NCBI GenBank assembly: GCA_007280125.1
Contig: QYPT01000044.1
Coordinates: forward strand, 1 to 56,710
From: Streptomycetaceae bacterium
GTDB lineage: Bacteria > Actinomycetota > Actinomycetes > Nanopelagicales > Nanopelagicaceae
Length of the DNA: 56,710 bases
Direction: 5' to 3'
The translations under genes were made by a program, and so were the position numbers. Positions 1 through 56,710 of the stretch are shown in pieces (positions within the stretch are counted from its first letter, which is position 1; every line of letters starts with the position of its first letter). A model generated the notes under the pieces. The model searched no databases, was not told the DNA's origin, and worked only from the letters and a program-made list of their open reading frames with translations.

Positions 1-687
1 AACTACAGGAGCGGCAACAACAGGAGCGGCAACAACAGGAGCGGCAACAACAGGAGCGGCAACAACAGGAGCGGCAACAACAGGCGCTCCGCCGGCTACG
101 CCAATAAGTGCAAGACGTGCACCGACTGGAACAGTTGTATCTACAAGAACATCAATAGCTAAAAGGACTCCAGCAACAGGGGATGGGATTTCTGTATCTA
201 CCTTGTCAGTTGAAACTTCTAAGAGCGCTTCATCCATTGCCACGGTATCGCCAACGTTTTTAAGCCAACGAGTCACAGTTCCTTCAGAAACGGATTCGCC
301 TAACGCGGGCATCGCAACAACGGTGCCAGATTGCGAGGCAGCGGCAACTACAGGAGCGGCAGCAACAGGTGCAGGTGCAACAGGAGTCGGGGCGGCAGCG
401 GCAACTACAGGTGCGGCAACAACAGGTGCTGGTGTAACCGATGCAGATGTTTGGTCGGCAATGACCGCAAGCTCTGCGCCAACGGCTACAGTTTGATCAA
501 TTCCGACAACTATCTTTTGGAGAATTCCAGCAACAGGGGATGGGATTTCAGTATCTACCTTGTCGGTTGAAACTTCTAAGAGCGCTTCATCGACAGCTAC
601 GTGATCGCCTTCAGCTTTGAGCCAGCGTGTGACAGTGCCTTCGCTCACGCTCTCGCCCAAAGCGGGCATTTTCACTGAGAATGTCAT
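1..687 (-). CDS. sucB: Dihydrolipoamide acyltransferase (E2), N-terminal part, two lipoyl domains
   Basis: E2 core subunit of a 2-oxoacid dehydrogenase complex; in Actinobacteria most likely the 2-oxoglutarate/pyruvate dehydrogenase E2. The 229 visible residues hold two biotinyl/lipoyl domains, each starting [18 protein letters not shown] and each with the lipoylation motif TDKVDTE (Lys43 and Lys162), joined and followed by Ala/Pro/Val-rich linkers. The subunit-binding and catalytic domains lie beyond the window edge, so the gene is cut off, not broken. The ATG at 687 is preceded by AAAGGAGAG at good spacing; another ATG at 694 is in a different frame. lpdA (E3) lies just upstream on the same strand, which fits a shared complex. 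Which 2-oxoacid it uses cannot be told from the lipoyl domains alone. Confidence 0.9.
6..80 (-). repeat. 15-bp tandem repeat, five perfect copies, in the E2 linker
   Basis: Five identical copies of caggagcggcaacaa (plus-strand reading) lie head to tail, encoding repeated Ala-Pro-Val-Val-Ala in the flexible linker after the second lipoyl domain. No synonymous change separates the copies, so the expansion is recent or kept uniform by slippage. A looser version of the same repeat lies at about 342-440 in the linker between the two lipoyl domains. Confidence 0.9.
170..234 (-). repeat. Near-identical lipoyl-domain segment, copy A (pairs with 527-591)
   Basis: This 65-bp stretch matches 527-591 with only two substitutions. 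Both copies encode the core around the lipoyl lysine of the two lipoyl domains of the same E2 gene. The flanking domain sequence differs more, which suggests gene conversion or recent partial duplication. Confidence 0.85.
527..591 (-). repeat. Near-identical lipoyl-domain segment, copy B (pairs with 170-234)
   Basis: Partner of the 170-234 segment, differing at two positions. It lies in the first lipoyl domain and includes the Lys43 codon. Confidence 0.85.
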
Positions 688-735
688 TGGCCATCTCTCC
701 TTTAGAAAGTTACTCGGGCGATTGTAATTGCATTT

Positions 736-2103
736 CTAGCCATGTGCATGGAGTGGTTTACCAGCCAGAGCCATATGAGCCTCGCCCATTGCCTCTGACA
801 GGGTTGGGTGAGCATGAATCAGGGGAGCAACGTCGTGCGCGCTGGCTTCCCAGTTGAAGATTAATTGGGCTTCTGCGAGGAGTTCCCCGACTCGAGCACC
901 GACCATGTGAATTCCAAGCACTGGGCCATCTTTTTGAGCAACCAATTTGATAGATCCTGATGTACCCAAAATCTGAGCTTTTCCATTTCCAGCTAAATCG
1001 TAAGTAAGTTCTACAACATCATGACCACGATCTTTTGCCACTGCAGTCGTTAACCCGACAGAGGCAACTTCTGGGTCAGAATATGTCACGCGCGGCACAC
1101 CATCGTAATTAATTGGACGTGGGTTTAATCCAGCTATTTCTTCGGCAACCAAGATTCCCTCACCAAATCCAACATGAGCCAATTGCAATGTTGGGATGAG
1201 ATCTCCAACGGCCCAAATTCCTGGGACATTGGTACGACATTTATCATCAACAAGTATGTAGCCGCGATCCATTGAAATTCCTGCTTCTTCATAACCAAGA
1301 TTGGCTGAAACAGGTCCGCGGCCAACGGCAACGAGCAAGATGTCAGCTGAGAATTCTTTTCCATTCTCCAAGGAGACGCTGACCCCATCAGGATTTACTG
1401 TTGCTGATTTAAATCGATCTCCTAGTTCAAACTTGATTCCACGCTTGCGGAAGGCGCGCTCGAGTTGCTTACTTGAAGACTCATCTTCTAGAGCAACTAA
1501 ATGTGGAAGTGCTTCAATGATTGTTACGTCAGCTCCGAATGATTTCCAGACTGATGCGAATTCGCAACCGATAACTCCGCCACCTAACACAATGACGCTC
1601 TTTGGAACGTAATCCAAATTGAGAGCATGGTCGCTAGTGATAATTCTAGTTCCATCAATTTCAAGGCCAGGCAAAGTTCGGGCATAGGAGCCAGTGGCAA
1701 GCACGACGTTCGTACCTTGATATTTTTCGCCGTTAACTTCTACAGTGTTGGGGGAGATTAGTCGTCCATGTCCTTCGACGTAGGTGATGTTGCGAGATTT
1801 AACAAGACCTTGCAAACCTTTATGAAGTCGTGCGACCACTCCATCTTTATATGCGTTGACTGCTGGCATATCCATAGATAGGAATTGCGCGTTTACTCCG
1901 TAGTGACTGGCTTCTCGTGAATTATCGGCGATCTCTCCAGAGTGCAGTAGCGCCTTTGTAGGGATACATCCACGATGTAGACATGTGCCGCCAAGTTTTC
2001 CAGATTCGATAAGTACTACTGATTTACCCAGTTGAGCACTTCGGAGAGCGCACGCATATCCGCCGCTACCGCCACCGAGAATTACAAGATCAAATTGAGC
2101 CAC
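736..2103 (-). CDS. lpdA: Dihydrolipoamide dehydrogenase (E3)
   Basis: FAD-dependent class I pyridine nucleotide-disulfide oxidoreductase that reoxidises dihydrolipoyl groups with NAD+, serving 2-oxoacid dehydrogenases and glycine cleavage. At 455 aa the length is normal. The FAD-binding GGGSGG is at residues 10-15, the redox disulfide is in GGTCLHRGC (Cys41/Cys46), an NAD-binding GGGVIG lies near residue 175, and the C-terminal base motif HPTLSE has His432 and Glu437. The start is a GTG with AGAAGGA upstream. It sits between pepA and the E2 gene on the same strand, 48 bp before the E2 ATG. gcvT nearby could use the same E3, though no other glycine-cleavage gene is in view. Confidence 0.96.
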   Translation of the reverse strand: MAQFDLVILGGGSGGYACALRSAQLGKSVVLIESGKLGGTCLHRGCIPTKALLHSGEIADNSREASHYGVNAQFLSMDMPAVNAYKDGVVARLHKGLQGLVKSRNITYVEGHGRLISPNTVEVNGEKYQGTNVVLATGSYARTLPGLEIDGTRIITSDHALNLDYVPKSVIVLGGGVIGCEFASVWKSFGADVTIIEALPHLVALEDESSSKQLERAFRKRGIKFELGDRFKSATVNPDGVSVSLENGKEFSADILLVAVGRGPVSANLGYEEAGISMDRGYILVDDKCRTNVPGIWAVGDLIPTLQLAHVGFGEGILVAEEIAGLNPRPINYDGVPRVTYSDPEVASVGLTTAVAKDRGHDVVELTYDLAGNGKAQILGTSGSIKLVAQKDGPVLGIHMVGARVGELLAEAQLIFNWEASAHDVAPLIHAHPTLSEAMGEAHMALAGKPLHAHG

Positions 2104-2234
2104 AATGAATCCTTCTCTTTTAGCTGGTTTCTACCTGGTCTAAATTTCTATGGTCATATCTTGCCAGCCTTCAGGGTGTGCGAATTACCGCACAGCTGTG
2201 CTTTTTCTCCTATTCAGCCTCAGATGTGACGGTA

Positions 2235-3749
2235 CTAGATAGTTGATTCAGCAAGAGTTAGTAGCGACCGAAGTGCAATTCCGGTTCCTCCCACGGGGGT
2301 GTACCCGTGAGCAGCCCCTTCGTTATAGGCAGGTCCTGCAATATCTAGATGCAACCACGGCAAATCCTCAGCAATAAAATCTTTGATGAAAAGGCCAGCA
2401 ACCAACATGCCGCCCATTCGATCGCCAATATTTGTAAGATCGGCAACAGGTGAATCAAGTGATGCGCGCAATTCAATAGGCAGAGGCATAGGCCAGAATG
2501 CTTCACCACAATCAGCTGCCGCTTTGAGGAATGAAGATTGGAAATCATCATTATTGGTCATCACTGCACTTGTACGAGTACCCAGTGCAACTACTTGGGC
2601 ACCTGTTAATGTGGCAACATCCACGATTCCATCAAGATGGCCTCCAGCTTTACGAGCAATTTCCGTTGCTTTTACCAACGCATCGGCCAAAACTAATCGA
2701 CCTTCTGCATCGGGGTTGAGAACTTCTACAGTCTTGCCGCCATAAATTGTGATGATGTCGCTAGGACGCGTTGCTGTATCGCTCACCATATTCTCTGCAA
2801 GTGGGGCCCAAGCATCAATGGCAATAGGGAGTTTGAGAGTTGCAATGGCCAGCGTGACTGCGCAAACTGCCGCTGCGCCACTCATATCTGACTTCATCGC
2901 TTCCATGCCGGCTGCAGGCTTCAACGCAAGTCCGCCCGAATCAAAAGTTATTCCTTTGCCAACGTACGCCAATTTCTTTGTTGATTTTTTGGAAACCTTT
3001 GGCGTGTAAGAAATGTGCAGAAGTCGTGGCGGATTGGCAGAACCCTGACCAACGCTTGTGATTCCACCGAAACCTTGTGCTTTGAGTTGCTTCTCATCAA
3101 GAACAGTAACCTTGAGACCAGCTGCTGCTCCGCCTGCAACCGTGACTGCCTTTTTCAATATTTCAACAAATGAGATAGGCGTTAGATGGCTCGGTGGCAT
3201 GTTAATCAAATCTCGGGCAAGGGTTGTGTATTGGGCTATGACTAACGCCCTTTGCGCGGCGGCTTTTGCTTCCTTCTTATTAGCGAATTCGGTGTGAACG
3301 GTAATTGAATCAACCGGAATCTTACGTTCGGATTTAGTTGAACCACGGAATTCATCAAAAGCGTATGCCCCTAGTGCTGCTCCTTCAGCCACTGCAGCCA
3401 CTGCAGCAATGTCACGTGCGGGAAGGGCGTAAGAAACAGATGAGTTGCCTGCCAGCGCCCGTGTTGCAGCGCCACTTGCACGGCGGAGAGTCTCATGAGG
3501 ATAGGACTTTTGGGCGCTACCCAAACCACTGAAGACGATGAGTCGCGTAGTTGCGCCGGGAAGTTTAATAACTTCATCTGCCTTGCCAGTTGCCCCAACA
3601 TCATTGAGCGCGCCAAGAAGAGTTTTTGAATCAAGGCGCACATCTCCTGATTCGATCACGAGTGATTTCTTGGCATCGTTTTTATGAGCTAGTCCGACAA
3701 CCAAAATCTCTGGAGCTATAACGGCATCTGTCAGGCGAATCTTGGTCAC
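2235..3749 (-). CDS. pepA: Leucyl aminopeptidase (M17)
   Basis: Cytosolic M17 metallo-aminopeptidase that removes N-terminal residues from peptides, using two divalent metal ions. The protein is 504 aa, the usual length. The C-terminal catalytic half carries GKGITFDSGGLALKP, the metal-binding SDMSGAAAV segment and the family signature NPDAEGRL. The GTG start at 3749 is preceded by AGGAGAAG. It is the first gene of a minus-strand run with lpdA and the E2 gene, separated from lpdA by 131 bp in which no clear terminator is seen. The upstream region is shared with the divergent gcvT and contains short repeats. Confidence 0.95.
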   Translation of the reverse strand: MTKIRLTDAVIAPEILVVGLAHKNDAKKSLVIESGDVRLDSKTLLGALNDVGATGKADEVIKLPGATTRLIVFSGLGSAQKSYPHETLRRASGAATRALAGNSSVSYALPARDIAAVAAVAEGAALGAYAFDEFRGSTKSERKIPVDSITVHTEFANKKEAKAAAQRALVIAQYTTLARDLINMPPSHLTPISFVEILKKAVTVAGGAAAGLKVTVLDEKQLKAQGFGGITSVGQGSANPPRLLHISYTPKVSKKSTKKLAYVGKGITFDSGGLALKPAAGMEAMKSDMSGAAAVCAVTLAIATLKLPIAIDAWAPLAENMVSDTATRPSDIITIYGGKTVEVLNPDAEGRLVLADALVKATEIARKAGGHLDGIVDVATLTGAQVVALGTRTSAVMTNNDDFQSSFLKAAADCGEAFWPMPLPIELRASLDSPVADLTNIGDRMGGMLVAGLFIKDFIAEDLPWLHLDIAGPAYNEGAAHGYTPVGGTGIALRSLLTLAESTI

Positions 3750-3776
3750 AAACTTCTCCTTCTAGTACATATGTCA

Positions 3777-3824
3777 GGTAACTCTTGGGGTAACTCTTGG
3801 GGTAACTCTCGGGGTATCTCTTGA
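3777..3824. repeat. 12-bp tandem repeat, four copies, between pepA and gcvT
   Basis: Four adjacent 12-bp units, two exactly ggtaactcttgg, then ggtaactctcgg and ggtatctcttga. They lie in the divergent promoter region, starting 28 bp upstream of the pepA start codon. The function is unknown; slippage or a reiterated binding site are both possible. Confidence 0.85.
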
Positions 3825-3842
3825 GGTGTAGTGCAACCTATG

Positions 3843-3885
3843 TCACTAGTTTTCACTAGCTTTTAGTAGGTCCGGACTTCACTAG
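3843..3885. repeat. Three direct copies of TCACTAG upstream of gcvT
   Basis: TCACTAG occurs at 3843-3849, 3853-3859 and 3879-3885, the first two offset by 10 bp, about one helical turn. All lie 18-60 bp upstream of the proposed gcvT -10 hexamer. They could be operator sites; no known regulator motif is recognised. Confidence 0.5.
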
Positions 3886-3901
3886 AGAGGAGCCTAGGCG
3901 A

Positions 3902-3907
3902 TAGGTT
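3902..3907 (+). promoter_or_regulatory. Leaderless -10 hexamer TAGGTT for gcvT
   Basis: TAGGTT is followed by 7 nt and then ATG at 3915. The same TANNNT-N6-8-start arrangement recurs at many unit-leading genes in this window. No Shine-Dalgarno lies at normal spacing from ATG 3915, so a leaderless transcript is inferred. Confidence 0.55.
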
Positions 3908-3914
3908 GTCAGAC

Positions 3915-5003
3915 ATGAAACTCTCACCCCTAAATGCTCGTCACGAACAATTGCAAGCCAAGATGTCAGATTTTGGCGGATGGCTCATGCCTATCGACTA
4001 CCCAGCTACAGGAGTGCTCACTGAGCATGCCAGCGTGCGTGAGGCTGTAGGGATCTTTGATGTCTCCCACCTTGGGAAGGCATCAGTGCGGGGCAGTGGT
4101 GCCTTAGATTTTCTCAATAACGTCCTCACCAATGACCTCACTCGCATTGTTGATGGGCAAGCCCAGTACACCTTGATCTGCAATCGTAACGGCGGAGTTA
4201 TCGATGACCTCATTGCCTATAGAAATAGCGCTGATGATTTCTTCCTTGTGCCTAATGCCGCTAACACCGCAGATGTTGTGGCATATCTACAAGAGTTAGC
4301 TCCATCAGGAATAGTCGTGGAAAATTTGCACACTTCCTATGGCGTCCTTGCAGTACAGGGCCCAAAGTCGGCTCAACTCTTGAATTCTTTAGGAGTCTCC
4401 ACTGATTTGGATTACATGAGTTTTGCCGCTGTAAAAATTGCTGGACGTGATGCAATTTTGTGCCGGACTGGTTACACGGGTGAACTCGGATTTGAACTTC
4501 TTCCTTCATGGGATGACGCGCTCGCTGTTTGGGATTGCTTAGCCGAAGCCATGGTGGCATTCGGCGGAGCTGTATGTGGACTTGGCGCTCGCGATACCTT
4601 GCGTACAGAAATGGGATACCCATTGCATGGCCACGAGCTTTCTTTGGAGATTACTCCTGTCCAAGCAAGTGCAAATTGGGCAATTGGTTGGGATAAGGAA
4701 ACATTTTCGGGAGCAGAAGTATTGCGTCAACAAAAAGCTGCAGGAGCAGTTACCAAGTTACGCGGATTATTGTGCACGGGTAAAGGAATTCCCCGTGGTG
4801 GCATGGATGTAAAAGATTCCGCGGGCAAAGTAATAGGCAGCGTTACGAGTGGAACATTCTCGCCAACTCTAAAGAACGGTATCGCGTTGGCGCTTATTGA
4901 TCCATCAGTGAAAATTGGCGATCAATTGATCATTGTTGTACGCGGGAGAGATTTAGACGTTGAAGTTGTCACAATTCCTTTTGTGCCCTCGCACGTTCGA
5001 TAG
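3915..5003 (+). CDS. gcvT: Glycine cleavage system aminomethyltransferase (T protein)
   Basis: Transfers the methylene group from aminomethyl-lipoyl H protein to tetrahydrofolate, releasing ammonia. The 362-aa product has the usual length and order: an N-terminal folate-binding region (KMSDFGGWLMP, FDVSHLGK), GYTGELGFE in the middle, GLGARDTLRTEMGYPLHGHE, and a C-terminal barrel with SGTFSPTL. ATG 3915 is preferred over the in-frame TTG 3906 because the TTG overlaps the likely -10 hexamer and has no ribosome site at normal distance. gcvP and gcvH are not in this window, so the gene stands alone here. Its 3' end overlaps the convergent ECF S-component gene by 35 bp. Confidence 0.94.
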   Translation: MKLSPLNARHEQLQAKMSDFGGWLMPIDYPATGVLTEHASVREAVGIFDVSHLGKASVRGSGALDFLNNVLTNDLTRIVDGQAQYTLICNRNGGVIDDLIAYRNSADDFFLVPNAANTADVVAYLQELAPSGIVVENLHTSYGVLAVQGPKSAQLLNSLGVSTDLDYMSFAAVKIAGRDAILCRTGYTGELGFELLPSWDDALAVWDCLAEAMVAFGGAVCGLGARDTLRTEMGYPLHGHELSLEITPVQASANWAIGWDKETFSGAEVLRQQKAAGAVTKLRGLLCTGKGIPRGGMDVKDSAGKVIGSVTSGTFSPTLKNGIALALIDPSVKIGDQLIIVVRGRDLDVEVVTIPFVPSHVR

Positions 5004-5820
5004 CGCTCTGGCTAGCCTCGCGAAATTCGATCGGCGCTAGAAAAGCAGCGCGCCTTTGGGTTCGCCGAAGAGCAGCTAACACTGTTGGACCTGCAATGAC
5101 GACAAGGGAGCTCGTGATAACTGCACGAGGAACATCCCATGCCATCGATGAAGCACAATGAAAGACGATAAATCGGTGGAGATTGGTTCCCGATGGTCCA
5201 CCTGGAAGATAAGAGAGTTGGGTATTTGCACCTAACGCCCATGGCCAAAATTGTAAATCCATCAGTGCTCCGAATATCAAAGCTGCAATCGCTCCGTAAA
5301 AAAGTAGAAGGAGAATCTCGCTTTTACCCCTAAGGGCAAACCTGCCAATTCTTTGGGGGAGCGCACCAGCACCTAAACCGACCCATCCTGCGGCGAACAT
5401 TTGATAGGCAAGCCACGGACCAAAGCCACCAGTAAGAAAGGCAGAAACTAGGAGTGCGCTGATTCCCAAAATGAAACCGAATGCGGCTCCAAAAACACGC
5501 GCGCTGAGAATTAGGATAAACCACATCGGTTCTATTCCCACTGCACCGGCACCCATAGGTCGCAGCGCCGCCGTTATCGCTGCCAACACCCCAAGTAGCG
5601 CCACCGATTTGGCGTCAAGGCGATCATTACTTAGTTCGACAATTAGGAGTCCGAGGGCGAGCGGTACCGAAATCCAGAAAAATAATTGCGTTCTAGATTG
5701 GTTTCCTGCAGCGTTAAAGAGGAAAGGCCAGAAGAATCCACCGATACTTACAAGAGTTGCTGCACCTAGCGCTAACGATGATCGCACATTGAAACGGTAG
5801 ATATCCGAAGTTCTTTTCAT
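4969..5820 (-). CDS. ECF transporter S component, probably cobalamin-specific
   Basis: Membrane substrate-binding subunit of an energy-coupling factor importer. The 283 residues contain about six to seven hydrophobic segments, with conserved stretches LRPMGAGAVGIEPMW and GGFGPWLAYQMFAAGWVGLGAG that resemble S components found with actinobacterial ECF cassettes. It is the last gene of the riboswitch-controlled unit and starts with ATGA overlap on the ATPase stop codon. Specificity for vitamin B12 (CbrT-type) is inferred from the upstream cobalamin riboswitch and not from a residue-level match. The 3' end overlaps gcvT on the other strand by 35 bp. Confidence 0.8.
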   Translation of the reverse strand: MKRTSDIYRFNVRSSLALGAATLVSIGGFFWPFLFNAAGNQSRTQLFFWISVPLALGLLIVELSNDRLDAKSVALLGVLAAITAALRPMGAGAVGIEPMWFILILSARVFGAAFGFILGISALLVSAFLTGGFGPWLAYQMFAAGWVGLGAGALPQRIGRFALRGKSEILLLLFYGAIAALIFGALMDLQFWPWALGANTQLSYLPGGPSGTNLHRFIVFHCASSMAWDVPRAVITSSLVVIAGPTVLAALRRTQRRAAFLAPIEFREASQSAIERARAQKEL

Positions 5821-7430
5821 TGATTGCGTTTCATGGCTTCGATCACGTCATTGATTGTTATCCAAGGCGAGGGTGACATGACTTTCGCCACTTGAGGTGC
5901 GAATGCAGGAGATGAAAGTAATACTTGTGCAACTGAACCATCAGCAACTATTTCACCTTCAGCTATAAAAACCACGCGTGTGGCAACTTCAGCAACTAAC
6001 TCGACATCGTGTGTTGCAACGATTACAGCGCGATTTTGATTTATCGCAATTTCCCTCAAGAGCGATACCAAGGTCTTCTTAGCGCTGTAATCCAGGCCGC
6101 GGGTAGGCTCATCAAGTACAAGAATCTGAGGCGATCCAGATAAGACAACGCATAAGGCAAGCCCAAGACGCTGCCCTTCAGATAGATCCCTAGGGTGTGT
6201 ATGGGATGAAATACCGGGAACGAGTTTGTGAAGCAAGGTAAGAGTTGTGCCTGCTACAACATGATTATCTTGATCTGCTTGGGAGCATTCGTCGGCGACG
6301 CTTTGACGGTAGAGAAGATCACTAGGTTCTTGAGGAATATAGCCAATGAGCTCAGTCCTTTCGCGCCCTTGAAGAAGAAAGGGGTTTCTTTGTGCGACTA
6401 ACACTTCACCCTTATCAACTCTGGAGGCACCTACGATTGTTCGCAACAGTGAGCTCTTACCTGCACCATTACGACCCATTACCGCAACAATTTCACCGCT
6501 AGAAATAGAGAGAGATATATCGGAGATCGCATTCTTCTTGCCATAAGTGATTGTTACATGCTTGAGATTTACTAGTGGCTCTGTTTTAGGATTTTCTATA
6601 GGCGCAAGGGCAGAGTCATCTACGAGTTCCATGCGTTTGGCTTTGGTCATGCGACGCATATCTCGAACAGTGAGTGGAATTTCGCTTAATTGCATAGCTC
6701 GTGCAAGGTGGATGATCGGCGGTGCCAGATCAGAGTCAGCGAAAATCTCTTGAGGTGTGCCAATTCGAGTGTGGCCATCACCTTGGATATGAATTATACG
6801 ATCAGCAAATTGAATGACTCGTTCAAGTTTATGTTCTGAAATGATCACAGTTAGTCCAAGATCGTGAACAAGTCTGTGCAGAATTGAGAGAACTTCCTCG
6901 GCGGCTATTGGATCAAGCGCACTTGTCGGCTCATCCAAAACCAGAACCTTCGGGTGCATTACAAGAGCGCTGCCAATTGCAACCCGTTGCTGTTCTCCAC
7001 CGCTCAAAGTGGCAATCGTTCTATTGCGCAAAGGTGCCAGACTCAATAGATCTAGGATTTCTTCGACACGCTTTCGCATGAGATCACTTGGCATGTTAAG
7101 TGTTTCCATTCCAAATGCCAGTTCTTCTTCTACGGTATCGGTAACGAAGCCATGTAGCGGATTTTGTCCGACGATGCCAATTAAGTGAGCGAGTCCACCT
7201 GGCTTCACACTATGCGTTGAGATCCCGTTAACGCTGATGTCTCCAGCCAATATTCCACCGGTATGGTGCGGTACCAACCCATTAATAAGGCGCAGTACAG
7301 ACGATTTTCCAATTCCCGTTGCACCCATGACTAAAACCAGTTCACCTTCAGATACGGTGAATGAAAGATCCTCGATCACGGTTTGTTGAGAATTTGGATA
7401 AATCAATGAAACGTTTGAAAACTTAATCAT
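5817..7430 (-). CDS. ECF transporter double ATPase (EcfA-EcfA fusion)
   Basis: Cytoplasmic energising subunit; 537 aa with two ABC ATPase domains in one chain. Domain 1 has Walker A GATGIGKSS, signature LSGGEQQR and Walker B VLVLDEPTSALDP. Domain 2, from about residue 290, has GRNGAGKSS, a variant signature LSEGQR and ILVLDEPTRGLD. A reading frame extends upstream to 7511, but ATG 7430 overlaps the EcfT stop as ATGA and begins directly with the ABC fold (MIKFSNVSLIYP), so the longer form inside EcfT is unlikely. The domain 2 signature has Glu in place of the second Gly of LSGGQ, so the two ATP sites are probably unequal. CbrU would be the matching name in B12 cassettes. Confidence 0.9.
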   Translation of the reverse strand: MIKFSNVSLIYPNSQQTVIEDLSFTVSEGELVLVMGATGIGKSSVLRLINGLVPHHTGGILAGDISVNGISTHSVKPGGLAHLIGIVGQNPLHGFVTDTVEEELAFGMETLNMPSDLMRKRVEEILDLLSLAPLRNRTIATLSGGEQQRVAIGSALVMHPKVLVLDEPTSALDPIAAEEVLSILHRLVHDLGLTVIISEHKLERVIQFADRIIHIQGDGHTRIGTPQEIFADSDLAPPIIHLARAMQLSEIPLTVRDMRRMTKAKRMELVDDSALAPIENPKTEPLVNLKHVTITYGKKNAISDISLSISSGEIVAVMGRNGAGKSSLLRTIVGASRVDKGEVLVAQRNPFLLQGRERTELIGYIPQEPSDLLYRQSVADECSQADQDNHVVAGTTLTLLHKLVPGISSHTHPRDLSEGQRLGLALCVVLSGSPQILVLDEPTRGLDYSAKKTLVSLLREIAINQNRAVIVATHDVELVAEVATRVVFIAEGEIVADGSVAQVLLSSPAFAPQVAKVMSPSPWITINDVIEAMKRNQ

Positions 7431-8218
7431 GGGGCCACCGCCAGCGTCGACACAGCAGCAACAAGAACTAAGAACTCGGGTTTCACCAAGGATGCCACAG
7501 CAATGCCACACAGTAGGTAATCCTTGGAAGTCCAGCGATCTTTTCTGTACTTAGACCGCTTGCGAGTGAAACCATATCCTCGCGAATCCATGGCCGCTGC
7601 AAGATCCAGGGAACGTGAAAGTGTTTCTTCAAAGAGTGGAAGTGCAATTCTTCGCCAACTTAACAATCCTGTATTTTCATGACCGCGCAGGCGTTGCGCT
7701 TGTTTAATTCTTGAAATACTCGTTACGAATTGAGGCAGTATCGATGTTGCGATTACTACGCTCACTCCAAATTCATAAACCATCACTGGCATAGATCGCA
7801 GCAATCGATGTGGACTTGAAAGAGATGCGGCCGCACCTAATAAAGCGATGATGGATGCAATCATGATTCCATCATGCGCGGTAGAGGTGAGCCGTTCTAA
7901 AGTCACCGGTCCACCGATTCGAATCCCTGCCATCCAATGTGGGAGAGGGATGATTGGCAATGTGAGAATTTTTCGCCCTGGCATTGGAACACCGATGAGT
8001 ACACCAGTGAGAACACGAATGGCGATGACCCACAAGCCCATCTTGAGTGACCACGAAAAACTTGCCGCCCAAGGAGTTACTTCGGCCTTATTTCTCACGA
8101 CTATCGCCGTTACACCCACAACTGCAATGGCAATAGAAATTGAGCTAGTCATGGCAACTGCTGTTGCCATTGCTCCAGCCCAAATCCACCATACAAGTGG
8201 GTGTAACGAACGATTCAT
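7427..8218 (-). CDS. ECF transporter transmembrane component (EcfT)
   Basis: The T component couples the ATPases to the S component. The 263-aa chain has several hydrophobic segments and the family coupling motif AMDSRGYGF in the cytoplasmic helical region. The start ATG lies 5 nt after the stop of the secreted SCO2322-like protein, and the stop overlaps the ATPase ATG, so translation is probably coupled through the unit. It would be the CbrV-type subunit if the cobalamin assignment holds. Confidence 0.88.
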   Translation of the reverse strand: MNRSLHPLVWWIWAGAMATAVAMTSSISIAIAVVGVTAIVVRNKAEVTPWAASFSWSLKMGLWVIAIRVLTGVLIGVPMPGRKILTLPIIPLPHWMAGIRIGGPVTLERLTSTAHDGIMIASIIALLGAAASLSSPHRLLRSMPVMVYEFGVSVVIATSILPQFVTSISRIKQAQRLRGHENTGLLSWRRIALPLFEETLSRSLDLAAAMDSRGYGFTRKRSKYRKDRWTSKDYLLCGIAVASLVKPEFLVLVAAVSTLAVAP

Positions 8219-8223
8219 CGAAA

Positions 8224-8784
8224 TTATTTCTTAGTCATGTGGTTAGACAAGAGTGAATTAGGGGTAGGAACTTCTACGCCGCATTCCTTAGCAGGGTAGC
8301 CATTAAGCCCGCAAAAGAATCCTGAAGCGCTTGCTCGTATTTTTGTAACCGCATATACGACATCAGAACCAAGAGCAGCTTTATCAACGACAACGCATTT
8401 TGTTATCAAACGAGGAATTGACTCACCTCTTGGACGAAGAAATGCACTACCAAAGTCGATTACTAAACCTATGCGTTTCTTCCCTGCCGCAGGTGTTTTA
8501 ATGCCTGAACAAATCTTTGCAAAATTCGGTGCAACGCGAGGCGCGGCAGCATCTGGAATCTTGTCACTGCTGAAAGTAAACGCCCATCCTTCAACTGCTC
8601 CATCTGCGATAGGAACAGTGGGACCAGTTTGAGCCATGGTCCATGCGTTTTGCCCTGGTGCACTTTGGAAATAGCCCCAGTATCTATATCCCTTATCTGC
8701 TGCGTGGGCCGTGGGGGCGAAAAGCGCCGCGGCGATGATTGCTATTGCAATCGTTGCAATTTTTTTAACAAGTAATGATTTCAC
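8224..8784 (-). CDS. Secreted SCO2322-like protein of the B12 ECF unit
   Basis: Of unknown molecular function. The 186-aa product has an N-terminal signal peptide (basic start, hydrophobic core, AHA|AD cleavage after residue 28) and a mature domain beginning KGYRYWGYFQ, with four cysteines (in ICSG, TKCV, FFCG and KECG) that could form two disulfides. It resembles actinobacterial proteins described as the SCO2322 family, which I recall as neighbours of ECF cassettes. The GTG start has GTGAGG upstream. As the first gene behind the cobalamin riboswitch it is likely a surface or periplasm-equivalent factor aiding B12 capture; that role is inference. Confidence 0.75.
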   Translation of the reverse strand: MKSLLVKKIATIAIAIIAAALFAPTAHAADKGYRYWGYFQSAPGQNAWTMAQTGPTVPIADGAVEGWAFTFSSDKIPDAAAPRVAPNFAKICSGIKTPAAGKKRIGLVIDFGSAFLRPRGESIPRLITKCVVVDKAALGSDVVYAVTKIRASASGFFCGLNGYPAKECGVEVPTPNSLLSNHMTKK

Positions 8785-8846
8785 TAAATAAACCTCACAA
8801 AGTAAGGAGTCTTACAAGGGCCGACCTCAATAGTGCTTTGACTGAA

Positions 8847-8878
8847 ATAAAAAAGCCGCTCGAATAATCTCGAACGAC
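8847..8878 (-). terminator. Intrinsic terminator of the cobalamin riboswitch
   Basis: Read on the minus strand, a GU-containing stem of about 10 bp (GTCGTTCGAG, loop ATTA, TTCGAGCGGC) is followed immediately by TTTTTT. It lies between the aptamer and the first coding region, so it probably acts as the ligand-controlled stop of transcription. Confidence 0.8.
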
Positions 8879-8884
8879 CGTAGC

Positions 8885-9055
8885 TTCCAGTTCAAACATT
8901 TCTGTTTGGACGAACGCCCCGCAAACCTCGGCGGTGGTGTCGATTTCAAGCCTCTGATTTAGGTAATCCGACTTAGCAGTTCGAAACTGCTTTACGGTTG
9001 CGGGTCAGCGCCGGATTCTCACCGGACTTCCCCTAAACACAAAGACCTATTAAGT
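8885..9055 (-). promoter_or_regulatory. Cobalamin (B12) riboswitch aptamer
   Basis: On the minus strand the sequence reads through AGGGGAAGTCCGGTGAGAAT, then CCGGCGCTGACCCGC and AACCGT, followed by AGTCGGATTACCT. This is the conserved B12-box core with the paired ACCT/AGGT ends. A further hairpin region with a GCGGGGC segment follows. It is the untranslated leader of the ECF unit, and the terminator downstream suggests that adenosyl- or another cobalamin turns the unit off. The exact ends are approximate. Confidence 0.92.
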
Positions 9056-9090
9056 TTTTCTCTTACGGGGCTACAAAACCACATTACATT

Positions 9091-9108
9091 CGCCTTGGCA
9101 ATAAGGCG
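9091..9108. repeat. 6-bp inverted repeat between the B12 unit and the aldo/keto reductase
   Basis: CGCCTT-GGCAAT-AAGGCG is a perfect inverted repeat in the divergent upstream region. It is small and could be chance or a protein-binding site. Confidence 0.35.
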
Positions 9109-9163
9109 CGCTCGTCATAGGGTGTTGTTCTGCCGGTTCGGGTTTATCAAGAGGAGAAGTCAG

Positions 9164-10165
9164 ATGGAATATCGTCGTTTAGGTAGTACTGGAATGTACG
9201 TATCTGAGATCTCCTATGGAAACTGGATTACTCACGGCTCTCAGGTTGAACAGGAGAACGCCATCGCATGCGTGAAGACCGCATTAGATCTTGGCATAAC
9301 TACTTTTGACACCGCTGATGTCTATGCAAATACAAAGGCTGAAAAGGTCTTGGGCAAAGCTCTTAAAGGTGTCAGGCGTGAATCCTATGAACTATTTACC
9401 AAAGTGTATTGGCCAACTGGTTCAGGTAAAAACGATCGCGGTCTATCACGTAAACATATTATGGAATCGTGTCATGCATCCCTTAAGCGCCTCGGTATCG
9501 ATCACATAGATCTATATCAAGCGCATCGTTTCGATTACGAAACACCGCTGGAGGAAACCCTTAGCGCATTTGAAGATTTGGTTCGTCAAGGCAAAGTTAA
9601 TTACATCGGTGTTTCGGAATGGCGCGCTAGTGAAATTGCTGCTGCGTTGAAAATCCAAGATGAACGCGGATACACCCGCTTCGTTTCTAATCAACCACAA
9701 TATTCCATGTTGTGGAGAGTCATAGATGCCGAAGTTGTTCCACTGAGTGAAAAAGAGGGAATAGGTCAGATCGTGTGGTCACCTATCGCCCAGGGCGTAT
9801 TGACTGGAAAATATAAGCCTGGCAAAAAAGTACCTGCAGGTTCACGTGCAACCGATAAAAATGGTGGGGCGGGAATGATTTCTCGATGGCTCAAGGATGA
9901 TGTTCTCACTGGCGTGCAAAAGTTGGCGCCAATCGCTGAAGGCGTGGGCTTGAGCATGGCTCAACTCGCGGTTGCGTGGGTTCTGCAAAACAAGAATATT
10001 TCTAGCGCAATCATTGGAGCAACGAAGCCATCTCAAGTTAAAGAGAATGTGAAAGCATCAGGCGTCAAACTTTCACCTGAGACAATGAAGGCCATCGATA
10101 AAGCTCTGGGCTCATTGCCAGAAAGTGATCCTGCTCTAAACATCAGTCCAAATCCACGACCATAA
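9164..10165 (+). CDS. Aldo/keto reductase
   Basis: NADPH-dependent oxidoreductase of the AKR superfamily, closest in layout to the potassium-channel beta-subunit-like group. The 333 residues form a TIM barrel with the catalytic Asp and Tyr in FDTADVYANTKAE, a Lys in FTKVYWP, and the His in LYQAHRFD. The C-terminal cofactor part has GATKPSQVKENVKA. ATG 9164 is chosen because GAGGAGAAG lies just upstream; the longer frame starting at 9095 has no such site. The substrate cannot be predicted. It is divergent from the B12 riboswitch and convergent with the DUF3043 gene. Confidence 0.9.
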   Translation: MEYRRLGSTGMYVSEISYGNWITHGSQVEQENAIACVKTALDLGITTFDTADVYANTKAEKVLGKALKGVRRESYELFTKVYWPTGSGKNDRGLSRKHIMESCHASLKRLGIDHIDLYQAHRFDYETPLEETLSAFEDLVRQGKVNYIGVSEWRASEIAAALKIQDERGYTRFVSNQPQYSMLWRVIDAEVVPLSEKEGIGQIVWSPIAQGVLTGKYKPGKKVPAGSRATDKNGGAGMISRWLKDDVLTGVQKLAPIAEGVGLSMAQLAVAWVLQNKNISSAIIGATKPSQVKENVKASGVKLSPETMKAIDKALGSLPESDPALNISPNPRP

Positions 10166-10180
10166 GTTCTCGCGGATAAT

Positions 10181-10717
10181 TTAGTCGAGCTTGTCGCCGG
10201 CTTTAAATTGAGGAGTTGGCGCGCGTAAACGTCGCAGTTGTGTAGAACGTGACCACGCGTAAGAACCAATGCCTTTAGTTGAGGCATCAGGAAAACGAAC
10301 CTTAATTTCTCGTTTGATTTTTTTGGAAAGCATGACGCCTTCAATCATGGCGCCAACAAATACAACGTACATAAGCAGCACAGCGACGGTAGTTAGGGCG
10401 CTGATGCGCGAAAGCATAAGCACAACGAAAAGCAGTGGAAGCAAGTACTCGGCAAGTGAGCGCCTGGCATCGACGTAGTTTCGAACAAATCGACGTACTG
10501 GCCCACGATCGCGTACGGGTAGAGCGCTTTCTTCGCCACGCATATATGCAGCACGCTGGGCTCCACGATGTTGACGTTGAAGTTCCTTCTGTTTCCTGCG
10601 CTCTTCTTTATTAGAAGCTGGAGCCATCGAATTCACGACGCGCTTTGCCTGTGCCTCTTTGCGTGAAGGTGTTGGGCGACCCTTATTTTCTGATTTATCT
10701 GGAGTGTCTGAGCTCAT
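10181..10717 (-). CDS. DUF3043 membrane protein
   Basis: Conserved actinobacterial protein of unknown function. The 178 residues start with a long charged Lys/Arg/Glu-rich segment (GRPTPSRKEAQAKR, EERRKQKELQRQHRGAQRAAYMRGEE), followed by two adjacent transmembrane segments near residues 90-135 and a basic C-terminus with a KREIKVRFP element. This domain order matches DUF3043. It lies downstream of nadA on the same strand, but a TATAGT hexamer 7 nt before its ATG suggests its own leaderless promoter. Confidence 0.85.
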   Translation of the reverse strand: MSSDTPDKSENKGRPTPSRKEAQAKRVVNSMAPASNKEERRKQKELQRQHRGAQRAAYMRGEESALPVRDRGPVRRFVRNYVDARRSLAEYLLPLLFVVLMLSRISALTTVAVLLMYVVFVGAMIEGVMLSKKIKREIKVRFPDASTKGIGSYAWSRSTQLRRLRAPTPQFKAGDKLD

Positions 10718-10724
10718 GGCTCAA

Positions 10725-10730
10725 ACTATA
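10725..10730 (-). promoter_or_regulatory. Leaderless -10 hexamer TATAGT for the DUF3043 gene
   Basis: On the minus strand TATAGT is followed by 7 nt (ttgagcc) and ATG 10717. There is no Shine-Dalgarno in that short gap. Confidence 0.6.
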
Positions 10731-10755
10731 GAGGTTGCCTGGCAATCTCAGGAAT

Positions 10756-11904
10756 TTAGGGGAGTGCGAGCATTCTCTCAAGCGCTATTTTGGAGTAAGT
10801 CGCCACTTCCTGGTCCACCTTAATGTGATTGACAAGGTGATCGGCCAGCAAGGATTCCATAACCCATACAAGATGTGGGAGATCAATTCGATTCATAGTC
10901 GAGCAGTAGCAGACATCTTTATCAAGAAAAGCGATTGTTTTATCGGGGTGATCTTTCGCCAAACGTTGGACAAGGTTGAGTTCAGTGCCGATTGCCCAGG
11001 CCGAGCCCTTTGGCGCTGCTTCTATGGTGCGAATAATCATTTCTGTGGAACCAACTACATCTGCAATTGAAACAACTTCGTGCTGGCATTCAGGGTGAAC
11101 TAAAACTTGCACACCAGGAATTCTCTTTCTTACTTCGGCAACGCTTTCTACCGTGAAACGTCCGTGCACCGAACAGTGCCCACGCCAGAGTATGACTTTG
11201 GCATTGATAATTTCTTCACGAGTGAGGCCACCTTGTGGTTTCCAGGGATTCCATAAAACGCAATCCTCTAAGGCCAAACCTAAGGAAAGTACGGCGGTGT
11301 TTCTTCCAAGATGTTGATCAGGCAAGAAGAGAATTTTTTCACCTTGCTCAAATGCCCAAGACATCGCTCGCTTTGCATTTGATGAGGTACAGACGGTTCC
11401 ACCATTTTTACCTGTGAAGCTTTTTATTGCAGCCGATGAATTCATATACGTCACAGGAATGGTGCTTTGGGCAACCCCAAACTCTTCGAGAACTTTCCAG
11501 CAATCATTAACTTGTTGAGCAGTTGCCATATCTGCCATAGAACAACCTGCTGCTAGGTCAGGGAGAATTACTTTCTGTGCCGATGAAGTGAGGATGTCGG
11601 CGCTTTCAGCCATGAAATGCACGCCACAGAAAATTATGTATTCAGCCTCAGACTGCGCAGCAGCAGCCTGTGCAAGTTTGAATGAGTCACCTGTTATATC
11701 TGCAAATTCGATAACTTCATCACGTTGATAGTGATGGCCCAGGACTAAAGCTCGATTTCCCAATGCGGCTCGAGCTACCCGAGCGCGCTCGACTAAGCCG
11801 GGTTCACTGGGATGGGGGAGTTCTCCCGTGCACGAAACGCCTCGTTCGCTTCCCAGGTCTTTGCCTTGGCCCAACATCAGGAGATCGCTCAATGCCATAG
11901 GCAT
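10756..11904 (-). CDS. nadA: Quinolinate synthase A
   Basis: Condenses iminoaspartate with dihydroxyacetone phosphate to quinolinate for de novo NAD synthesis; a [4Fe-4S] enzyme. Conserved segments are LGHHYQRDEVIEFAD, ITGDSFKLA, FCGVHFMAESADIL, CTSSNA and HPECQHEV, supplying the expected cysteines. The frame can be read up to 11976 but the extra N-terminal residues run into the divergent erpA leader and look non-conserved, so ATG 11904 (382 aa) is preferred; ATG 11898 is equally possible. nadB and nadC are not in this window. Its Fe-S requirement fits the divergent Fe-S carrier gene erpA. Confidence 0.94.
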   Translation of the reverse strand: MPMALSDLLMLGQGKDLGSERGVSCTGELPHPSEPGLVERARVARAALGNRALVLGHHYQRDEVIEFADITGDSFKLAQAAAAQSEAEYIIFCGVHFMAESADILTSSAQKVILPDLAAGCSMADMATAQQVNDCWKVLEEFGVAQSTIPVTYMNSSAAIKSFTGKNGGTVCTSSNAKRAMSWAFEQGEKILFLPDQHLGRNTAVLSLGLALEDCVLWNPWKPQGGLTREEIINAKVILWRGHCSVHGRFTVESVAEVRKRIPGVQVLVHPECQHEVVSIADVVGSTEMIIRTIEAAPKGSAWAIGTELNLVQRLAKDHPDKTIAFLDKDVCYCSTMNRIDLPHLVWVMESLLADHLVNHIKVDQEVATYSKIALERMLALP

Positions 11905-11999
11905 ATTCTGTCTGCTTATCCGCCATGGTGCGAGTAGGATTTGCTTGAACGTCAGACATGTCTTGATGAGATTCATTGTTTAAAGGGAGAGAATTGACT

Positions 12000-12356
12000 A
12001 TGAGTACAGATGTCACAATTGAAACCAGCTCGGCGACCATTATTTTGACTCCGACTGCTGCAAGCAAAGTAGCCGCCCTCTTGGCACAGGAAGATCGCGA
12101 TGACCTGTCGCTGCGCGTCGCCGTTCAACCAGGTGGTTGCTCAGGGCTCCGCTACCAACTCTATTTTGATGACCGTATCCAAGATGGAGATGTCACCTAT
12201 GCATTTGGTGATGTCAAAGTTGTAGTGGACAAGATGAGCGTGCCTTATCTAGCCGGTGCTTCGGTTGATTTCGTAGACACCATCGAAAAGCAAGGATTCA
12301 CAATCGATAATCCAAATGCTGGCGGATCATGTGCTTGTGGAGATTCCTTCAACTAA
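12000..12356 (+). CDS. erpA: Iron-sulfur cluster insertion protein ErpA (A-type carrier)
   Basis: Small A-type carrier that passes Fe-S clusters to apoproteins. The 118 residues contain the three conserved cysteines of the HesB/IscA fold, one in QPGGCSGLRY and two in the C-terminal GGSCACGDSF. ATG 12000 is preceded by AAAGGGAGAG; a longer frame from 11976 lacks this. The gene is divergent from nadA, whose product needs a [4Fe-4S] cluster, and the same neighbourhood (ErpA-type gene near adoK and ctaC) is seen in mycobacteria. Confidence 0.93.
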   Translation: MSTDVTIETSSATIILTPTAASKVAALLAQEDRDDLSLRVAVQPGGCSGLRYQLYFDDRIQDGDVTYAFGDVKVVVDKMSVPYLAGASVDFVDTIEKQGFTIDNPNAGGSCACGDSFN

Positions 12357-12433
12357 TACTTTTCGATTCAAGGTGATTTAAAGCAGAGCCCACATCTCCG
12401 TGACACTTGCATAGAGGAACATAAAGGAATTTG

Positions 12434-13432
12434 ATGAAAATTGGCGTGGCTGGTTCTGTAGGTCGCGACCACTTGATGACGTTTCCTGGAAAGTTCACGG
12501 ACTCTTTGGTTGCGGGCTCGTTGGAAAAGGTCTCGTTGTCATTTCTCGTGGATGCACTCGATGTACGTAGAGGTGGGTGTGCAGCAAATATCGCTTTCGG
12601 CATGGGCGTCTTGGGTTTAAACCCAACGTTGATTGCAGCGGTCGGAACTGATTGGGCTGACTATGAAGCGTGGCTTTCCCGCCACGGTGTAGATACCTCC
12701 CATGTTCAAATTTCGGAAACTTTGCACACATCTTTATTTATGGTTACGACCGATACCGAACTCAATCAAATTGCCTCCTTCTTTCCAGGTGCAATGAGTG
12801 AGGCACGCAATATCGAATTGAATCCAATCATGGACAAAACAGGGATATTCGATCTCATCGTAATTTCTCCTGATGACCCAGAAGCGATGTTGCGACATTC
12901 TGAGATAGCACGTGAGCAGCACATTCCTTTTGCCGCCGACCCATCTCAGCAGATGGCCCGCATGGAAGGCCACGAAATTAAACGCCTTATCGAAGGCGCC
13001 TCATTTCTCTTTTTGAATGAATACGAATTGGCGCTAGCTATTCAAAAGACCGGTTGGAGCGATGCCGAAATCCTTGATCGAGTAGAAGTTCGCATCGTTA
13101 CCTTGGGTTCAGATGGCGCGAAAGTCGAAACTCGCGGGAAAGAAACAATTTTTGTCGGAGTACCGAAAGAGAAAGCTCGCGTAGATCCAACCGGTGTTGG
13201 AGATTCCTTCAGATCAGGGTTTATCGCCGGGTTAGCTGCCAATTTATCTCACGAGCGTTGCGCCCAATTGGGTTCTATGTTGGCAACGTATGTGATTGAA
13301 ACTAAGGGAACCCAGGAGTACCACTTCACTCGCGCAGAGTTTCTCACTCGCTTTGAAAGTGCCTATGGCGCAGTTGCAGCTAAAGAAATTAGCGATCACC
13401 TGGGTCGTTTTGGCTTCGACGCGTCACTGTAA
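12434..13432 (+). CDS. adoK: Adenosine kinase, PfkB/ribokinase family
   Basis: Phosphorylates adenosine to AMP in purine salvage. The 332-aa sequence follows the mycobacterial AdoK pattern closely: an N-terminal GSVGRDHLMTFPGKF, then SLSFLVDALDVRRGGCAANIAFG, AADPSQQMARM in the middle and the C-terminal PfkB signature DPTGVGDSFRSGF with the catalytic Asp. ATG 12434 follows AAAGGA; the TTG one codon earlier is not needed. Other PfkB sugar kinases are possible, but the similarity to AdoK is along the whole chain. The 3' end overlaps the convergent TusA-like gene by 44 bp. Confidence 0.87.
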   Translation: MKIGVAGSVGRDHLMTFPGKFTDSLVAGSLEKVSLSFLVDALDVRRGGCAANIAFGMGVLGLNPTLIAAVGTDWADYEAWLSRHGVDTSHVQISETLHTSLFMVTTDTELNQIASFFPGAMSEARNIELNPIMDKTGIFDLIVISPDDPEAMLRHSEIAREQHIPFAADPSQQMARMEGHEIKRLIEGASFLFLNEYELALAIQKTGWSDAEILDRVEVRIVTLGSDGAKVETRGKETIFVGVPKEKARVDPTGVGDSFRSGFIAGLAANLSHERCAQLGSMLATYVIETKGTQEYHFTRAEFLTRFESAYGAVAAKEISDHLGRFGFDASL

Positions 13433-13619
13433 ATCTAGCTTCATTTTCGCGCGCTACCTCGTTACCTGTCAATCTCGCCCAGGCTTGCAAGTCTGGCCAT
13501 GTAGCTGGGTCATCGGATAACAAAACTAAAGATTGCCCAACCGATACTGTCTTAATTTCTCGTGCTATTTCGATGATAGGCAAAGGGCATCGAAGATTTA
13601 GGCAATCGACTTCTCTCAT
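13389..13619 (-). CDS. TusA-family sulfurtransferase
   Basis: Small sulfur carrier protein that takes persulfide sulfur on a cysteine. The 76 residues show the TusA signature CLNLRCPLPIIE with the active Cys in RCPLP near residue 11, then a two-layer fold ending in a basic tail. It starts with an ATG overlapping the stop of the cysteine desulfurase gene (4-nt overlap), so the desulfurase is the likely sulfur donor. In some Actinobacteria these two domains occur as one protein; here they are separate frames. The C-terminal codons overlap adoK. Confidence 0.85.
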   Translation of the reverse strand: MREVDCLNLRCPLPIIEIAREIKTVSVGQSLVLLSDDPATWPDLQAWARLTGNEVARENEARFTVTRRSQNDPGDR

Positions 13620-14698
13620 GTGCTGCGGATTTCACTAACAGCGCTCTTGAGCGCCGCAACAAGGGCTACGACATCATCGTGTTGGGCGCCGTGATGCAAA
13701 GTTATTCGCACATTGCCATGCGTGAGCAGCCCCATAGCCGCAAGTACATGGCTGGGCGTTAGATTTTGAGCGCTGCAAGCAGATCCAGAGTCAACAGCAA
13801 AACCAGCTCGGTCAAGGTGTCGCAATAATTCTTCACCGTTTATATAGAGGAATGAGAATGAATTAATGTGCGGTAAAGAATTGTCGAGGTCACCAGCGAT
13901 GTCGCAGTCGGGAATTCCAGCACGAATTTCGCTTCGAAGAAATGTCGAGAGGTCTCGAAGTCTCTGGGATTCGGTGGCTTCATCGCCAACCCACGAATCC
14001 ATGGCCACTGCGGTTGCCATAAGCAATGGGAGCGATACCGAACTTGTAGTTCTCTGAGGTCCAATATGTGGCAAAGGGTTACGCCATTGATCATCGGCAG
14101 CGATGGCAATGATTCCGACACCTTCTGGCCCCTGCCAACTCTTGGCATCAAAGAAAGCGCTATCCCAACGATCTGGCAAAGGCACTCGTAATCCCGCACT
14201 GGAGAAATCGCAGGCAATTTTGCTAGTGGGAAAAATTTCAATTATGCGATTGCATTGTTGAATCACACCAGTTTCACCGTTAGCAACTTGGAGAGCAAGT
14301 AGTGAATCGTGAGGTAGGTCCGCCTCCAGAGAATCGCAGTTGATTTCCGCATTCGAGGCGACTGCTAGTTGGACACTTTTGCGATCGTGAGCAATCGCCA
14401 TTACTTCACTTCGATCTATCGCGGAATAAATAAGAAGTGTCGATGGTTTGAGCAGCCCGGTAATTGCATGGAAGTTTCCGAGCGCAGAATCGGCAATAAA
14501 TTCGAGTTGATAAGGGGCAATTTTGAGGTGACTAGCGATTGTGGCTACTGACTCGTCCCTGAGAATTCGGGCGGTAGAACTTTGGTAGGAAAGTTTGTCG
14601 GGGTCGGCCCAGCCCTGGTCAAAGGCCCCCAAAAGCGCCTCTCTGGCCACCGGATGAAGGGGAGCCTGGGAGGTGAAGTTGGTAATGTGATGAGCCAC
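13616..14698 (-). CDS. Cysteine desulfurase-like class V aminotransferase
   Basis: PLP enzyme of the NifS/IscS fold that probably releases sulfur from cysteine. The 360-aa chain has the PLP Lys186 in DAKSWQGPEGVGI, where the usual His before the lysine is Ala, and the active-site cysteine at about residue 308 in SGSACSAQNLTPSHVL. A conserved Q in LALQVANGETG is present. It starts with GTG, preceded at 7 nt by TAGCCT, with no Shine-Dalgarno. It forms an overlapping pair with the TusA gene, so sulfur transfer for tRNA or cofactor modification is likely. The housekeeping SufS is not seen here. Confidence 0.85.
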   Translation of the reverse strand: MAHHITNFTSQAPLHPVAREALLGAFDQGWADPDKLSYQSSTARILRDESVATIASHLKIAPYQLEFIADSALGNFHAITGLLKPSTLLIYSAIDRSEVMAIAHDRKSVQLAVASNAEINCDSLEADLPHDSLLALQVANGETGVIQQCNRIIEIFPTSKIACDFSSAGLRVPLPDRWDSAFFDAKSWQGPEGVGIIAIAADDQWRNPLPHIGPQRTTSSVSLPLLMATAVAMDSWVGDEATESQRLRDLSTFLRSEIRAGIPDCDIAGDLDNSLPHINSFSFLYINGEELLRHLDRAGFAVDSGSACSAQNLTPSHVLAAMGLLTHGNVRITLHHGAQHDDVVALVAALKSAVSEIRST

Positions 14699-14705
14699 CT
14701 TCCGA

Positions 14706-14711
14706 AGGCTA
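14706..14711 (-). promoter_or_regulatory. Leaderless -10 hexamer TAGCCT for the cysteine desulfurase gene
   Basis: On the minus strand TAGCCT is followed by tcggaag (7 nt) and GTG 14698. No ribosome site intervenes. Confidence 0.6.
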
Positions 14712-14744
14712 CCCGCAGATGCGGTGAAGTGGCGGGCGCCCCAC

Positions 14745-14750
14745 TATCCT
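14745..14750 (+). promoter_or_regulatory. Leaderless -10 hexamer TATCCT for ctaC
   Basis: TATCCT is followed by tgagccc (7 nt) and ATG 14758. It faces the TAGCCT of the divergent cysteine desulfurase gene, the two hexamers being 33 bp apart. Confidence 0.6.
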
Positions 14751-14757
14751 TGAGCCC

Positions 14758-15522
14758 ATGTCATTTGAGCCTAAATTCAAGAGTTTACGCACAGCCCTCT
14801 TTATGGTGGGTGGCGCGGGACTGATGCTATTAGTAAGTGGTTGCTCGAGCGTCTCAGGTTTGGGTTTTGAAAAGGACTTGTCGAGCGTAAACGATGCTTC
14901 CATCGGCCTTTGGCAGGGCGCTTGGATAACTGCCGGAGTTGTTGGTGTGTTTACTGCTGGACTGATTATTTATTCATCATTCGCACATCGAAAAAAAGTA
15001 GGCGAAGAATTTCCGCGCCAAACCCAGTACCACGTTCCAGTTGAAATCGCTTATACGTTAATTCCCTTCATCATCGTCGCAGTTCTCTTTGCATTCACGA
15101 TGAAAGCAGAAAGTAAAATTACTGACAAATCACCCACACACGTAATGCATGACATTTCAGTTAATGGCATTCAGTGGTCATGGCAATTCACTTACCCAGA
15201 AGCGGGCGCAAATGCCACAGTAACTGGTACTCCAGCTAACCCGCCTACCTTGTACATGCCGCAAGGAGAGAGAGTGCGTTTCACTCTTAACTCAAGTGAT
15301 GTAGTGCACGGTTTCTGGATTCCTGCATTCATGATTCAAATACAGAATTTGCCAGGTGTGACCAATACCCTGGAATTCACAGCCAACAAGATTGGTGAAT
15401 TTCCTGGCCGATGCAACATTCTCTGCGGTCGCGATCATTCACGTATGTTCTTCAAGGTAAAAGTTGTTTCACCAGCGGATTATCAAAACTACTTAGCAGA
15501 ATTGAAAGCGAGCCAGTCATGA
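14758..15522 (+). CDS. ctaC: Cytochrome c oxidase subunit II
   Basis: CuA-bearing subunit of aa3 oxidase that receives electrons from the cytochrome bcc complex. The 254 residues start with a lipoprotein signal (LLVSGC, Cys29), followed by two transmembrane segments and a cupredoxin domain. The aromatic patch is WSWQFTYP, one CuA His lies in SSDVVHGFW, and the remaining ligands are in [12 protein letters not shown]. It opens the ctaC-ctaD-ctaF unit; its TGA overlaps the ctaD ATG. A leaderless promoter is likely. Confidence 0.96.
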
Positions 15523-17186
15523 CAACTCTTGCGCAACCACCCAGGACTGTCCAGGTAGCCAATCGAAATACACCGCTTGCACCGACAAGTAAAGGACGTC
15601 TATTCGTTAAATGGATTACCTCTACCGATCACAAGACGATCGGTTACATGTACCTCATTACCTCTTTTGCATGGTTTCTTATTGGCGGAATCCTTGCTCT
15701 ACTTTTACGAGCGGAGTTAACGGTTCCAGGTCAGCAGTTCTGGAGTAATGAGCAGTACAACCAAATTTTCACAATGCACGGAACGATTATGTTGCTCATG
15801 TTTGCAACCCCGCTTTTTGTTGGTTTCGCTAACGTGATTATGCCTTTGCAAATCGGTGCCGCTGACGTTGCTTTTCCTCGACTAAATATGATGTCTTATT
15901 GGCTCTACCTATTCGGTGGAACTATGGCATTCGGTGGTTTCTTGGCACCAGGCGGAGCAGCATCATTTGGTTGGACTGCTTATGCCCCACTTTCGAACTC
16001 GCAATTCTCTCCTGGTATTGGTGGAGATTTATGGGTTATCGGTTTAGCAATGGGTGGTATCGGAACAATTCTCTCTGGCGTTAACTTCATCACCACAATA
16101 TTCACAATGCGCGCTCCTGGTATGACGATGTTTCGCATGTCGATCTTTTCCTGGAACATTTTGCTTACATCAATTCTTGTTCTTCTCGCATTCCCTCCAT
16201 TAGCAGCTGCCTTCCTTGGGCTTGAGGCAGACCGACTCTTTGGCTCTCATTTGTTTGATCCAGCTAACGGTGGAGCGATGCTCTGGCAACATTTATTTTG
16301 GTTCTTCGGACACCCAGAGGTTTATATTTTGGCGCTGCCGTTCTTTGGCATTGCGACAGAAATTCTTCCAGTTTTTAGCCGCAAACCAATCTTTGGTTAC
16401 AAGGGTTTGATTGCAGCAACGATTGCAATCGCGGCCCTCTCGGTTTCAGTATGGGCACACCACCTCTTTGCAACTGGTCAAGTTCTCTTGCCGTTCTTCT
16501 CGTTTATGACTTTCCTTATTGGAATTCCAACGGGCGTGAAGTTCTTCAACTGGATTGGCACAATGTGGAGAGGTGCAATTACCTTTGAAACACCCATGCT
16601 ATGGATCGTCGGATTCCTTATTACATTCCTTTTCGGAGGACTAACAGGAATCATCTTGGCATCGCCTCCACTGGACTTTGCAGTATCGGCTTCCTATTTC
16701 GTTGTTGCTCACTTTCACTACGTACTCTTTGGAACAGTTGTATTCGCCATGTTTGGTGGCTTCTACTTCTGGTGGCCAAAGATGACCGGAAAAATGCTCA
16801 ACGAACGTTTGGGCAAAATCCATTTTTGGATGACATTCTTTGGCTTCCACCTAACCTTCCTCATCCAACACTGGTTGGGCATTAAGGGATTCCCGCGACG
16901 ATATGCAGATTATTTGCCTAGCGATGGATTCACCTTCATGAATCAGGTTTCTACAGCCGGTGCTGCGTTGTTGGCCGCGTCGATGATTCCTTTCATGGTG
17001 AACGTCTGGATTACACGCAAGTCACCGAAGGTCGAAGTGGATGATCCGTGGGGTTATGGCGCTTCGTTGGAATGGGCAACCTCGTGTCCACCTCCGCGTC
17101 ACAACTTCCTTTCGATGCCACGCATTCGCTCAGAGCGTCCGGCCTTTGATTTGCATCACCCACATATCAAGACCGAAGGGCACTAA
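15519..17186 (+). CDS. ctaD: Cytochrome c oxidase subunit I
   Basis: Catalytic haem a/a3-CuB subunit of the terminal oxidase. The 555-aa product has twelve expected transmembrane segments and the canonical ligands: His in TMHGTIMLL, the CuB His and Tyr in [11 protein letters not shown], the HH pair in [10 protein letters not shown], and the two haem His residues in [14 protein letters not shown] 15519 overlaps the ctaC stop; the longer frame inside ctaC is not real. The C-terminus has a [12 protein letters not shown] segment common in actinobacterial CtaD. Confidence 0.97.
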
Positions 17187-17190
17187 TTCG

Positions 17191-17592
17191 ATGAAGGTCT
17201 CATGGCAGCTATTTCTCGGGTTCACTGTTTTCTATTTCATGATGGCAATAATTTATTGGCAGCTTGGCGGGGAAGCAGTTGGAATTACAGCAATTGGCCT
17301 TAGTGGCGGTCTTGCCGGCCTTGTCGGTTTTTATATCTGGTATTCAGCGAAGAACACCGGAGGAGTTTTGCCCGAAGATAACGAAGAGGGCGAAATAGCA
17401 GATGGAGCGGGCGATCTCGGTTTCTATAGCCCTCATTCATGGTGGCCGTTGCCGGTTGCGCTCTCTGCATGTGCAGCTGGTCTAGGTCTGATTATCGGAT
17501 GGTGGCTCACGATTATTGCGGTTGGTGCGCTTCTAATTAGCATCGTTGGTTTTGTCACCGAGTACGAGAAGCCTTCAATCTCCGCTCACTAA
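17191..17592 (+). CDS. ctaF: Cytochrome c oxidase subunit IV (CtaF)
   Basis: Actinobacterial small subunit of the aa3 oxidase. The 133 residues hold four hydrophobic segments arranged in two pairs around an acidic loop (PEDNEEGEIADGAGDLGFYSPHSWWP is the central conserved area, seen here as two parts). ATG 17191 lies 4 nt after the ctaD stop. The position third in ctaC-ctaD-ctaF and the YSPHSWWP segment are characteristic of the family. Confidence 0.92.
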   Translation: MKVSWQLFLGFTVFYFMMAIIYWQLGGEAVGITAIGLSGGLAGLVGFYIWYSAKNTGGVLPEDNEEGEIADGAGDLGFYSPHSWWPLPVALSACAAGLGLIIGWWLTIIAVGALLISIVGFVTEYEKPSISAH

Positions 17593-17593
17593 C

Positions 17594-18814
17594 GTGGAAA
17601 CCGGAACGAGCGCCCAAGGTGCTTTAGCTGCATATAGAAAGAATATTAAGGGGCTGCCGCAAGCTGCGACGTGGGGAGGATTATTCTCAGGCCTCTTAGT
17701 GGTCCTTGTCTCTACCACTGGTCCTCTAGCTATTTTATTTCAGGCAGCATCAGCGGGTCATTTATCGAAAGAAATCATTTCGTCTTGGCTATTGATGATC
17801 TTTCTCGGATCAGGGTTGTTCTCTCTTCTTCTTTCTCTCCGCCACGGTATGCCGATTATTGGAGCCTGGGGTTCGGCTACAACAGCGCTATTGGTTACGG
17901 GTTTACCAGAACATTCATTTTCTCAAGTCATCGGCGCGTACTTCGTAGCATCGATAGTTCTTCTAATCGTTGGTGTCACGAAAACTTTTGATTCAATTAT
18001 GAAATTGGTTCCACGGCCGGTAGTTATGGCCATGTTGGCCGGAATTCTCTTCCGCTTTGGAGTGGGTGTTTTTACTTCATTAAGTACCAATTTGATTTTA
18101 GGTCTATCAATGATTTTTGCCTTCTTTATCGGGCGCAGATATGGGTGGCGGGCACCAGTTGTCGCAGCCCTTGGCGTTGGTTTGGTTGTGGCTGGATTGC
18201 AATCCAAGCTCACGAATCCACACATTGCATTAGCCATCGCGAAACCAGTGTGGACGAATCCTACATTTGAAATCGGCGCCATCTTTACGTTGGCGCTACC
18301 CATTTTCTTAATGGTTCTTACAACGCAAAACGCAGCAGGAATAGCTGTTTTGCGAAATTCCAACTACCAGCCACCTGTCAATCACATTGTCACCTGGGGC
18401 GCGGTTCTTTCAATACTAGGCGCAGGATTTGGCGGGAGCGGAGTAAATGTTTCCACGATTACCGCGGCGATTGTTACGCAAGAGAGTGCGGATTCCAATC
18501 CAAAAACGCGATATTTTGCAGGTGTTTCTTGCGGATTTTTCTATATTCTTCTAGCTTTCTTTGGTGCAACGGTTACAGGTTTATTCCAATCAATTCCCGT
18601 GGAAATGATGGCGACCGTTGCCGGACTTGCTCTCATACCTGTAATTGCTTCTTCTTCGTATGATGCGTTGGCAGAACCCGGGTATCGAGAGGCAGGTTTA
18701 GCGACCTTGATGATTACGATCTCTGGTGTGAGTGCATGGCATTTAGGGTCTCCATTTTGGGGACTTGTTGGGGGAGTATTGATTCATCGCGTGACAGCAA
18801 GGAAAATTGCTTAA
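17594..18814 (+). CDS. BenE-family benzoate/H+ symporter-like transporter
   Basis: Membrane transporter of the BenE family, with the fold of nucleobase/anion carriers. The 406 residues have about ten to twelve hydrophobic segments and conserved stretches GAWGSATTALLVTG, LVPRPVVMAMLAGILFRFG and VLTTQNAAGIAVLRNSNY. GTG 17594 starts 2 nt after the ctaF stop; a longer frame from TTG 17546 would overlap ctaF, and neither start has a clear ribosome site. The substrate is not certain; benzoate is only the family name. It is unrelated in function to the oxidase genes it follows. Confidence 0.85.
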   Translation: METGTSAQGALAAYRKNIKGLPQAATWGGLFSGLLVVLVSTTGPLAILFQAASAGHLSKEIISSWLLMIFLGSGLFSLLLSLRHGMPIIGAWGSATTALLVTGLPEHSFSQVIGAYFVASIVLLIVGVTKTFDSIMKLVPRPVVMAMLAGILFRFGVGVFTSLSTNLILGLSMIFAFFIGRRYGWRAPVVAALGVGLVVAGLQSKLTNPHIALAIAKPVWTNPTFEIGAIFTLALPIFLMVLTTQNAAGIAVLRNSNYQPPVNHIVTWGAVLSILGAGFGGSGVNVSTITAAIVTQESADSNPKTRYFAGVSCGFFYILLAFFGATVTGLFQSIPVEMMATVAGLALIPVIASSSYDALAEPGYREAGLATLMITISGVSAWHLGSPFWGLVGGVLIHRVTARKIA

Positions 18815-18846
18815 GCAATGAGCAACCTCAATCGTTTCTAAAAATA

Positions 18847-19107
18847 CTATTTCGCAAGATCAGATAGGGCTTTTAGGAAATCTCCCTCACTGATCACCTG
18901 TGCGGTGAACGCCATACCTGAATGACCACGTCCACAGATTATGTTGCACAGGCCTGGATATTTTCCTAGTTTCTCCGCGGTGAAATCAAACTTTGTGGTG
19001 CTTTTCCGTGTCGTCTTGTCATCAAGGGTATATACAAAAGAGTTTGACCAAGAAAAGGCAACGATTTGAATGTTGCCTGAGCGCTTTACCGGACAAAGAG
19101 AATCGAA
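18847..19107 (-). pseudogene. Decayed CuA/COX2-like cupredoxin fragment behind qcrB
   Basis: This 293-bp gap between benE and qcrB is not empty. The minus strand encodes 86 codons in exactly the same frame as qcrB, separated only by its TAG stop. It contains an aromatic patch FSWSNSFVY and then TAEKLGKYPGLCNIICGRGH with SGM, closely like the CtaC segment ending [12 protein letters not shown]. Compared with CtaC about 45 residues between these parts are missing, including the first CuA histidine, and both transmembrane helices are absent. No ATG, GTG or TTG occurs before the copper-site motif. A dead paralogue of ctaC is the simplest reading; a non-standard start or UAG readthrough cannot be excluded. 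Confidence 0.7.
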
Positions 19108-20694
19108 CTAGTACGAATCGATCTCCTTGTGAGAATCTCCACCAGGTTTCTGGATTTGTTCTGCATCTGCACGGCTTAAGCGGGCACGAAGCTTGCCACC
19201 CATAGTCTTTGGATTGCGAATGCCATGCTCATCTTCAGTGACATGCTCCAAGGCAGTGAGCTGCTCGTGTTGAGTAAGCATCCAGGCCTTCTCTTTGGAA
19301 ATTGGCTCATGAACCTCAATGAATTCGCCTTCGGCGGTCATCATGAGTCGGCCCGTTTCTCTTCCATGCTCTACAAGATCTCTATCGGCCCGTTGCAAAG
19401 ATAGGCAGAGACGCTTGGTGATTACATAGGCAAGTGGAGGCAAGAGAAAAATACCAATGCGGCTAAACCACATGATCTGGTTAATCGTCAATGAGAAATG
19501 CGTGGCAATAATGTCGTTACCACCATTTAAAATTGTAATGATGATGAAGGTCAGTGACATTGCTCCAAGAGCGGTGCGGTTTGGTGCATTGCGTGGACGA
19601 TCCAATAGTTGGTGTTCGCGCTTATCTCCAGTAAACCAACTTTCGATAAAGGGATAGAGAGCCATTCCGGTAAAAAGAATGCCAGGAACGATTAACCCTG
19701 GAACCAAAATATTCCATGAAATTGTATGCCCAAAGGCATGAGTTTCAATAGGTGGCGCCATACGTACGAGGCCATCGAGCCATCCCATATACCAATCGGG
19801 TTGTGAGCCAGCAGAAATTTGCCCCGGCGTATACGGGCCGTAGAGCCAAATTGGGTTAATAGATGCCAGCGCTGACAAGAGTGCGATGACACCGAATACG
19901 ATGAAAAAGAATCCGCCAGCTTTAGCCATGTAGATAGGCATCAATGGGTAGCCGACTACATTCTTCTCTGTGCGTCCAGGACCTGGATATTGCGTGTGCT
20001 TCTGGTACCAGACCAACATCAAGTGGACGGTAATGAGTGCAAGGAAGATTCCAGGAAGTAGGAGAACGTGCACCGTGAAAATACGTGGGATAAAAGTATC
20101 TCCTGGGAATGCTCCACCGAAAGCAAAGAAAGCTAGATAAGAACCGATAACTGGCATCGCTTGAATGATTGCTTCCGCAATTCGAATACCGGTACCTGAA
20201 AGCAAATCATCAGGGAGTGAGTAACCCAAGAAACCTTCAACGATTCCAAGAGTAAGTAGACCGACTCCAATAATCCAGTTGAATTCACGTGGCTTGCGAT
20301 AGGCGCCAGTGAAGAAAACTCGGAGTAAGTGAGCAACGATTGCAGTCATGAAGAGCAACGCGGCCCAGTGATGGATCTGGCGCATCAATAAACCGCCACG
20401 GATATCGAAGGAAATGTGGAGCGTTGAAACGTAGGCTGCCGACATCTTCAATCCGCTGAGTGGTTGGTATGTGCCTTCATAAAGAACTTCGCGTTGTGAT
20501 GGATCAAACCAGAAGGTGAGAAATACTCCAGAGAGCAACAAAATAATGAATGAGTACAGTGCGATCTCACCAAGCATGAATGACCAATGGTCAGGGAAAA
20601 CCTTCGTGAGATTCTTCTTAAGCCACTTCGCAGCGCCAGTGCGCTCATCTACATAGTTAGCAACTTGTCCGCCCACGCGCTCGGATGCACTCAT
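19108..20694 (-). CDS. qcrB: Cytochrome bc complex cytochrome b subunit
   Basis: Membrane subunit that carries the quinol-oxidising and quinone-reducing sites and two b haems. The 528 residues include the haem His pairs in RQIHHWAALLF with VAHLLRVFF, and in FTVHVLLLPG with LITVHLML; the C-terminal part adds further helices and a long cytoplasmic tail ending HKEIDSY, as in other actinobacterial QcrB. ATG 20694 overlaps the qcrA stop as ATGA. The downstream sequence continues the same frame into a CuA-like remnant. Confidence 0.97.
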   Translation of the reverse strand: MSASERVGGQVANYVDERTGAAKWLKKNLTKVFPDHWSFMLGEIALYSFIILLLSGVFLTFWFDPSQREVLYEGTYQPLSGLKMSAAYVSTLHISFDIRGGLLMRQIHHWAALLFMTAIVAHLLRVFFTGAYRKPREFNWIIGVGLLTLGIVEGFLGYSLPDDLLSGTGIRIAEAIIQAMPVIGSYLAFFAFGGAFPGDTFIPRIFTVHVLLLPGIFLALITVHLMLVWYQKHTQYPGPGRTEKNVVGYPLMPIYMAKAGGFFFIVFGVIALLSALASINPIWLYGPYTPGQISAGSQPDWYMGWLDGLVRMAPPIETHAFGHTISWNILVPGLIVPGILFTGMALYPFIESWFTGDKREHQLLDRPRNAPNRTALGAMSLTFIIITILNGGNDIIATHFSLTINQIMWFSRIGIFLLPPLAYVITKRLCLSLQRADRDLVEHGRETGRLMMTAEGEFIEVHEPISKEKAWMLTQHEQLTALEHVTEDEHGIRNPKTMGGKLRARLSRADAEQIQKPGGDSHKEIDSY

Positions 20695-21683
20695 GATGAT
20701 CGCTCCCAGAAGCTAGGTCCGACAGGCTCGGAGAATGGTTTCTGTGCAATTAAGTAGCCTTCTGAATCAACGGTAATCGCTAATTGAGGAAGTGGTCGTG
20801 CAGATGGTCCGAAAATAACTTTCGCTGCACGAGGTACATCAAATGTTGATTGATGACATGGGCAAAGGAGATGTTTTGTCTGCTGCTCATAGAGTGCAAC
20901 AGCGCATCCCATGTGCGAGCAAATCTTTGAGAAGGCAATGATTCCTTCGTATGTCCAGGACAGGCGCTCAGGGGAGAGTTCGAACTCTTCAGGGCGAAGG
21001 CGAATAAGCAATACGGCATCTTTACCAATATTGCTTAGTGTGCGTTCTTCACCTGTGAGTAGTTGAGGCAAAACTTGAGCAACAGCGCCAACTTCAAGGT
21101 CCGAAGCTTTAATTGCGCGATCACCCGGATCGGTAACAAGACGAGTTCCGGTTTTCCAATTTGTGGTCTCCAGCTGCTTCTTAGGCAATGGACCAAGATC
21201 TCTCAAGAACAACAGTGGAGTAAGCGCTGAGAGACCCAGGGAAAGACCAAGGGAGCGCTTAATAAGTGAGCGACGACCAAGTCCTGATGCCGCAGCACCT
21301 TCTTTGACGGTGTCAACAAATCCCTTGCGGTCTACATCTTCTGAACGCATCACATGACGTTCGGCAATAATTTCATTATCTGGCATAAGTGTCTTTGCCC
21401 AATGGACAGCGCCTAGCCCAATAAAGAGAAGCGAAAGTCCAAGGCCAAGGCCTAAGAAAAGTTCGTGCGCATTTGTTGAACCCAATACAGGCAAGAAGAT
21501 GAATTCAGTGGTGGGAATGTAAATGTAGGAAGCGATAAAAAGTATTGTTCCAATGGCGCTGAGTGCGAAAAGAATTGCTACTTGTCGCTCTGCACGCTTT
21601 TCAGCAACGGGATCAGTATCGGCGGCGCGATGTACATGATCTGGTAAACCAGGATCAGTGATCGGCTCAAGTTCGTGTGACAT
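20691..21683 (-). CDS. qcrA: Cytochrome bc complex Rieske iron-sulfur subunit
   Basis: Transfers electrons from quinol to cytochrome cc. The 330-aa protein has an actinobacterial-type N-terminus with three hydrophobic segments and a C-terminal Rieske domain whose [2Fe-2S] ligands are in CSHMGCAV and CPCHQSTFD. A twin-arginine-like GRRSLIKRSLGLSLG precedes the third hydrophobic segment, consistent with Tat-assisted insertion. It lies 3 nt after qcrC and overlaps qcrB, forming one unit ctaE-qcrC-qcrA-qcrB. Confidence 0.96.
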   Translation of the reverse strand: MSHELEPITDPGLPDHVHRAADTDPVAEKRAERQVAILFALSAIGTILFIASYIYIPTTEFIFLPVLGSTNAHELFLGLGLGLSLLFIGLGAVHWAKTLMPDNEIIAERHVMRSEDVDRKGFVDTVKEGAAASGLGRRSLIKRSLGLSLGLSALTPLLFLRDLGPLPKKQLETTNWKTGTRLVTDPGDRAIKASDLEVGAVAQVLPQLLTGEERTLSNIGKDAVLLIRLRPEEFELSPERLSWTYEGIIAFSKICSHMGCAVALYEQQTKHLLCPCHQSTFDVPRAAKVIFGPSARPLPQLAITVDSEGYLIAQKPFSEPVGPSFWERSS

Positions 21684-21686
21684 TAC

Positions 21687-22478
21687 TTATCTCGCTTTCG
21701 TTGCTAGCCAGACTGCAATACCAATGAGCAGTCCGAGTCCTAGTGTCCATATGAGTAATCCTTCAGTGACCGGACCGACTCGACCAAGTGATGCGCCGCC
21801 GTGAGCAGGTTCTGATTGTGTGGCCTTAATCCATTTGATGATTGACAGCTTTTCGGCTGGCGTAATAACTTTGTCTGAAAAGACTGGCATAGATTGTGGA
21901 CCAAGAATCATTGCTTCATAAATTTGAACTGGCTCTGAAGACATGAGCGATGGGGCAAATTTCCCTTGACTTAATGCGCCGCCTTGACCTGCGAAGTTAT
22001 GACACATTGCGCAGTTGGTGCGGAATAGCTCTCCACCTTGCGCTGTGTTGCCATCGCGTTCGTAGTTGACTACATCTTGCGTTGGAATTGCTGGTCCTGG
22101 AGATAGTGACGCTACATATTTTGCCAGGGCTGCTACTTCATCTGGAGTGTATGCAGGTTGCTTGCGCATTGCCTGAACAGACATATCTGCCATTGGCATA
22201 CGTCCAGTGCCTACCTGGAAATCAACTGCGGCAGCTCCGACTCCAATGAGTGAAGGCGCAATAGAACCGCCTTCAGCATTGAGTCCATGGCATGAAGAAC
22301 AACCCTTGAGAAAAATTTGGCGACCTTCATCTATTGCTGCAGATCGGACAAGCGTGGACGCGGACTTTTGCGTTGTCGCACTTGCTACAGAAAAGGTTGT
22401 GCCAATCATGAAAAGTGCAAAAACTAAAAGCACTGGGCCAGCAAATCGGTGACGTCGGTAACGCGAGAGGCGCTTCAC
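21687..22478 (-). CDS. qcrC: Cytochrome bc complex dihaem cytochrome c subunit
   Basis: Dihaem c-type cytochrome linking the bc complex directly to the aa3 oxidase in Actinobacteria, which lack soluble cytochrome c. The 263 residues have an N-terminal hydrophobic segment, haem sites CSSCHGLNAEGG and CAMCHNFAGQGG, and a C-terminal membrane anchor. GTG 22478 is chosen: it follows GAAAGGAA and begins with a basic signal region (VKRLSRYRRHRF); the open frame upstream runs into ctaE. Confidence 0.95.
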   Translation of the reverse strand: MKRLSRYRRHRFAGPVLLVFALFMIGTTFSVASATTQKSASTLVRSAAIDEGRQIFLKGCSSCHGLNAEGGSIAPSLIGVGAAAVDFQVGTGRMPMADMSVQAMRKQPAYTPDEVAALAKYVASLSPGPAIPTQDVVNYERDGNTAQGGELFRTNCAMCHNFAGQGGALSQGKFAPSLMSSEPVQIYEAMILGPQSMPVFSDKVITPAEKLSIIKWIKATQSEPAHGGASLGRVGPVTEGLLIWTLGLGLLIGIAVWLATKAR

Positions 22479-22497
22479 TGTACTGAGTTCCTTTCGA

Positions 22498-23124
22498 TTA
22501 CTTAATGAGGTAAATAGCGGAGAACAAGGCAATCCAGACAACATCGACAAAGTGCCAGTAGTACGAAACGACGATTGCTGTTGTGGCTTGCTTATGTGTA
22601 AATCCACGAGCCTTGCTTACGCGCACCATGACAAGTAAAAATGCAACGAGTCCGCCAGTAACGTGTAATCCGTGGAAACCTGTTGCAAAATAGAAAACGG
22701 AACCATAAGCGCGCGATGAAAGGCTTAGACCCTCTTGTACTAAATTTGCGTATTCGTAAATTTGCCCGCCTACGAAGAATGAACCCATAAGAAATGTAAG
22801 CGCGAACCATTCACGCATGCCCCATTTAGAAAACTTCCAGAGCGCAGCAGTGCGTCGAGGTTGCAATCGCTCCGCAGCAAATACTCCAAACTGACAAGTA
22901 AGGGATGAAAGCACAAGCACCGTTGTGTTAACCGCGGCAAAAGGAATGTTTAGAATCTTCGTTGACTCCAACCAAACGGCTGGGCCTTGCACCGCACGTG
23001 TGGTGAAGTACATGGCAAACAATGCAGCGAAGAACATTAATTCGCTGGAGAGCCAGACGATTGTGCCTACGGCAACAATGTTGGGTCTATTGATCTTGGG
23101 CTGGGTCAGGCTGGCGCTGGGCAT
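22498..23124 (-). CDS. ctaE: Cytochrome c oxidase subunit III
   Basis: Structural subunit of the aa3 oxidase. The 208 residues have five hydrophobic segments and the conserved FHGLHVTGG and [12 protein letters not shown] elements near the C-terminus, typical of subunit III. It is the first gene of the minus-strand arm ctaE-qcrC-qcrA-qcrB, so both arms of the supercomplex cluster face each other. A 167-bp gap separates it from the divergent receiver-like gene. Confidence 0.96.
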
Positions 23125-23279
23125 GGGGAGATTATTCCCGTTTTTTGGAGAGTTTCACGCCAAATAGCCCTCCGATCCCGGTTAATTACTCAGTTCAAGG
23201 GTGAAAAGAGTCACGCCATTTGGGGCAATCACTCACGGGCCATTCCGGTGGCGGCATGACGGCGGCGCCTTTGGTTGAT

Positions 23280-23285
23280 TAGACT
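23280..23285 (+). promoter_or_regulatory. Leaderless -10 hexamer TAGACT for the receiver-like gene
   Basis: TAGACT is followed by cgccct (6 nt) and ATG 23292, with no ribosome site. Confidence 0.6.
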
Positions 23286-23291
23286 CGCCCT

Positions 23292-23699
23292 ATGTCTACG
23301 AACCGCCCAAGGATTGTTATCTATTCTGATGATTCCAGTGTCCGTGAATCCATTGTTGCCGGACTTGGTAGCAAAGTTGCCGCCGATCTGCCCGAACACG
23401 ATATCGAGCAATTTGCTACGGGCAAGGCGCTAAGAATGTATCTCGATAACAAAGGATCAGCCGACCTTTTCATCGTTGACGGAGAAGCCACTCCAGAGGG
23501 CGGCATGGGAATAGCCCGCCAGCTCAAAGACGAGCTCTTTCGTTGCCCACCAGTCCTTCTTATTACTGCACGTCCTGATGATGCCTGGCTTGCGGCTTGG
23601 TCTCGTGCGGATGCTGTTGTGGTTCACCCGATTGACCCATTCACTGTGGCCGACCGTGTCGCAACCCTCCTTCGCGCGCGTGCTTTAACTAGCGCTTAA
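23292..23699 (+). CDS. Stand-alone response-regulator receiver-like protein
   Basis: Single receiver (CheY-like) domain of 135 aa with no output domain. The acidic pair is Asp13-Asp14 in YSDDS, the probable phospho-acceptor is Asp63 in LFIVDGEATPEGG, and Thr92 sits in LLITARPD. The normally invariant lysine before the last proline is His112 (VVVHPIDPF), so classical phosphorylation is doubtful and a binding or pseudo-receiver role is possible. It is transcribed ahead of trpD with a 20-bp gap. No partner histidine kinase is in the window. Confidence 0.75.
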   Translation: MSTNRPRIVIYSDDSSVRESIVAGLGSKVAADLPEHDIEQFATGKALRMYLDNKGSADLFIVDGEATPEGGMGIARQLKDELFRCPPVLLITARPDDAWLAAWSRADAVVVHPIDPFTVADRVATLLRARALTSA

Positions 23700-23719
23700 G
23701 AAATCGTCTCCATAACTCC

Positions 23720-24781
23720 ATGAGCTCTTTAGACCATTCGTGGTCGGCCAATCTCGCGCTTCTTGAAAATTTACAAGATCTCACTCATGATCAAATTCAA
23801 TGGGCAATGCGCGAAATTTTGGATGGCCGAGCCAGTAATGATGAAATCAAATCTTTTCTCCTGGCGCTGCGCTCTAAAGGCGAATCTGCAGAGGAAGTAG
23901 GCGCTCTTATTGAGGAGATGTACCGCCATGCTGCCCCAATCTCTATTAAGGAGCGAGCTGTCGACACTGTTGGTACGGGAGGCGATGGCGCGCATACGAT
24001 AAACATTTCAACAACTTCGGCCATAGTTGCCGCCGCCGCCGGAGCAAAGGTTATGAAGCACGGAAATCGCGCTGCTTCATCCAAGTCGGGTTCGGCTGAT
24101 TTGTTAGAAGCCCTAGGAGTGGTCATCACTCTGGATGGCGTGGGAGTAGCGAATACATTTGAAAAATTAGGGATTGGCTTTTGCTTTGCACCAATCTTTC
24201 ATCCTGCAATGCGCTTTGCCGCACCGGCAAGGAAAGAATTGGGTGTCCCGACAATTTTTAATATCTTGGGACCACTTGCAAATCCTGCAGAACCTCAAGC
24301 CGCCGCAGTCGGTGTCGCCAATCCAGCAATGCATCTGCTGATGGCTGAGGTTTTGTCAGAACGAGGAGTCGATGGTTTTGTTTTTCGTGGCGATGATGGG
24401 CTGGATGAAATAACTCTCGCGACAACTACCTCTGTCTTGGGCATTGGTGGCGGCGAGATTCGATCCGACAGAATTGATCCAGCTGATTTTGGTATTTCTT
24501 ATTCACCGATTAGCGATTTAGTTGGCGGAGATGCCACCGAGAATGCGCGCATTACCTTATCTATTTTCGCGGGCGAACATGGAGCACCACGTGATGCTGT
24601 ATTGCTCAATGCAGGGGCAGCAATCGCGGCCTATGAAGGAAATTTATCTACTCCGTTAAACGAGCGATTGGCTGCCGGAATCGCCTCAGCCACATTGGCT
24701 ATAGATGGCGGTCGAGCAACGGAACTTCTGCAAAAGTGGGCGTCATTGACGCAAGAATTGGCAGCGCCCACTGTCCTTTAA
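23720..24781 (+). CDS. trpD: Anthranilate phosphoribosyltransferase
   Basis: Second step of tryptophan synthesis: anthranilate plus PRPP gives phosphoribosylanthranilate. The 353-aa protein has the PRPP-binding GTGGDGAHTINIST, then KHGNRAASSKSGSADLLEALG and the metal-binding area with GDDGLDEITL. Length and motifs are normal. Other trp genes are not adjacent. The last 83 bp overlap the convergent nuclease gene, one of the longest antisense overlaps in the window. Confidence 0.95.
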   Translation: MSSLDHSWSANLALLENLQDLTHDQIQWAMREILDGRASNDEIKSFLLALRSKGESAEEVGALIEEMYRHAAPISIKERAVDTVGTGGDGAHTINISTTSAIVAAAAGAKVMKHGNRAASSKSGSADLLEALGVVITLDGVGVANTFEKLGIGFCFAPIFHPAMRFAAPARKELGVPTIFNILGPLANPAEPQAAAVGVANPAMHLLMAEVLSERGVDGFVFRGDDGLDEITLATTTSVLGIGGGEIRSDRIDPADFGISYSPISDLVGGDATENARITLSIFAGEHGAPRDAVLLNAGAAIAAYEGNLSTPLNERLAAGIASATLAIDGGRATELLQKWASLTQELAAPTVL

Positions 24782-26150
24782 GAGAAACGATTCGTGTTTC
24801 TTCATCGTCTATATATGCCAGTAGTTTCTCAACTTCTTCATGACTAGATGCTGGCAGTATCGAACCGTTACCGACTATGACCTCAGCGGTCATCGATAGT
24901 GAGTCCAATGTATGGGCAACGTCAATTCCGGGGACAGATAGAGCAGTTCCAGCTAGACGCCCATATCGAATGCAGGTAAATTCCCAAAGGCCCGGCGTTG
25001 AAATTGGCTTTGCGAGAATTATTTCTGGCAAGGATGCAAGGGCATGTATGTGGTGAGCGCGGGAATTATTGCGAACTAGTTCATGTATTTCATTGCGAAC
25101 TAGCGCGGCTTTTTCAAATAGTTCGGCATCGCTAAAGTCATTCATTCGTTTGTTGAGTCTTGTCGATGCTTCACGAATATCGACTGATTCGAAAGTTTTG
25201 AGCCACGTCGGCATTTTTTGGAATCGAGAACGTTTGTTGTAGTGAGGCTTATGCTCATTGATCATTCGCAGTTCACGTACCTGTGCTTCAAGGATGGTGG
25301 CACAAACTATGGCATCTATGTGATGAGTGACGGCAATCATTTCGTGCATACGTTTTCGAGTTTCAGCCGCTGTGAAATAGTTACGAACACGAGTTCGGAG
25401 ATTTCTAGATGTACCAACGTACAGAGGTTCGTTCTTTGGTCCTCTAAAGATGTAGACGCCAGGTGCTTGAGGGATAGAAGATGCGAGATGGCGTTTATCT
25501 CGTTGCGCACTTGTAAGGCGCGAACTAAATCCCTTGAGTTCCTCAAGAGTAGTAACGCCAAAAGAACCTAAACGCTCAAAGATTCCGTGCAATACATCAA
25601 CAGTGGCCCGAGCATCATCTAGCGCTCGGTGTGTAGGTGAGGTGCGTGCACGGAAAAATATTGCGAGGGTTCCTAATTTGCAGTTAGGAACTTCGTCCTT
25701 AGTCAGAACCTGTCTGGCTAAGCGTGCAGTATCGACAACCTGAAAATTGGGCCATACATAATTGTTCTGCTTGGCCGCCGCTTTGAGAAAGCCGAGATCA
25801 AAAGGCGCGTTATGAGCAACGACAACACTTTCATCAGGGGAGCCAAAGAATTCCAACAATGCGGGAAAAGTTTCTTGAATGCTCGGAGCGCTAATCACCA
25901 TTGAATTAGTGATGCCAGTTAAGACTGTTATGTAGGCAGGAATATCTCCACCTGGGTTTATGAGGGTTTGAAACTCGCCAATAATTTCCCCGCCTCGCAC
26001 CTTAACTGCGCCGATTTCGGTGATACTGGATTGCTCAGGGGAGCCCCCCGAAGTTTCTAAGTCAACAACGACGAAAGTAGTCTCAGCAAGGTTTCGCCCG
26101 AGATCTTCAAAGGCGCCTTGCCACGCCTCGTTAACCCGACCTTCACTCAT
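24699..26150 (-). CDS. DEDDh 3'-5' exonuclease fused to a UvrC-like GIY-YIG domain
   Basis: 483-aa two-domain nuclease of a type common in Actinobacteria. The N-terminal DnaQ-like part (about 25-200) has FVVVDLETSGG, VVAHNAPFDLGFL and HRALDDARATVDVL, giving the acidic DEDDh residues. The middle part (about 220-310) resembles the UvrC GIY-YIG domain: PGVYIFRGPKNEPLYVGTSRNLRTRV, then KPHYNKR. The rest is unlike UvrC. ATG 26150 is preferred over TTG 26180 because TATCGT lies 7 nt before it. A repair or proofreading role is inferred from the fold only. Confidence 0.85.
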   Translation of the reverse strand: MSEGRVNEAWQGAFEDLGRNLAETTFVVVDLETSGGSPEQSSITEIGAVKVRGGEIIGEFQTLINPGGDIPAYITVLTGITNSMVISAPSIQETFPALLEFFGSPDESVVVAHNAPFDLGFLKAAAKQNNYVWPNFQVVDTARLARQVLTKDEVPNCKLGTLAIFFRARTSPTHRALDDARATVDVLHGIFERLGSFGVTTLEELKGFSSRLTSAQRDKRHLASSIPQAPGVYIFRGPKNEPLYVGTSRNLRTRVRNYFTAAETRKRMHEMIAVTHHIDAIVCATILEAQVRELRMINEHKPHYNKRSRFQKMPTWLKTFESVDIREASTRLNKRMNDFSDAELFEKAALVRNEIHELVRNNSRAHHIHALASLPEIILAKPISTPGLWEFTCIRYGRLAGTALSVPGIDVAHTLDSLSMTAEVIVGNGSILPASSHEEVEKLLAYIDDEETRIVSLKGQWALPILASMTPTFAEVPLLDRHL

Positions 26151-26157
26151 AGCGCAC

Positions 26158-26163
26158 ACGATA
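26158..26163 (-). promoter_or_regulatory. Leaderless -10 hexamer TATCGT for the DEDDh nuclease gene
   Basis: On the minus strand TATCGT is followed by gtgcgct (7 nt) and ATG 26150. Confidence 0.55.
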
Positions 26164-26191
26164 TGACATTGAAGTGACAATTAACCTGCTC

Positions 26192-26197
26192 TACGCT
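26192..26197 (+). promoter_or_regulatory. Leaderless -10 hexamer TACGCT for the esterase gene
   Basis: TACGCT is followed by ggtatgc (7 nt) and ATG 26205. This supports 26205 over the nearby out-of-frame ATG 26201. Confidence 0.55.
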
Positions 26198-26204
26198 GGT
26201 ATGC

Positions 26205-26981
26205 ATGGGAACAGAGGGAGCACCCGCGGGGTTACTTGAAGATTTTGCAATTCGAGGCAGTGGCAACCACGAACGCATAGGAATTCTTTTGGTTCATGGA
26301 TTTACCGGCTCACCTTCTTCCATGCGTCCGTGGGCAGAATTCTTTGCGGCGCGTGGATATAGCGTGCGAGTTCCACGACTTCCTGGTCATGCAACGCAAT
26401 GGCAAGATTTAAACAGGGTTTCTTGGCAAGAGTGGCCAGCGCGCATTGAATTGGAATTAGATGAACTGCATAAATCATGTGACCACGTTTTCATTTTTGG
26501 GCTTTCTATGGGTGGCGGAACAACGCTTTATGTGACGGCGCATCACGGCGATAAAGTCTCAGGAATTGTGCTTGTCAATCCGATGATTCATATGCCGGGC
26601 GTGAAGGCTAGCTTGCTTCCGGTTATGTCACGGCTTAAGTCACATCTGCCATCTGTTGGAAACGATATCAAGCGCCCCAACATTTCTGAATATGGATACG
26701 ACGCACTGCCGCTTAAAGGACTTGCTCAACTCGGAAAATTTCTAAAAATTACTCGTAAAACGTTGGGATTAATAAAAGTTCCCATGATGCTTTTTCATAG
26801 CGTTGAGGATCATGTCCTTCCTGTCACAAATACTGAAATTATTATGGCTGAGGTTGGTTCACAATCTAAGCAACGGATTGAACTCGTAAACAGTTATCAC
26901 GTTGCAACACTGGATTATGACTCAGATGTTATTTTCGAGAATTCGTTAGTGTTTGTTCAGGAACTCTCTAAAACTCTTTGA
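26205..26981 (+). CDS. Alpha/beta hydrolase, carboxylesterase/monoacylglycerol-lipase type
   Basis: Cytoplasmic serine hydrolase of 258 aa. The oxyanion-side motif is LLVHGFTGSPSSM, the nucleophile elbow GLSMGG, the acid is likely the Asp in HSVEDHVLP and the base the His in NSYHVATLDYD, matching the Est30-like carboxylesterase layout. Natural substrates are unknown. It is transcribed divergently from the nuclease gene with a 54-bp gap and overlaps the convergent EamA gene by 25 bp. Confidence 0.85.
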   Translation: MGTEGAPAGLLEDFAIRGSGNHERIGILLVHGFTGSPSSMRPWAEFFAARGYSVRVPRLPGHATQWQDLNRVSWQEWPARIELELDELHKSCDHVFIFGLSMGGGTTLYVTAHHGDKVSGIVLVNPMIHMPGVKASLLPVMSRLKSHLPSVGNDIKRPNISEYGYDALPLKGLAQLGKFLKITRKTLGLIKVPMMLFHSVEDHVLPVTNTEIIMAEVGSQSKQRIELVNSYHVATLDYDSDVIFENSLVFVQELSKTL

Positions 26982-27859
26982 CGAGTTGAAAGCGCCCACA
27001 AAACAGAAGCCACAACTCCGAAGGCAATAACTAGCATTCCTAAAGTTACCTTTTCATGTAAAAGTGTCGCAGCCCAGCCTACGGTCATGATTGCTTGCAA
27101 CTGCTGCACCTGAGAGCCATGAGCTGTACCTGCATCACGCAATCCTCTAAACCATGCAAAGAAACCTATGTACATGGAGAAGATGCCTATCATCGTCATA
27201 CCTGCAACGGCGTGGAAAGTGACAGGGTGTAAGTCATGGGTCTTAATCCAAATAATGGCTGACGCAGGAATGCAAAAAGGAAGTCCGAAAATAACAACCC
27301 AAGAGATAACTTGCCATCCTGGCATGGCGCGAGATAGCTCTGCACCTACAACATAGCAATATGAGGATGCGATGACGGCGAGGATGGTGAAGATATCTGC
27401 CTTTAGGTCACGACCTGTGCCCCCTCCTCGAGTGATCGCAAAGAGTATGAGCAGAAAAGTTCCGCATGAGGAAGCAATCCAAAACTGCATCGAAACGTGG
27501 GTCTTATCCTTGATGACTGCAAAAATCGCTGTTACTAGTGGCATGATCGCAGCGATTACTGCAACATGTGCTGAAGTCGTTCGTTGTAATGCAAGAGCTA
27601 TAAGAGTTGGCCAAATTAAAGCAGTCCCCACCGTTACATAGATTATTGACTTCAAATATTGTCGGGGGATTAGTGGCACCCGTCTAATGAACAGTAAAGG
27701 TATAGCAAGGACACTGGCCATAATTGGGCGAAAGAATGCAGTGAATAGGGGATCGAAACTTTCTAGAGCCCATTTAGTCATGGGAAGCGAAAGAGAGAAG
27801 AAAAAGACCCCTATGAAAGCAAACCATAAGCCTGAGGTTTCTTTCTTTGACAGGTGCAT
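26957..27859 (-). CDS. EamA/DMT-family transporter
   Basis: Drug/metabolite-transporter superfamily permease with ten predicted transmembrane segments across 300 aa and the internal two-fold repeat of EamA domains (first half with PLPMTKWALES-like opening, second half from about residue 150). Typical cargo is a small metabolite or amino acid, but nothing here fixes it. Start ATG 27859 begins with a short basic N-terminus (MHLSKKET). It is a single gene facing the esterase gene. Confidence 0.85.
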   Translation of the reverse strand: MHLSKKETSGLWFAFIGVFFFSLSLPMTKWALESFDPLFTAFFRPIMASVLAIPLLFIRRVPLIPRQYLKSIIYVTVGTALIWPTLIALALQRTTSAHVAVIAAIMPLVTAIFAVIKDKTHVSMQFWIASSCGTFLLILFAITRGGGTGRDLKADIFTILAVIASSYCYVVGAELSRAMPGWQVISWVVIFGLPFCIPASAIIWIKTHDLHPVTFHAVAGMTMIGIFSMYIGFFAWFRGLRDAGTAHGSQVQQLQAIMTVGWAATLLHEKVTLGMLVIAFGVVASVLWALSTRQRVLESS

Positions 27860-27916
27860 TGCTACAGAGTGCCATAAGCGGCGCTAATTAGTGCGTTGTG
27901 ATGGAGGGTTTCCGCA

Positions 27917-28585
27917 ATGACTTCTTCTATTATTTCCATTATGAGAGAGCGATTAACTGATAAGCAAAAGATTGCTGTAGCTGGCATTTTCGCGGGAATC
28001 ATCCTGGCCTTTGTTACATACGAGCTTTTCAACAAGGCCCACTATTCCTATCCACCGTTGGTGATGCGAGGTTGGTTGGATGAGAAGATCCCAGTTATCT
28101 CGATCTTCGTTGTACCGTATTTAAGTTTTCACCTTTTGGCTGCCTTTGTTGTCCCGTATCTCTCTCTCAAATTGGGAAATTTCAAGATCTTTCTTGTCAA
28201 CGGATTGGCGATTATTCTTGGGCAACTTTTCCTAGACATTGCTTATACGTTTTTCCAAACAGAGGTTCCACGGACTCCTGTTCCCGGCAATTCTCCTTTT
28301 GACTGGGTGCTCACTCACGTCGTGTATGGAAATGACCAACCGTTAAATGGTTTTCCTTCCAACCATGTCACCTGGTCGATTGTTTCAATCATTGCTCTCT
28401 GGCGTCTTCGCCACATCGCTCCTCGGATTTCCTGGTTCTTAATGCTTTGGTTTGCAACAATTCTTCCTGCGACAGTTTTCCTTCACCAGCATTTCGTGAT
28501 TGATATTTATGGGGGAATATTCGTAGGATTCACTGCCTACTGGAGTTGCATGTTCCTCATCGAGAAGCCGCAGCTCACTCCATAG
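27917..28585 (+). CDS. PAP2-family membrane phosphatase
   Basis: Membrane phosphatase of the type-2 phosphatidic-acid phosphatase superfamily; 222 aa with about six hydrophobic segments. The active-site parts visible are VPRTPVPG (a variant of the first motif), GFPSNHVTWS with the catalytic His, and HQHFVIDIYGG. The likely substrates are lipid or polyprenyl phosphates, or inositol-containing lipids, at the outer membrane face. A GGAGGG sequence lies upstream of the ATG. Confidence 0.82.
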   Translation: MTSSIISIMRERLTDKQKIAVAGIFAGIILAFVTYELFNKAHYSYPPLVMRGWLDEKIPVISIFVVPYLSFHLLAAFVVPYLSLKLGNFKIFLVNGLAIILGQLFLDIAYTFFQTEVPRTPVPGNSPFDWVLTHVVYGNDQPLNGFPSNHVTWSIVSIIALWRLRHIAPRISWFLMLWFATILPATVFLHQHFVIDIYGGIFVGFTAYWSCMFLIEKPQLTP

Positions 28586-28688
28586 ACTCAAATCTGCACA
28601 ATTCGAGCAAGGAATGCGTGGGATGGCCCAGTATGTGATTGATGACCTCTACGCTTAGGGCACAAAGATGCCCAACAAGGAGATTGTC

Positions 28689-29345
28689 ATGACTAAGAAA
28701 CTTGCCGCTGAATTTATCGGGACTTTTACGTTAATCCTTATTGGCGCCGGAACAATCATGAATGGCAAAGCCGATCTACTCGGCGTCGCATTGGCACATG
28801 GATTAGCTATTGCAATCATGGTCAGTGCATTTGCTGCTATTTCTGGAGCACACTTCAATCCGGCAGTTTCCTTGGGAATGCTTGTCACCCGCAGAATCAA
28901 TCTCAATACTTTCATTTCATACGTAGTGGCTCAGCTTGCTGGAGCAGGCGTTGCAGCTCTCGTACTTCGATACATATTTGGTTGGGATAGCGATGCTGGA
29001 AAATCTCTCGGCAGCGCAGCAGTTGGTGCAGGACTCTCGCCAATGAAAGCAATGATTGCCGAAGCGATTGGAACATTCTTACTTGTTGCTGTCATCTTTG
29101 GTGTTGCCGTTGATAAGCGCGGGACTTTTAGCGCGGTAGCAGGTTTCCCAATTGGATTGATGATTACATTAGATATTCTTTTAATGGGTCCACTCACCGG
29201 CGCAACCGTGAATCCTGCTCGTTGGTTTGGGCCTGCACTGGTATCTGGCACATGGACAGATAGTTGGGTCTGGATACTTGGACCACTACTAGGTGGAGCG
29301 ATTGCCGCTTGGGCATATGACGCAATCTTTGCACCGGAGAAATAA
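28689..29345 (+). CDS. Aquaporin (MIP family)
   Basis: Water or small-solute channel of 218 aa with six transmembrane segments and the two NPA half-helices: HFNPAVSLG (Asn57) and VNPARWFGP. The Arg after the second NPA is the selectivity-filter arginine. The sequence resembles the AqpZ-type more than GlpF, but water versus glycerol is not settled. ATG 28689 follows AAGGAG; the frame upstream to 28668 is dispensable. Its TAA shares one base with the following PaiB ATG. Confidence 0.9.
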   Translation: MTKKLAAEFIGTFTLILIGAGTIMNGKADLLGVALAHGLAIAIMVSAFAAISGAHFNPAVSLGMLVTRRINLNTFISYVVAQLAGAGVAALVLRYIFGWDSDAGKSLGSAAVGAGLSPMKAMIAEAIGTFLLVAVIFGVAVDKRGTFSAVAGFPIGLMITLDILLMGPLTGATVNPARWFGPALVSGTWTDSWVWILGPLLGGAIAAWAYDAIFAPEK

Positions 29346-29956
29346 TGTACATTCCCAAACATTTTGCACCGACCGATGAAGCAGCAAAAGTATTTCTCTC
29401 CACGATCGATTCGGCGCATCTTGTAACCAATACATCTGAGGGACTTAAGTCAACTTTTTTGCCTGTCATCTATCAAGCTGATTCAAATGTAATTGTGGGC
29501 CATCTTTCTCGAGGTAACGACCAGTGGAAGTTGCCGAGCTTTGGGGAGTCGCTCCTGATCGCCACTACTGATGATTCCTATATTTCTCCGAGTTGGTATG
29601 CGACAAAGCAGTTAACTCAAAAAGTTGTTCCGACTTGGGATTATCTGACTGCACATGTTTATGGCCAACTAGTAATTCACGATGACGTAGATTGGCTGCG
29701 TATTCAGGTCACGGCTCTTTCCAATAAATTTGAATCGCGCCGCGAGATCCCTTGGAAGGTAGAAGATGCCCCCGAGGATTACATGCAGGCACAACTTCGC
29801 GGAATCGTCGGTATCGAATTGAAAATTACACGGATAGAAGTTTCCTTCAAAATGAGCCAAAATAAAACACCCGAAGACCTAGATGGCGTAATCGCCGGAT
29901 TAACAGCAGATGGAAATGGCGCTTTTGCCGACAAAATCGAAGGTCTTAAGAATTAG
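29345..29956 (+). CDS. PaiB-family FMN-binding protein
   Basis: 203-aa member of the PaiB/FMN-binding split-barrel family, named after a negative regulator of Bacillus. The N-terminus MYIPKHFAP and the later FESRREIPWKVEDAP and GIVGIELKITRIE fit the family well. FMN binding is a family property; a regulatory role in this organism is not shown. It is coupled to the aquaporin stop by one shared base and followed after 27 bp by a GNAT gene. Confidence 0.88.
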   Translation: MYIPKHFAPTDEAAKVFLSTIDSAHLVTNTSEGLKSTFLPVIYQADSNVIVGHLSRGNDQWKLPSFGESLLIATTDDSYISPSWYATKQLTQKVVPTWDYLTAHVYGQLVIHDDVDWLRIQVTALSNKFESRREIPWKVEDAPEDYMQAQLRGIVGIELKITRIEVSFKMSQNKTPEDLDGVIAGLTADGNGAFADKIEGLKN

Positions 29957-29983
29957 ATTCTGCGCACAGAAAGATTTCTAGGT

Positions 29984-30535
29984 ATGCGAGAAACGATTAT
30001 CGAAACGCCCCGGCTCGAGCTCTACCATCTGGACGCAGAAGAAATTGTTACTCTCTTTGAAACTCCAGAAGACCTAAGTATCTATGAAGGCAAAACCTTC
30101 ACTAATCCATATCGCGTCCTCATGGATGACTCGGGACCACTTGCTTGGCGTGTACCGCAGGTTAAGGCAGATGCATTGTTGAATAAGTGGTTTGTCAGGT
30201 GGATTATCTTGAAATCAACACGAGAAATTATCGGCAGTACAAGTTTTCACGGAGCCCCTGATGAAGTCGGCATGATTGAAATAGGCCTTGGCCTTGACAG
30301 CAATTTTCACAACCAAGGGTTCGGTTTTGAAGTGCTCAAAGGAATGTGGGATTGGGTCTCCAAGCAAGGTGGCGTGAAGGTTTTGCGTTACACCGTTTCG
30401 GCGCAGAATCTTGCATCAGTTGCGCTAGTGGGTAAATTCGGTTTTAAACACGTTGGTCAGCAAATGGATGAGATTGATGGACCCGAAGAAATATACGAAC
30501 TTAGCGTTCAAGACTATGGTTCTCTACATGATTAA
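29984..30535 (+). CDS. GNAT-family N-acetyltransferase (RimJ/RimL-like)
   Basis: Acetyl-CoA-dependent acetyltransferase of 183 aa. It starts with the RimJ/RimL-type ETPRLELYHLD and has the GNAT core GMIEIGLGLDSNFHNQGFGFEVLK with the acetyl-CoA loop variant HNQGFG, followed by VSAQNLASVALVGKFGFKHVG. The acceptor is unknown; proteins, spermidine or small amines are possible. PaiB-type genes next to an acetyltransferase recall the Bacillus paiA/paiB pair. The end overlaps the next gene by 8 nt. Confidence 0.85.
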   Translation: MRETIIETPRLELYHLDAEEIVTLFETPEDLSIYEGKTFTNPYRVLMDDSGPLAWRVPQVKADALLNKWFVRWIILKSTREIIGSTSFHGAPDEVGMIEIGLGLDSNFHNQGFGFEVLKGMWDWVSKQGGVKVLRYTVSAQNLASVALVGKFGFKHVGQQMDEIDGPEEIYELSVQDYGSLHD

Positions 30536-31322
30536 AGTCTTATTAGCTGGAGCAACAGGTTGGACAGGTAAAGCTGTCGCAAGGGCACTTCACGATAGCG
30601 ATGATTTTGAATTCGTTAGTGCGCTAACACGAAGCACTAACGGCCAAGACTTAGGTGAAGTAATTAGTGACTCACACTGGGGCACGCCGATCTACTCTGA
30701 TCTATCCCAAGCTCTTGTCGGCGTGGATGTCATGATCGAGTACACCGGTCATGCTTCGGTGAAGGCGAATACCTTGGCTGCAATTGCTGCTGGCGTTCAT
30801 GTTGTTGTTGGTTCATCGGGAATGTCTGCCGAGGATTTTGCAGAAATTGAATCAGCTGCCAAGGCTAAGAACGTTGGAGTCATTGCTGCGGGAAACTACG
30901 CTCTCACTGCCGCCCTTGCCCAAGCTGCCGCTTTGATGGTGGCAAAGCATCTTCCACAATGGGAGGTTATTGATTACGCCAGTAAGAAGAAGCCAGATGT
31001 ACCAAGTGGCACCGCTCGAGAATTAGCCGAGAAATTAAGCGCAGTTCATAGACCAGAGATCGGAGTCCCAGTAAAGGATATTGCTGGACCGCAAGAGGCT
31101 CGCGGCGCTGATGTCGGCGGAACCCAAGTGCATTCAATCCGACTTCCGAGTTTCGTTGTTTCAACGGAGGTAATTTTCGGGCTTCCTGACCAAAGACTTT
31201 CCATCAGATTCGATGCGGGCAGTTCTGCTGAGCCTTATGTTGATGGCACCATATTAGCGGCAAAGGCAGTCGTAGATACCGTGGGATTAATTCGCGGACT
31301 CGAGAACATCCTTATCGTGTGA
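30528..31322 (+). CDS. DapB-family reductase-like protein lacking the catalytic His pair
   Basis: 264-aa NAD(P)-binding protein related to 4-hydroxy-tetrahydrodipicolinate reductase. It has the Rossmann GATGWTGKAV, the middle GVHVVVGSSGMS, and the C-terminal PSGTARELAE (159 on). The catalytic HH of DapB is Ala151-Ser152 here (YASKKKPDVPSGT), with lysines following. It may be a second, altered enzyme rather than the lysine-pathway DapB. ATG 30528 overlaps the GNAT stop by 8 nt, with an alternative at 30516. Confidence 0.75.
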   Translation: MIKVLLAGATGWTGKAVARALHDSDDFEFVSALTRSTNGQDLGEVISDSHWGTPIYSDLSQALVGVDVMIEYTGHASVKANTLAAIAAGVHVVVGSSGMSAEDFAEIESAAKAKNVGVIAAGNYALTAALAQAAALMVAKHLPQWEVIDYASKKKPDVPSGTARELAEKLSAVHRPEIGVPVKDIAGPQEARGADVGGTQVHSIRLPSFVVSTEVIFGLPDQRLSIRFDAGSSAEPYVDGTILAAKAVVDTVGLIRGLENILIV

Positions 31323-31355
31323 GTTATCAATCAACGAAGATACTTCTTCGTTAAA

Positions 31356-31817
31356 TTATTTGATTCCGACTGATTCCTGACAACGACGCAAGATTCGTTG
31401 TTGAATCTCGAGTATTGATTCTTCACTAGGCTCGAGGTTTGCTTTGAAAAAAGCATGGGAATCTTTTCTTTTGAGGCAAGTGAAGGCAAAATCCAACCTT
31501 TTGATCATAAGTTGTTGCAAATCTTGAATGTCATTTTCTACTACTGGAAAAAGTACTGATAGCTCCTCAAGTGAGTACCACGCTTCATCAACAGCCTTAT
31601 CAATGATGAGCGGACGTGCTCCGGCGGATAAGACTCTTATTTGTTTTGCAGCCATCGCTTCAATATTTCCAAGTGCGCGCAGTAAATCGATGCGCGCATT
31701 GGTGAGGGCTTTAAGGCGATCGGCATCCCATCTTTTCGACTCTTCGCGGGAGGAGATCCAAACGTTAAAGACCATCGTGCCAATGATAGAAATAAGTGCT
31801 CCGATAATGATGTCCAC
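31356..31817 (-). CDS. Hypothetical protein with an N-terminal membrane anchor
   Basis: Not recognised. The 153 residues begin with one hydrophobic segment (about 3-22), then a charged, probably helical cytoplasmic part with SREESKRWDADRLKALT and a C-terminal SEESILEIQQRILRRCQE that look coiled-coil-like. GTG 31817 is preceded by AAAGG about 8 nt away. It is convergent with the dapB-like gene and divergent from the second aldo/keto reductase. Confidence 0.65.
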   Translation of the reverse strand: MDIIIGALISIIGTMVFNVWISSREESKRWDADRLKALTNARIDLLRALGNIEAMAAKQIRVLSAGARPLIIDKAVDEAWYSLEELSVLFPVVENDIQDLQQLMIKRLDFAFTCLKRKDSHAFFKANLEPSEESILEIQQRILRRCQESVGIK

Positions 31818-31895
31818 GATTTAGCCTTTCACGTGCGAGTTGGTGAGAGTGCCCAAGGGTTTCAGTCGTTGGGCGACAGGTCAACGACATCAGTG

Positions 31896-31901
31896 TACGT
31901 T
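31896..31901 (+). promoter_or_regulatory. Leaderless -10 hexamer TACGTT for the second aldo/keto reductase
   Basis: TACGTT is followed by ttgcct (6 nt) and ATG 31908. This supports 31908 over an in-frame start at 31833. Confidence 0.55.
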
Positions 31902-31907
31902 TTGCCT

Positions 31908-32858
31908 ATGATCACAATTCCACAGACCCAATTACGAGTACACCCCTTATGTCTTGGCGGAAATGTTTTTGGGTGGAGTGCCGATGAAGCGCAGTCATTT
32001 GCGGTACTCGATGCCTATGTCGCTGGTGGTGGAAACTTCATTGACACCGCAGATGTTTACTCCGAATGGGCAGAGGGACATGTCGGGGGAGAGTCAGAGT
32101 CAATAATTGGCCGCTGGATGAAATCTCGTGGTAATCGGCATGAATTGGTTATTGCGACGAAAGTTTCCATGTTGTCGACCCGCCCTGGTTTGTCGCCTTC
32201 CAACATTAAGGCGGCGTTGGAGGATTCATTACGTAGGTTGCAAACCGATCATATTGACCTGTATTACTCGCATACAGATGATTTGAATACTCCTCTTGAG
32301 GAGACACTTGCTGCTTACACTGAAGAAATAAAGGCAGGCAAGATCCACCATATCGGCGCCTCTCAATACTCTGGGCCGAGATTGCGATTGGCTATTGAAA
32401 CCTCTAAAGCAAATGGACTAGCCGAGTATGTAGTCTTGCAAGATCAATATAATTTAATGGAACGAAATCCCTTTGAATCCGAACAAGCTAGCGTTATTAA
32501 TGATCTTGGAATTTCTATCTTGCCTTTCTTCGGCTTAGCTCGTGGTTTCTTAACTGGTAAATATCGCCCAGGTATAACCGTGGATTCCGTTCGAGCCGAA
32601 GGAGTTAAGAAATACCAGAATCAAGAGGGGTGGAAAGTACTTGAAGCACTTGATGTGATTGCAAAGAATCATCAATCCTCGCTCGCTGCAATTGCTTTAG
32701 CCTGGCTACGAACTAATCCTGCCGTAAGCACGCCAATTGCTAGTGCTCGATCAGTAGGTCAGTTGAATGAAATTATGCAAGTAGTAGATTTGAGACCTGC
32801 AGAGGTTTCTGAACTAAATAGTTCAACGCATGAAATGCCAAACATCTATTCGGTCTAA
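31908..32858 (+). CDS. Aldo/keto reductase
   Basis: NADPH-dependent AKR of 316 aa, a different branch from the gene at 9164. Catalytic residues are visible in NFIDTADVYSEWAEG (Asp, Tyr), the Lys in VIATKVSML and the His in LYYSHTDDL. The C-terminal ASARSVGQLNEIMQ is the usual cofactor segment. The physiological substrate is unknown. Its 3' end overlaps the DinB gene on the other strand by 36 bp. Confidence 0.9.
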   Translation: MITIPQTQLRVHPLCLGGNVFGWSADEAQSFAVLDAYVAGGGNFIDTADVYSEWAEGHVGGESESIIGRWMKSRGNRHELVIATKVSMLSTRPGLSPSNIKAALEDSLRRLQTDHIDLYYSHTDDLNTPLEETLAAYTEEIKAGKIHHIGASQYSGPRLRLAIETSKANGLAEYVVLQDQYNLMERNPFESEQASVINDLGISILPFFGLARGFLTGKYRPGITVDSVRAEGVKKYQNQEGWKVLEALDVIAKNHQSSLAAIALAWLRTNPAVSTPIASARSVGQLNEIMQVVDLRPAEVSELNSSTHEMPNIYSV

Positions 32859-33290
32859 GTCAATTACCATGCCATTGCTTCGCAGGATCGACGCGATTTG
32901 CCCTTTGTGTTCTGCCGTGTGCGCAACTGCCTGAGATAAAATCATGGATCGTTTGGCGGGAATTGTTTTGCCACCCGTATCAATAGTGAGCAGTTCATCG
33001 TCCAGGCTCACTTGCAATTGTAGGGCGGTTGCAAAATCTCCAAGGTGGGATTTGAATCTGCGGACATCAGCCATAGTTTGTGCGGGGAGATGTTCTGACC
33101 ATGGTGTCTTATTAAGGCAGAAATCAAACCATTCTGCGCTTTCCACAAAGTGCATCATCAAGTGGCCAATACTCCATTCGCCAGGCGCGGCCACAAGAGT
33201 TAGGCAATCCTCGGGTAATTCTAAAATTTGGTCGAAGAATTTCTGGTCTGACCAGAGCATGTGAGCTATAGATGTTTCGAGAGTAATCAT
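32823..33290 (-). CDS. DinB-family protein
   Basis: 155-aa four-helix DinB/YfiT-type protein. The metal-binding histidines expected in the family appear as HFVESAEWF (His near 47) and HTAEHKGQI (two His near 123 and 127). Such proteins act as thiol-dependent transferases or remain uncharacterised. TAAAGT 6 nt upstream of the ATG is a plausible leaderless -10. It is divergent from no gene; tRNA-Val lies just upstream on the same strand. Confidence 0.8.
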   Translation of the reverse strand: MITLETSIAHMLWSDQKFFDQILELPEDCLTLVAAPGEWSIGHLMMHFVESAEWFDFCLNKTPWSEHLPAQTMADVRRFKSHLGDFATALQLQVSLDDELLTIDTGGKTIPAKRSMILSQAVAHTAEHKGQIASILRSNGMVIDLDRIDVWHFMR

Positions 33291-33296
33291 GAAAAA

Positions 33297-33302
33297 ACTT
33301 TA
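33297..33302 (-). promoter_or_regulatory. Leaderless -10 hexamer TAAAGT for the DinB gene
   Basis: On the minus strand TAAAGT is followed by 6 nt (tttttc) and ATG 33290. The T-run after tRNA-Val could also contribute to termination. Confidence 0.45.
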
Positions 33303-33316
33303 CTCATTATTTCAAG

Positions 33317-33388
33317 TGGACCGTACTGGGATCGAACCAGTGACCCCCACAATGTCAATGTGGTGCTCTACCGCTGAGCCAACGATCC
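33317..33388 (-). tRNA. tRNA-Val (GAC)
   Basis: 72 nt on the minus strand. The acceptor stem GGATCGT pairs with ACGGTCC (one G:U), the D-arm contains GCTCAGCGGTAGAGC, the anticodon loop reads TTGACAT giving GAC, and the T-arm holds GGTTCGATCC. The 3' discriminator is A and CCA is not encoded. Confidence 0.95.
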
Positions 33389-33439
33389 TTGCTGTGCGAG
33401 GAAGCATACCTTACGAAATCAGTAGATTACCAAGGTGAT

Positions 33440-33784
33440 TTAGCGCCCGAAATCATCTTCTAGGCGTTCTATGTCATCTTCGCCGAAGTAGGTGCCAGTC
33501 TGAACTTCTATGAAAACAACATCATCAAAACCTACATTGCTAAGCCTGTGTAGGTCGCCTACTTCAACCATTACCGAGTCCCCGGGTAGGTGGCGTGTTG
33601 TTACTCCGTTAAGAGTCACATCTGCTGTGCCCTGAACTATGTACCAATGTTCGGCACGTTTTTCATGACGCTGATATGAGAATCTCTTTCCAGGTAAAAC
33701 CCAAATGCATTTGACCTTGAATGTTTCACTCTCTTGCAACACTTCATAACGACCCCAAGGCCGCTCTGATGTTTCAAGTGTCAT
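33440..33784 (-). CDS. Cupin protein, phosphomannose-isomerase type II-like
   Basis: Single cupin domain of about 114 aa, similar to the C-terminal isomerase domain of type II mannose-6-phosphate isomerases: it begins ERPWGRYEVL and has RFSYQRHEKRAEHWYIVQG, then GDLHRLSN, giving the metal-binding His/Glu set. Enzyme activity is plausible but unproven. ATG 33784 is taken as start; ATG 33799 five codons earlier is possible, and the longer open frame runs through tRNA-Cys and tRNA-Gly and is not real. The gene sits between tRNA-Cys and tRNA-Val on the same strand. Confidence 0.8.
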   Translation of the reverse strand: MTLETSERPWGRYEVLQESETFKVKCIWVLPGKRFSYQRHEKRAEHWYIVQGTADVTLNGVTTRHLPGDSVMVEVGDLHRLSNVGFDDVVFIEVQTGTYFGEDDIERLEDDFGR

Positions 33785-33841
33785 TACATATCCATTCATC
33801 GAATGTGAATTTCGTGAGGTAACAATTATCTCGAAGATGAG

Positions 33842-33912
33842 AGGTGCGAACGGGATTTGAACCCGTGTAGCAGGATTTGCAGTCCTGTGCCTCGCCTCTC
33901 GGCCATCGCACC
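33842..33912 (-). tRNA. tRNA-Cys (GCA)
   Basis: 71 nt on the minus strand. Acceptor GGTGCGA pairs with TCGCACC, the anticodon arm AGGACTGCAAATCCT gives anticodon GCA, and the T-arm has GGGTTCAAATCCC. The discriminator is U, as expected for tRNA-Cys. CCA is not encoded. Confidence 0.96.
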
Positions 33913-33950
33913 GTGGTGTTGTCTTTGCGAGTATGACGCAGAGACTCTCG

Positions 33951-34023
33951 AGCGGACGACGGGACTCGAACCCGCGACATCCACCTTGGCAAGGTGGTGC
34001 GCTACCAACTGCGCTACGTCCGC
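33951..34023 (-). tRNA. tRNA-Gly (GCC)
   Basis: 73 nt on the minus strand. Acceptor GCGGACG pairs with CGTCCGC, the anticodon arm ACCTTGCCAAGGT gives GCC, and the T-arm is CGGGTTCGAGTCCCG. It heads the Gly-Cys-(cupin)-Val series. CCA is not encoded. Confidence 0.96.
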
Positions 34024-34111
34024 ATGCGCTCACGAGGATCCGTAAGTGCTGTGCGAAATCTAGCGTACGCGGTGCGATGCGCCAAAGTGAGACGAAAGGG
34101 CCCCCTCGGGC

Positions 34112-34117
34112 TTACCG
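34112..34117 (+). promoter_or_regulatory. Leaderless -10 hexamer TACCGT for pabB
   Basis: TACCGT is followed by tgcgggg (7 nt) and GTG 34125, with no ribosome site. Confidence 0.5.
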
Positions 34118-34124
34118 TTGCGGG

Positions 34125-35135
34125 GTGGAATTGACCAGGTCCGAGCCCTTCTTTTGGATGAATGGGGTATTGGCATACCGCTTGGTGGAAATTAGCAACA
34201 ATCCAGCCTCTTTAGACGATGGCGGATTCTGGGCCATTTCCACGACTTTTGAAGGTGAGTGGATATGTGCGAAATTTGCAGAAGTCGTGCAAGCGCCATT
34301 GCCGCCGGCATTGAATATCTGGGAGAAAATTGAAAGTGCATGGCATACATCTATCGAACGAGAGCGATACATCGCATATGTCCACGAAATCCAAAACCAC
34401 ATTGCGCGAGGCTGGGTATATCAGGTCAATGCATGTCGCCAGTTATCTACTAGGTGTGAGAAAGAGACCGATCTACTGCCGCTGATGCATGAGATTCTCT
34501 TATCTAATCCTGCACCTCACGCAAGTTATTTGCGATTGCCTGAGCTACAAATCGCATCTGCTTCGCCAGAACTATTTCTTCGTAGAGAAAAAGCGGTTGT
34601 AACTTCTGGGCCGATTAAAGGAACTAATAGCGCGGGTGATGTGAATTTTGGCGATAAAGATAAAGCTGAAAATATTATGATCGTGGATTTAATTCGCAAC
34701 GATCTCGGCAAAATTTGTAAACCAGGAAGCGTTCATGTGCCGCGATTATTAGCTGCAGAAATTCATCCTGGGTTAACGCATCTCGTCTCAGATATTCAAG
34801 GCACTTTGCGCGAAGATATTACTTGGACACAGATTGGCGAAGCGCTATTGCCTCCAGGTTCAGTAAGCGGTGCTCCGAAATCCTCGGCTTTAGATGTAAT
34901 CAAAGAGCATGAAGATATTCCACGTGGCCCATATTGTGGCGCTCTAGGCTGGGTTCATGGCGATAGCGCCAACTTAGCTGTTGCGATACGAACCTTTTGG
35001 AATAGCGGTGATGGTTATCTTCGATTTGGTACAGGTGCAGGAATTACGTGGGGGAGTGATGCAAGTAAAGAATGGGATGAAACGGTGTTGAAGGCTGCGC
35101 GCCTTATATCTATTGCGGGAGGAGAAATCTTATGA
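34125..35135 (+). CDS. pabB: Aminodeoxychorismate synthase component I
   Basis: Chorismate-binding enzyme of the folate (p-aminobenzoate) pathway. The 336-aa product keeps the core YQVNACRQLS, ASASPELFLRRE, TSGPIKGT, DLIRNDLGK and PPGSVSGAPKSSALD, and a C-terminal GAGITWGSDASKEWDET. It lacks the longer N-terminal domain of TrpE-like enzymes. Upstream frames overlap tRNA-Gly, so GTG 34125 is preferred; ATG 34077 is an alternative. Pairing with the lyase gene directly downstream supports PabB over TrpE. A glutaminase partner is not in view. Confidence 0.87.
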   Translation: MELTRSEPFFWMNGVLAYRLVEISNNPASLDDGGFWAISTTFEGEWICAKFAEVVQAPLPPALNIWEKIESAWHTSIERERYIAYVHEIQNHIARGWVYQVNACRQLSTRCEKETDLLPLMHEILLSNPAPHASYLRLPELQIASASPELFLRREKAVVTSGPIKGTNSAGDVNFGDKDKAENIMIVDLIRNDLGKICKPGSVHVPRLLAAEIHPGLTHLVSDIQGTLREDITWTQIGEALLPPGSVSGAPKSSALDVIKEHEDIPRGPYCGALGWVHGDSANLAVAIRTFWNSGDGYLRFGTGAGITWGSDASKEWDETVLKAARLISIAGGEIL

Positions 35136-35845
35136 AGAGTTTCCCTGAAGGTGATGGAGTATTTGAAACGATTAAGACAATTGATGGAGTTCCGCAATTT
35201 CTTGCTCGGCATTTAGATCGGGCCCTTAAAAGTTTGCGGTCATTAGGGTTGCCGATATTTGCGGGAGAAGAAGTTGTTGACCTAATCCGTAAAGAAATAG
35301 AGCGCTCAGATGTTGTTGCTATCGGACGTTTGAGGGTCACCTTCCCATCTGACGGAAGCGTCTTTGCGGTTCACGAGGCATTTACTCCGTGGAGCGAACC
35401 AGCGAAATTGACCGTATTTGATAACCCAGTCGATGAGAAAGCATCGATGGCTGGACATAAAGCTCTGCCGTATAAAGAAAATCTTGATCTATTGGAACAG
35501 GCACGAGCTGGCGGTTTTGATGACGGAATCCGATTAAATATGGCGGGCTACATCTGCGAAAGTGCAGTGGCTAATGTGATGATGAAGGTTGAAGGCAGGT
35601 GGATTACACCTACTTTGTCCAGTGGTTGTTTGCCTGGGATTACACGAGCTGTGGCTATCGAATGGTTTGGTATCAGCGAAGAAGATCTCTTGGGTAGCGA
35701 AATCTCGACCATAGAATCGATGTTTTTACTTTCTAGCCTCAAAAACCTGCAACCAGTGGAATTCTTGGATGGGCGAAAACTCGATATGTCTGAGGAGTTG
35801 CTAGAACTGGCACGGGCGCAGACCGCGCAAGATTTAGTAGACTGA
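35132..35845 (+). CDS. pabC: Aminodeoxychorismate lyase (class IV aminotransferase fold)
   Basis: PLP enzyme that would release pyruvate from aminodeoxychorismate to give p-aminobenzoate. The 237 residues start [13 protein letters not shown], have the PLP lysine in [10 protein letters not shown], then [22 protein letters not shown] and [12 protein letters not shown], the classic PabC/branched-chain pattern. ATG overlaps the pabB stop as ATGA. A branched-chain or D-amino-acid transaminase is possible from fold alone; the pabB pairing decides. Confidence 0.87.
35838..35843 (+). promoter_or_regulatory. Leaderless -10 hexamer TAGACT for thrS, overlapping the pabC stop
   Basis: TAGACT is followed by gaccgct (7 nt) and ATG 35851. 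It spans the final pabC codons, next to the TGA stop at 35843-35845. Confidence 0.6.
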
Positions 35846-35850
35846 CCGCT

Positions 35851-37839
35851 ATGTCTTTGATTGCTATCACCGTGGACGGTGCACCAGTTTCGGTCGAATC
35901 CGATCAACGCCCGACCCACTTATTTCAAGAGCAGAAGAACGTTGTTGTATGTCGCATTAACGGCGTCGTGAGCGATCTGTGGAGTGAACTTGCTCCCGGT
36001 GATGTCATCGAAGCGATCACTATCTCTTCACCTGAAGGTCTCAAAGTCTTGCGCCACTCAACGGCTCACGTCTTGGCTCAAGCGGTGCAGCAACTCTTTC
36101 CGCAGACTCGTCTTGGAATTGGACCACCGATTACTGATGGCTTTTATTATGACTTTGATCCACCCAAGCCTTTTACGCCAGATGACTTGACCGCTCTTGA
36201 GAGCGCCATGAAGAAGTTCATCAAAGATGGCCAACGATTTAGACGTCGCGTTACAACTGAGGCAGATGCGCTGAAGGAATTAGCGGCAGAGCCGTACAAG
36301 TGCGAACTAGTTGGATTGAAATCTGACCAAGGGGATGAATCAAGCGTTGAAGTGGGCGGCGCAGAGCTGACTATTTATGACAACTTAGGTCGCGATGGTC
36401 AACCTGTGTGGAGTGATTTATGTCGTGGACCTCATCTACCTTCTACGAAATTGATTCCTGCATTTAAATTAATGCGAAGCGCTGGGGCTTATTGGCGCGG
36501 TTCTGAAAAGAATCCGATGCTGCAGCGTATTTACGGAACTGCATGGGCATCGCAAGAGGACCTTGCTTCATATCTCGAGTTTCTTGTTGAGGCAGAAAAG
36601 CGCGATCACCGACGCCTCGGAACTGAATTGGATTTGTTCTCCTTTCCAGAGGAAATCGGATCGGGTCTTGCAGTCTTTCATCCCAAAGGCGGAATTATTC
36701 GACGTGCGATGGAAGATTATTCGCGAAAGCGCCATGAAGAAGAAGGTTACGAATTCGTTTATTCACCGCACATCACCAAGGCTGCGCTCTTTGAGAAGTC
36801 GGGCCATCTTGATTGGTATTCCGAAGGTATGTACCCGCCAATGATTTTGGATGAAGAGTTACATGCTGATGGCACAGTTAAGCGTGCGGGTCAGCAGTAC
36901 TACATGAAACCGATGAACTGCCCTTTCCATAATTTGATTTATAGCTCTCGTGGTCGTTCATATCGTGAATTGCCTTTGCGTCTTTTTGAATTCGGAACTG
37001 TTTATCGTTATGAGAAGTCAGGCGTTCTCCATGGCATTACTCGCGCTCGTGGATTCACCCAAGATGATGCGCACATCTATTGCACCGCGGATCAGATGTT
37101 GGACGAGCTTGATTCACTTCTGACTTTCGTGCTCAATTTATTGCGCGATTACGGTCTCACTGATTTCTACCTCGAACTCTCTACGCGAAATGATGAAAAG
37201 TACGTTGGAGAAGATGCTGAGTGGGAGAGAGCTACTGAGGCGCTTCGTATCTCCGCACAGAAACAGAATCTTGAATTAGTTCTAGACCCAGGGGGAGCAG
37301 CTTTCTACGGACCAAAGGTCTCCGTACAGGCTAAAGATGCCTTGGGGCGTACATGGCAGATGTCCACTATCCAAGTGGATTTCCAATTACCAAATCGTTT
37401 TGATCTTGAATATGTTGCTAATGATGGGTCTCGTCAACGCCCGGTAATGATTCACCGTGCGCTCTTTGGATCCATCGAACGTTTCTTTGGAGTTCTGACC
37501 GAACACTATGCAGGAGCATTTCCACCATGGCTTGCTCCAGTTCAGGTAGTTGGAATTCCCGTTGCCGAGGCATTTACTCCTTATCTTGAGGATGTCATTA
37601 AGCAGGTGAAGAAAGCTGGAATTCGCGCTGATATTGATGCATCTGATGATCGGATGCAAAAGAAGGTGCGCAATGCTCAGATGCAGAAGATTCCTTACAT
37701 GGTGATTGCTGGCGAAGAAGATCAAAACGCTGGCGCTGTCTCATTCCGATATCGCAACGGGGACCAACGAAATGGCATCCCAGTTGCGCAAGCAATTGAA
37801 GAGATTCAATTGGCAATTCGTGAGCGTAAACAGATTTAA
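35851..37839 (+). CDS. thrS: Threonine--tRNA ligase
   Basis: Class II synthetase of 662 aa charging tRNA-Thr. Domains in order: TGS near the N-terminus, the editing/additional domain with [17 protein letters not shown] and the [11 protein letters not shown] zinc/active-site region, the catalytic core with [11 protein letters not shown] and [14 protein letters not shown], and a C-terminal anticodon-binding domain with [19 protein letters not shown]. Length is normal. It leads the thrS-HIT pair and has a leaderless-type promoter. Confidence 0.97.
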
Positions 37840-37841
37840 CA

Positions 37842-38369
37842 ATGTCTGATTCAGTCGGTGGGGCAGGAATGCCAGATGCATGGCAACGTCTCTGGGCACC
37901 CCATCGGATGGAATATCTCAACGGTGAGAATCGGCCGCTTGAGGGCAATGATGCGCAGTGTCCTTTCTGTCGCATTCCTTCGTTGAGTGATGAAGACGGA
38001 CTCATTGTTCATCGTGGCGTGCACGCTTATGTTGTAATGAATCTTTATCCGTACAACGCAGGTCACTTATTAGTGTGCGCTTTTAGGCATGTTGCCGATT
38101 TAACGGATCTCGAGAGTGACGAGCGCAATGAGATTTCCGAACTGACGGCACATGCCATGAAAACGCTGCGAAAAGTTTCTCAGCCTGGTGGTTTCAATTT
38201 AGGAATGAATCAGGGCGCAGTCTCTGGTGCTGGCGTTGCTGAACATATTCACCAGCATGTCGTACCCCGCTGGAGTGGAGATGCAAACTTCATGCCAATA
38301 ATTGGTCAGACAAAAGTTCTTCCTCAGCTACTTGCAAAAACTAGGGCGGACTTAGCAGCAGCCTGGTAG
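37842..38369 (+). CDS. HIT-family protein, Ap4A phosphorylase type
   Basis: 175-aa histidine-triad nucleotide hydrolase/transferase. It has CPFCRIPSLSDEDGLIVHRG, then NLYPYNAGHLLV and the triad HIHQHVVPRW. Full-length resemblance to the mycobacterial HIT protein next to thrS suggests an Ap4A phosphorylase that recycles by-products of aminoacyl-tRNA synthetases. ATG follows thrS by 2 nt, so they are co-transcribed. It faces the EF-G-like gene with only 3 bp between stop codons. Confidence 0.9.
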   Translation: MSDSVGGAGMPDAWQRLWAPHRMEYLNGENRPLEGNDAQCPFCRIPSLSDEDGLIVHRGVHAYVVMNLYPYNAGHLLVCAFRHVADLTDLESDERNEISELTAHAMKTLRKVSQPGGFNLGMNQGAVSGAGVAEHIHQHVVPRWSGDANFMPIIGQTKVLPQLLAKTRADLAAAW

Positions 38370-38372
38370 CGG

Positions 38373-38978
38373 TTACTTTAAGCGAGCGATGTAACTTTCG
38401 ATAATGTCCGCGCCAATGGGGCTATTAAGAGTTAAAGGGATAGCAGGAAAAAGCAGTCCAGCAGCAAAAGCATCGTCACCTTGTACTTCTAAAGCCTGTA
38501 AGTACTCGTCGCGGAATTCACTGACCAATGTTTTGTGTTCACTTTCACTCTCACTAATTGTTGGAGGGTTAGTCGAGTAATCAATTATCTTTTGGGTGAA
38601 TAAATCAATTAAGGCGCAAGGCAGCCCTTCATCATCATGTAATACAAGGAAAGGTGTGACCGTTTGATCGAATACGCGATTACAAATCATTACGGCATCG
38701 TCAAAATCTGCCTCAGATTCTTCGGCTAAGACAATGATTATCAGACGAGGAACCATTGATTCATTGAGCGTTTCCCATGCAGCAATAGTTACTGCATCGA
38801 TTCCCGTGGTTGGATTGACAACAAAAACGGCCAAGTCGCAGTCCGAGGTTGGGTCTTGGTCGCTCAGGCCACCGAATCGGTGAGCGATCTCGGCGGGATG
38901 GGCGCTCTCGTGACCGAAAAAGTGGATGCGGAGGGAGGAATCGTGAGCGGAGTTCGCGCTCAAACTATGAGTAGACAC
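38373..38978 (-). CDS. EF-G-like G-domain protein without nucleotide-binding motifs
   Basis: No assigned function. The middle of this 201-aa protein follows elongation factor G: DLAVFVVNPTTGIDAVTIAAW, then VPRLIII and EADFDDAVMICNRVF, and LIDLFTQKIIDYS. The P-loop of EF-G (GxxxxGKT) is FFGHESAHPAEI-like here, and the NKMD guanine motif is replaced by VLAEES, so GTP binding is unlikely. It could be a partial, repurposed paralogue. GTG 38978 is preceded at 6 nt by TAGGCT. It is divergent from pgsA with a 23-bp gap. Confidence 0.65.
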   Translation of the reverse strand: MSTHSLSANSAHDSSLRIHFFGHESAHPAEIAHRFGGLSDQDPTSDCDLAVFVVNPTTGIDAVTIAAWETLNESMVPRLIIIVLAEESEADFDDAVMICNRVFDQTVTPFLVLHDDEGLPCALIDLFTQKIIDYSTNPPTISESESEHKTLVSEFRDEYLQALEVQGDDAFAAGLLFPAIPLTLNSPIGADIIESYIARLK

Positions 38979-38984
38979 GGGCTC

Positions 38985-38990
38985 AGCCTA
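38985..38990 (-). promoter_or_regulatory. Leaderless -10 hexamer TAGGCT for the EF-G-like gene
   Basis: On the minus strand TAGGCT is followed by gagccc (6 nt) and GTG 38978. It overlaps the plus-strand hexamer of pgsA by two bases. Confidence 0.6.
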
Positions 38991-38994
38991 CGAT
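38989..38994 (+). promoter_or_regulatory. Leaderless -10 hexamer TACGAT for pgsA
   Basis: TACGAT is followed by ggtggag (7 nt) and ATG 39002. It overlaps the opposing hexamer of the EF-G-like gene at 38989-38990. Confidence 0.55.
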
Positions 38995-39001
38995 GGTGGA
39001 G

Positions 39002-39601
39002 ATGATTAGCGACGTTTTTAAGCCAGCCGTTACGCGCGTCATAACCCCGACCGCTAAAGCGATGTTGAAAGTTGGCCTGACGCCTAACGGGGTGACCGCT
39101 TTAGGTGGAGTTGGTGTCATTGCTAGCTCACTCATTTTCTATCCTTCGTCGCATTTCTTTTTCGGAACCATCCTTATATGCATCTTTGCCTTAAGTGATC
39201 TCTTTGATGGCACGATGGCTCGTATCTCTAATCGTGGTTCAAGCCCATGGGGAAGTTTTTTAGATTCTACGATGGACAGAATTACCGATTCTTCTATTCT
39301 TATTGGTTTGTTATTGGCACTCAATAAGATTTCTGATCCCCTTGTGCCGGTAATTCTCGTGGCTCTAGTTACTGGCATGCTCGTTCCTTATATTCGGGCA
39401 AAGGCAGAATCCCTTAATATTGAATGTAGCGGGGGAATCGCTGAACGAACCGAACGTTTGATGTTGGCGCTTTTTGCAATTGGATTTCACGGTTTGGGAA
39501 TACCTTTTGTGCTCTCTATTGGAATCTGGGTTCTAACCCTTTTGAGCCTCACGACTGTAATTCAAAGAGCGCTTATTGTGCGAAGGGCGCTCAATAAGTG
39601 A
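39002..39601 (+). CDS. pgsA: CDP-alcohol phosphatidyltransferase (phosphatidylinositol-phosphate synthase type)
   Basis: Membrane enzyme joining CDP-diacylglycerol to an alcohol, in this context inositol phosphate, for phosphatidylinositol synthesis. The 199 residues contain the family signature LSDLFDGTMARISNRG then GSFLDSTMDRITD (D-x2-DG-x2-AR, G-x3-D-x3-D) and several hydrophobic helices. ATG 39002 fits the leaderless pattern; ATG 38993 is the alternative. The following acyltransferase and PimA genes support the PIP-synthase role over glycerolphosphate. Confidence 0.88.
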   Translation: MISDVFKPAVTRVITPTAKAMLKVGLTPNGVTALGGVGVIASSLIFYPSSHFFFGTILICIFALSDLFDGTMARISNRGSSPWGSFLDSTMDRITDSSILIGLLLALNKISDPLVPVILVALVTGMLVPYIRAKAESLNIECSGGIAERTERLMLALFAIGFHGLGIPFVLSIGIWVLTLLSLTTVIQRALIVRRALNK

Positions 39602-40500
39602 TAGCTAAGATTTCCGATTTTGTTATCGCTCAATTGTATTTCGGTGCATGGCGAATAGTTCGGTGGTTGCCTGAGAAAAAGGCTTACCAGCTTTTTACAT
39701 TTGCCGCGGATACGATGTCCAAGAAACAAGGTAAGAGCGTGCAGAGACTTCGATCAAATTTGATGCGCGTAAAACCACAATTTACTCAATCTGAGATGGA
39801 CCAACTTGTCGCGCAATCCATGCGTTCGTATATGCGGTACTGGTGTGACACTTTTAGATTTCCAGATTGGTCCAACCAGCGAATGATGTCGAGCGTTGAC
39901 GTGACAAACGAGCATCTACTCATGGATGCGATTGCCGCTAAAACTGGTGTCATAGTGGCATTGCCGCATGCAGGTAACTGGGATCACGCAGGAGCATATT
40001 TTTGTAGCAAAGGCGTCAAGCTTGTGACAGTTGCCGAACGCCTTAAGCCAGAATCTCTCTTTAGAAAATTTCTTGCGTTTCGAGAAGCAATCGGGATGGA
40101 AGTTCTGGCCCTCGATGGTCGTGTGATTGCAACGCTTGCCAAGAGGCTCCGTGCTGGTCATCTGGTAGCTCTTGTTGCTGATAGGGATTTGTCTCGAACA
40201 GGAATTAAGGTCACATTCTTTGGTGGCGATGCAAGAATGCCTGCGGGTCCGGCGATATTGGCACTCAATACTGGTGCTCCACTAATCACCGCTTACGTTT
40301 CTTACACCCCAAATGGCATACATATTGATTTTAAGTTGGTAGAAATACCTGGTGGCACAATTCAAGAAGAGCGAGTTGCGGCCATAGTCCAACAATGCGC
40401 CGACCATTTTGCTGAAGGCATCGCTAAGTCACCTCAAGATTGGCATATGTTGCAACGAATCTGGGTAGATGGAGATTTCAAGGAGCGAACAAATGCCTAA
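39598..40500 (+). CDS. Phosphatidylinositol mannoside acyltransferase (LpxL/HtrB-like)
   Basis: Inner-membrane-associated lysophospholipid-type acyltransferase that probably acylates phosphatidylinositol mannoside, as in mycobacterial PatA. The 300 aa have the HxxxxD catalytic motif in ALPHAGNWDHAGAYF, then VTVAERLKPESLF and VALVADRDLSRTG. GTG 39598 overlaps the pgsA stop. The pgsA-acyltransferase-pimA order decides the function. Confidence 0.88.
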   Translation: MIAKISDFVIAQLYFGAWRIVRWLPEKKAYQLFTFAADTMSKKQGKSVQRLRSNLMRVKPQFTQSEMDQLVAQSMRSYMRYWCDTFRFPDWSNQRMMSSVDVTNEHLLMDAIAAKTGVIVALPHAGNWDHAGAYFCSKGVKLVTVAERLKPESLFRKFLAFREAIGMEVLALDGRVIATLAKRLRAGHLVALVADRDLSRTGIKVTFFGGDARMPAGPAILALNTGAPLITAYVSYTPNGIHIDFKLVEIPGGTIQEERVAAIVQQCADHFAEGIAKSPQDWHMLQRIWVDGDFKERTNA

Positions 40501-41680
40501 TCTTGCGCCATTAAAAATCGGAATTGTTTGCCCATATGGATGGGATACGCCAGGTGGAGTACAAAATCATGTGCGCGATTTAGCCGAATACTTGATTGCG
40601 CAAGGTCATGACGTTTCGGTTCTTGCTCCTGCTATCGATGAGGATGCTCTGCCACCTTATGTAGTGAGTGCTGGTAAACCCATTGCAATTCCATACAACG
40701 GGGCGGTGGCAAGAATTCTCTTTGGCCCGATTGCATTTGCGCGAGTTCGATCATGGATTTCCCAGGGCGATTTCGATCTTCTTCACTTGCACGAACCCGC
40801 AATCCCGTCTTTATCGTTGCTGGCGTGCTGGGCTGCAGAAGGTCCAATGGTTGGCACCTTTCATGCAGCGGCAAAGAGACAGAAGGCAATTTTTGCGATT
40901 GGTCCCATTCTTGAACCAGTTATCGAGAAACTCTCTGTACGCATTGCAGTGAGCGAAGCTGCACGATTGACGTTGACCGAACATCTTGAAACAGATGCGA
41001 TTGTTATTCCTAACGGTATTTACGCAGAGAAATTTAGAAACGGTATCGCTCAACCTCAATGGAGTGGTGAGACGATTGGTTTCATCGGTCGTTTTGAAGA
41101 GCCACGAAAAGGTTTATCAATCTTGCTCGAGGCGTTGCCCATTGTTTCTCGCTTTGTTCCTAACGTTAGAATTCTTGTTGCCGGCCCAGGGGATAGTGAT
41201 GCAACGTTAAAAACAATTGATCCTCAACTTCGCAGTCGGATTTCTTTCTTAGGGCGACTCACCGATGAAGAGAAAGCGAATTTCTTAAGTTCGGTATCAC
41301 TCTATGTTGCGCCAAATACAGGAGGCGAGTCTTTCGGGATTATCCTGGCAGAGGCAATGGCTTCGGGTGCTCCATGTCTTGCAAGTGATATTCCGGCTTT
41401 CTCATCACTCTTAGGCGATGGCGATTTCGGCGCGCTATTTGCATCGGAGGATTCAGCAGACCTGGCCCGCGTAATGATTGATCTCTTGCGAGATGGGCCA
41501 AAACGTTCCGCTTTATCCATTGCTGGTCAAGAACACGCCAAATTTTTTGATTGGGACACGGTGGCCGAGCAGATTTTCTCGGTATATGAAATGGCAATAG
41601 TCGGCAGTCAAAAGGTTGGTTTAGCATCGGATAATCGCAATTGGTCTCGATTGCTCAATCGCGAGGGAGATAATTCATGA
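40493..41680 (+). CDS. pimA: Phosphatidyl-myo-inositol mannosyltransferase
   Basis: GT4 glycosyltransferase that adds the first mannose to phosphatidylinositol from GDP-mannose. The 395-aa GT-B protein begins IGIVCPYGWDTPGGVQNHVRDL, has LLHLHEPAIPSLSLLACW and GTFHAAAKRQ in the first half, and GFIGRFEEPRKGLSILL and NTGGESFGIILAEAMASG in the second. ATG 40493 follows AAGGAGCG; a frame from 40469 inside the acyltransferase is unlikely. The order matches Mycobacterium. Confidence 0.94.
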   Translation: MPNLAPLKIGIVCPYGWDTPGGVQNHVRDLAEYLIAQGHDVSVLAPAIDEDALPPYVVSAGKPIAIPYNGAVARILFGPIAFARVRSWISQGDFDLLHLHEPAIPSLSLLACWAAEGPMVGTFHAAAKRQKAIFAIGPILEPVIEKLSVRIAVSEAARLTLTEHLETDAIVIPNGIYAEKFRNGIAQPQWSGETIGFIGRFEEPRKGLSILLEALPIVSRFVPNVRILVAGPGDSDATLKTIDPQLRSRISFLGRLTDEEKANFLSSVSLYVAPNTGGESFGIILAEAMASGAPCLASDIPAFSSLLGDGDFGALFASEDSADLARVMIDLLRDGPKRSALSIAGQEHAKFFDWDTVAEQIFSVYEMAIVGSQKVGLASDNRNWSRLLNREGDNS

Positions 41681-42180
41681 AGGCCGGCTTAATTTTCGGA
41701 ATTGTCTTGCTGCTTTCCCTTTGGTATTTAAGTTTCTCGGCAACTCGATTGGATCGTTTGCACCATCGCGTAGAAACGAGTTGGGCAAATCTCGATGGGC
41801 TACTTCAGCGTCGTGCGGCTATTGCCTTGGAATTAGCCCATAGCGATTACTCAGATCCGGCCTCCTCATTGCTGTTGACGGCCGCGGCCTATCAAGCCAG
41901 GGATGCAAGCATCAGGGATCGATCATTTGCCGAGAGTGGGTTATCGGGTGCGCTTACCCTTTTGCAATCGGATCTCTCTACAGCAACGAATCCTGCTGAG
42001 ATGGCTTTGCTTCGCGAACTTTCCGAACTAACGGCCAAGATTCGTGTTGCTATTGCGATTCATGTCGACGCGGTGTCAAGCACGCGATTGGTAAGAGCAA
42101 AATTGATATTTAAACTCTTCCGCCTTGCCGGAACGGCACCGCTACCTATGACATATGATTTTGAAGATGATGCGCTCTAG
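41677..42180 (+). CDS. LemA-like membrane-anchored helical protein
   Basis: Function unknown. The 167 residues start with one transmembrane segment (about 4-22) followed by a helical part beginning RLDRLHHRVETSWANLDGLLQRRAAI, which resembles LemA. In mycobacteria a similar LemA-like part lies at the same position next to pimA, as the front of a NUDIX fusion. Here no NUDIX domain follows; the next gene encodes DUF3048. ATG overlaps the pimA stop by 4 nt. Confidence 0.7.
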   Translation: MKAGLIFGIVLLLSLWYLSFSATRLDRLHHRVETSWANLDGLLQRRAAIALELAHSDYSDPASSLLLTAAAYQARDASIRDRSFAESGLSGALTLLQSDLSTATNPAEMALLRELSELTAKIRVAIAIHVDAVSSTRLVRAKLIFKLFRLAGTAPLPMTYDFEDDAL

Positions 42181-43192
42181 AGGAACTCAATTTGCCCTGA
42201 TTTTATTCTCAACTTTACTTGTAACAAGTTGCGGTTCCGAAAAAGCAACTATCGCTAGTAAGCCTGCGAAAGTCATTGAATATAATGTTATGAGCGGCCG
42301 AGAAGGTAGCAACGGTCCAATTTTGGTCACGAAAATTGATGACACCATGCAGGCCCATCCACAAATCGGACTGGATCTGGCTGACATTGTTTATATCGAG
42401 CAAGTCGAAGGTGGTTTGACACGTTTAGCGGCGGTCTTTTCCTCTGTCATACCTGATCGCGTAGGACCTGTCAGAAGTGCCCGCATAAGTGATATCGACT
42501 TGCTTGCACAGTTTGGACATGTTGCTTTTACTTACAGCGGCGCACAATCCAAGATGCTGCCTGTTATTGCCGCTGCGGATTTAATTAATCTCGGGGCACA
42601 GAGAGAATCTGCGGAAATTTATCAGAGAGACATTACGCGTTCGACACCTGTGAATTTAGTTTTAAACGCGAATGTACTCATGCAAAAATTGCAAACGCAG
42701 GGGGAGAATGTTGCACACGCTACTTCTCCAGGATGGACTTTTGGTGAAGCGCCCCTTGGTGGATCCCCATTGATTTCTGCGAAAGTTAGTTGGCCCGCTA
42801 ATTCATACACGGCCACGTGGTCTGCATCAGAGGAACGCTGGCTATTGAGTCAACGCGATCTTCCAGATCTTGCCGATAGCGGGAAACAGTTAGGGCCGAC
42901 CACATTTGTCATCCAGAAAGTTCTCATTACGCCGTCGATCTATCACGATAAGGCAGGGGGAATCACGCCTTTTTCTGCGACAGTCGGAATAGGAACGGGA
43001 TACATTTTGCGAGACGGGAAATCTTTTGCCGCCAATTGGCAGCGGACAACGGCTAAAAGTCCTACGACGTGGACCTTGGCTGACGGGACGCCTATTGCCT
43101 TCGCTCCTGGACAAATTTGGGTGGCTTTAACCGATACCGATCCAGTCTTTACGCGTCCAGCTCCGTCTGCGAGTCCGTCCCCAACAAAGTAG
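42170..43192 (+). CDS. DUF3048 lipoprotein (YerB-like)
   Basis: Secreted lipoprotein of about 340 aa with signal and lipobox LLVTSC (Cys21) and a DUF3048 domain: [39 protein letters not shown], and near the C-terminus [17 protein letters not shown] and [10 protein letters not shown]. The actual role is unknown. ATG 42170 is chosen for the best signal peptide; 42155 and 42167 are in the same frame. It overlaps the LemA-like gene by 11 nt. Confidence 0.82.
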
Positions 43193-43232
43193 GATGGGGG
43201 CTTCATACAGCGAAGCTTTAAGGGAGTTTTTA

Positions 43233-44129
43233 ATGACTGAGGCAACTGAGGCAAAAGGAACCGCACGAGTCAAGCGCGGAATGGCAGAGATGCTCAAAGG
43301 CGGCGTCATCATGGATGTCGTTAACGCAGAGCAAGCCAAGATCGCACAAGATGCGGGTGCCGTTGCTGTCATGGCTCTTGAGCGTGTGCCCGCAGATATT
43401 CGCGCGCAAGGTGGCGTTGCTCGAATGTCAGATCCAGACATGATTGAGAAAATTAAAGCTGCTGTGACTATTCCTGTAATGGCAAAGGCACGTATCGGAC
43501 ATTTTGTTGAAGCCCAAATTTTGCAATCACTTGGCGTGGATTACATTGATGAGTCTGAGGTACTTACTCCTGCTGATTACGCCCACCACATTGATAAGTG
43601 GGGCTTCACTGTTCCTTTCGTCTGCGGTGCTACCAATCTAGGTGAGGCACTTCGCAGAATTAACGAAGGCGCAGCGATGATTCGCTCTAAAGGGGAAGCC
43701 GGAACTGGCGATGTATCTAACGCAGTAACTCATATGCGCGAAATTGGCGGAGCGATTCGACGTTTAACATCGATGCGCGAAGAAGAATTGTATGTCGCAG
43801 CAAAGGAAATGCAGGCTCCTTATGACTTGGTCAAAGAGGTAGCTCAAACTGGAAAACTTCCAGTCGTTCTTTTCACTGCAGGTGGAATTGCTACACCAGC
43901 TGATGCGGCGATGATGATGCAAATGGGCGCCGATGGAGTGTTCATTGGTTCTGGAATATTCAAATCTGGAGACCCTGCTCGTCGTGCAGTCGCGTGCGTT
44001 AAAGCAACTACCTTCTTCGATGACCCTAAAGTTATTGCAGATGCCTCTCGCGGTTTAGGAGATGCAATGGTTGGTATCAGCGTTGCTGATATTCCTGCAC
44101 CTCATCGTCTTGCCGAGCGTGGCTGGTAA
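43233..44129 (+). CDS. pdxS: Pyridoxal 5'-phosphate synthase, lyase subunit
   Basis: 298-aa barrel that makes PLP from ribose 5-phosphate, glyceraldehyde 3-phosphate and ammonia. Near-invariant family segments are [34 protein letters not shown] with the active lysine, and [19 protein letters not shown] 43233 follows AAGGGAG. It pairs with pdxT 12 bp downstream as the two-subunit synthase. Confidence 0.97.
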
Positions 44130-44141
44130 TAGCGAACAGAT

Positions 44142-44750
44142 ATGAAAGTTGGCGTACTCGCACTCCAAGGTGATGTGCGTGAGCATTTTCGCGCTCTGGC
44201 AGATTGTGGAGTCGAAGCCGTCGGTGTTCGTCGCCCCAGTGAATTAGAGGAAGTTGATGCGCTGATTCTCCCTGGCGGGGAATCAACAACAATTGCTCAA
44301 CTGGCACAGACTTTTGGAATATTCGAGCCGATCCAAGAACGTATTGCATCTGGCATGCCTGTCTATGGCTCGTGTGCTGGAATGATTTTGCTGGCCAATA
44401 AAGTTTTGGACACAGCGCCAACGCAGAAAAGTTTTGGTGGAATGGATGTAACGGTTCGACGTAATGCTTTTGGTCGCCAAGTTGATTCTTTCGAATCAGA
44501 TATTCAGATATCAGGTATCGAGGGACCTGCAATGAAGGCAGTTTTCATTCGTGCCCCGTGGGTAGAAGAAGTCGGGGAAGGTGTACAGGTACTTGGAAGC
44601 GTCACAAGTCCTGGCGGAGTAATACACCCCGTTGCCATACGCGAAGGCTCACTGTTGGCAACCTCTTTTCACCCAGAACTCACCAAAGACAGCCGAATCC
44701 ACCGCTATTTTGTCGAAGAAGTGTGCAGAAGCGTCTCAGTAATCAGATAA
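44142..44750 (+). CDS. pdxT: Pyridoxal 5'-phosphate synthase, glutaminase subunit
   Basis: Supplies ammonia from glutamine to PdxS. The 202 aa have LPGGESTTIA, the nucleophile Cys78 in YGSCAGMILLA, and the His-Glu pair in TSFHPELTKD. Length and order pdxS-pdxT are standard. Confidence 0.96.
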   Translation: MKVGVLALQGDVREHFRALADCGVEAVGVRRPSELEEVDALILPGGESTTIAQLAQTFGIFEPIQERIASGMPVYGSCAGMILLANKVLDTAPTQKSFGGMDVTVRRNAFGRQVDSFESDIQISGIEGPAMKAVFIRAPWVEEVGEGVQVLGSVTSPGGVIHPVAIREGSLLATSFHPELTKDSRIHRYFVEEVCRSVSVIR

Positions 44751-44794
44751 AGTTTCCAACCTAAGTTATCCAGTTATCAATCGATGGGGTGCAT

Positions 44795-45547
44795 ATGTCC
44801 GGCCATTCCAAATGGTCGACGACCAAGCATAAGAAAGCGATCATTGATGGTCGCCGTGCTAAGTCATTTGTTAAATTAGTAAAAGCGATTGAAGTTGCGG
44901 CGCGTTCAGGTGGCGCAGACATGGTTGGTAACCCAACACTTTTTGATGCTGTCGCTAAAGCCAAGAAGAACTCGATGCCATCGGACAATATTGAACGCGC
45001 GATAAAGCGCGGTGCCGGTCTGGAATCTGGCGGCGCTGACTGGCAAACAATTATGTATGAAGGTTATGGACCAGGTGGGGTTGCCATCCTCATCGAATGT
45101 TTATCTGATAACAGAAATCGAGCCGCATCCGAAGTTCGCGTTGCCGTAACTCGCAACGGAGGAACCATGGGAGATCCTGGCTCGGTTGCATATCTCTTTA
45201 GTCGTAAAGGCGTTGTGATCACTAACAAGGCCCCAGGCGTTACAGAGGAATTGATTTTAGAAGCAGTTCTTGAAGCTGGCGCAGAAGAAGTTAATGACCT
45301 TGGCGAATCATTTGAAATTGTTAGCGAAGCAAGCGATCTAGTCGCGGTTCGCACCGCCCTGCAGAATGCAGGAATTGAATATGAATCCGCAGAATCTTCG
45401 TTCCTGCCTTCTATGTCTATTCCTTTAGATGCTGAACAGGCGACCAAAGTGTTCTCGCTAATTGAAGCAATTGAAGAGCTCGATGACGTACAGAACGTGT
45501 TCGGCAATTTCGATATCTCTGATGAAGTTTTGGCGAGCCTGGACTAA
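44795..45547 (+). CDS. YebC/PmpR-family DNA-binding regulatory protein
   Basis: 250-aa YebC-type protein, with [18 protein letters not shown] at the start and [17 protein letters not shown], then [15 protein letters not shown]. Members are DNA-binding regulators or translation-associated factors. ATG 44795 has a GATGGGG sequence just upstream; two codons earlier a GTG is also open. It is followed by ruvCAB, as in most Actinobacteria. Confidence 0.95.
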
Positions 45548-45565
45548 TTCAAACCGCCTGCAACC

Positions 45566-45571
45566 TAGGCT
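45566..45571 (+). promoter_or_regulatory. Leaderless-type -10 hexamer TAGGCT upstream of the ruvC mini-ORF
   Basis: TAGGCT is followed by agagca (6 nt) and GTG 45578, which opens an eight-codon mini-ORF that overlaps ruvC. Confidence 0.45.
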
Positions 45572-45577
45572 AGAGCA

Positions 45578-45604
45578 GTGCGAATTATGGGCAATCTTTC
45601 ATGA
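45578..45604 (+). CDS. Possible eight-codon leader ORF coupled to ruvC
   Basis: GTG 45578 opens an eight-codon frame (product MRIMGNLS) ending TCATGA, where the ruvC ATG at 45601 overlaps the stop. With the TAGGCT 6 nt upstream the arrangement would allow leaderless translation of the mini-ORF and coupled ruvC translation. It is short, so chance is a real alternative. Confidence 0.35.
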
Positions 45605-46140
45605 GAGTCCTTGGCGTTGACCCTGGCCTCACGCGATGTGGTGTTGGAATCATCGAAGGTTCTGTGGGTGCGCCTATTTCCTTAGTCTCGGTTGGAGTAA
45701 TTCTGACTTCACCCGATGCGCCACTTGAGCAGAGACTCTTACAACTTCACAACGAACTAACAGTTTGGGTAAATACTCATAAGCCCGACGTAATTGCGGT
45801 GGAGCGAGTTTTCTCTCAACATAACGTTCGAACTGTTATGGGAACGGGTCAAGCTGCTGGAATCGCGTTACTCATTGCAGCCGAGACTGGAATCCCTGTC
45901 GTCATGCATACTCCCAGTGAAGTCAAGGCGGCGGTGACCGGGTCAGGCCGCGCAAACAAAGTGCAAGTTGCAGAGATGGTGCGCCGAATACTTCAACTAG
46001 ATACGATTCCCAAACCAGTTGATGCAACAGATGCGTTAGCTCTTGCTATTTGTCATCTATGGCGCGGACGAGCAAACGATCGAATTGCTTCGGCGTTGTC
46101 GCAAGAAAAGGCACGATTGAAGGGACTTCGAACGCCATGA
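45601..46140 (+). CDS. ruvC: Holliday junction endonuclease RuvC
   Basis: Resolves Holliday junctions with RuvAB. The 179 aa have the catalytic Asp in [12 protein letters not shown], the Glu in [12 protein letters not shown], and the C-terminal acidic pair in [17 protein letters not shown] 45601 matches the standard N-terminus. ruvA begins in its stop codon (ATGA). Confidence 0.96.
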
Positions 46141-46757
46141 TCTCCTCGCTCTTTGGTCGCATCCTTCATCTCTCTGCAGATCGAGCAGTCGTAGATATTT
46201 CTGGCGTTGGATTTTCAGTCCTGATTACTCCAGTAACAAGTTCTCGTTTGAGCGTCGGCAATGATGCGCAACTCTTTACTTCGCTGGTAGTCCGAGAGGA
46301 TTCATTAACGCTCTTTGGGTTTCTCGATGAGGATTCTCGGTCACTTTTTGAATTAGTCCAAACAGTTTCAGGAATCGGTCCAAAAGTTGCCATGGCAATT
46401 CTTGCTGTGATGAGTCCAGATGATTTGAGTTCTGCGGTGGCTCAAGAAAATATTGCAGCAATTGAACGTGTCCCAGGAATCGGACGCAAAGGCGCCCAGC
46501 GAATGATCCTAGAACTCAAAGGAAAGATTTCAGATTTCTCTTCATCGCATGCAACTATTTCTCACGTTGCACCATGGCGAGAGCAATTAACGAGCGCGCT
46601 GATGAGTCTTGGATATTCAGCGAAAGAATCTGATGGCGCAGTGGCTAATGTGATATTCAATCTCCAAGAAAGTGGCGAGGATCCAGCATTGATGGCGATG
46701 GGCGATCTACTCAAAGCAGCGCTACAAAATGGTGGACGCTCAAGGGGAGCCCAGTGA
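46137..46757 (+). CDS. ruvA: Holliday junction helicase subunit RuvA
   Basis: 206-aa junction-binding subunit. The N-terminal OB fold begins [10 protein letters not shown], the HhH motifs are in [13 protein letters not shown] and [17 protein letters not shown], and the C-terminal domain III ([17 protein letters not shown]) contacts RuvB. ATG 46137 overlaps ruvC; a longer frame from 46050 lies inside ruvC. Confidence 0.95.
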
Positions 46758-47812
46758 CCGAGAAATCTGACGAGCGCATAGTGGCGCCAACTGGAAAGAG
46801 CGAAGAGTCCTCTATCGAAAGCGCCTTGCGACCAAAGAACCTTTCCGAATTTATCGGTCAAGAACGCGTGCGCCAACAGATAGATGTTTTATTAACGGCT
46901 GCTCGCCACCGTAAATCCAGTGCTGACCATATTTTACTTTCTGGCCCTCCGGGATTGGGTAAGACGACACTGGCCCTGATTTTGGCCAGTGAGATGGATG
47001 CGCCCATTCGAATTACTAGTGGTCCGGCCATCACGCATGCTGGGGACCTTGCAGCGATTCTTTCCTCGCTTATGGAAGGTGAAATTCTATTTCTTGATGA
47101 AATCCATCGACTCCCACGACCTGCTGAAGAGTTGCTTTATTTGGCAATGGAGGATTTTCGCGTTGACGTTGTAGTGGGCAAAGGTCCCGGAGCCACTGCG
47201 ATCCCGCTGCAATTGCCGCATTTCACATTGGTCGGCGCAACTACTCGTGCGGGATTACTTCCAAGTCCACTGCGCGATCGTTTTGGTTTCACCGCTCATC
47301 TGGATTTCTATAATGAAGATGAAATTGCTCGAGTTCTCGAGCGAAGTGCGAAACTTCTTGATTTATCCATTGAGGTCCAAGCGATATCTGAAATTGCAGG
47401 TCGTTCTCGAGGAACTCCGCGAATTGCCAACCGTCTTTTGCGACGTGTACGCGATTATGCCCAGGTTCGTGGTGTATCAGGACTCTCACATACCGATGCA
47501 AAGGCTGCTTTGGAGATGTACGAAGTAGATGAAATGGGATTGGACCGCTTGGATAGGGCGGTCTTATTAGCCCTGGTGGAGAGATTTAATGGGGGACCTG
47601 TAGGTCTTTCAACGCTAGCAATTGCTGTGGGTGAAGAAACAGAGACAGTTGAATCCGTGGCTGAACCATTTTTGGTCCGTAATGGGTTTATGGCCAGAAC
47701 TCCTCGAGGACGCGTAGCGACCCCTCAAGGATGGCTACATGTTGGGCATCAACCGCCCGCCACGGCGACTTCAGCGAGCACCCTTTTCGACACGCCAGCC
47801 TCTGATGCCTAG
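46754..47812 (+). CDS. ruvB: Holliday junction helicase subunit RuvB
   Basis: 352-aa AAA+ motor. Walker [15 protein letters not shown], Walker [11 protein letters not shown], sensor region [20 protein letters not shown], and a C-terminal winged helix with [19 protein letters not shown] 46754 overlaps the ruvA stop by 4 nt. Its TAG stop forms part of the likely secD -10 hexamer. Confidence 0.97.
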
Positions 47813-47815
47813 ACT
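47810..47815 (+). promoter_or_regulatory. Leaderless -10 hexamer TAGACT for secD, sharing the ruvB stop codon
   Basis: TAGACT starts with the ruvB stop codon TAG and is followed by 8 nt and ATG 47824. Confidence 0.5.
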
Positions 47816-47823
47816 CTGCTCTC

Positions 47824-49368
47824 ATGTCCACTTCTTTTTCTGGTTCCTCTAGAACCCAAAAAACCTCCTCGCGCCCAGGTCGCACTCTTGCGATTTTGGC
47901 CCTTGTTTTGGTTGCCCTGCTTGCCGCCGTTTTCATCCAAAGCGCTACTTCGATCAAACTCGGATTAGACCTACGTGGAGGAACAAGCGTCACACTTCAA
48001 CCACGTTTGGCGCCAGGAGAGAGTGGAAAAGTTACTAATGAAGCGATCGATCAAGCGGTTTCTATTATTCGTCAGCGCGTTAACTCACTCGGTGTTGCAG
48101 AGAGTGAAGTAGCTGCGCAAGGAAGCGGCGTTAATCGTCAGATTGTAATTTCTGTACCAGGAGATACTGGACGTCGAGTTGTTGATCTAGTTGGTCAAAC
48201 AGCTGAGTTACGTTTCCGTCAGGTATTAGTCTCTGGCGCTCCAGGTGCAACAGCAGCTGGCACTACACCAGCGACTCCACCAGCAGGTGTGAGTGCCGCG
48301 ACTAACGCTACATATGCAGCGCTAGATTGCACGCAGGCGAGCAATCGTCAAGGAACCGGAAGCGATAAGGCGACAGACATTATTGTTGGCTGTGATCGCA
48401 ATGGTGCAAGCAAATATATTTTAGCTCCAGCCGAAGTATTGGGTCGTCAGGTTTCTAAGGCATCTGCTGCAATCAACCAGACAACTGGTAGCGGTTGGTA
48501 TGTACTTCTTACTTTTGATGATTCAGGAACAAAAGCGTTTGGAGCTCTTACCACTCGAGTAACAACTCTTACTCCTCCTGCAAATGAGGTCGCAATTGTT
48601 CTCGATGGGTTAGTTGTTTCAGCCCCGCGTATTAATGAAGCAATCACTTCTGGAAGTGCGCAGATTACTGGCAGCTTCACACAAATTGAAGCAGAAGATT
48701 TAGCAAACGTTCTTAAATACGGTGCGCTACCTCTTGCCTTCGATCGTGGCGAAGTGCAACAGATTTCTCCAACACTTGGAGCCGACCAATTACATGCGGG
48801 TCTGCTTGCAGGCTTCCTAGGTCTCTTCCTAGTGGTTCTTTATTCACTTCTTTACTACAAGGGCTTGGGCGTTGTTTCAGTGGGTTCACTGCTTATCGCA
48901 GGCTCGCTTACCTACATGCTCTTTCTTTTGCTCGGAAAATGGATTGGATTCACATTAACCCTGGCGGGAATCGCGGGTGCGATTGTTGCTATCGGTATTA
49001 CCGCTGACTCATTCATCGTTTACTTCGAACGTGTTCGAGATGAAGTTCGAGAAGGTAGATCACTGCGATCAGCAGTTGAAACTGGATGGATTCGTGCTCG
49101 ACGCACAATCATCGTGGCTGACTTTGTTTCGATGATCGCCGCAGCCCTGTTGTACTTATTCGCTGTGGGCGGTGTGCGAGGATTCGCATTCACACTCGGT
49201 TTGACAACCTTGATCGACCTCATCGTCGTCTTCACTTTCACAAAACCAATTCTTACCGTGTTGGCTCGAATCAATTTCTATAGTTCAGGTCATCGACTTT
49301 CTGGTCTTTCAGCTAAGAATTTGGGAATCATCCCAACCGCAGTTCCATCCTCAGTCAAGGAGGCATAA
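47824..49368 (+). CDS. secD: Protein translocase subunit SecD
   Basis: 514-aa membrane subunit that uses the proton gradient to help SecYEG export. It has an N-terminal helix, a long extracytoplasmic part with GLDLRGGTSVTLQP, and the C-terminal five-helix block with GITADSFIVYFERVRDEVREG. A low-complexity Ala/Thr/Pro insert lies near residues 145-160. The usual yajC gene does not precede it: ruvB is adjacent. secF follows after 6 bp. Confidence 0.96.
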   Translation: MSTSFSGSSRTQKTSSRPGRTLAILALVLVALLAAVFIQSATSIKLGLDLRGGTSVTLQPRLAPGESGKVTNEAIDQAVSIIRQRVNSLGVAESEVAAQGSGVNRQIVISVPGDTGRRVVDLVGQTAELRFRQVLVSGAPGATAAGTTPATPPAGVSAATNATYAALDCTQASNRQGTGSDKATDIIVGCDRNGASKYILAPAEVLGRQVSKASAAINQTTGSGWYVLLTFDDSGTKAFGALTTRVTTLTPPANEVAIVLDGLVVSAPRINEAITSGSAQITGSFTQIEAEDLANVLKYGALPLAFDRGEVQQISPTLGADQLHAGLLAGFLGLFLVVLYSLLYYKGLGVVSVGSLLIAGSLTYMLFLLLGKWIGFTLTLAGIAGAIVAIGITADSFIVYFERVRDEVREGRSLRSAVETGWIRARRTIIVADFVSMIAAALLYLFAVGGVRGFAFTLGLTTLIDLIVVFTFTKPILTVLARINFYSSGHRLSGLSAKNLGIIPTAVPSSVKEA

Positions 49369-49374
49369 CTCACC

Positions 49375-50448
49375 ATGTCTAAATTCTCTGGCTTAGGTGG
49401 CCGTCTATATCGCGGCGAAACATCAGTAGATTTCATTGGTAAGCGCCGTCGTTGGTATGCCTTCTCTGGCGTATTGATCATGGCATCGGCAATCGCGCTC
49501 TCGGTTTCTGGTTTGCACTTGGGAATTGAATTCAAGGGTGGATCTGCCTTCACTGTGACAAAGACCGACATCTCCGTCACTGATGCACAAGTTGCAGTAA
49601 CTGCAACTGGCATTGCAGGTGAAACCATTATTCAGAAAATCGGCACTAATAAGGTGCGCGTACAGACAGGCGCTCTCTCTGTCGCAGATTCGAATGCCAT
49701 TCAGGATGCCTTGGCGGCTAAATTTGGAATTACAACTGATTCCATCGATACTCAAATAGTTGGACCATCGTGGGGTAAAGAGATCACGCGTAAAGCGCTC
49801 TATGGACTCTTTGGATTTCTCATCGTCGTTCTACTGTATTTGGCGATGGCATTTGAACCGAAGATGGCTATTGCCGCAATCATCGCTGTAATTCACGACG
49901 TGTTTATTACTGTGGGAATTTACGCCCTCGTTGGCTTTGACGTAACGCCCGCGACGGTTATCGGGTTCTTAACTATTTTGGGTTATTCCTTGTATGACAC
50001 TGTTGTGGTTTTCGACAAGGTCCGAGAGAACACCAGGACAATCACGAGTACTTCGAAGATGACGTACTCGCAGGCGGCTAACTTGGCAGTTAACCAAACG
50101 CTGGTTCGCTCATTCAATACTTCGTTGATTGCGCTACTACCTGTTGGGTCGATCCTTTTCGTTGGTGCTGGGTTGCTTGGCGCCGGAACCTTGAAGGATC
50201 TCTCACTAGCTCTGTTCATCGGTTTGGCAACAGGTACATATTCATCAATCTTCATCGCCACTCCAATTCTTGCGCGCCTTCGCGAACGTGAGCCAGCGAT
50301 GCAAGCACTTTCAAAGCGAGTTTCAACTCGTTCGACAACGCCTGCATCTTCAGCAACTAAAACCGCTGAAGGCGCCCCTGTTGCCACGGTTGCGACTATG
50401 GAAAAGCGCGGACCTCGTAATCAACCTAAGCGAGATCGTCGCCGCTAA
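49375..50448 (+). CDS. secF: Protein translocase subunit SecF
   Basis: 357-aa partner of SecD with six transmembrane segments, GIEFKGGSAFTVT near the N-terminus and the C-terminal block TILGYSLYDTVVVFDKVREN. A basic tail (KRGPRNQPKRDRRR) is likely cytoplasmic. Gene order secD-secF is standard; apt, common between secF and relA in Actinobacteria, is absent. Confidence 0.96.
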   Translation: MSKFSGLGGRLYRGETSVDFIGKRRRWYAFSGVLIMASAIALSVSGLHLGIEFKGGSAFTVTKTDISVTDAQVAVTATGIAGETIIQKIGTNKVRVQTGALSVADSNAIQDALAAKFGITTDSIDTQIVGPSWGKEITRKALYGLFGFLIVVLLYLAMAFEPKMAIAAIIAVIHDVFITVGIYALVGFDVTPATVIGFLTILGYSLYDTVVVFDKVRENTRTITSTSKMTYSQAANLAVNQTLVRSFNTSLIALLPVGSILFVGAGLLGAGTLKDLSLALFIGLATGTYSSIFIATPILARLREREPAMQALSKRVSTRSTTPASSATKTAEGAPVATVATMEKRGPRNQPKRDRRR

Positions 50449-50478
50449 GGAATTTTCCCAAGTCAGGCGCGCCTGAAG

Positions 50479-50484
50479 TAGGCT
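50479..50484 (+). promoter_or_regulatory. Leaderless -10 hexamer TAGGCT for relA/spoT
   Basis: TAGGCT is followed by cactgac (7 nt) and GTG 50492. There is no ribosome site in the gap. Confidence 0.6.
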
Positions 50485-50491
50485 CACTGAC

Positions 50492-52660
50492 GTGGACACG
50501 TTGATTGCACCGCTTATCGCTTCACTTTCCCAGCACCATCCTGGGACGAATCTAAGTGATGTTGAGCGCGCCTACGAAATAGCCAAGCAGGCTCACAGTG
50601 GGCAGATGCGTAAATCAGGGGACGAGTACATCACGCACCCTGTTGCGGTTGCAGAGATATTGGCAGAACTTGGTCTTAACTCAGAAACAATTATTGCTGC
50701 ATTGCTTCACGACACCGTCGAAGATACAACGTATTCACTTGTTCAGATGCGCGTGGACTTTGGTGAGAAGATTTCGAATCTCGTGGATGGTGTGACCAAG
50801 TTAGATAAGTTGATTTATGGCCCCACAGCTGAAGCTGAAACAGTTCGCAAAATGGTTATCGCGATGTCTCGAGATATTCGTGTTCTTGTCATCAAACTGG
50901 CAGATCGTCTACATAACGCCCGAACATGGGGTTATGTCTCCCAAGAAAACTCCGAGCGCAAGGCGCGCGAGACTCTCGATATTTATGCTCCGTTAGCGCA
51001 TCGTCTTGGAATGAACGCCATTAAATGGGAGCTAGAGGATCTTTCCTTTCAGGTACTTGAACCTAAGAAGTTCGATGAGATTGCTCGTCTAGTCACCGAA
51101 CGATCTACCTCTCGCGAAGCCCTAAGTTCTGACGTCATTGCAGTCGTGCAGGAAGATTTAGCTAAGGATGGAATTGAAGCCACCGTTACTGGCAGGCAGA
51201 AGCATTACTACAGCGTGTACCAAAAGATGGTTGTACGCGGGCGAGACTTCAACGATATCTATGACCTTGTTGGAATTCGCGTTCTAGTAAAAGATGTTCG
51301 TGACTGCTACGCCGTTCTCGGATCGATACATGCGCGTTGGAGTCCGATACCAGGACGATTCAAGGATTACATCGCAATGCCGAAATTCAATTTGTACCAG
51401 TCACTGCATACAACGGTCATTGGTCCCAATGGCAAGGCGATTGAGATTCAGATTCGTACCTACGATATGCATAATCGGGCTGAGTTTGGAATTGCAGCAC
51501 ATTGGAAATACAAGCAAGGTACAGATGCCAACGATAATTCCAACGCCCCGGAGATGCTGTGGTTGCGTCAATTACACGAGTGGCAGAAGGAAACTGAAGA
51601 CCCCAGTGAATTCTTGGAAGCGTTGCGTTTTGACCTTGGTAGCCCAGAGGTTTTCGTCTTCACTCCCAAAGGCAATGTAATCGCCTTGCCTGGTGGCTCT
51701 ACTCCCGTTGATTTCGCTTATGCCGTGCACACGGAAGTTGGCAATAGATGCGTAGGTGCGAAAGTGAATGGGCGCTTGGTGGCGCTTGAATCAGCTTTAG
51801 TAAATGGCGATGTCGTAGAGGTTGTCACTAATAAGGGCGAGAACGCGAGCCCAAGTAGAGATTGGTTAAATTTTGTAAAGAGTCCTAGGGCGCGCTCTAA
51901 AATCAAGGCATGGTTTAGTAAGGAACGTCGCGAAGAAGCTATTGATGCAGGACGAGAGTCAATTGCACGGCAGATGCGCAAAGCAGGGTTGCCTTTGCAG
52001 AAGATCTTTGGCGGTCATTCACTTCTTGAGTTAGCTCACGAATTGCGGTACCCGGATATTTCTGCACTCTATGCGGCAGTGGGGGATGGGCATGTTTCTG
52101 CTGCTTCGATAGTTGAAAAACTCGTTGCGACAATGACTGTCGAAGATTCACATCCCGAGCCAACGATGGCGACACCATCTACAGGTGTCGCTTCGGCCAG
52201 GCGCAGTAGCAATGCGATTGAAGTTTCTGGAATAGATGACGTGCTGGTGAAGTTGGCTAGGTGCTGTACACCCGTGCCTGGTGATGAGATCACTGGCTTT
52301 ATTACTCGTGGAAATGGCGTTTCAGTTCACCGCGCCGATTGTGCCAATGCAGCCGACTTGAGAGAACACCAGGGCGATCGAATCGTTGAAGTGACATGGC
52401 TATCTGGGGCGGCAAGTATTTTCTTGGTAAATATTCAAATCGAAGCCTTGGATCGTTCTCGATTGCTTTCAGACGTGACAAGAACACTTTCAGACCAACA
52501 TGTGAACATTTTGAGTGCAGCAGTGAGCACCAGCAAGGACAGAACCGCTATTTCACGTTTCACATTTGAAATGGCAGATGCCACACATTTAGATGCTGTT
52601 CTATCTGCGGTACGACAAATTGAAGGTGTTTACGACGTTTATCGGACAACCAACAACTAA
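50492..52660 (+). CDS. relA: Bifunctional (p)ppGpp synthetase/hydrolase (Rel/RSH)
   Basis: Stringent-response enzyme of 722 aa that makes and degrades (p)ppGpp. The N-terminal HD hydrolase has LLHDTVEDT (His73-Asp74), the synthetase has GRFKDYIAMPKFNLYQSLHTT, followed by TGS (EVFVFTPKGNVIALPGGSTPVDFAYAVH) and a C-terminal ACT domain. Both catalytic domains look intact. GTG start with a leaderless-type hexamer 7 nt upstream. The secDF-relA order is actinobacterial. Confidence 0.96.
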   Translation: MDTLIAPLIASLSQHHPGTNLSDVERAYEIAKQAHSGQMRKSGDEYITHPVAVAEILAELGLNSETIIAALLHDTVEDTTYSLVQMRVDFGEKISNLVDGVTKLDKLIYGPTAEAETVRKMVIAMSRDIRVLVIKLADRLHNARTWGYVSQENSERKARETLDIYAPLAHRLGMNAIKWELEDLSFQVLEPKKFDEIARLVTERSTSREALSSDVIAVVQEDLAKDGIEATVTGRQKHYYSVYQKMVVRGRDFNDIYDLVGIRVLVKDVRDCYAVLGSIHARWSPIPGRFKDYIAMPKFNLYQSLHTTVIGPNGKAIEIQIRTYDMHNRAEFGIAAHWKYKQGTDANDNSNAPEMLWLRQLHEWQKETEDPSEFLEALRFDLGSPEVFVFTPKGNVIALPGGSTPVDFAYAVHTEVGNRCVGAKVNGRLVALESALVNGDVVEVVTNKGENASPSRDWLNFVKSPRARSKIKAWFSKERREEAIDAGRESIARQMRKAGLPLQKIFGGHSLLELAHELRYPDISALYAAVGDGHVSAASIVEKLVATMTVEDSHPEPTMATPSTGVASARRSSNAIEVSGIDDVLVKLARCCTPVPGDEITGFITRGNGVSVHRADCANAADLREHQGDRIVEVTWLSGAASIFLVNIQIEALDRSRLLSDVTRTLSDQHVNILSAAVSTSKDRTAISRFTFEMADATHLDAVLSAVRQIEGVYDVYRTTNN

Positions 52661-52681
52661 TTTGCGCAACTAGTCAGGCGC

Positions 52682-53965
52682 TTAAGCGAATTCGGCTAAG
52701 CCTTTTTCAGCATCTGCAAGCCAAACACGTCGAGCTGCTGCTGCTTCGGTTGCTTCCTTAGCTTTCTTAGCGTTGCCTGCTGCTTCGGCTTTGGCTGCTT
52801 GTTTTTCATAATTTGCGACGGCTTCGGCCAATTGACGCACAACATCCATTGCGCGATTTTTCGCTGCAGGATCCGTCTTGCGCCAACGATCCTCTTCAGC
52901 GCTTTTAATCTGGGTTTCTACTGCAGCAAAGCGCGCGTCGAATGCCGCACGCTTATCTCTTTGAGTCATGCCAATGCGTTCCCACTGACGAGCAAGGTCA
53001 CGGAAGTTCTTCTTTGCTTCGTCAAGATTTGTAACGGGCAAAAGAGCTTCGATAGCAACAATCAATTCCTCGCGTTTTCCGAGGTTGGTTGTCATCAATT
53101 CATCGCGCTTAGCAAGGTCAGCATTTTTTGCCGCAAAGAAAGTATCTTGCGAAACTTTAAAGCGATTCCATAGTTTGACGTCGTCGCCTTTCTTGCCGCG
53201 ACCGGTAGCTTTCCAGGAATCCATGAGGACCTTGAACCGGCGAGCAGTTGCAACCCAGTCAGTCGAGGTTGCGAGTTTCTCTGCTTCAGTGACGAGTGCA
53301 ATCTTTGCGTCAGAGACTTTGCTTTGCTCGGCATCGAGGGCAGCAAAGTGCGTACGACGTCGCTTATCAAATTTATTTCGAGATGAGGAGAAGCGTTTCC
53401 ATAGATCCGCATCTACCTTCTTCTCAAGGCGTGGTGCGGCCTTCCATAGGTCCAATAGAACCTTCAAGCGATCTCCTGTGACTTTCCAACTTTCAGAAAG
53501 GGCTAGAGATTCTGCTTCAACAACGAGAGCCTCTTTTGCAATCAAATTTTCGGCGCTCTTGGCGGCTTTGACGAGAGCTTCTTCAGCCTTTTTAGCCTCA
53601 TACGCGCCGCGTGTATCTTCAATAAGAGGTGAAATGAGTTCTACCGAAACTGCCAATGCAGCAAGGTCACCGACAGCGTTTAATTCTTTAACTTGCTGGC
53701 GAAGGCGATTGACAGCAATCGCCCCATCAGATGGAACCATTGCTCCGCTACGAACTCTTGCTGCAAGGAGGGCTATTTCAGATGCCACGGCCTCAAATTT
53801 ACGAACGAAATATGCAAGGGCTTCTTCATCGGTTTTACCGGGATAGGAACCAACTGCCTTATCGCCTTCAGGTGTAATGACGTACACAGTTCCATCTGGA
53901 CCCACACGGCCGAATTTCGCCGGATCTCCAATTAGTGCTGATGCTGCAGATTTGATCTCGCTCAT
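52682..53965 (-). CDS. DUF349 repeat protein
   Basis: 427-aa protein of unknown function, rich in Ala, Lys and Glu and mostly alpha-helical. DUF349 repeats are seen as units around LWKRFSSSRNKFDKRR, LWNRFKVSQDTFFA and RDLARQWERIGMTQRDKR, each about 70 residues long and beginning with a WK-containing segment. The N-terminal 80 residues differ and carry YVITPEGDKAVGSYPGKTDEEALAYF. AAAGGA precedes the ATG. It is convergent with relA and divergent from the MBL gene, a neighbourhood found in other Actinobacteria. Confidence 0.9.
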   Translation of the reverse strand: MSEIKSAASALIGDPAKFGRVGPDGTVYVITPEGDKAVGSYPGKTDEEALAYFVRKFEAVASEIALLAARVRSGAMVPSDGAIAVNRLRQQVKELNAVGDLAALAVSVELISPLIEDTRGAYEAKKAEEALVKAAKSAENLIAKEALVVEAESLALSESWKVTGDRLKVLLDLWKAAPRLEKKVDADLWKRFSSSRNKFDKRRRTHFAALDAEQSKVSDAKIALVTEAEKLATSTDWVATARRFKVLMDSWKATGRGKKGDDVKLWNRFKVSQDTFFAAKNADLAKRDELMTTNLGKREELIVAIEALLPVTNLDEAKKNFRDLARQWERIGMTQRDKRAAFDARFAAVETQIKSAEEDRWRKTDPAAKNRAMDVVRQLAEAVANYEKQAAKAEAAGNAKKAKEATEAAAARRVWLADAEKGLAEFA

Positions 53966-54113
53966 GTCATTTCCTTTCAGCGCGGTTGGTCTTCATCGAC
54001 CGTCGCTATCGGCGTGCATTGAATGGGCCGGCGGGCCCACCCGTGAAGGGGCTGTTGTAGGAGAGTAAAGGTACCCTGTACCCCTGCTTGGGTGGAAATG
54101 GGGAGAAGAAACG

Positions 54114-54773
54114 ATGCTTGTCGCTACCCTTGCTGCCCCTGCCTTTGCGACAAATTGTTGGATTTTGGCCTCTGGCGAGGGTCAGGAGTGCGTGATTATC
54201 GATCCGGGCATGCCAGATGTTTTCGCAGAAGTTGATGATTTGGTCCAACACCATAACCTCAAACCTGTTGCCACCATTTTTACTCATGGCCATCTTGATC
54301 ATACTTTTTCAATCGTGCCGGTCTGTTCGGGATATCAAATTCCCGCCTATATTCATAGCGAAGATCGCATTTTGCTTACCCATCCAGAGAAAGCTTTGAG
54401 CCCTGAATTTTCGGCTCAATTGGGAGGGATGCATTTTGCAGAACCAACCGACGTTCGAGAATTGAAAAATAGCGATGAAATAGAGATTGTCGGGCTAACT
54501 TTTCGTGCAATTCATGCCCCAGGGCACACTCGTGGTTCGCTCATCTTTAGCGTCTCTAATGAAATAATAATCAGCGGGGATGTGCTCTTTGCTGGTTCGA
54601 TTGGGCGCACAGATTTACCAGGCGGATCGGCTAAAGATATGGAGAGCACTTTGCGCAAGAAGATTCTGCCTCTTGCTGATGAACTACGTGTTCTTCCGGG
54701 TCATGGACCTGAAACGACGATTGGCCGTGAACGTGCTTATAACCCATACCTTAAGAATGCGATGCGCGGATGA
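54114..54773 (+). CDS. MBL-fold metallo-hydrolase, glyoxalase II-like
   Basis: 219-aa zinc hydrolase with the THGHLDHT metal motif (His58, His60, Asp62, His63), a later [12 protein letters not shown] and [19 protein letters not shown], and the final [13 protein letters not shown]. This is the glyoxalase II/thioesterase-like subgroup; a known actinobacterial gene of this type sits between relA and hisS. A GGGAGAAG sequence lies before the ATG. hisS starts at its stop codon (ATGA). Confidence 0.88.
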
Positions 54774-56032
54774 AGTTTCAAGCTCCTAAAGGCGTGAGCG
54801 AATATGTACCGCCACGCTCTCGTGCATTTGAATGGACACGAGATACTTTGGTTTCTGCTGCGAAGCATTCCGGATATCAACTTGTTGAATTGCCAGTATT
54901 TGAAGACACAGAACTATTTACTCGCGGTGTAGGTGCCTCGACAGATGTAGTCAGTAAAGAGATGTACACCTTTGAAGATCGCGGTGGGCGCTCCATCACC
55001 TTGCGCCCGGAAGGCACGGTAGGTGCACTGCGTGCAATTATTGAACATGGTCTTGATCGCGGAGTATTACCAGCAAGAGTTTTTTATGTTGGGCCATTCT
55101 TTCGAGCCGAACGACCACAAGCTGGACGCTATAGGCAGTTCTACTCAGTGGGAATCGAGGCAGTTGGAATTGAAGACCCTGCTTTGGACGCTGAAGTTAT
55201 TGCTATTGCCCACGCGGGTTTTCGCGCACTAGGACTTAAGCAATTTCGCTTGGAAATTACTTCACTCGGCGACGCAACATCGCGGGCCGCACATCGCATC
55301 GATTTAGTGAAATATATTGAAACCCTTGACCTTGATGAAGCAACCCTCGCGCGTTCGGTGATTAACCCATTGCGAATTTTCGATGACAAGAGAGAGGACA
55401 TCCGAGCCAAGATGGCTTCGGCACCAATTCTCCTTGATTACTTATCAGATGACTCACAAGAGAATTTCTTGGCCGTGCAAGATCATTTGCGTGCATTGAA
55501 GATTGATTTCGTCATAAACCCAAGAATGGTTCGTGGCTTGGATTACTACACCGGGACCACTTTTGAATTTGTGCATGACTTATTAGGCGCGCAATCTGGA
55601 ATTGGTGGAGGCGGTCGCTACTCCGGACTCATGGAGGAGATTGGTGGGCAAAATTTAACTGGAATTGGATTTGGGTTAGGCATCGATCGTGCTCTCTTGG
55701 CGGCCGAAGCCGAAGGAGTCGTACCGGTTTCTGCCTTTGCCTCCGATGTATATGTGATTCCGTTAGGAACACCCGCGAAATCTCATGCCTTGGTCATCGC
55801 GGCCTTAATGCGTGAAGCGAATATCACCTGCGAGATCGCCTTCGGGGATCGCGCACTCAAGAGCGCAATGAAGAGCGCGGATAAATCTCAAGCCAGGTTT
55901 GTAGTTGTTTTAGGAGAGAGCGAAATTGCCTCCGGGAGCGTAGAAATCAAACATATGGAAACGGGCACTACTACTTCGGTTACTCTGACCTCCTTGGTTC
56001 AAGCGCTGCAGAACGCGCTCTTGGCTAAATAG
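54770..56032 (+). CDS. hisS: Histidine--tRNA ligase
   Basis: Class II synthetase of 420 aa. It has the motif 1/2 region [16 protein letters not shown] and [20 protein letters not shown], the histidine-binding [13 protein letters not shown] and the motif 3 [12 protein letters not shown]; the C-terminal anticodon domain begins near [12 protein letters not shown] 54770 overlaps the MBL stop. aspS follows after 37 bp, the usual actinobacterial pair. Confidence 0.97.
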
Positions 56033-56069
56033 GCGAAATGAATATTCGTCAGAAAATGTGGAGCACACG

Positions 56070-56710
56070 ATGATAAGAAGTCACGGCGCAGGCACTATTC
56101 GTGCAACCGATGTTGGCACCAACGTTACTTTGGCAGGTTGGGTCTCACGCCGTCGCGATCATGGTGGCGTTGCTTTCATCGACCTTCGTGATGCGACAGG
56201 TTCGGTTCAAGTTGTTATTCGTGATGAGAAATTAGCAGGTGCTTTACGTGCTGAATGGTGTTTGAAGATTGTTGGACAGGTTGTTGCCCGCCCAGAAGGT
56301 AACGCGAATCCAGCCTTGCCTACTGGTGAGATTGAAATTATGGGAGACGACGTCACGGTCTTGAGTGAAGCCGCAGCTTTGCCATTCCCGGTAGACAGCG
56401 GAGATGATGCAGATATTAATGAAGAAGTGCGCTTGCGCTATCGCTACCTCGACTTACGACGAGAGAAGCCGGCACGTAATCTTCGCATGCGTTCCAAGGT
56501 TACTTCTGTGATTCGCTCTGTTATGGATGAGCAAGAATTCCTGGATATTGAGACTCCTTATTTAACTCGTTCTACACCCGAAGGTGCTCGCGATTTCTTG
56601 GTGCCGGTTCGCCTCCAACCAGGAAGTTGGTATGCGCTGCCGCAGTCACCTCAGTTATTTAAGCAACTACTTATGGTGGCAGGAATGGAAAAGTATTATC
56701 AAATTGCGCG
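56070..56710 (+). CDS. aspS: Aspartate--tRNA ligase, N-terminal part
   Basis: Cut by the window end after 213 codons. The N-terminal OB-fold anticodon domain reads [19 protein letters not shown], followed by [10 protein letters not shown] at the start of the catalytic domain and [11 protein letters not shown], which are standard for AspRS. Whether it is discriminating or the Asp/Asn type cannot be settled reliably by eye. ATG 56070 has GTGGAG about 6 nt upstream. It follows hisS on the same strand. Confidence 0.95.

Follow-up and report, generated by a model that had tools for sequence, protein, structure and literature searches.

The window analysed here, a stretch of 56,710 nucleotides, carries on its minus strand an intact qcrB gene (19108..20694) ending with a TAG stop codon (19110-19108). 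Directly behind this codon the frame of qcrB stays open for a further 86 codons (19107-18850, minus strand) up to a terminal TAG (18849-18847), and the whole feature (18847..19107) is devoid of a start codon of its own. In its translation, FDSLCPVKRSGNIQIVAFSWSNSFVYTLDDKTTRKSTTKFDFTAEKLGKYPGLCNIICGRGHSGMAFTAQVISEGDFLKALSDLAK, a COX2/CuA domain is represented by its C-terminal half. FSWSNSF resembles an aromatic patch, and CNIICGRGHSGM (codons 54-65, 18913..18948, minus strand) is the remaining loop with CuA ligands. The first-pass annotation, which had described an open frame of 86 codons behind the qcrB stop, with a COX2 copper site and an aromatic patch and with no ATG, GTG or TTG before the copper motif, was correct on all these points, none of the three start codons being found ahead of codon 65, itself located within the CuA motif. 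The same window contains ctaC1 (14758..15522, plus strand), which encodes the working subunit II of the aa3 oxidase and scores above the NCBIfam NF050117 cut-off. Between ctaF and the remnant lies a convergent gene (17546..18814, plus strand) for a permease that, judging its sequence by eye, we take to be BenE-like.

When compared with the Pfam COX2 profile, the 86 residues gave a weak match (E 0.051; 13.9 bits, under the cut-off of 22). Values of E between 1e-20 and 1e-23 were obtained with intact proteins of the same genus, so that the coding likeness of the remnant is not due to chance. These proteins are the products of a separate CuA gene behind qcrB, for which the name ctaC2 was coined here, and nothing was found in the literature on the qcrB-ctaC2 locus. 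With the remnant as the query, 21 genomes of the genus, the window genome (G000) included, were searched. Besides ctaC1, a second match was returned in most of them. The comparison of the locus among relatives that had been recommended at the outset revealed a separate gene behind qcrB in 12 of the 21 genomes, a remnant only in two (the window genome and G004, where it is found on WLMD01000108.1 of isolate UFOp-RH-20apr16-193) and no match in the other seven, of which G003 is 74% complete with a contig that ends inside qcrB, making the absence less sure in this case.

In the carriers ctaC2 has its own ATG, and its product exhibits a signal-peptide-like N-terminus and the full set of CuA ligands. 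The gene is open near qcrB in G005-G007, G009-G013, G015, G017 and G018, with the same orientation as qcrB wherever one contig holds both, and it faces ctaF or the permease gene in a convergent arrangement. Approximately 4 kb separate it from qcrB in G013, its N-terminal part is masked in G007, the contig of G006 stops short of qcrB, and in G008 its 5' half, directly behind qcrB, is cut by the contig end (L087:1-408), which is why it was missed in the first search. Intact copies are found, for example, at L093:1232-1861 and also on L091, L092, L094-L098 and L104. As to the neighbourhood, the permease gene was only seen in the clade formed by the window genome, G004, G015, G017 and G018, and in several species outside this clade ctaF and ctaC2 are directly convergent.

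In a tree built from qcrB and ctaD, the two remnant-bearing genomes form one clade (100/100) nested within a larger clade that carries ctaC2, and the seven genomes in which no match was obtained cluster together (80/81). The simplest history is that of a gene old in the genus, with one full loss and one ongoing decay. Across a family-wide sample of 201 genomes, full-length matches to ctaC2 were confined to this genus, those outside it covering the CuA domain only, as ctaC1 does. No intact ctaC2 was detected elsewhere in the contigs of the window genome, with the proviso that the two MAGs with the remnant are 86% and 84% complete and a working copy could sit in the missing part.

Alignment with the intact CtaC2 protein of G018 showed that the remnant starts at the end of the linker, proceeds to residue 120, and resumes at residue 161 to continue to the end. 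The missing internal part (residues 121-160 of G018 CtaC2, 40 residues) was thus removed without loss of the reading frame, the junction corresponding to codons 37-39 of the remnant (18991..18999, minus strand). In the AlphaFold model of intact CtaC2 the deleted stretch holds four predicted strands and the CuA ligand His143. Of the CuA ligands (His, Cys, Cys, His, Met), the first His is therefore missing from the remnant, confirming the earlier remark that the first CuA histidine region is missing, and prediction of its fold yielded no confident model (pLDDT 52.7). Both deletion junctions are identical in the window genome and in G004. A possible signal-peptide stub at the 5' side, in another frame (CGATTCTCTTTGTCC versus CGAATTTCTCTCTCC of G018, 11/15), would, if true, imply a frameshift; it was discarded because an equally good match is present elsewhere in G017.

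The closest counterparts are the intact CtaC2 proteins of G017 (KR_bin-0338), G018 (Ja_bin-4140) and G015 (Ki1-1-6m_bin-0456), encoded in the same position behind qcrB. The 3' part of the remnant is 58-65% identical to them and shares the CuA loop CNI(I/V/L)CGRGH(S/A)GM; however, start, N-terminal region, linker and the 40 internal residues that include the first CuA histidine are all absent from the remnant. By taking into account the intact orthologues at the same place and the disabling lesions (two deletions and the lack of a start in the window, to which an in-frame TGA is added in G004), it is very probable that the remnant is what is left of ctaC2 as a pseudogene, in keeping with the dying ctaC paralogue that had been proposed. 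The intact gene is a further one of COX2 type and old in the genus, whose members are actinobacteria with small genomes. In the lineage shared by the window genome and G004, deletions have taken the start, the N-terminal region and the 40 internal residues, and a product is not expected, with no start codon available and readthrough yielding only a partial cupredoxin.

The first-pass annotation had also put forward a product of UAG readthrough, in which a cupredoxin-like tail would extend cytochrome b. In its favour, the 86 codons that follow the TAG of the window are open, and in G017 the frame also runs open past the TAG into ctaC2. However, codon 5 behind the TAG (19093..19095, minus strand), which is TGT in the window, is an in-frame TGA in the sister species G004, a TAG is found at codon 2 behind qcrB in G018, the qcrB stop itself is TAA in G015, G009-G012 and others, and further early in-frame stops occur in relatives. 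Moreover, the tail would be without a full CuA site and much of the cupredoxin, and it would extend cytochrome b into the cytoplasm, the side on which the topology of this protein places its C-terminal tail. From the TGA of G004, together with the TAA or further in-frame stops of the relatives, the readthrough fusion is, at the level of the sequence, refuted for G004, and as a general explanation it has practically no likelihood left. Of the description of the domain as fused behind qcrB, the sharing of the reading frame stands, but otherwise ctaC2 is a separate gene in the nearest relatives, its ATG following the qcrB stop after 33 nt in both G017 and G018 and after 39 nt in G015, each time in the frame of qcrB. 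The shared frame of qcrB and the remnant is explained by this tight gene order, from which it was inherited, and selection for it need not be invoked.

A different possibility is that the shortened ctaC2 is translated into a protein of approximately 70-85 residues under selection, either from a rare start codon (for example ATT, codon 13) or by re-initiation past the qcrB stop. The pattern of substitutions, with a synonymous bias resembling that of coding sequence, and the preservation of the frame by the deletions speak for it and against the pseudogene. Between the window genome and G004, 18 substitutions were counted in the 86 codons (258 bases), approximately 12 synonymous and approximately six non-synonymous, including the stop, and a codon model of the whole frame gave an omega of 0.12, which rejects neutrality between the two genomes (2dlnL 16.3 against omega=1). 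The proposed check on synonymous and non-synonymous change thus returned mostly synonymous differences; by part, omega is 0.06 for codons 39-86 (eight synonymous and two non-synonymous differences) and 0.25, not significantly below 1 (2dlnL 3.1), for codons 1-38. In codons 1-31, a boundary chosen after seeing the data, there are four non-synonymous and no synonymous differences, which argues against a small protein, as do the lack of ATG, GTG or TTG ahead of the copper motif, the lack of a signal peptide, which would leave the product in the cytoplasm, the loss of the first CuA ligand and of four predicted strands, and the TGA at codon 5 in G004. Such a protein is considered highly unlikely, and marginally more so in the specific form of a non-exported product in which the half with the CuA loop has acquired a new role under selection. 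Even less credit can be given to an artefact by which the assembler created the deletions. Both genomes are MAGs, and in G004 the contigs are interrupted inside qcrB, where they overlap exactly over 129 bases, which points to a forked assembly graph. However, the two genomes are separate and each has substitutions of its own, yet their junctions are identical.

For the ctaC2 pseudogene, the omega of 0.12 between the two remnants is taken to mean that the decay is recent. Had the gene died before the lineages split, the synonymous bias would not be expected, yet the junctions are shared. Synonymous differences per site between the window genome and G004 amount to 0.21-0.28 in ctaC1, ctaD and ctaF, 0.19 in the 3' part of the remnant, 0.09 in qcrA and 0.04 in qcrB, and from these values qcrB probably lies in a region recently exchanged between the two lineages. 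A dip in synonymous divergence is observed at positions 19108-21683 of the window, suggesting recent recombination centred on the 5' half of qcrB. The deleted allele may have passed between the two already separated lineages by homologous recombination around qcrB, with an exchanged tract that would end just past the internal junction, so that the 3' part would retain the divergence accumulated when the gene was working, and the low omega would reflect divergence before the loss. We lean slightly towards such a transfer of the loss allele after the separation of the lineages, with the reservation that it needs the tract to end near the internal junction and that 18 substitutions are too few for proof. 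Thus, the remnant itself is a case of ordinary gene loss, caught fairly fresh, and the locus may be one in which a loss allele has moved between sister lineages by recombination.

The intact ctaC2 is the more interesting object, being a CuA gene beside the bcc-aa3 genes that is old in the genus and has disappeared or degenerated in two branches. The protein, of approximately 210 amino acids, is built of a signal-peptide-like hydrophobic N-terminus, a small Cys/Lys-rich region with the conserved pattern C-x-K...C-x-K-x-G-K-K-x-x-W, a Pro/Ser/Thr linker and a CuA cupredoxin domain, in which the alignment shows all the CuA ligands to be conserved. The AlphaFold model is of modest confidence (pLDDT 57). 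CtaC2 shares the CuA cupredoxin domain with the CtaC/CoxB subunit II of aa3 oxidases (NF050117, TIGR02866, PF00116), of which the window ctaC1 is a full member. However, whereas CtaC2 exceeds the Pfam COX2 cut-off that the remnant fails to reach (34.7 and 40.4 bits versus 22), it is far under those for subunit II (81.5 versus 250 bits for NF050117; 83.2 versus 147.7 for TIGR02866), and no transmembrane hairpin is visible ahead of its CuA domain. Weak profile matches were also obtained with nitrosocyanin and with the CuA domain of nitrous-oxide reductase (NosZ), which have the cupredoxin fold, but CtaC2 is nearer to COX2 than to either, and its best solved relatives, by both sequence and fold, are COX2 CuA domains. 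Judging from its build, intact CtaC2 probably serves as an exported CuA electron carrier or oxidase accessory protein.

A second COX2-type gene of the window genome (G000:C95, L001:1432-2909), encoding a protein of 258 amino acids with several hydrophobic stretches, was considered as the missing copy and rejected, since it belongs to a different locus. It adjoins the gene for a 229-residue protein with a signal-like N-terminus that appears cupredoxin-like by eye, and the region is probably another oxidase locus.
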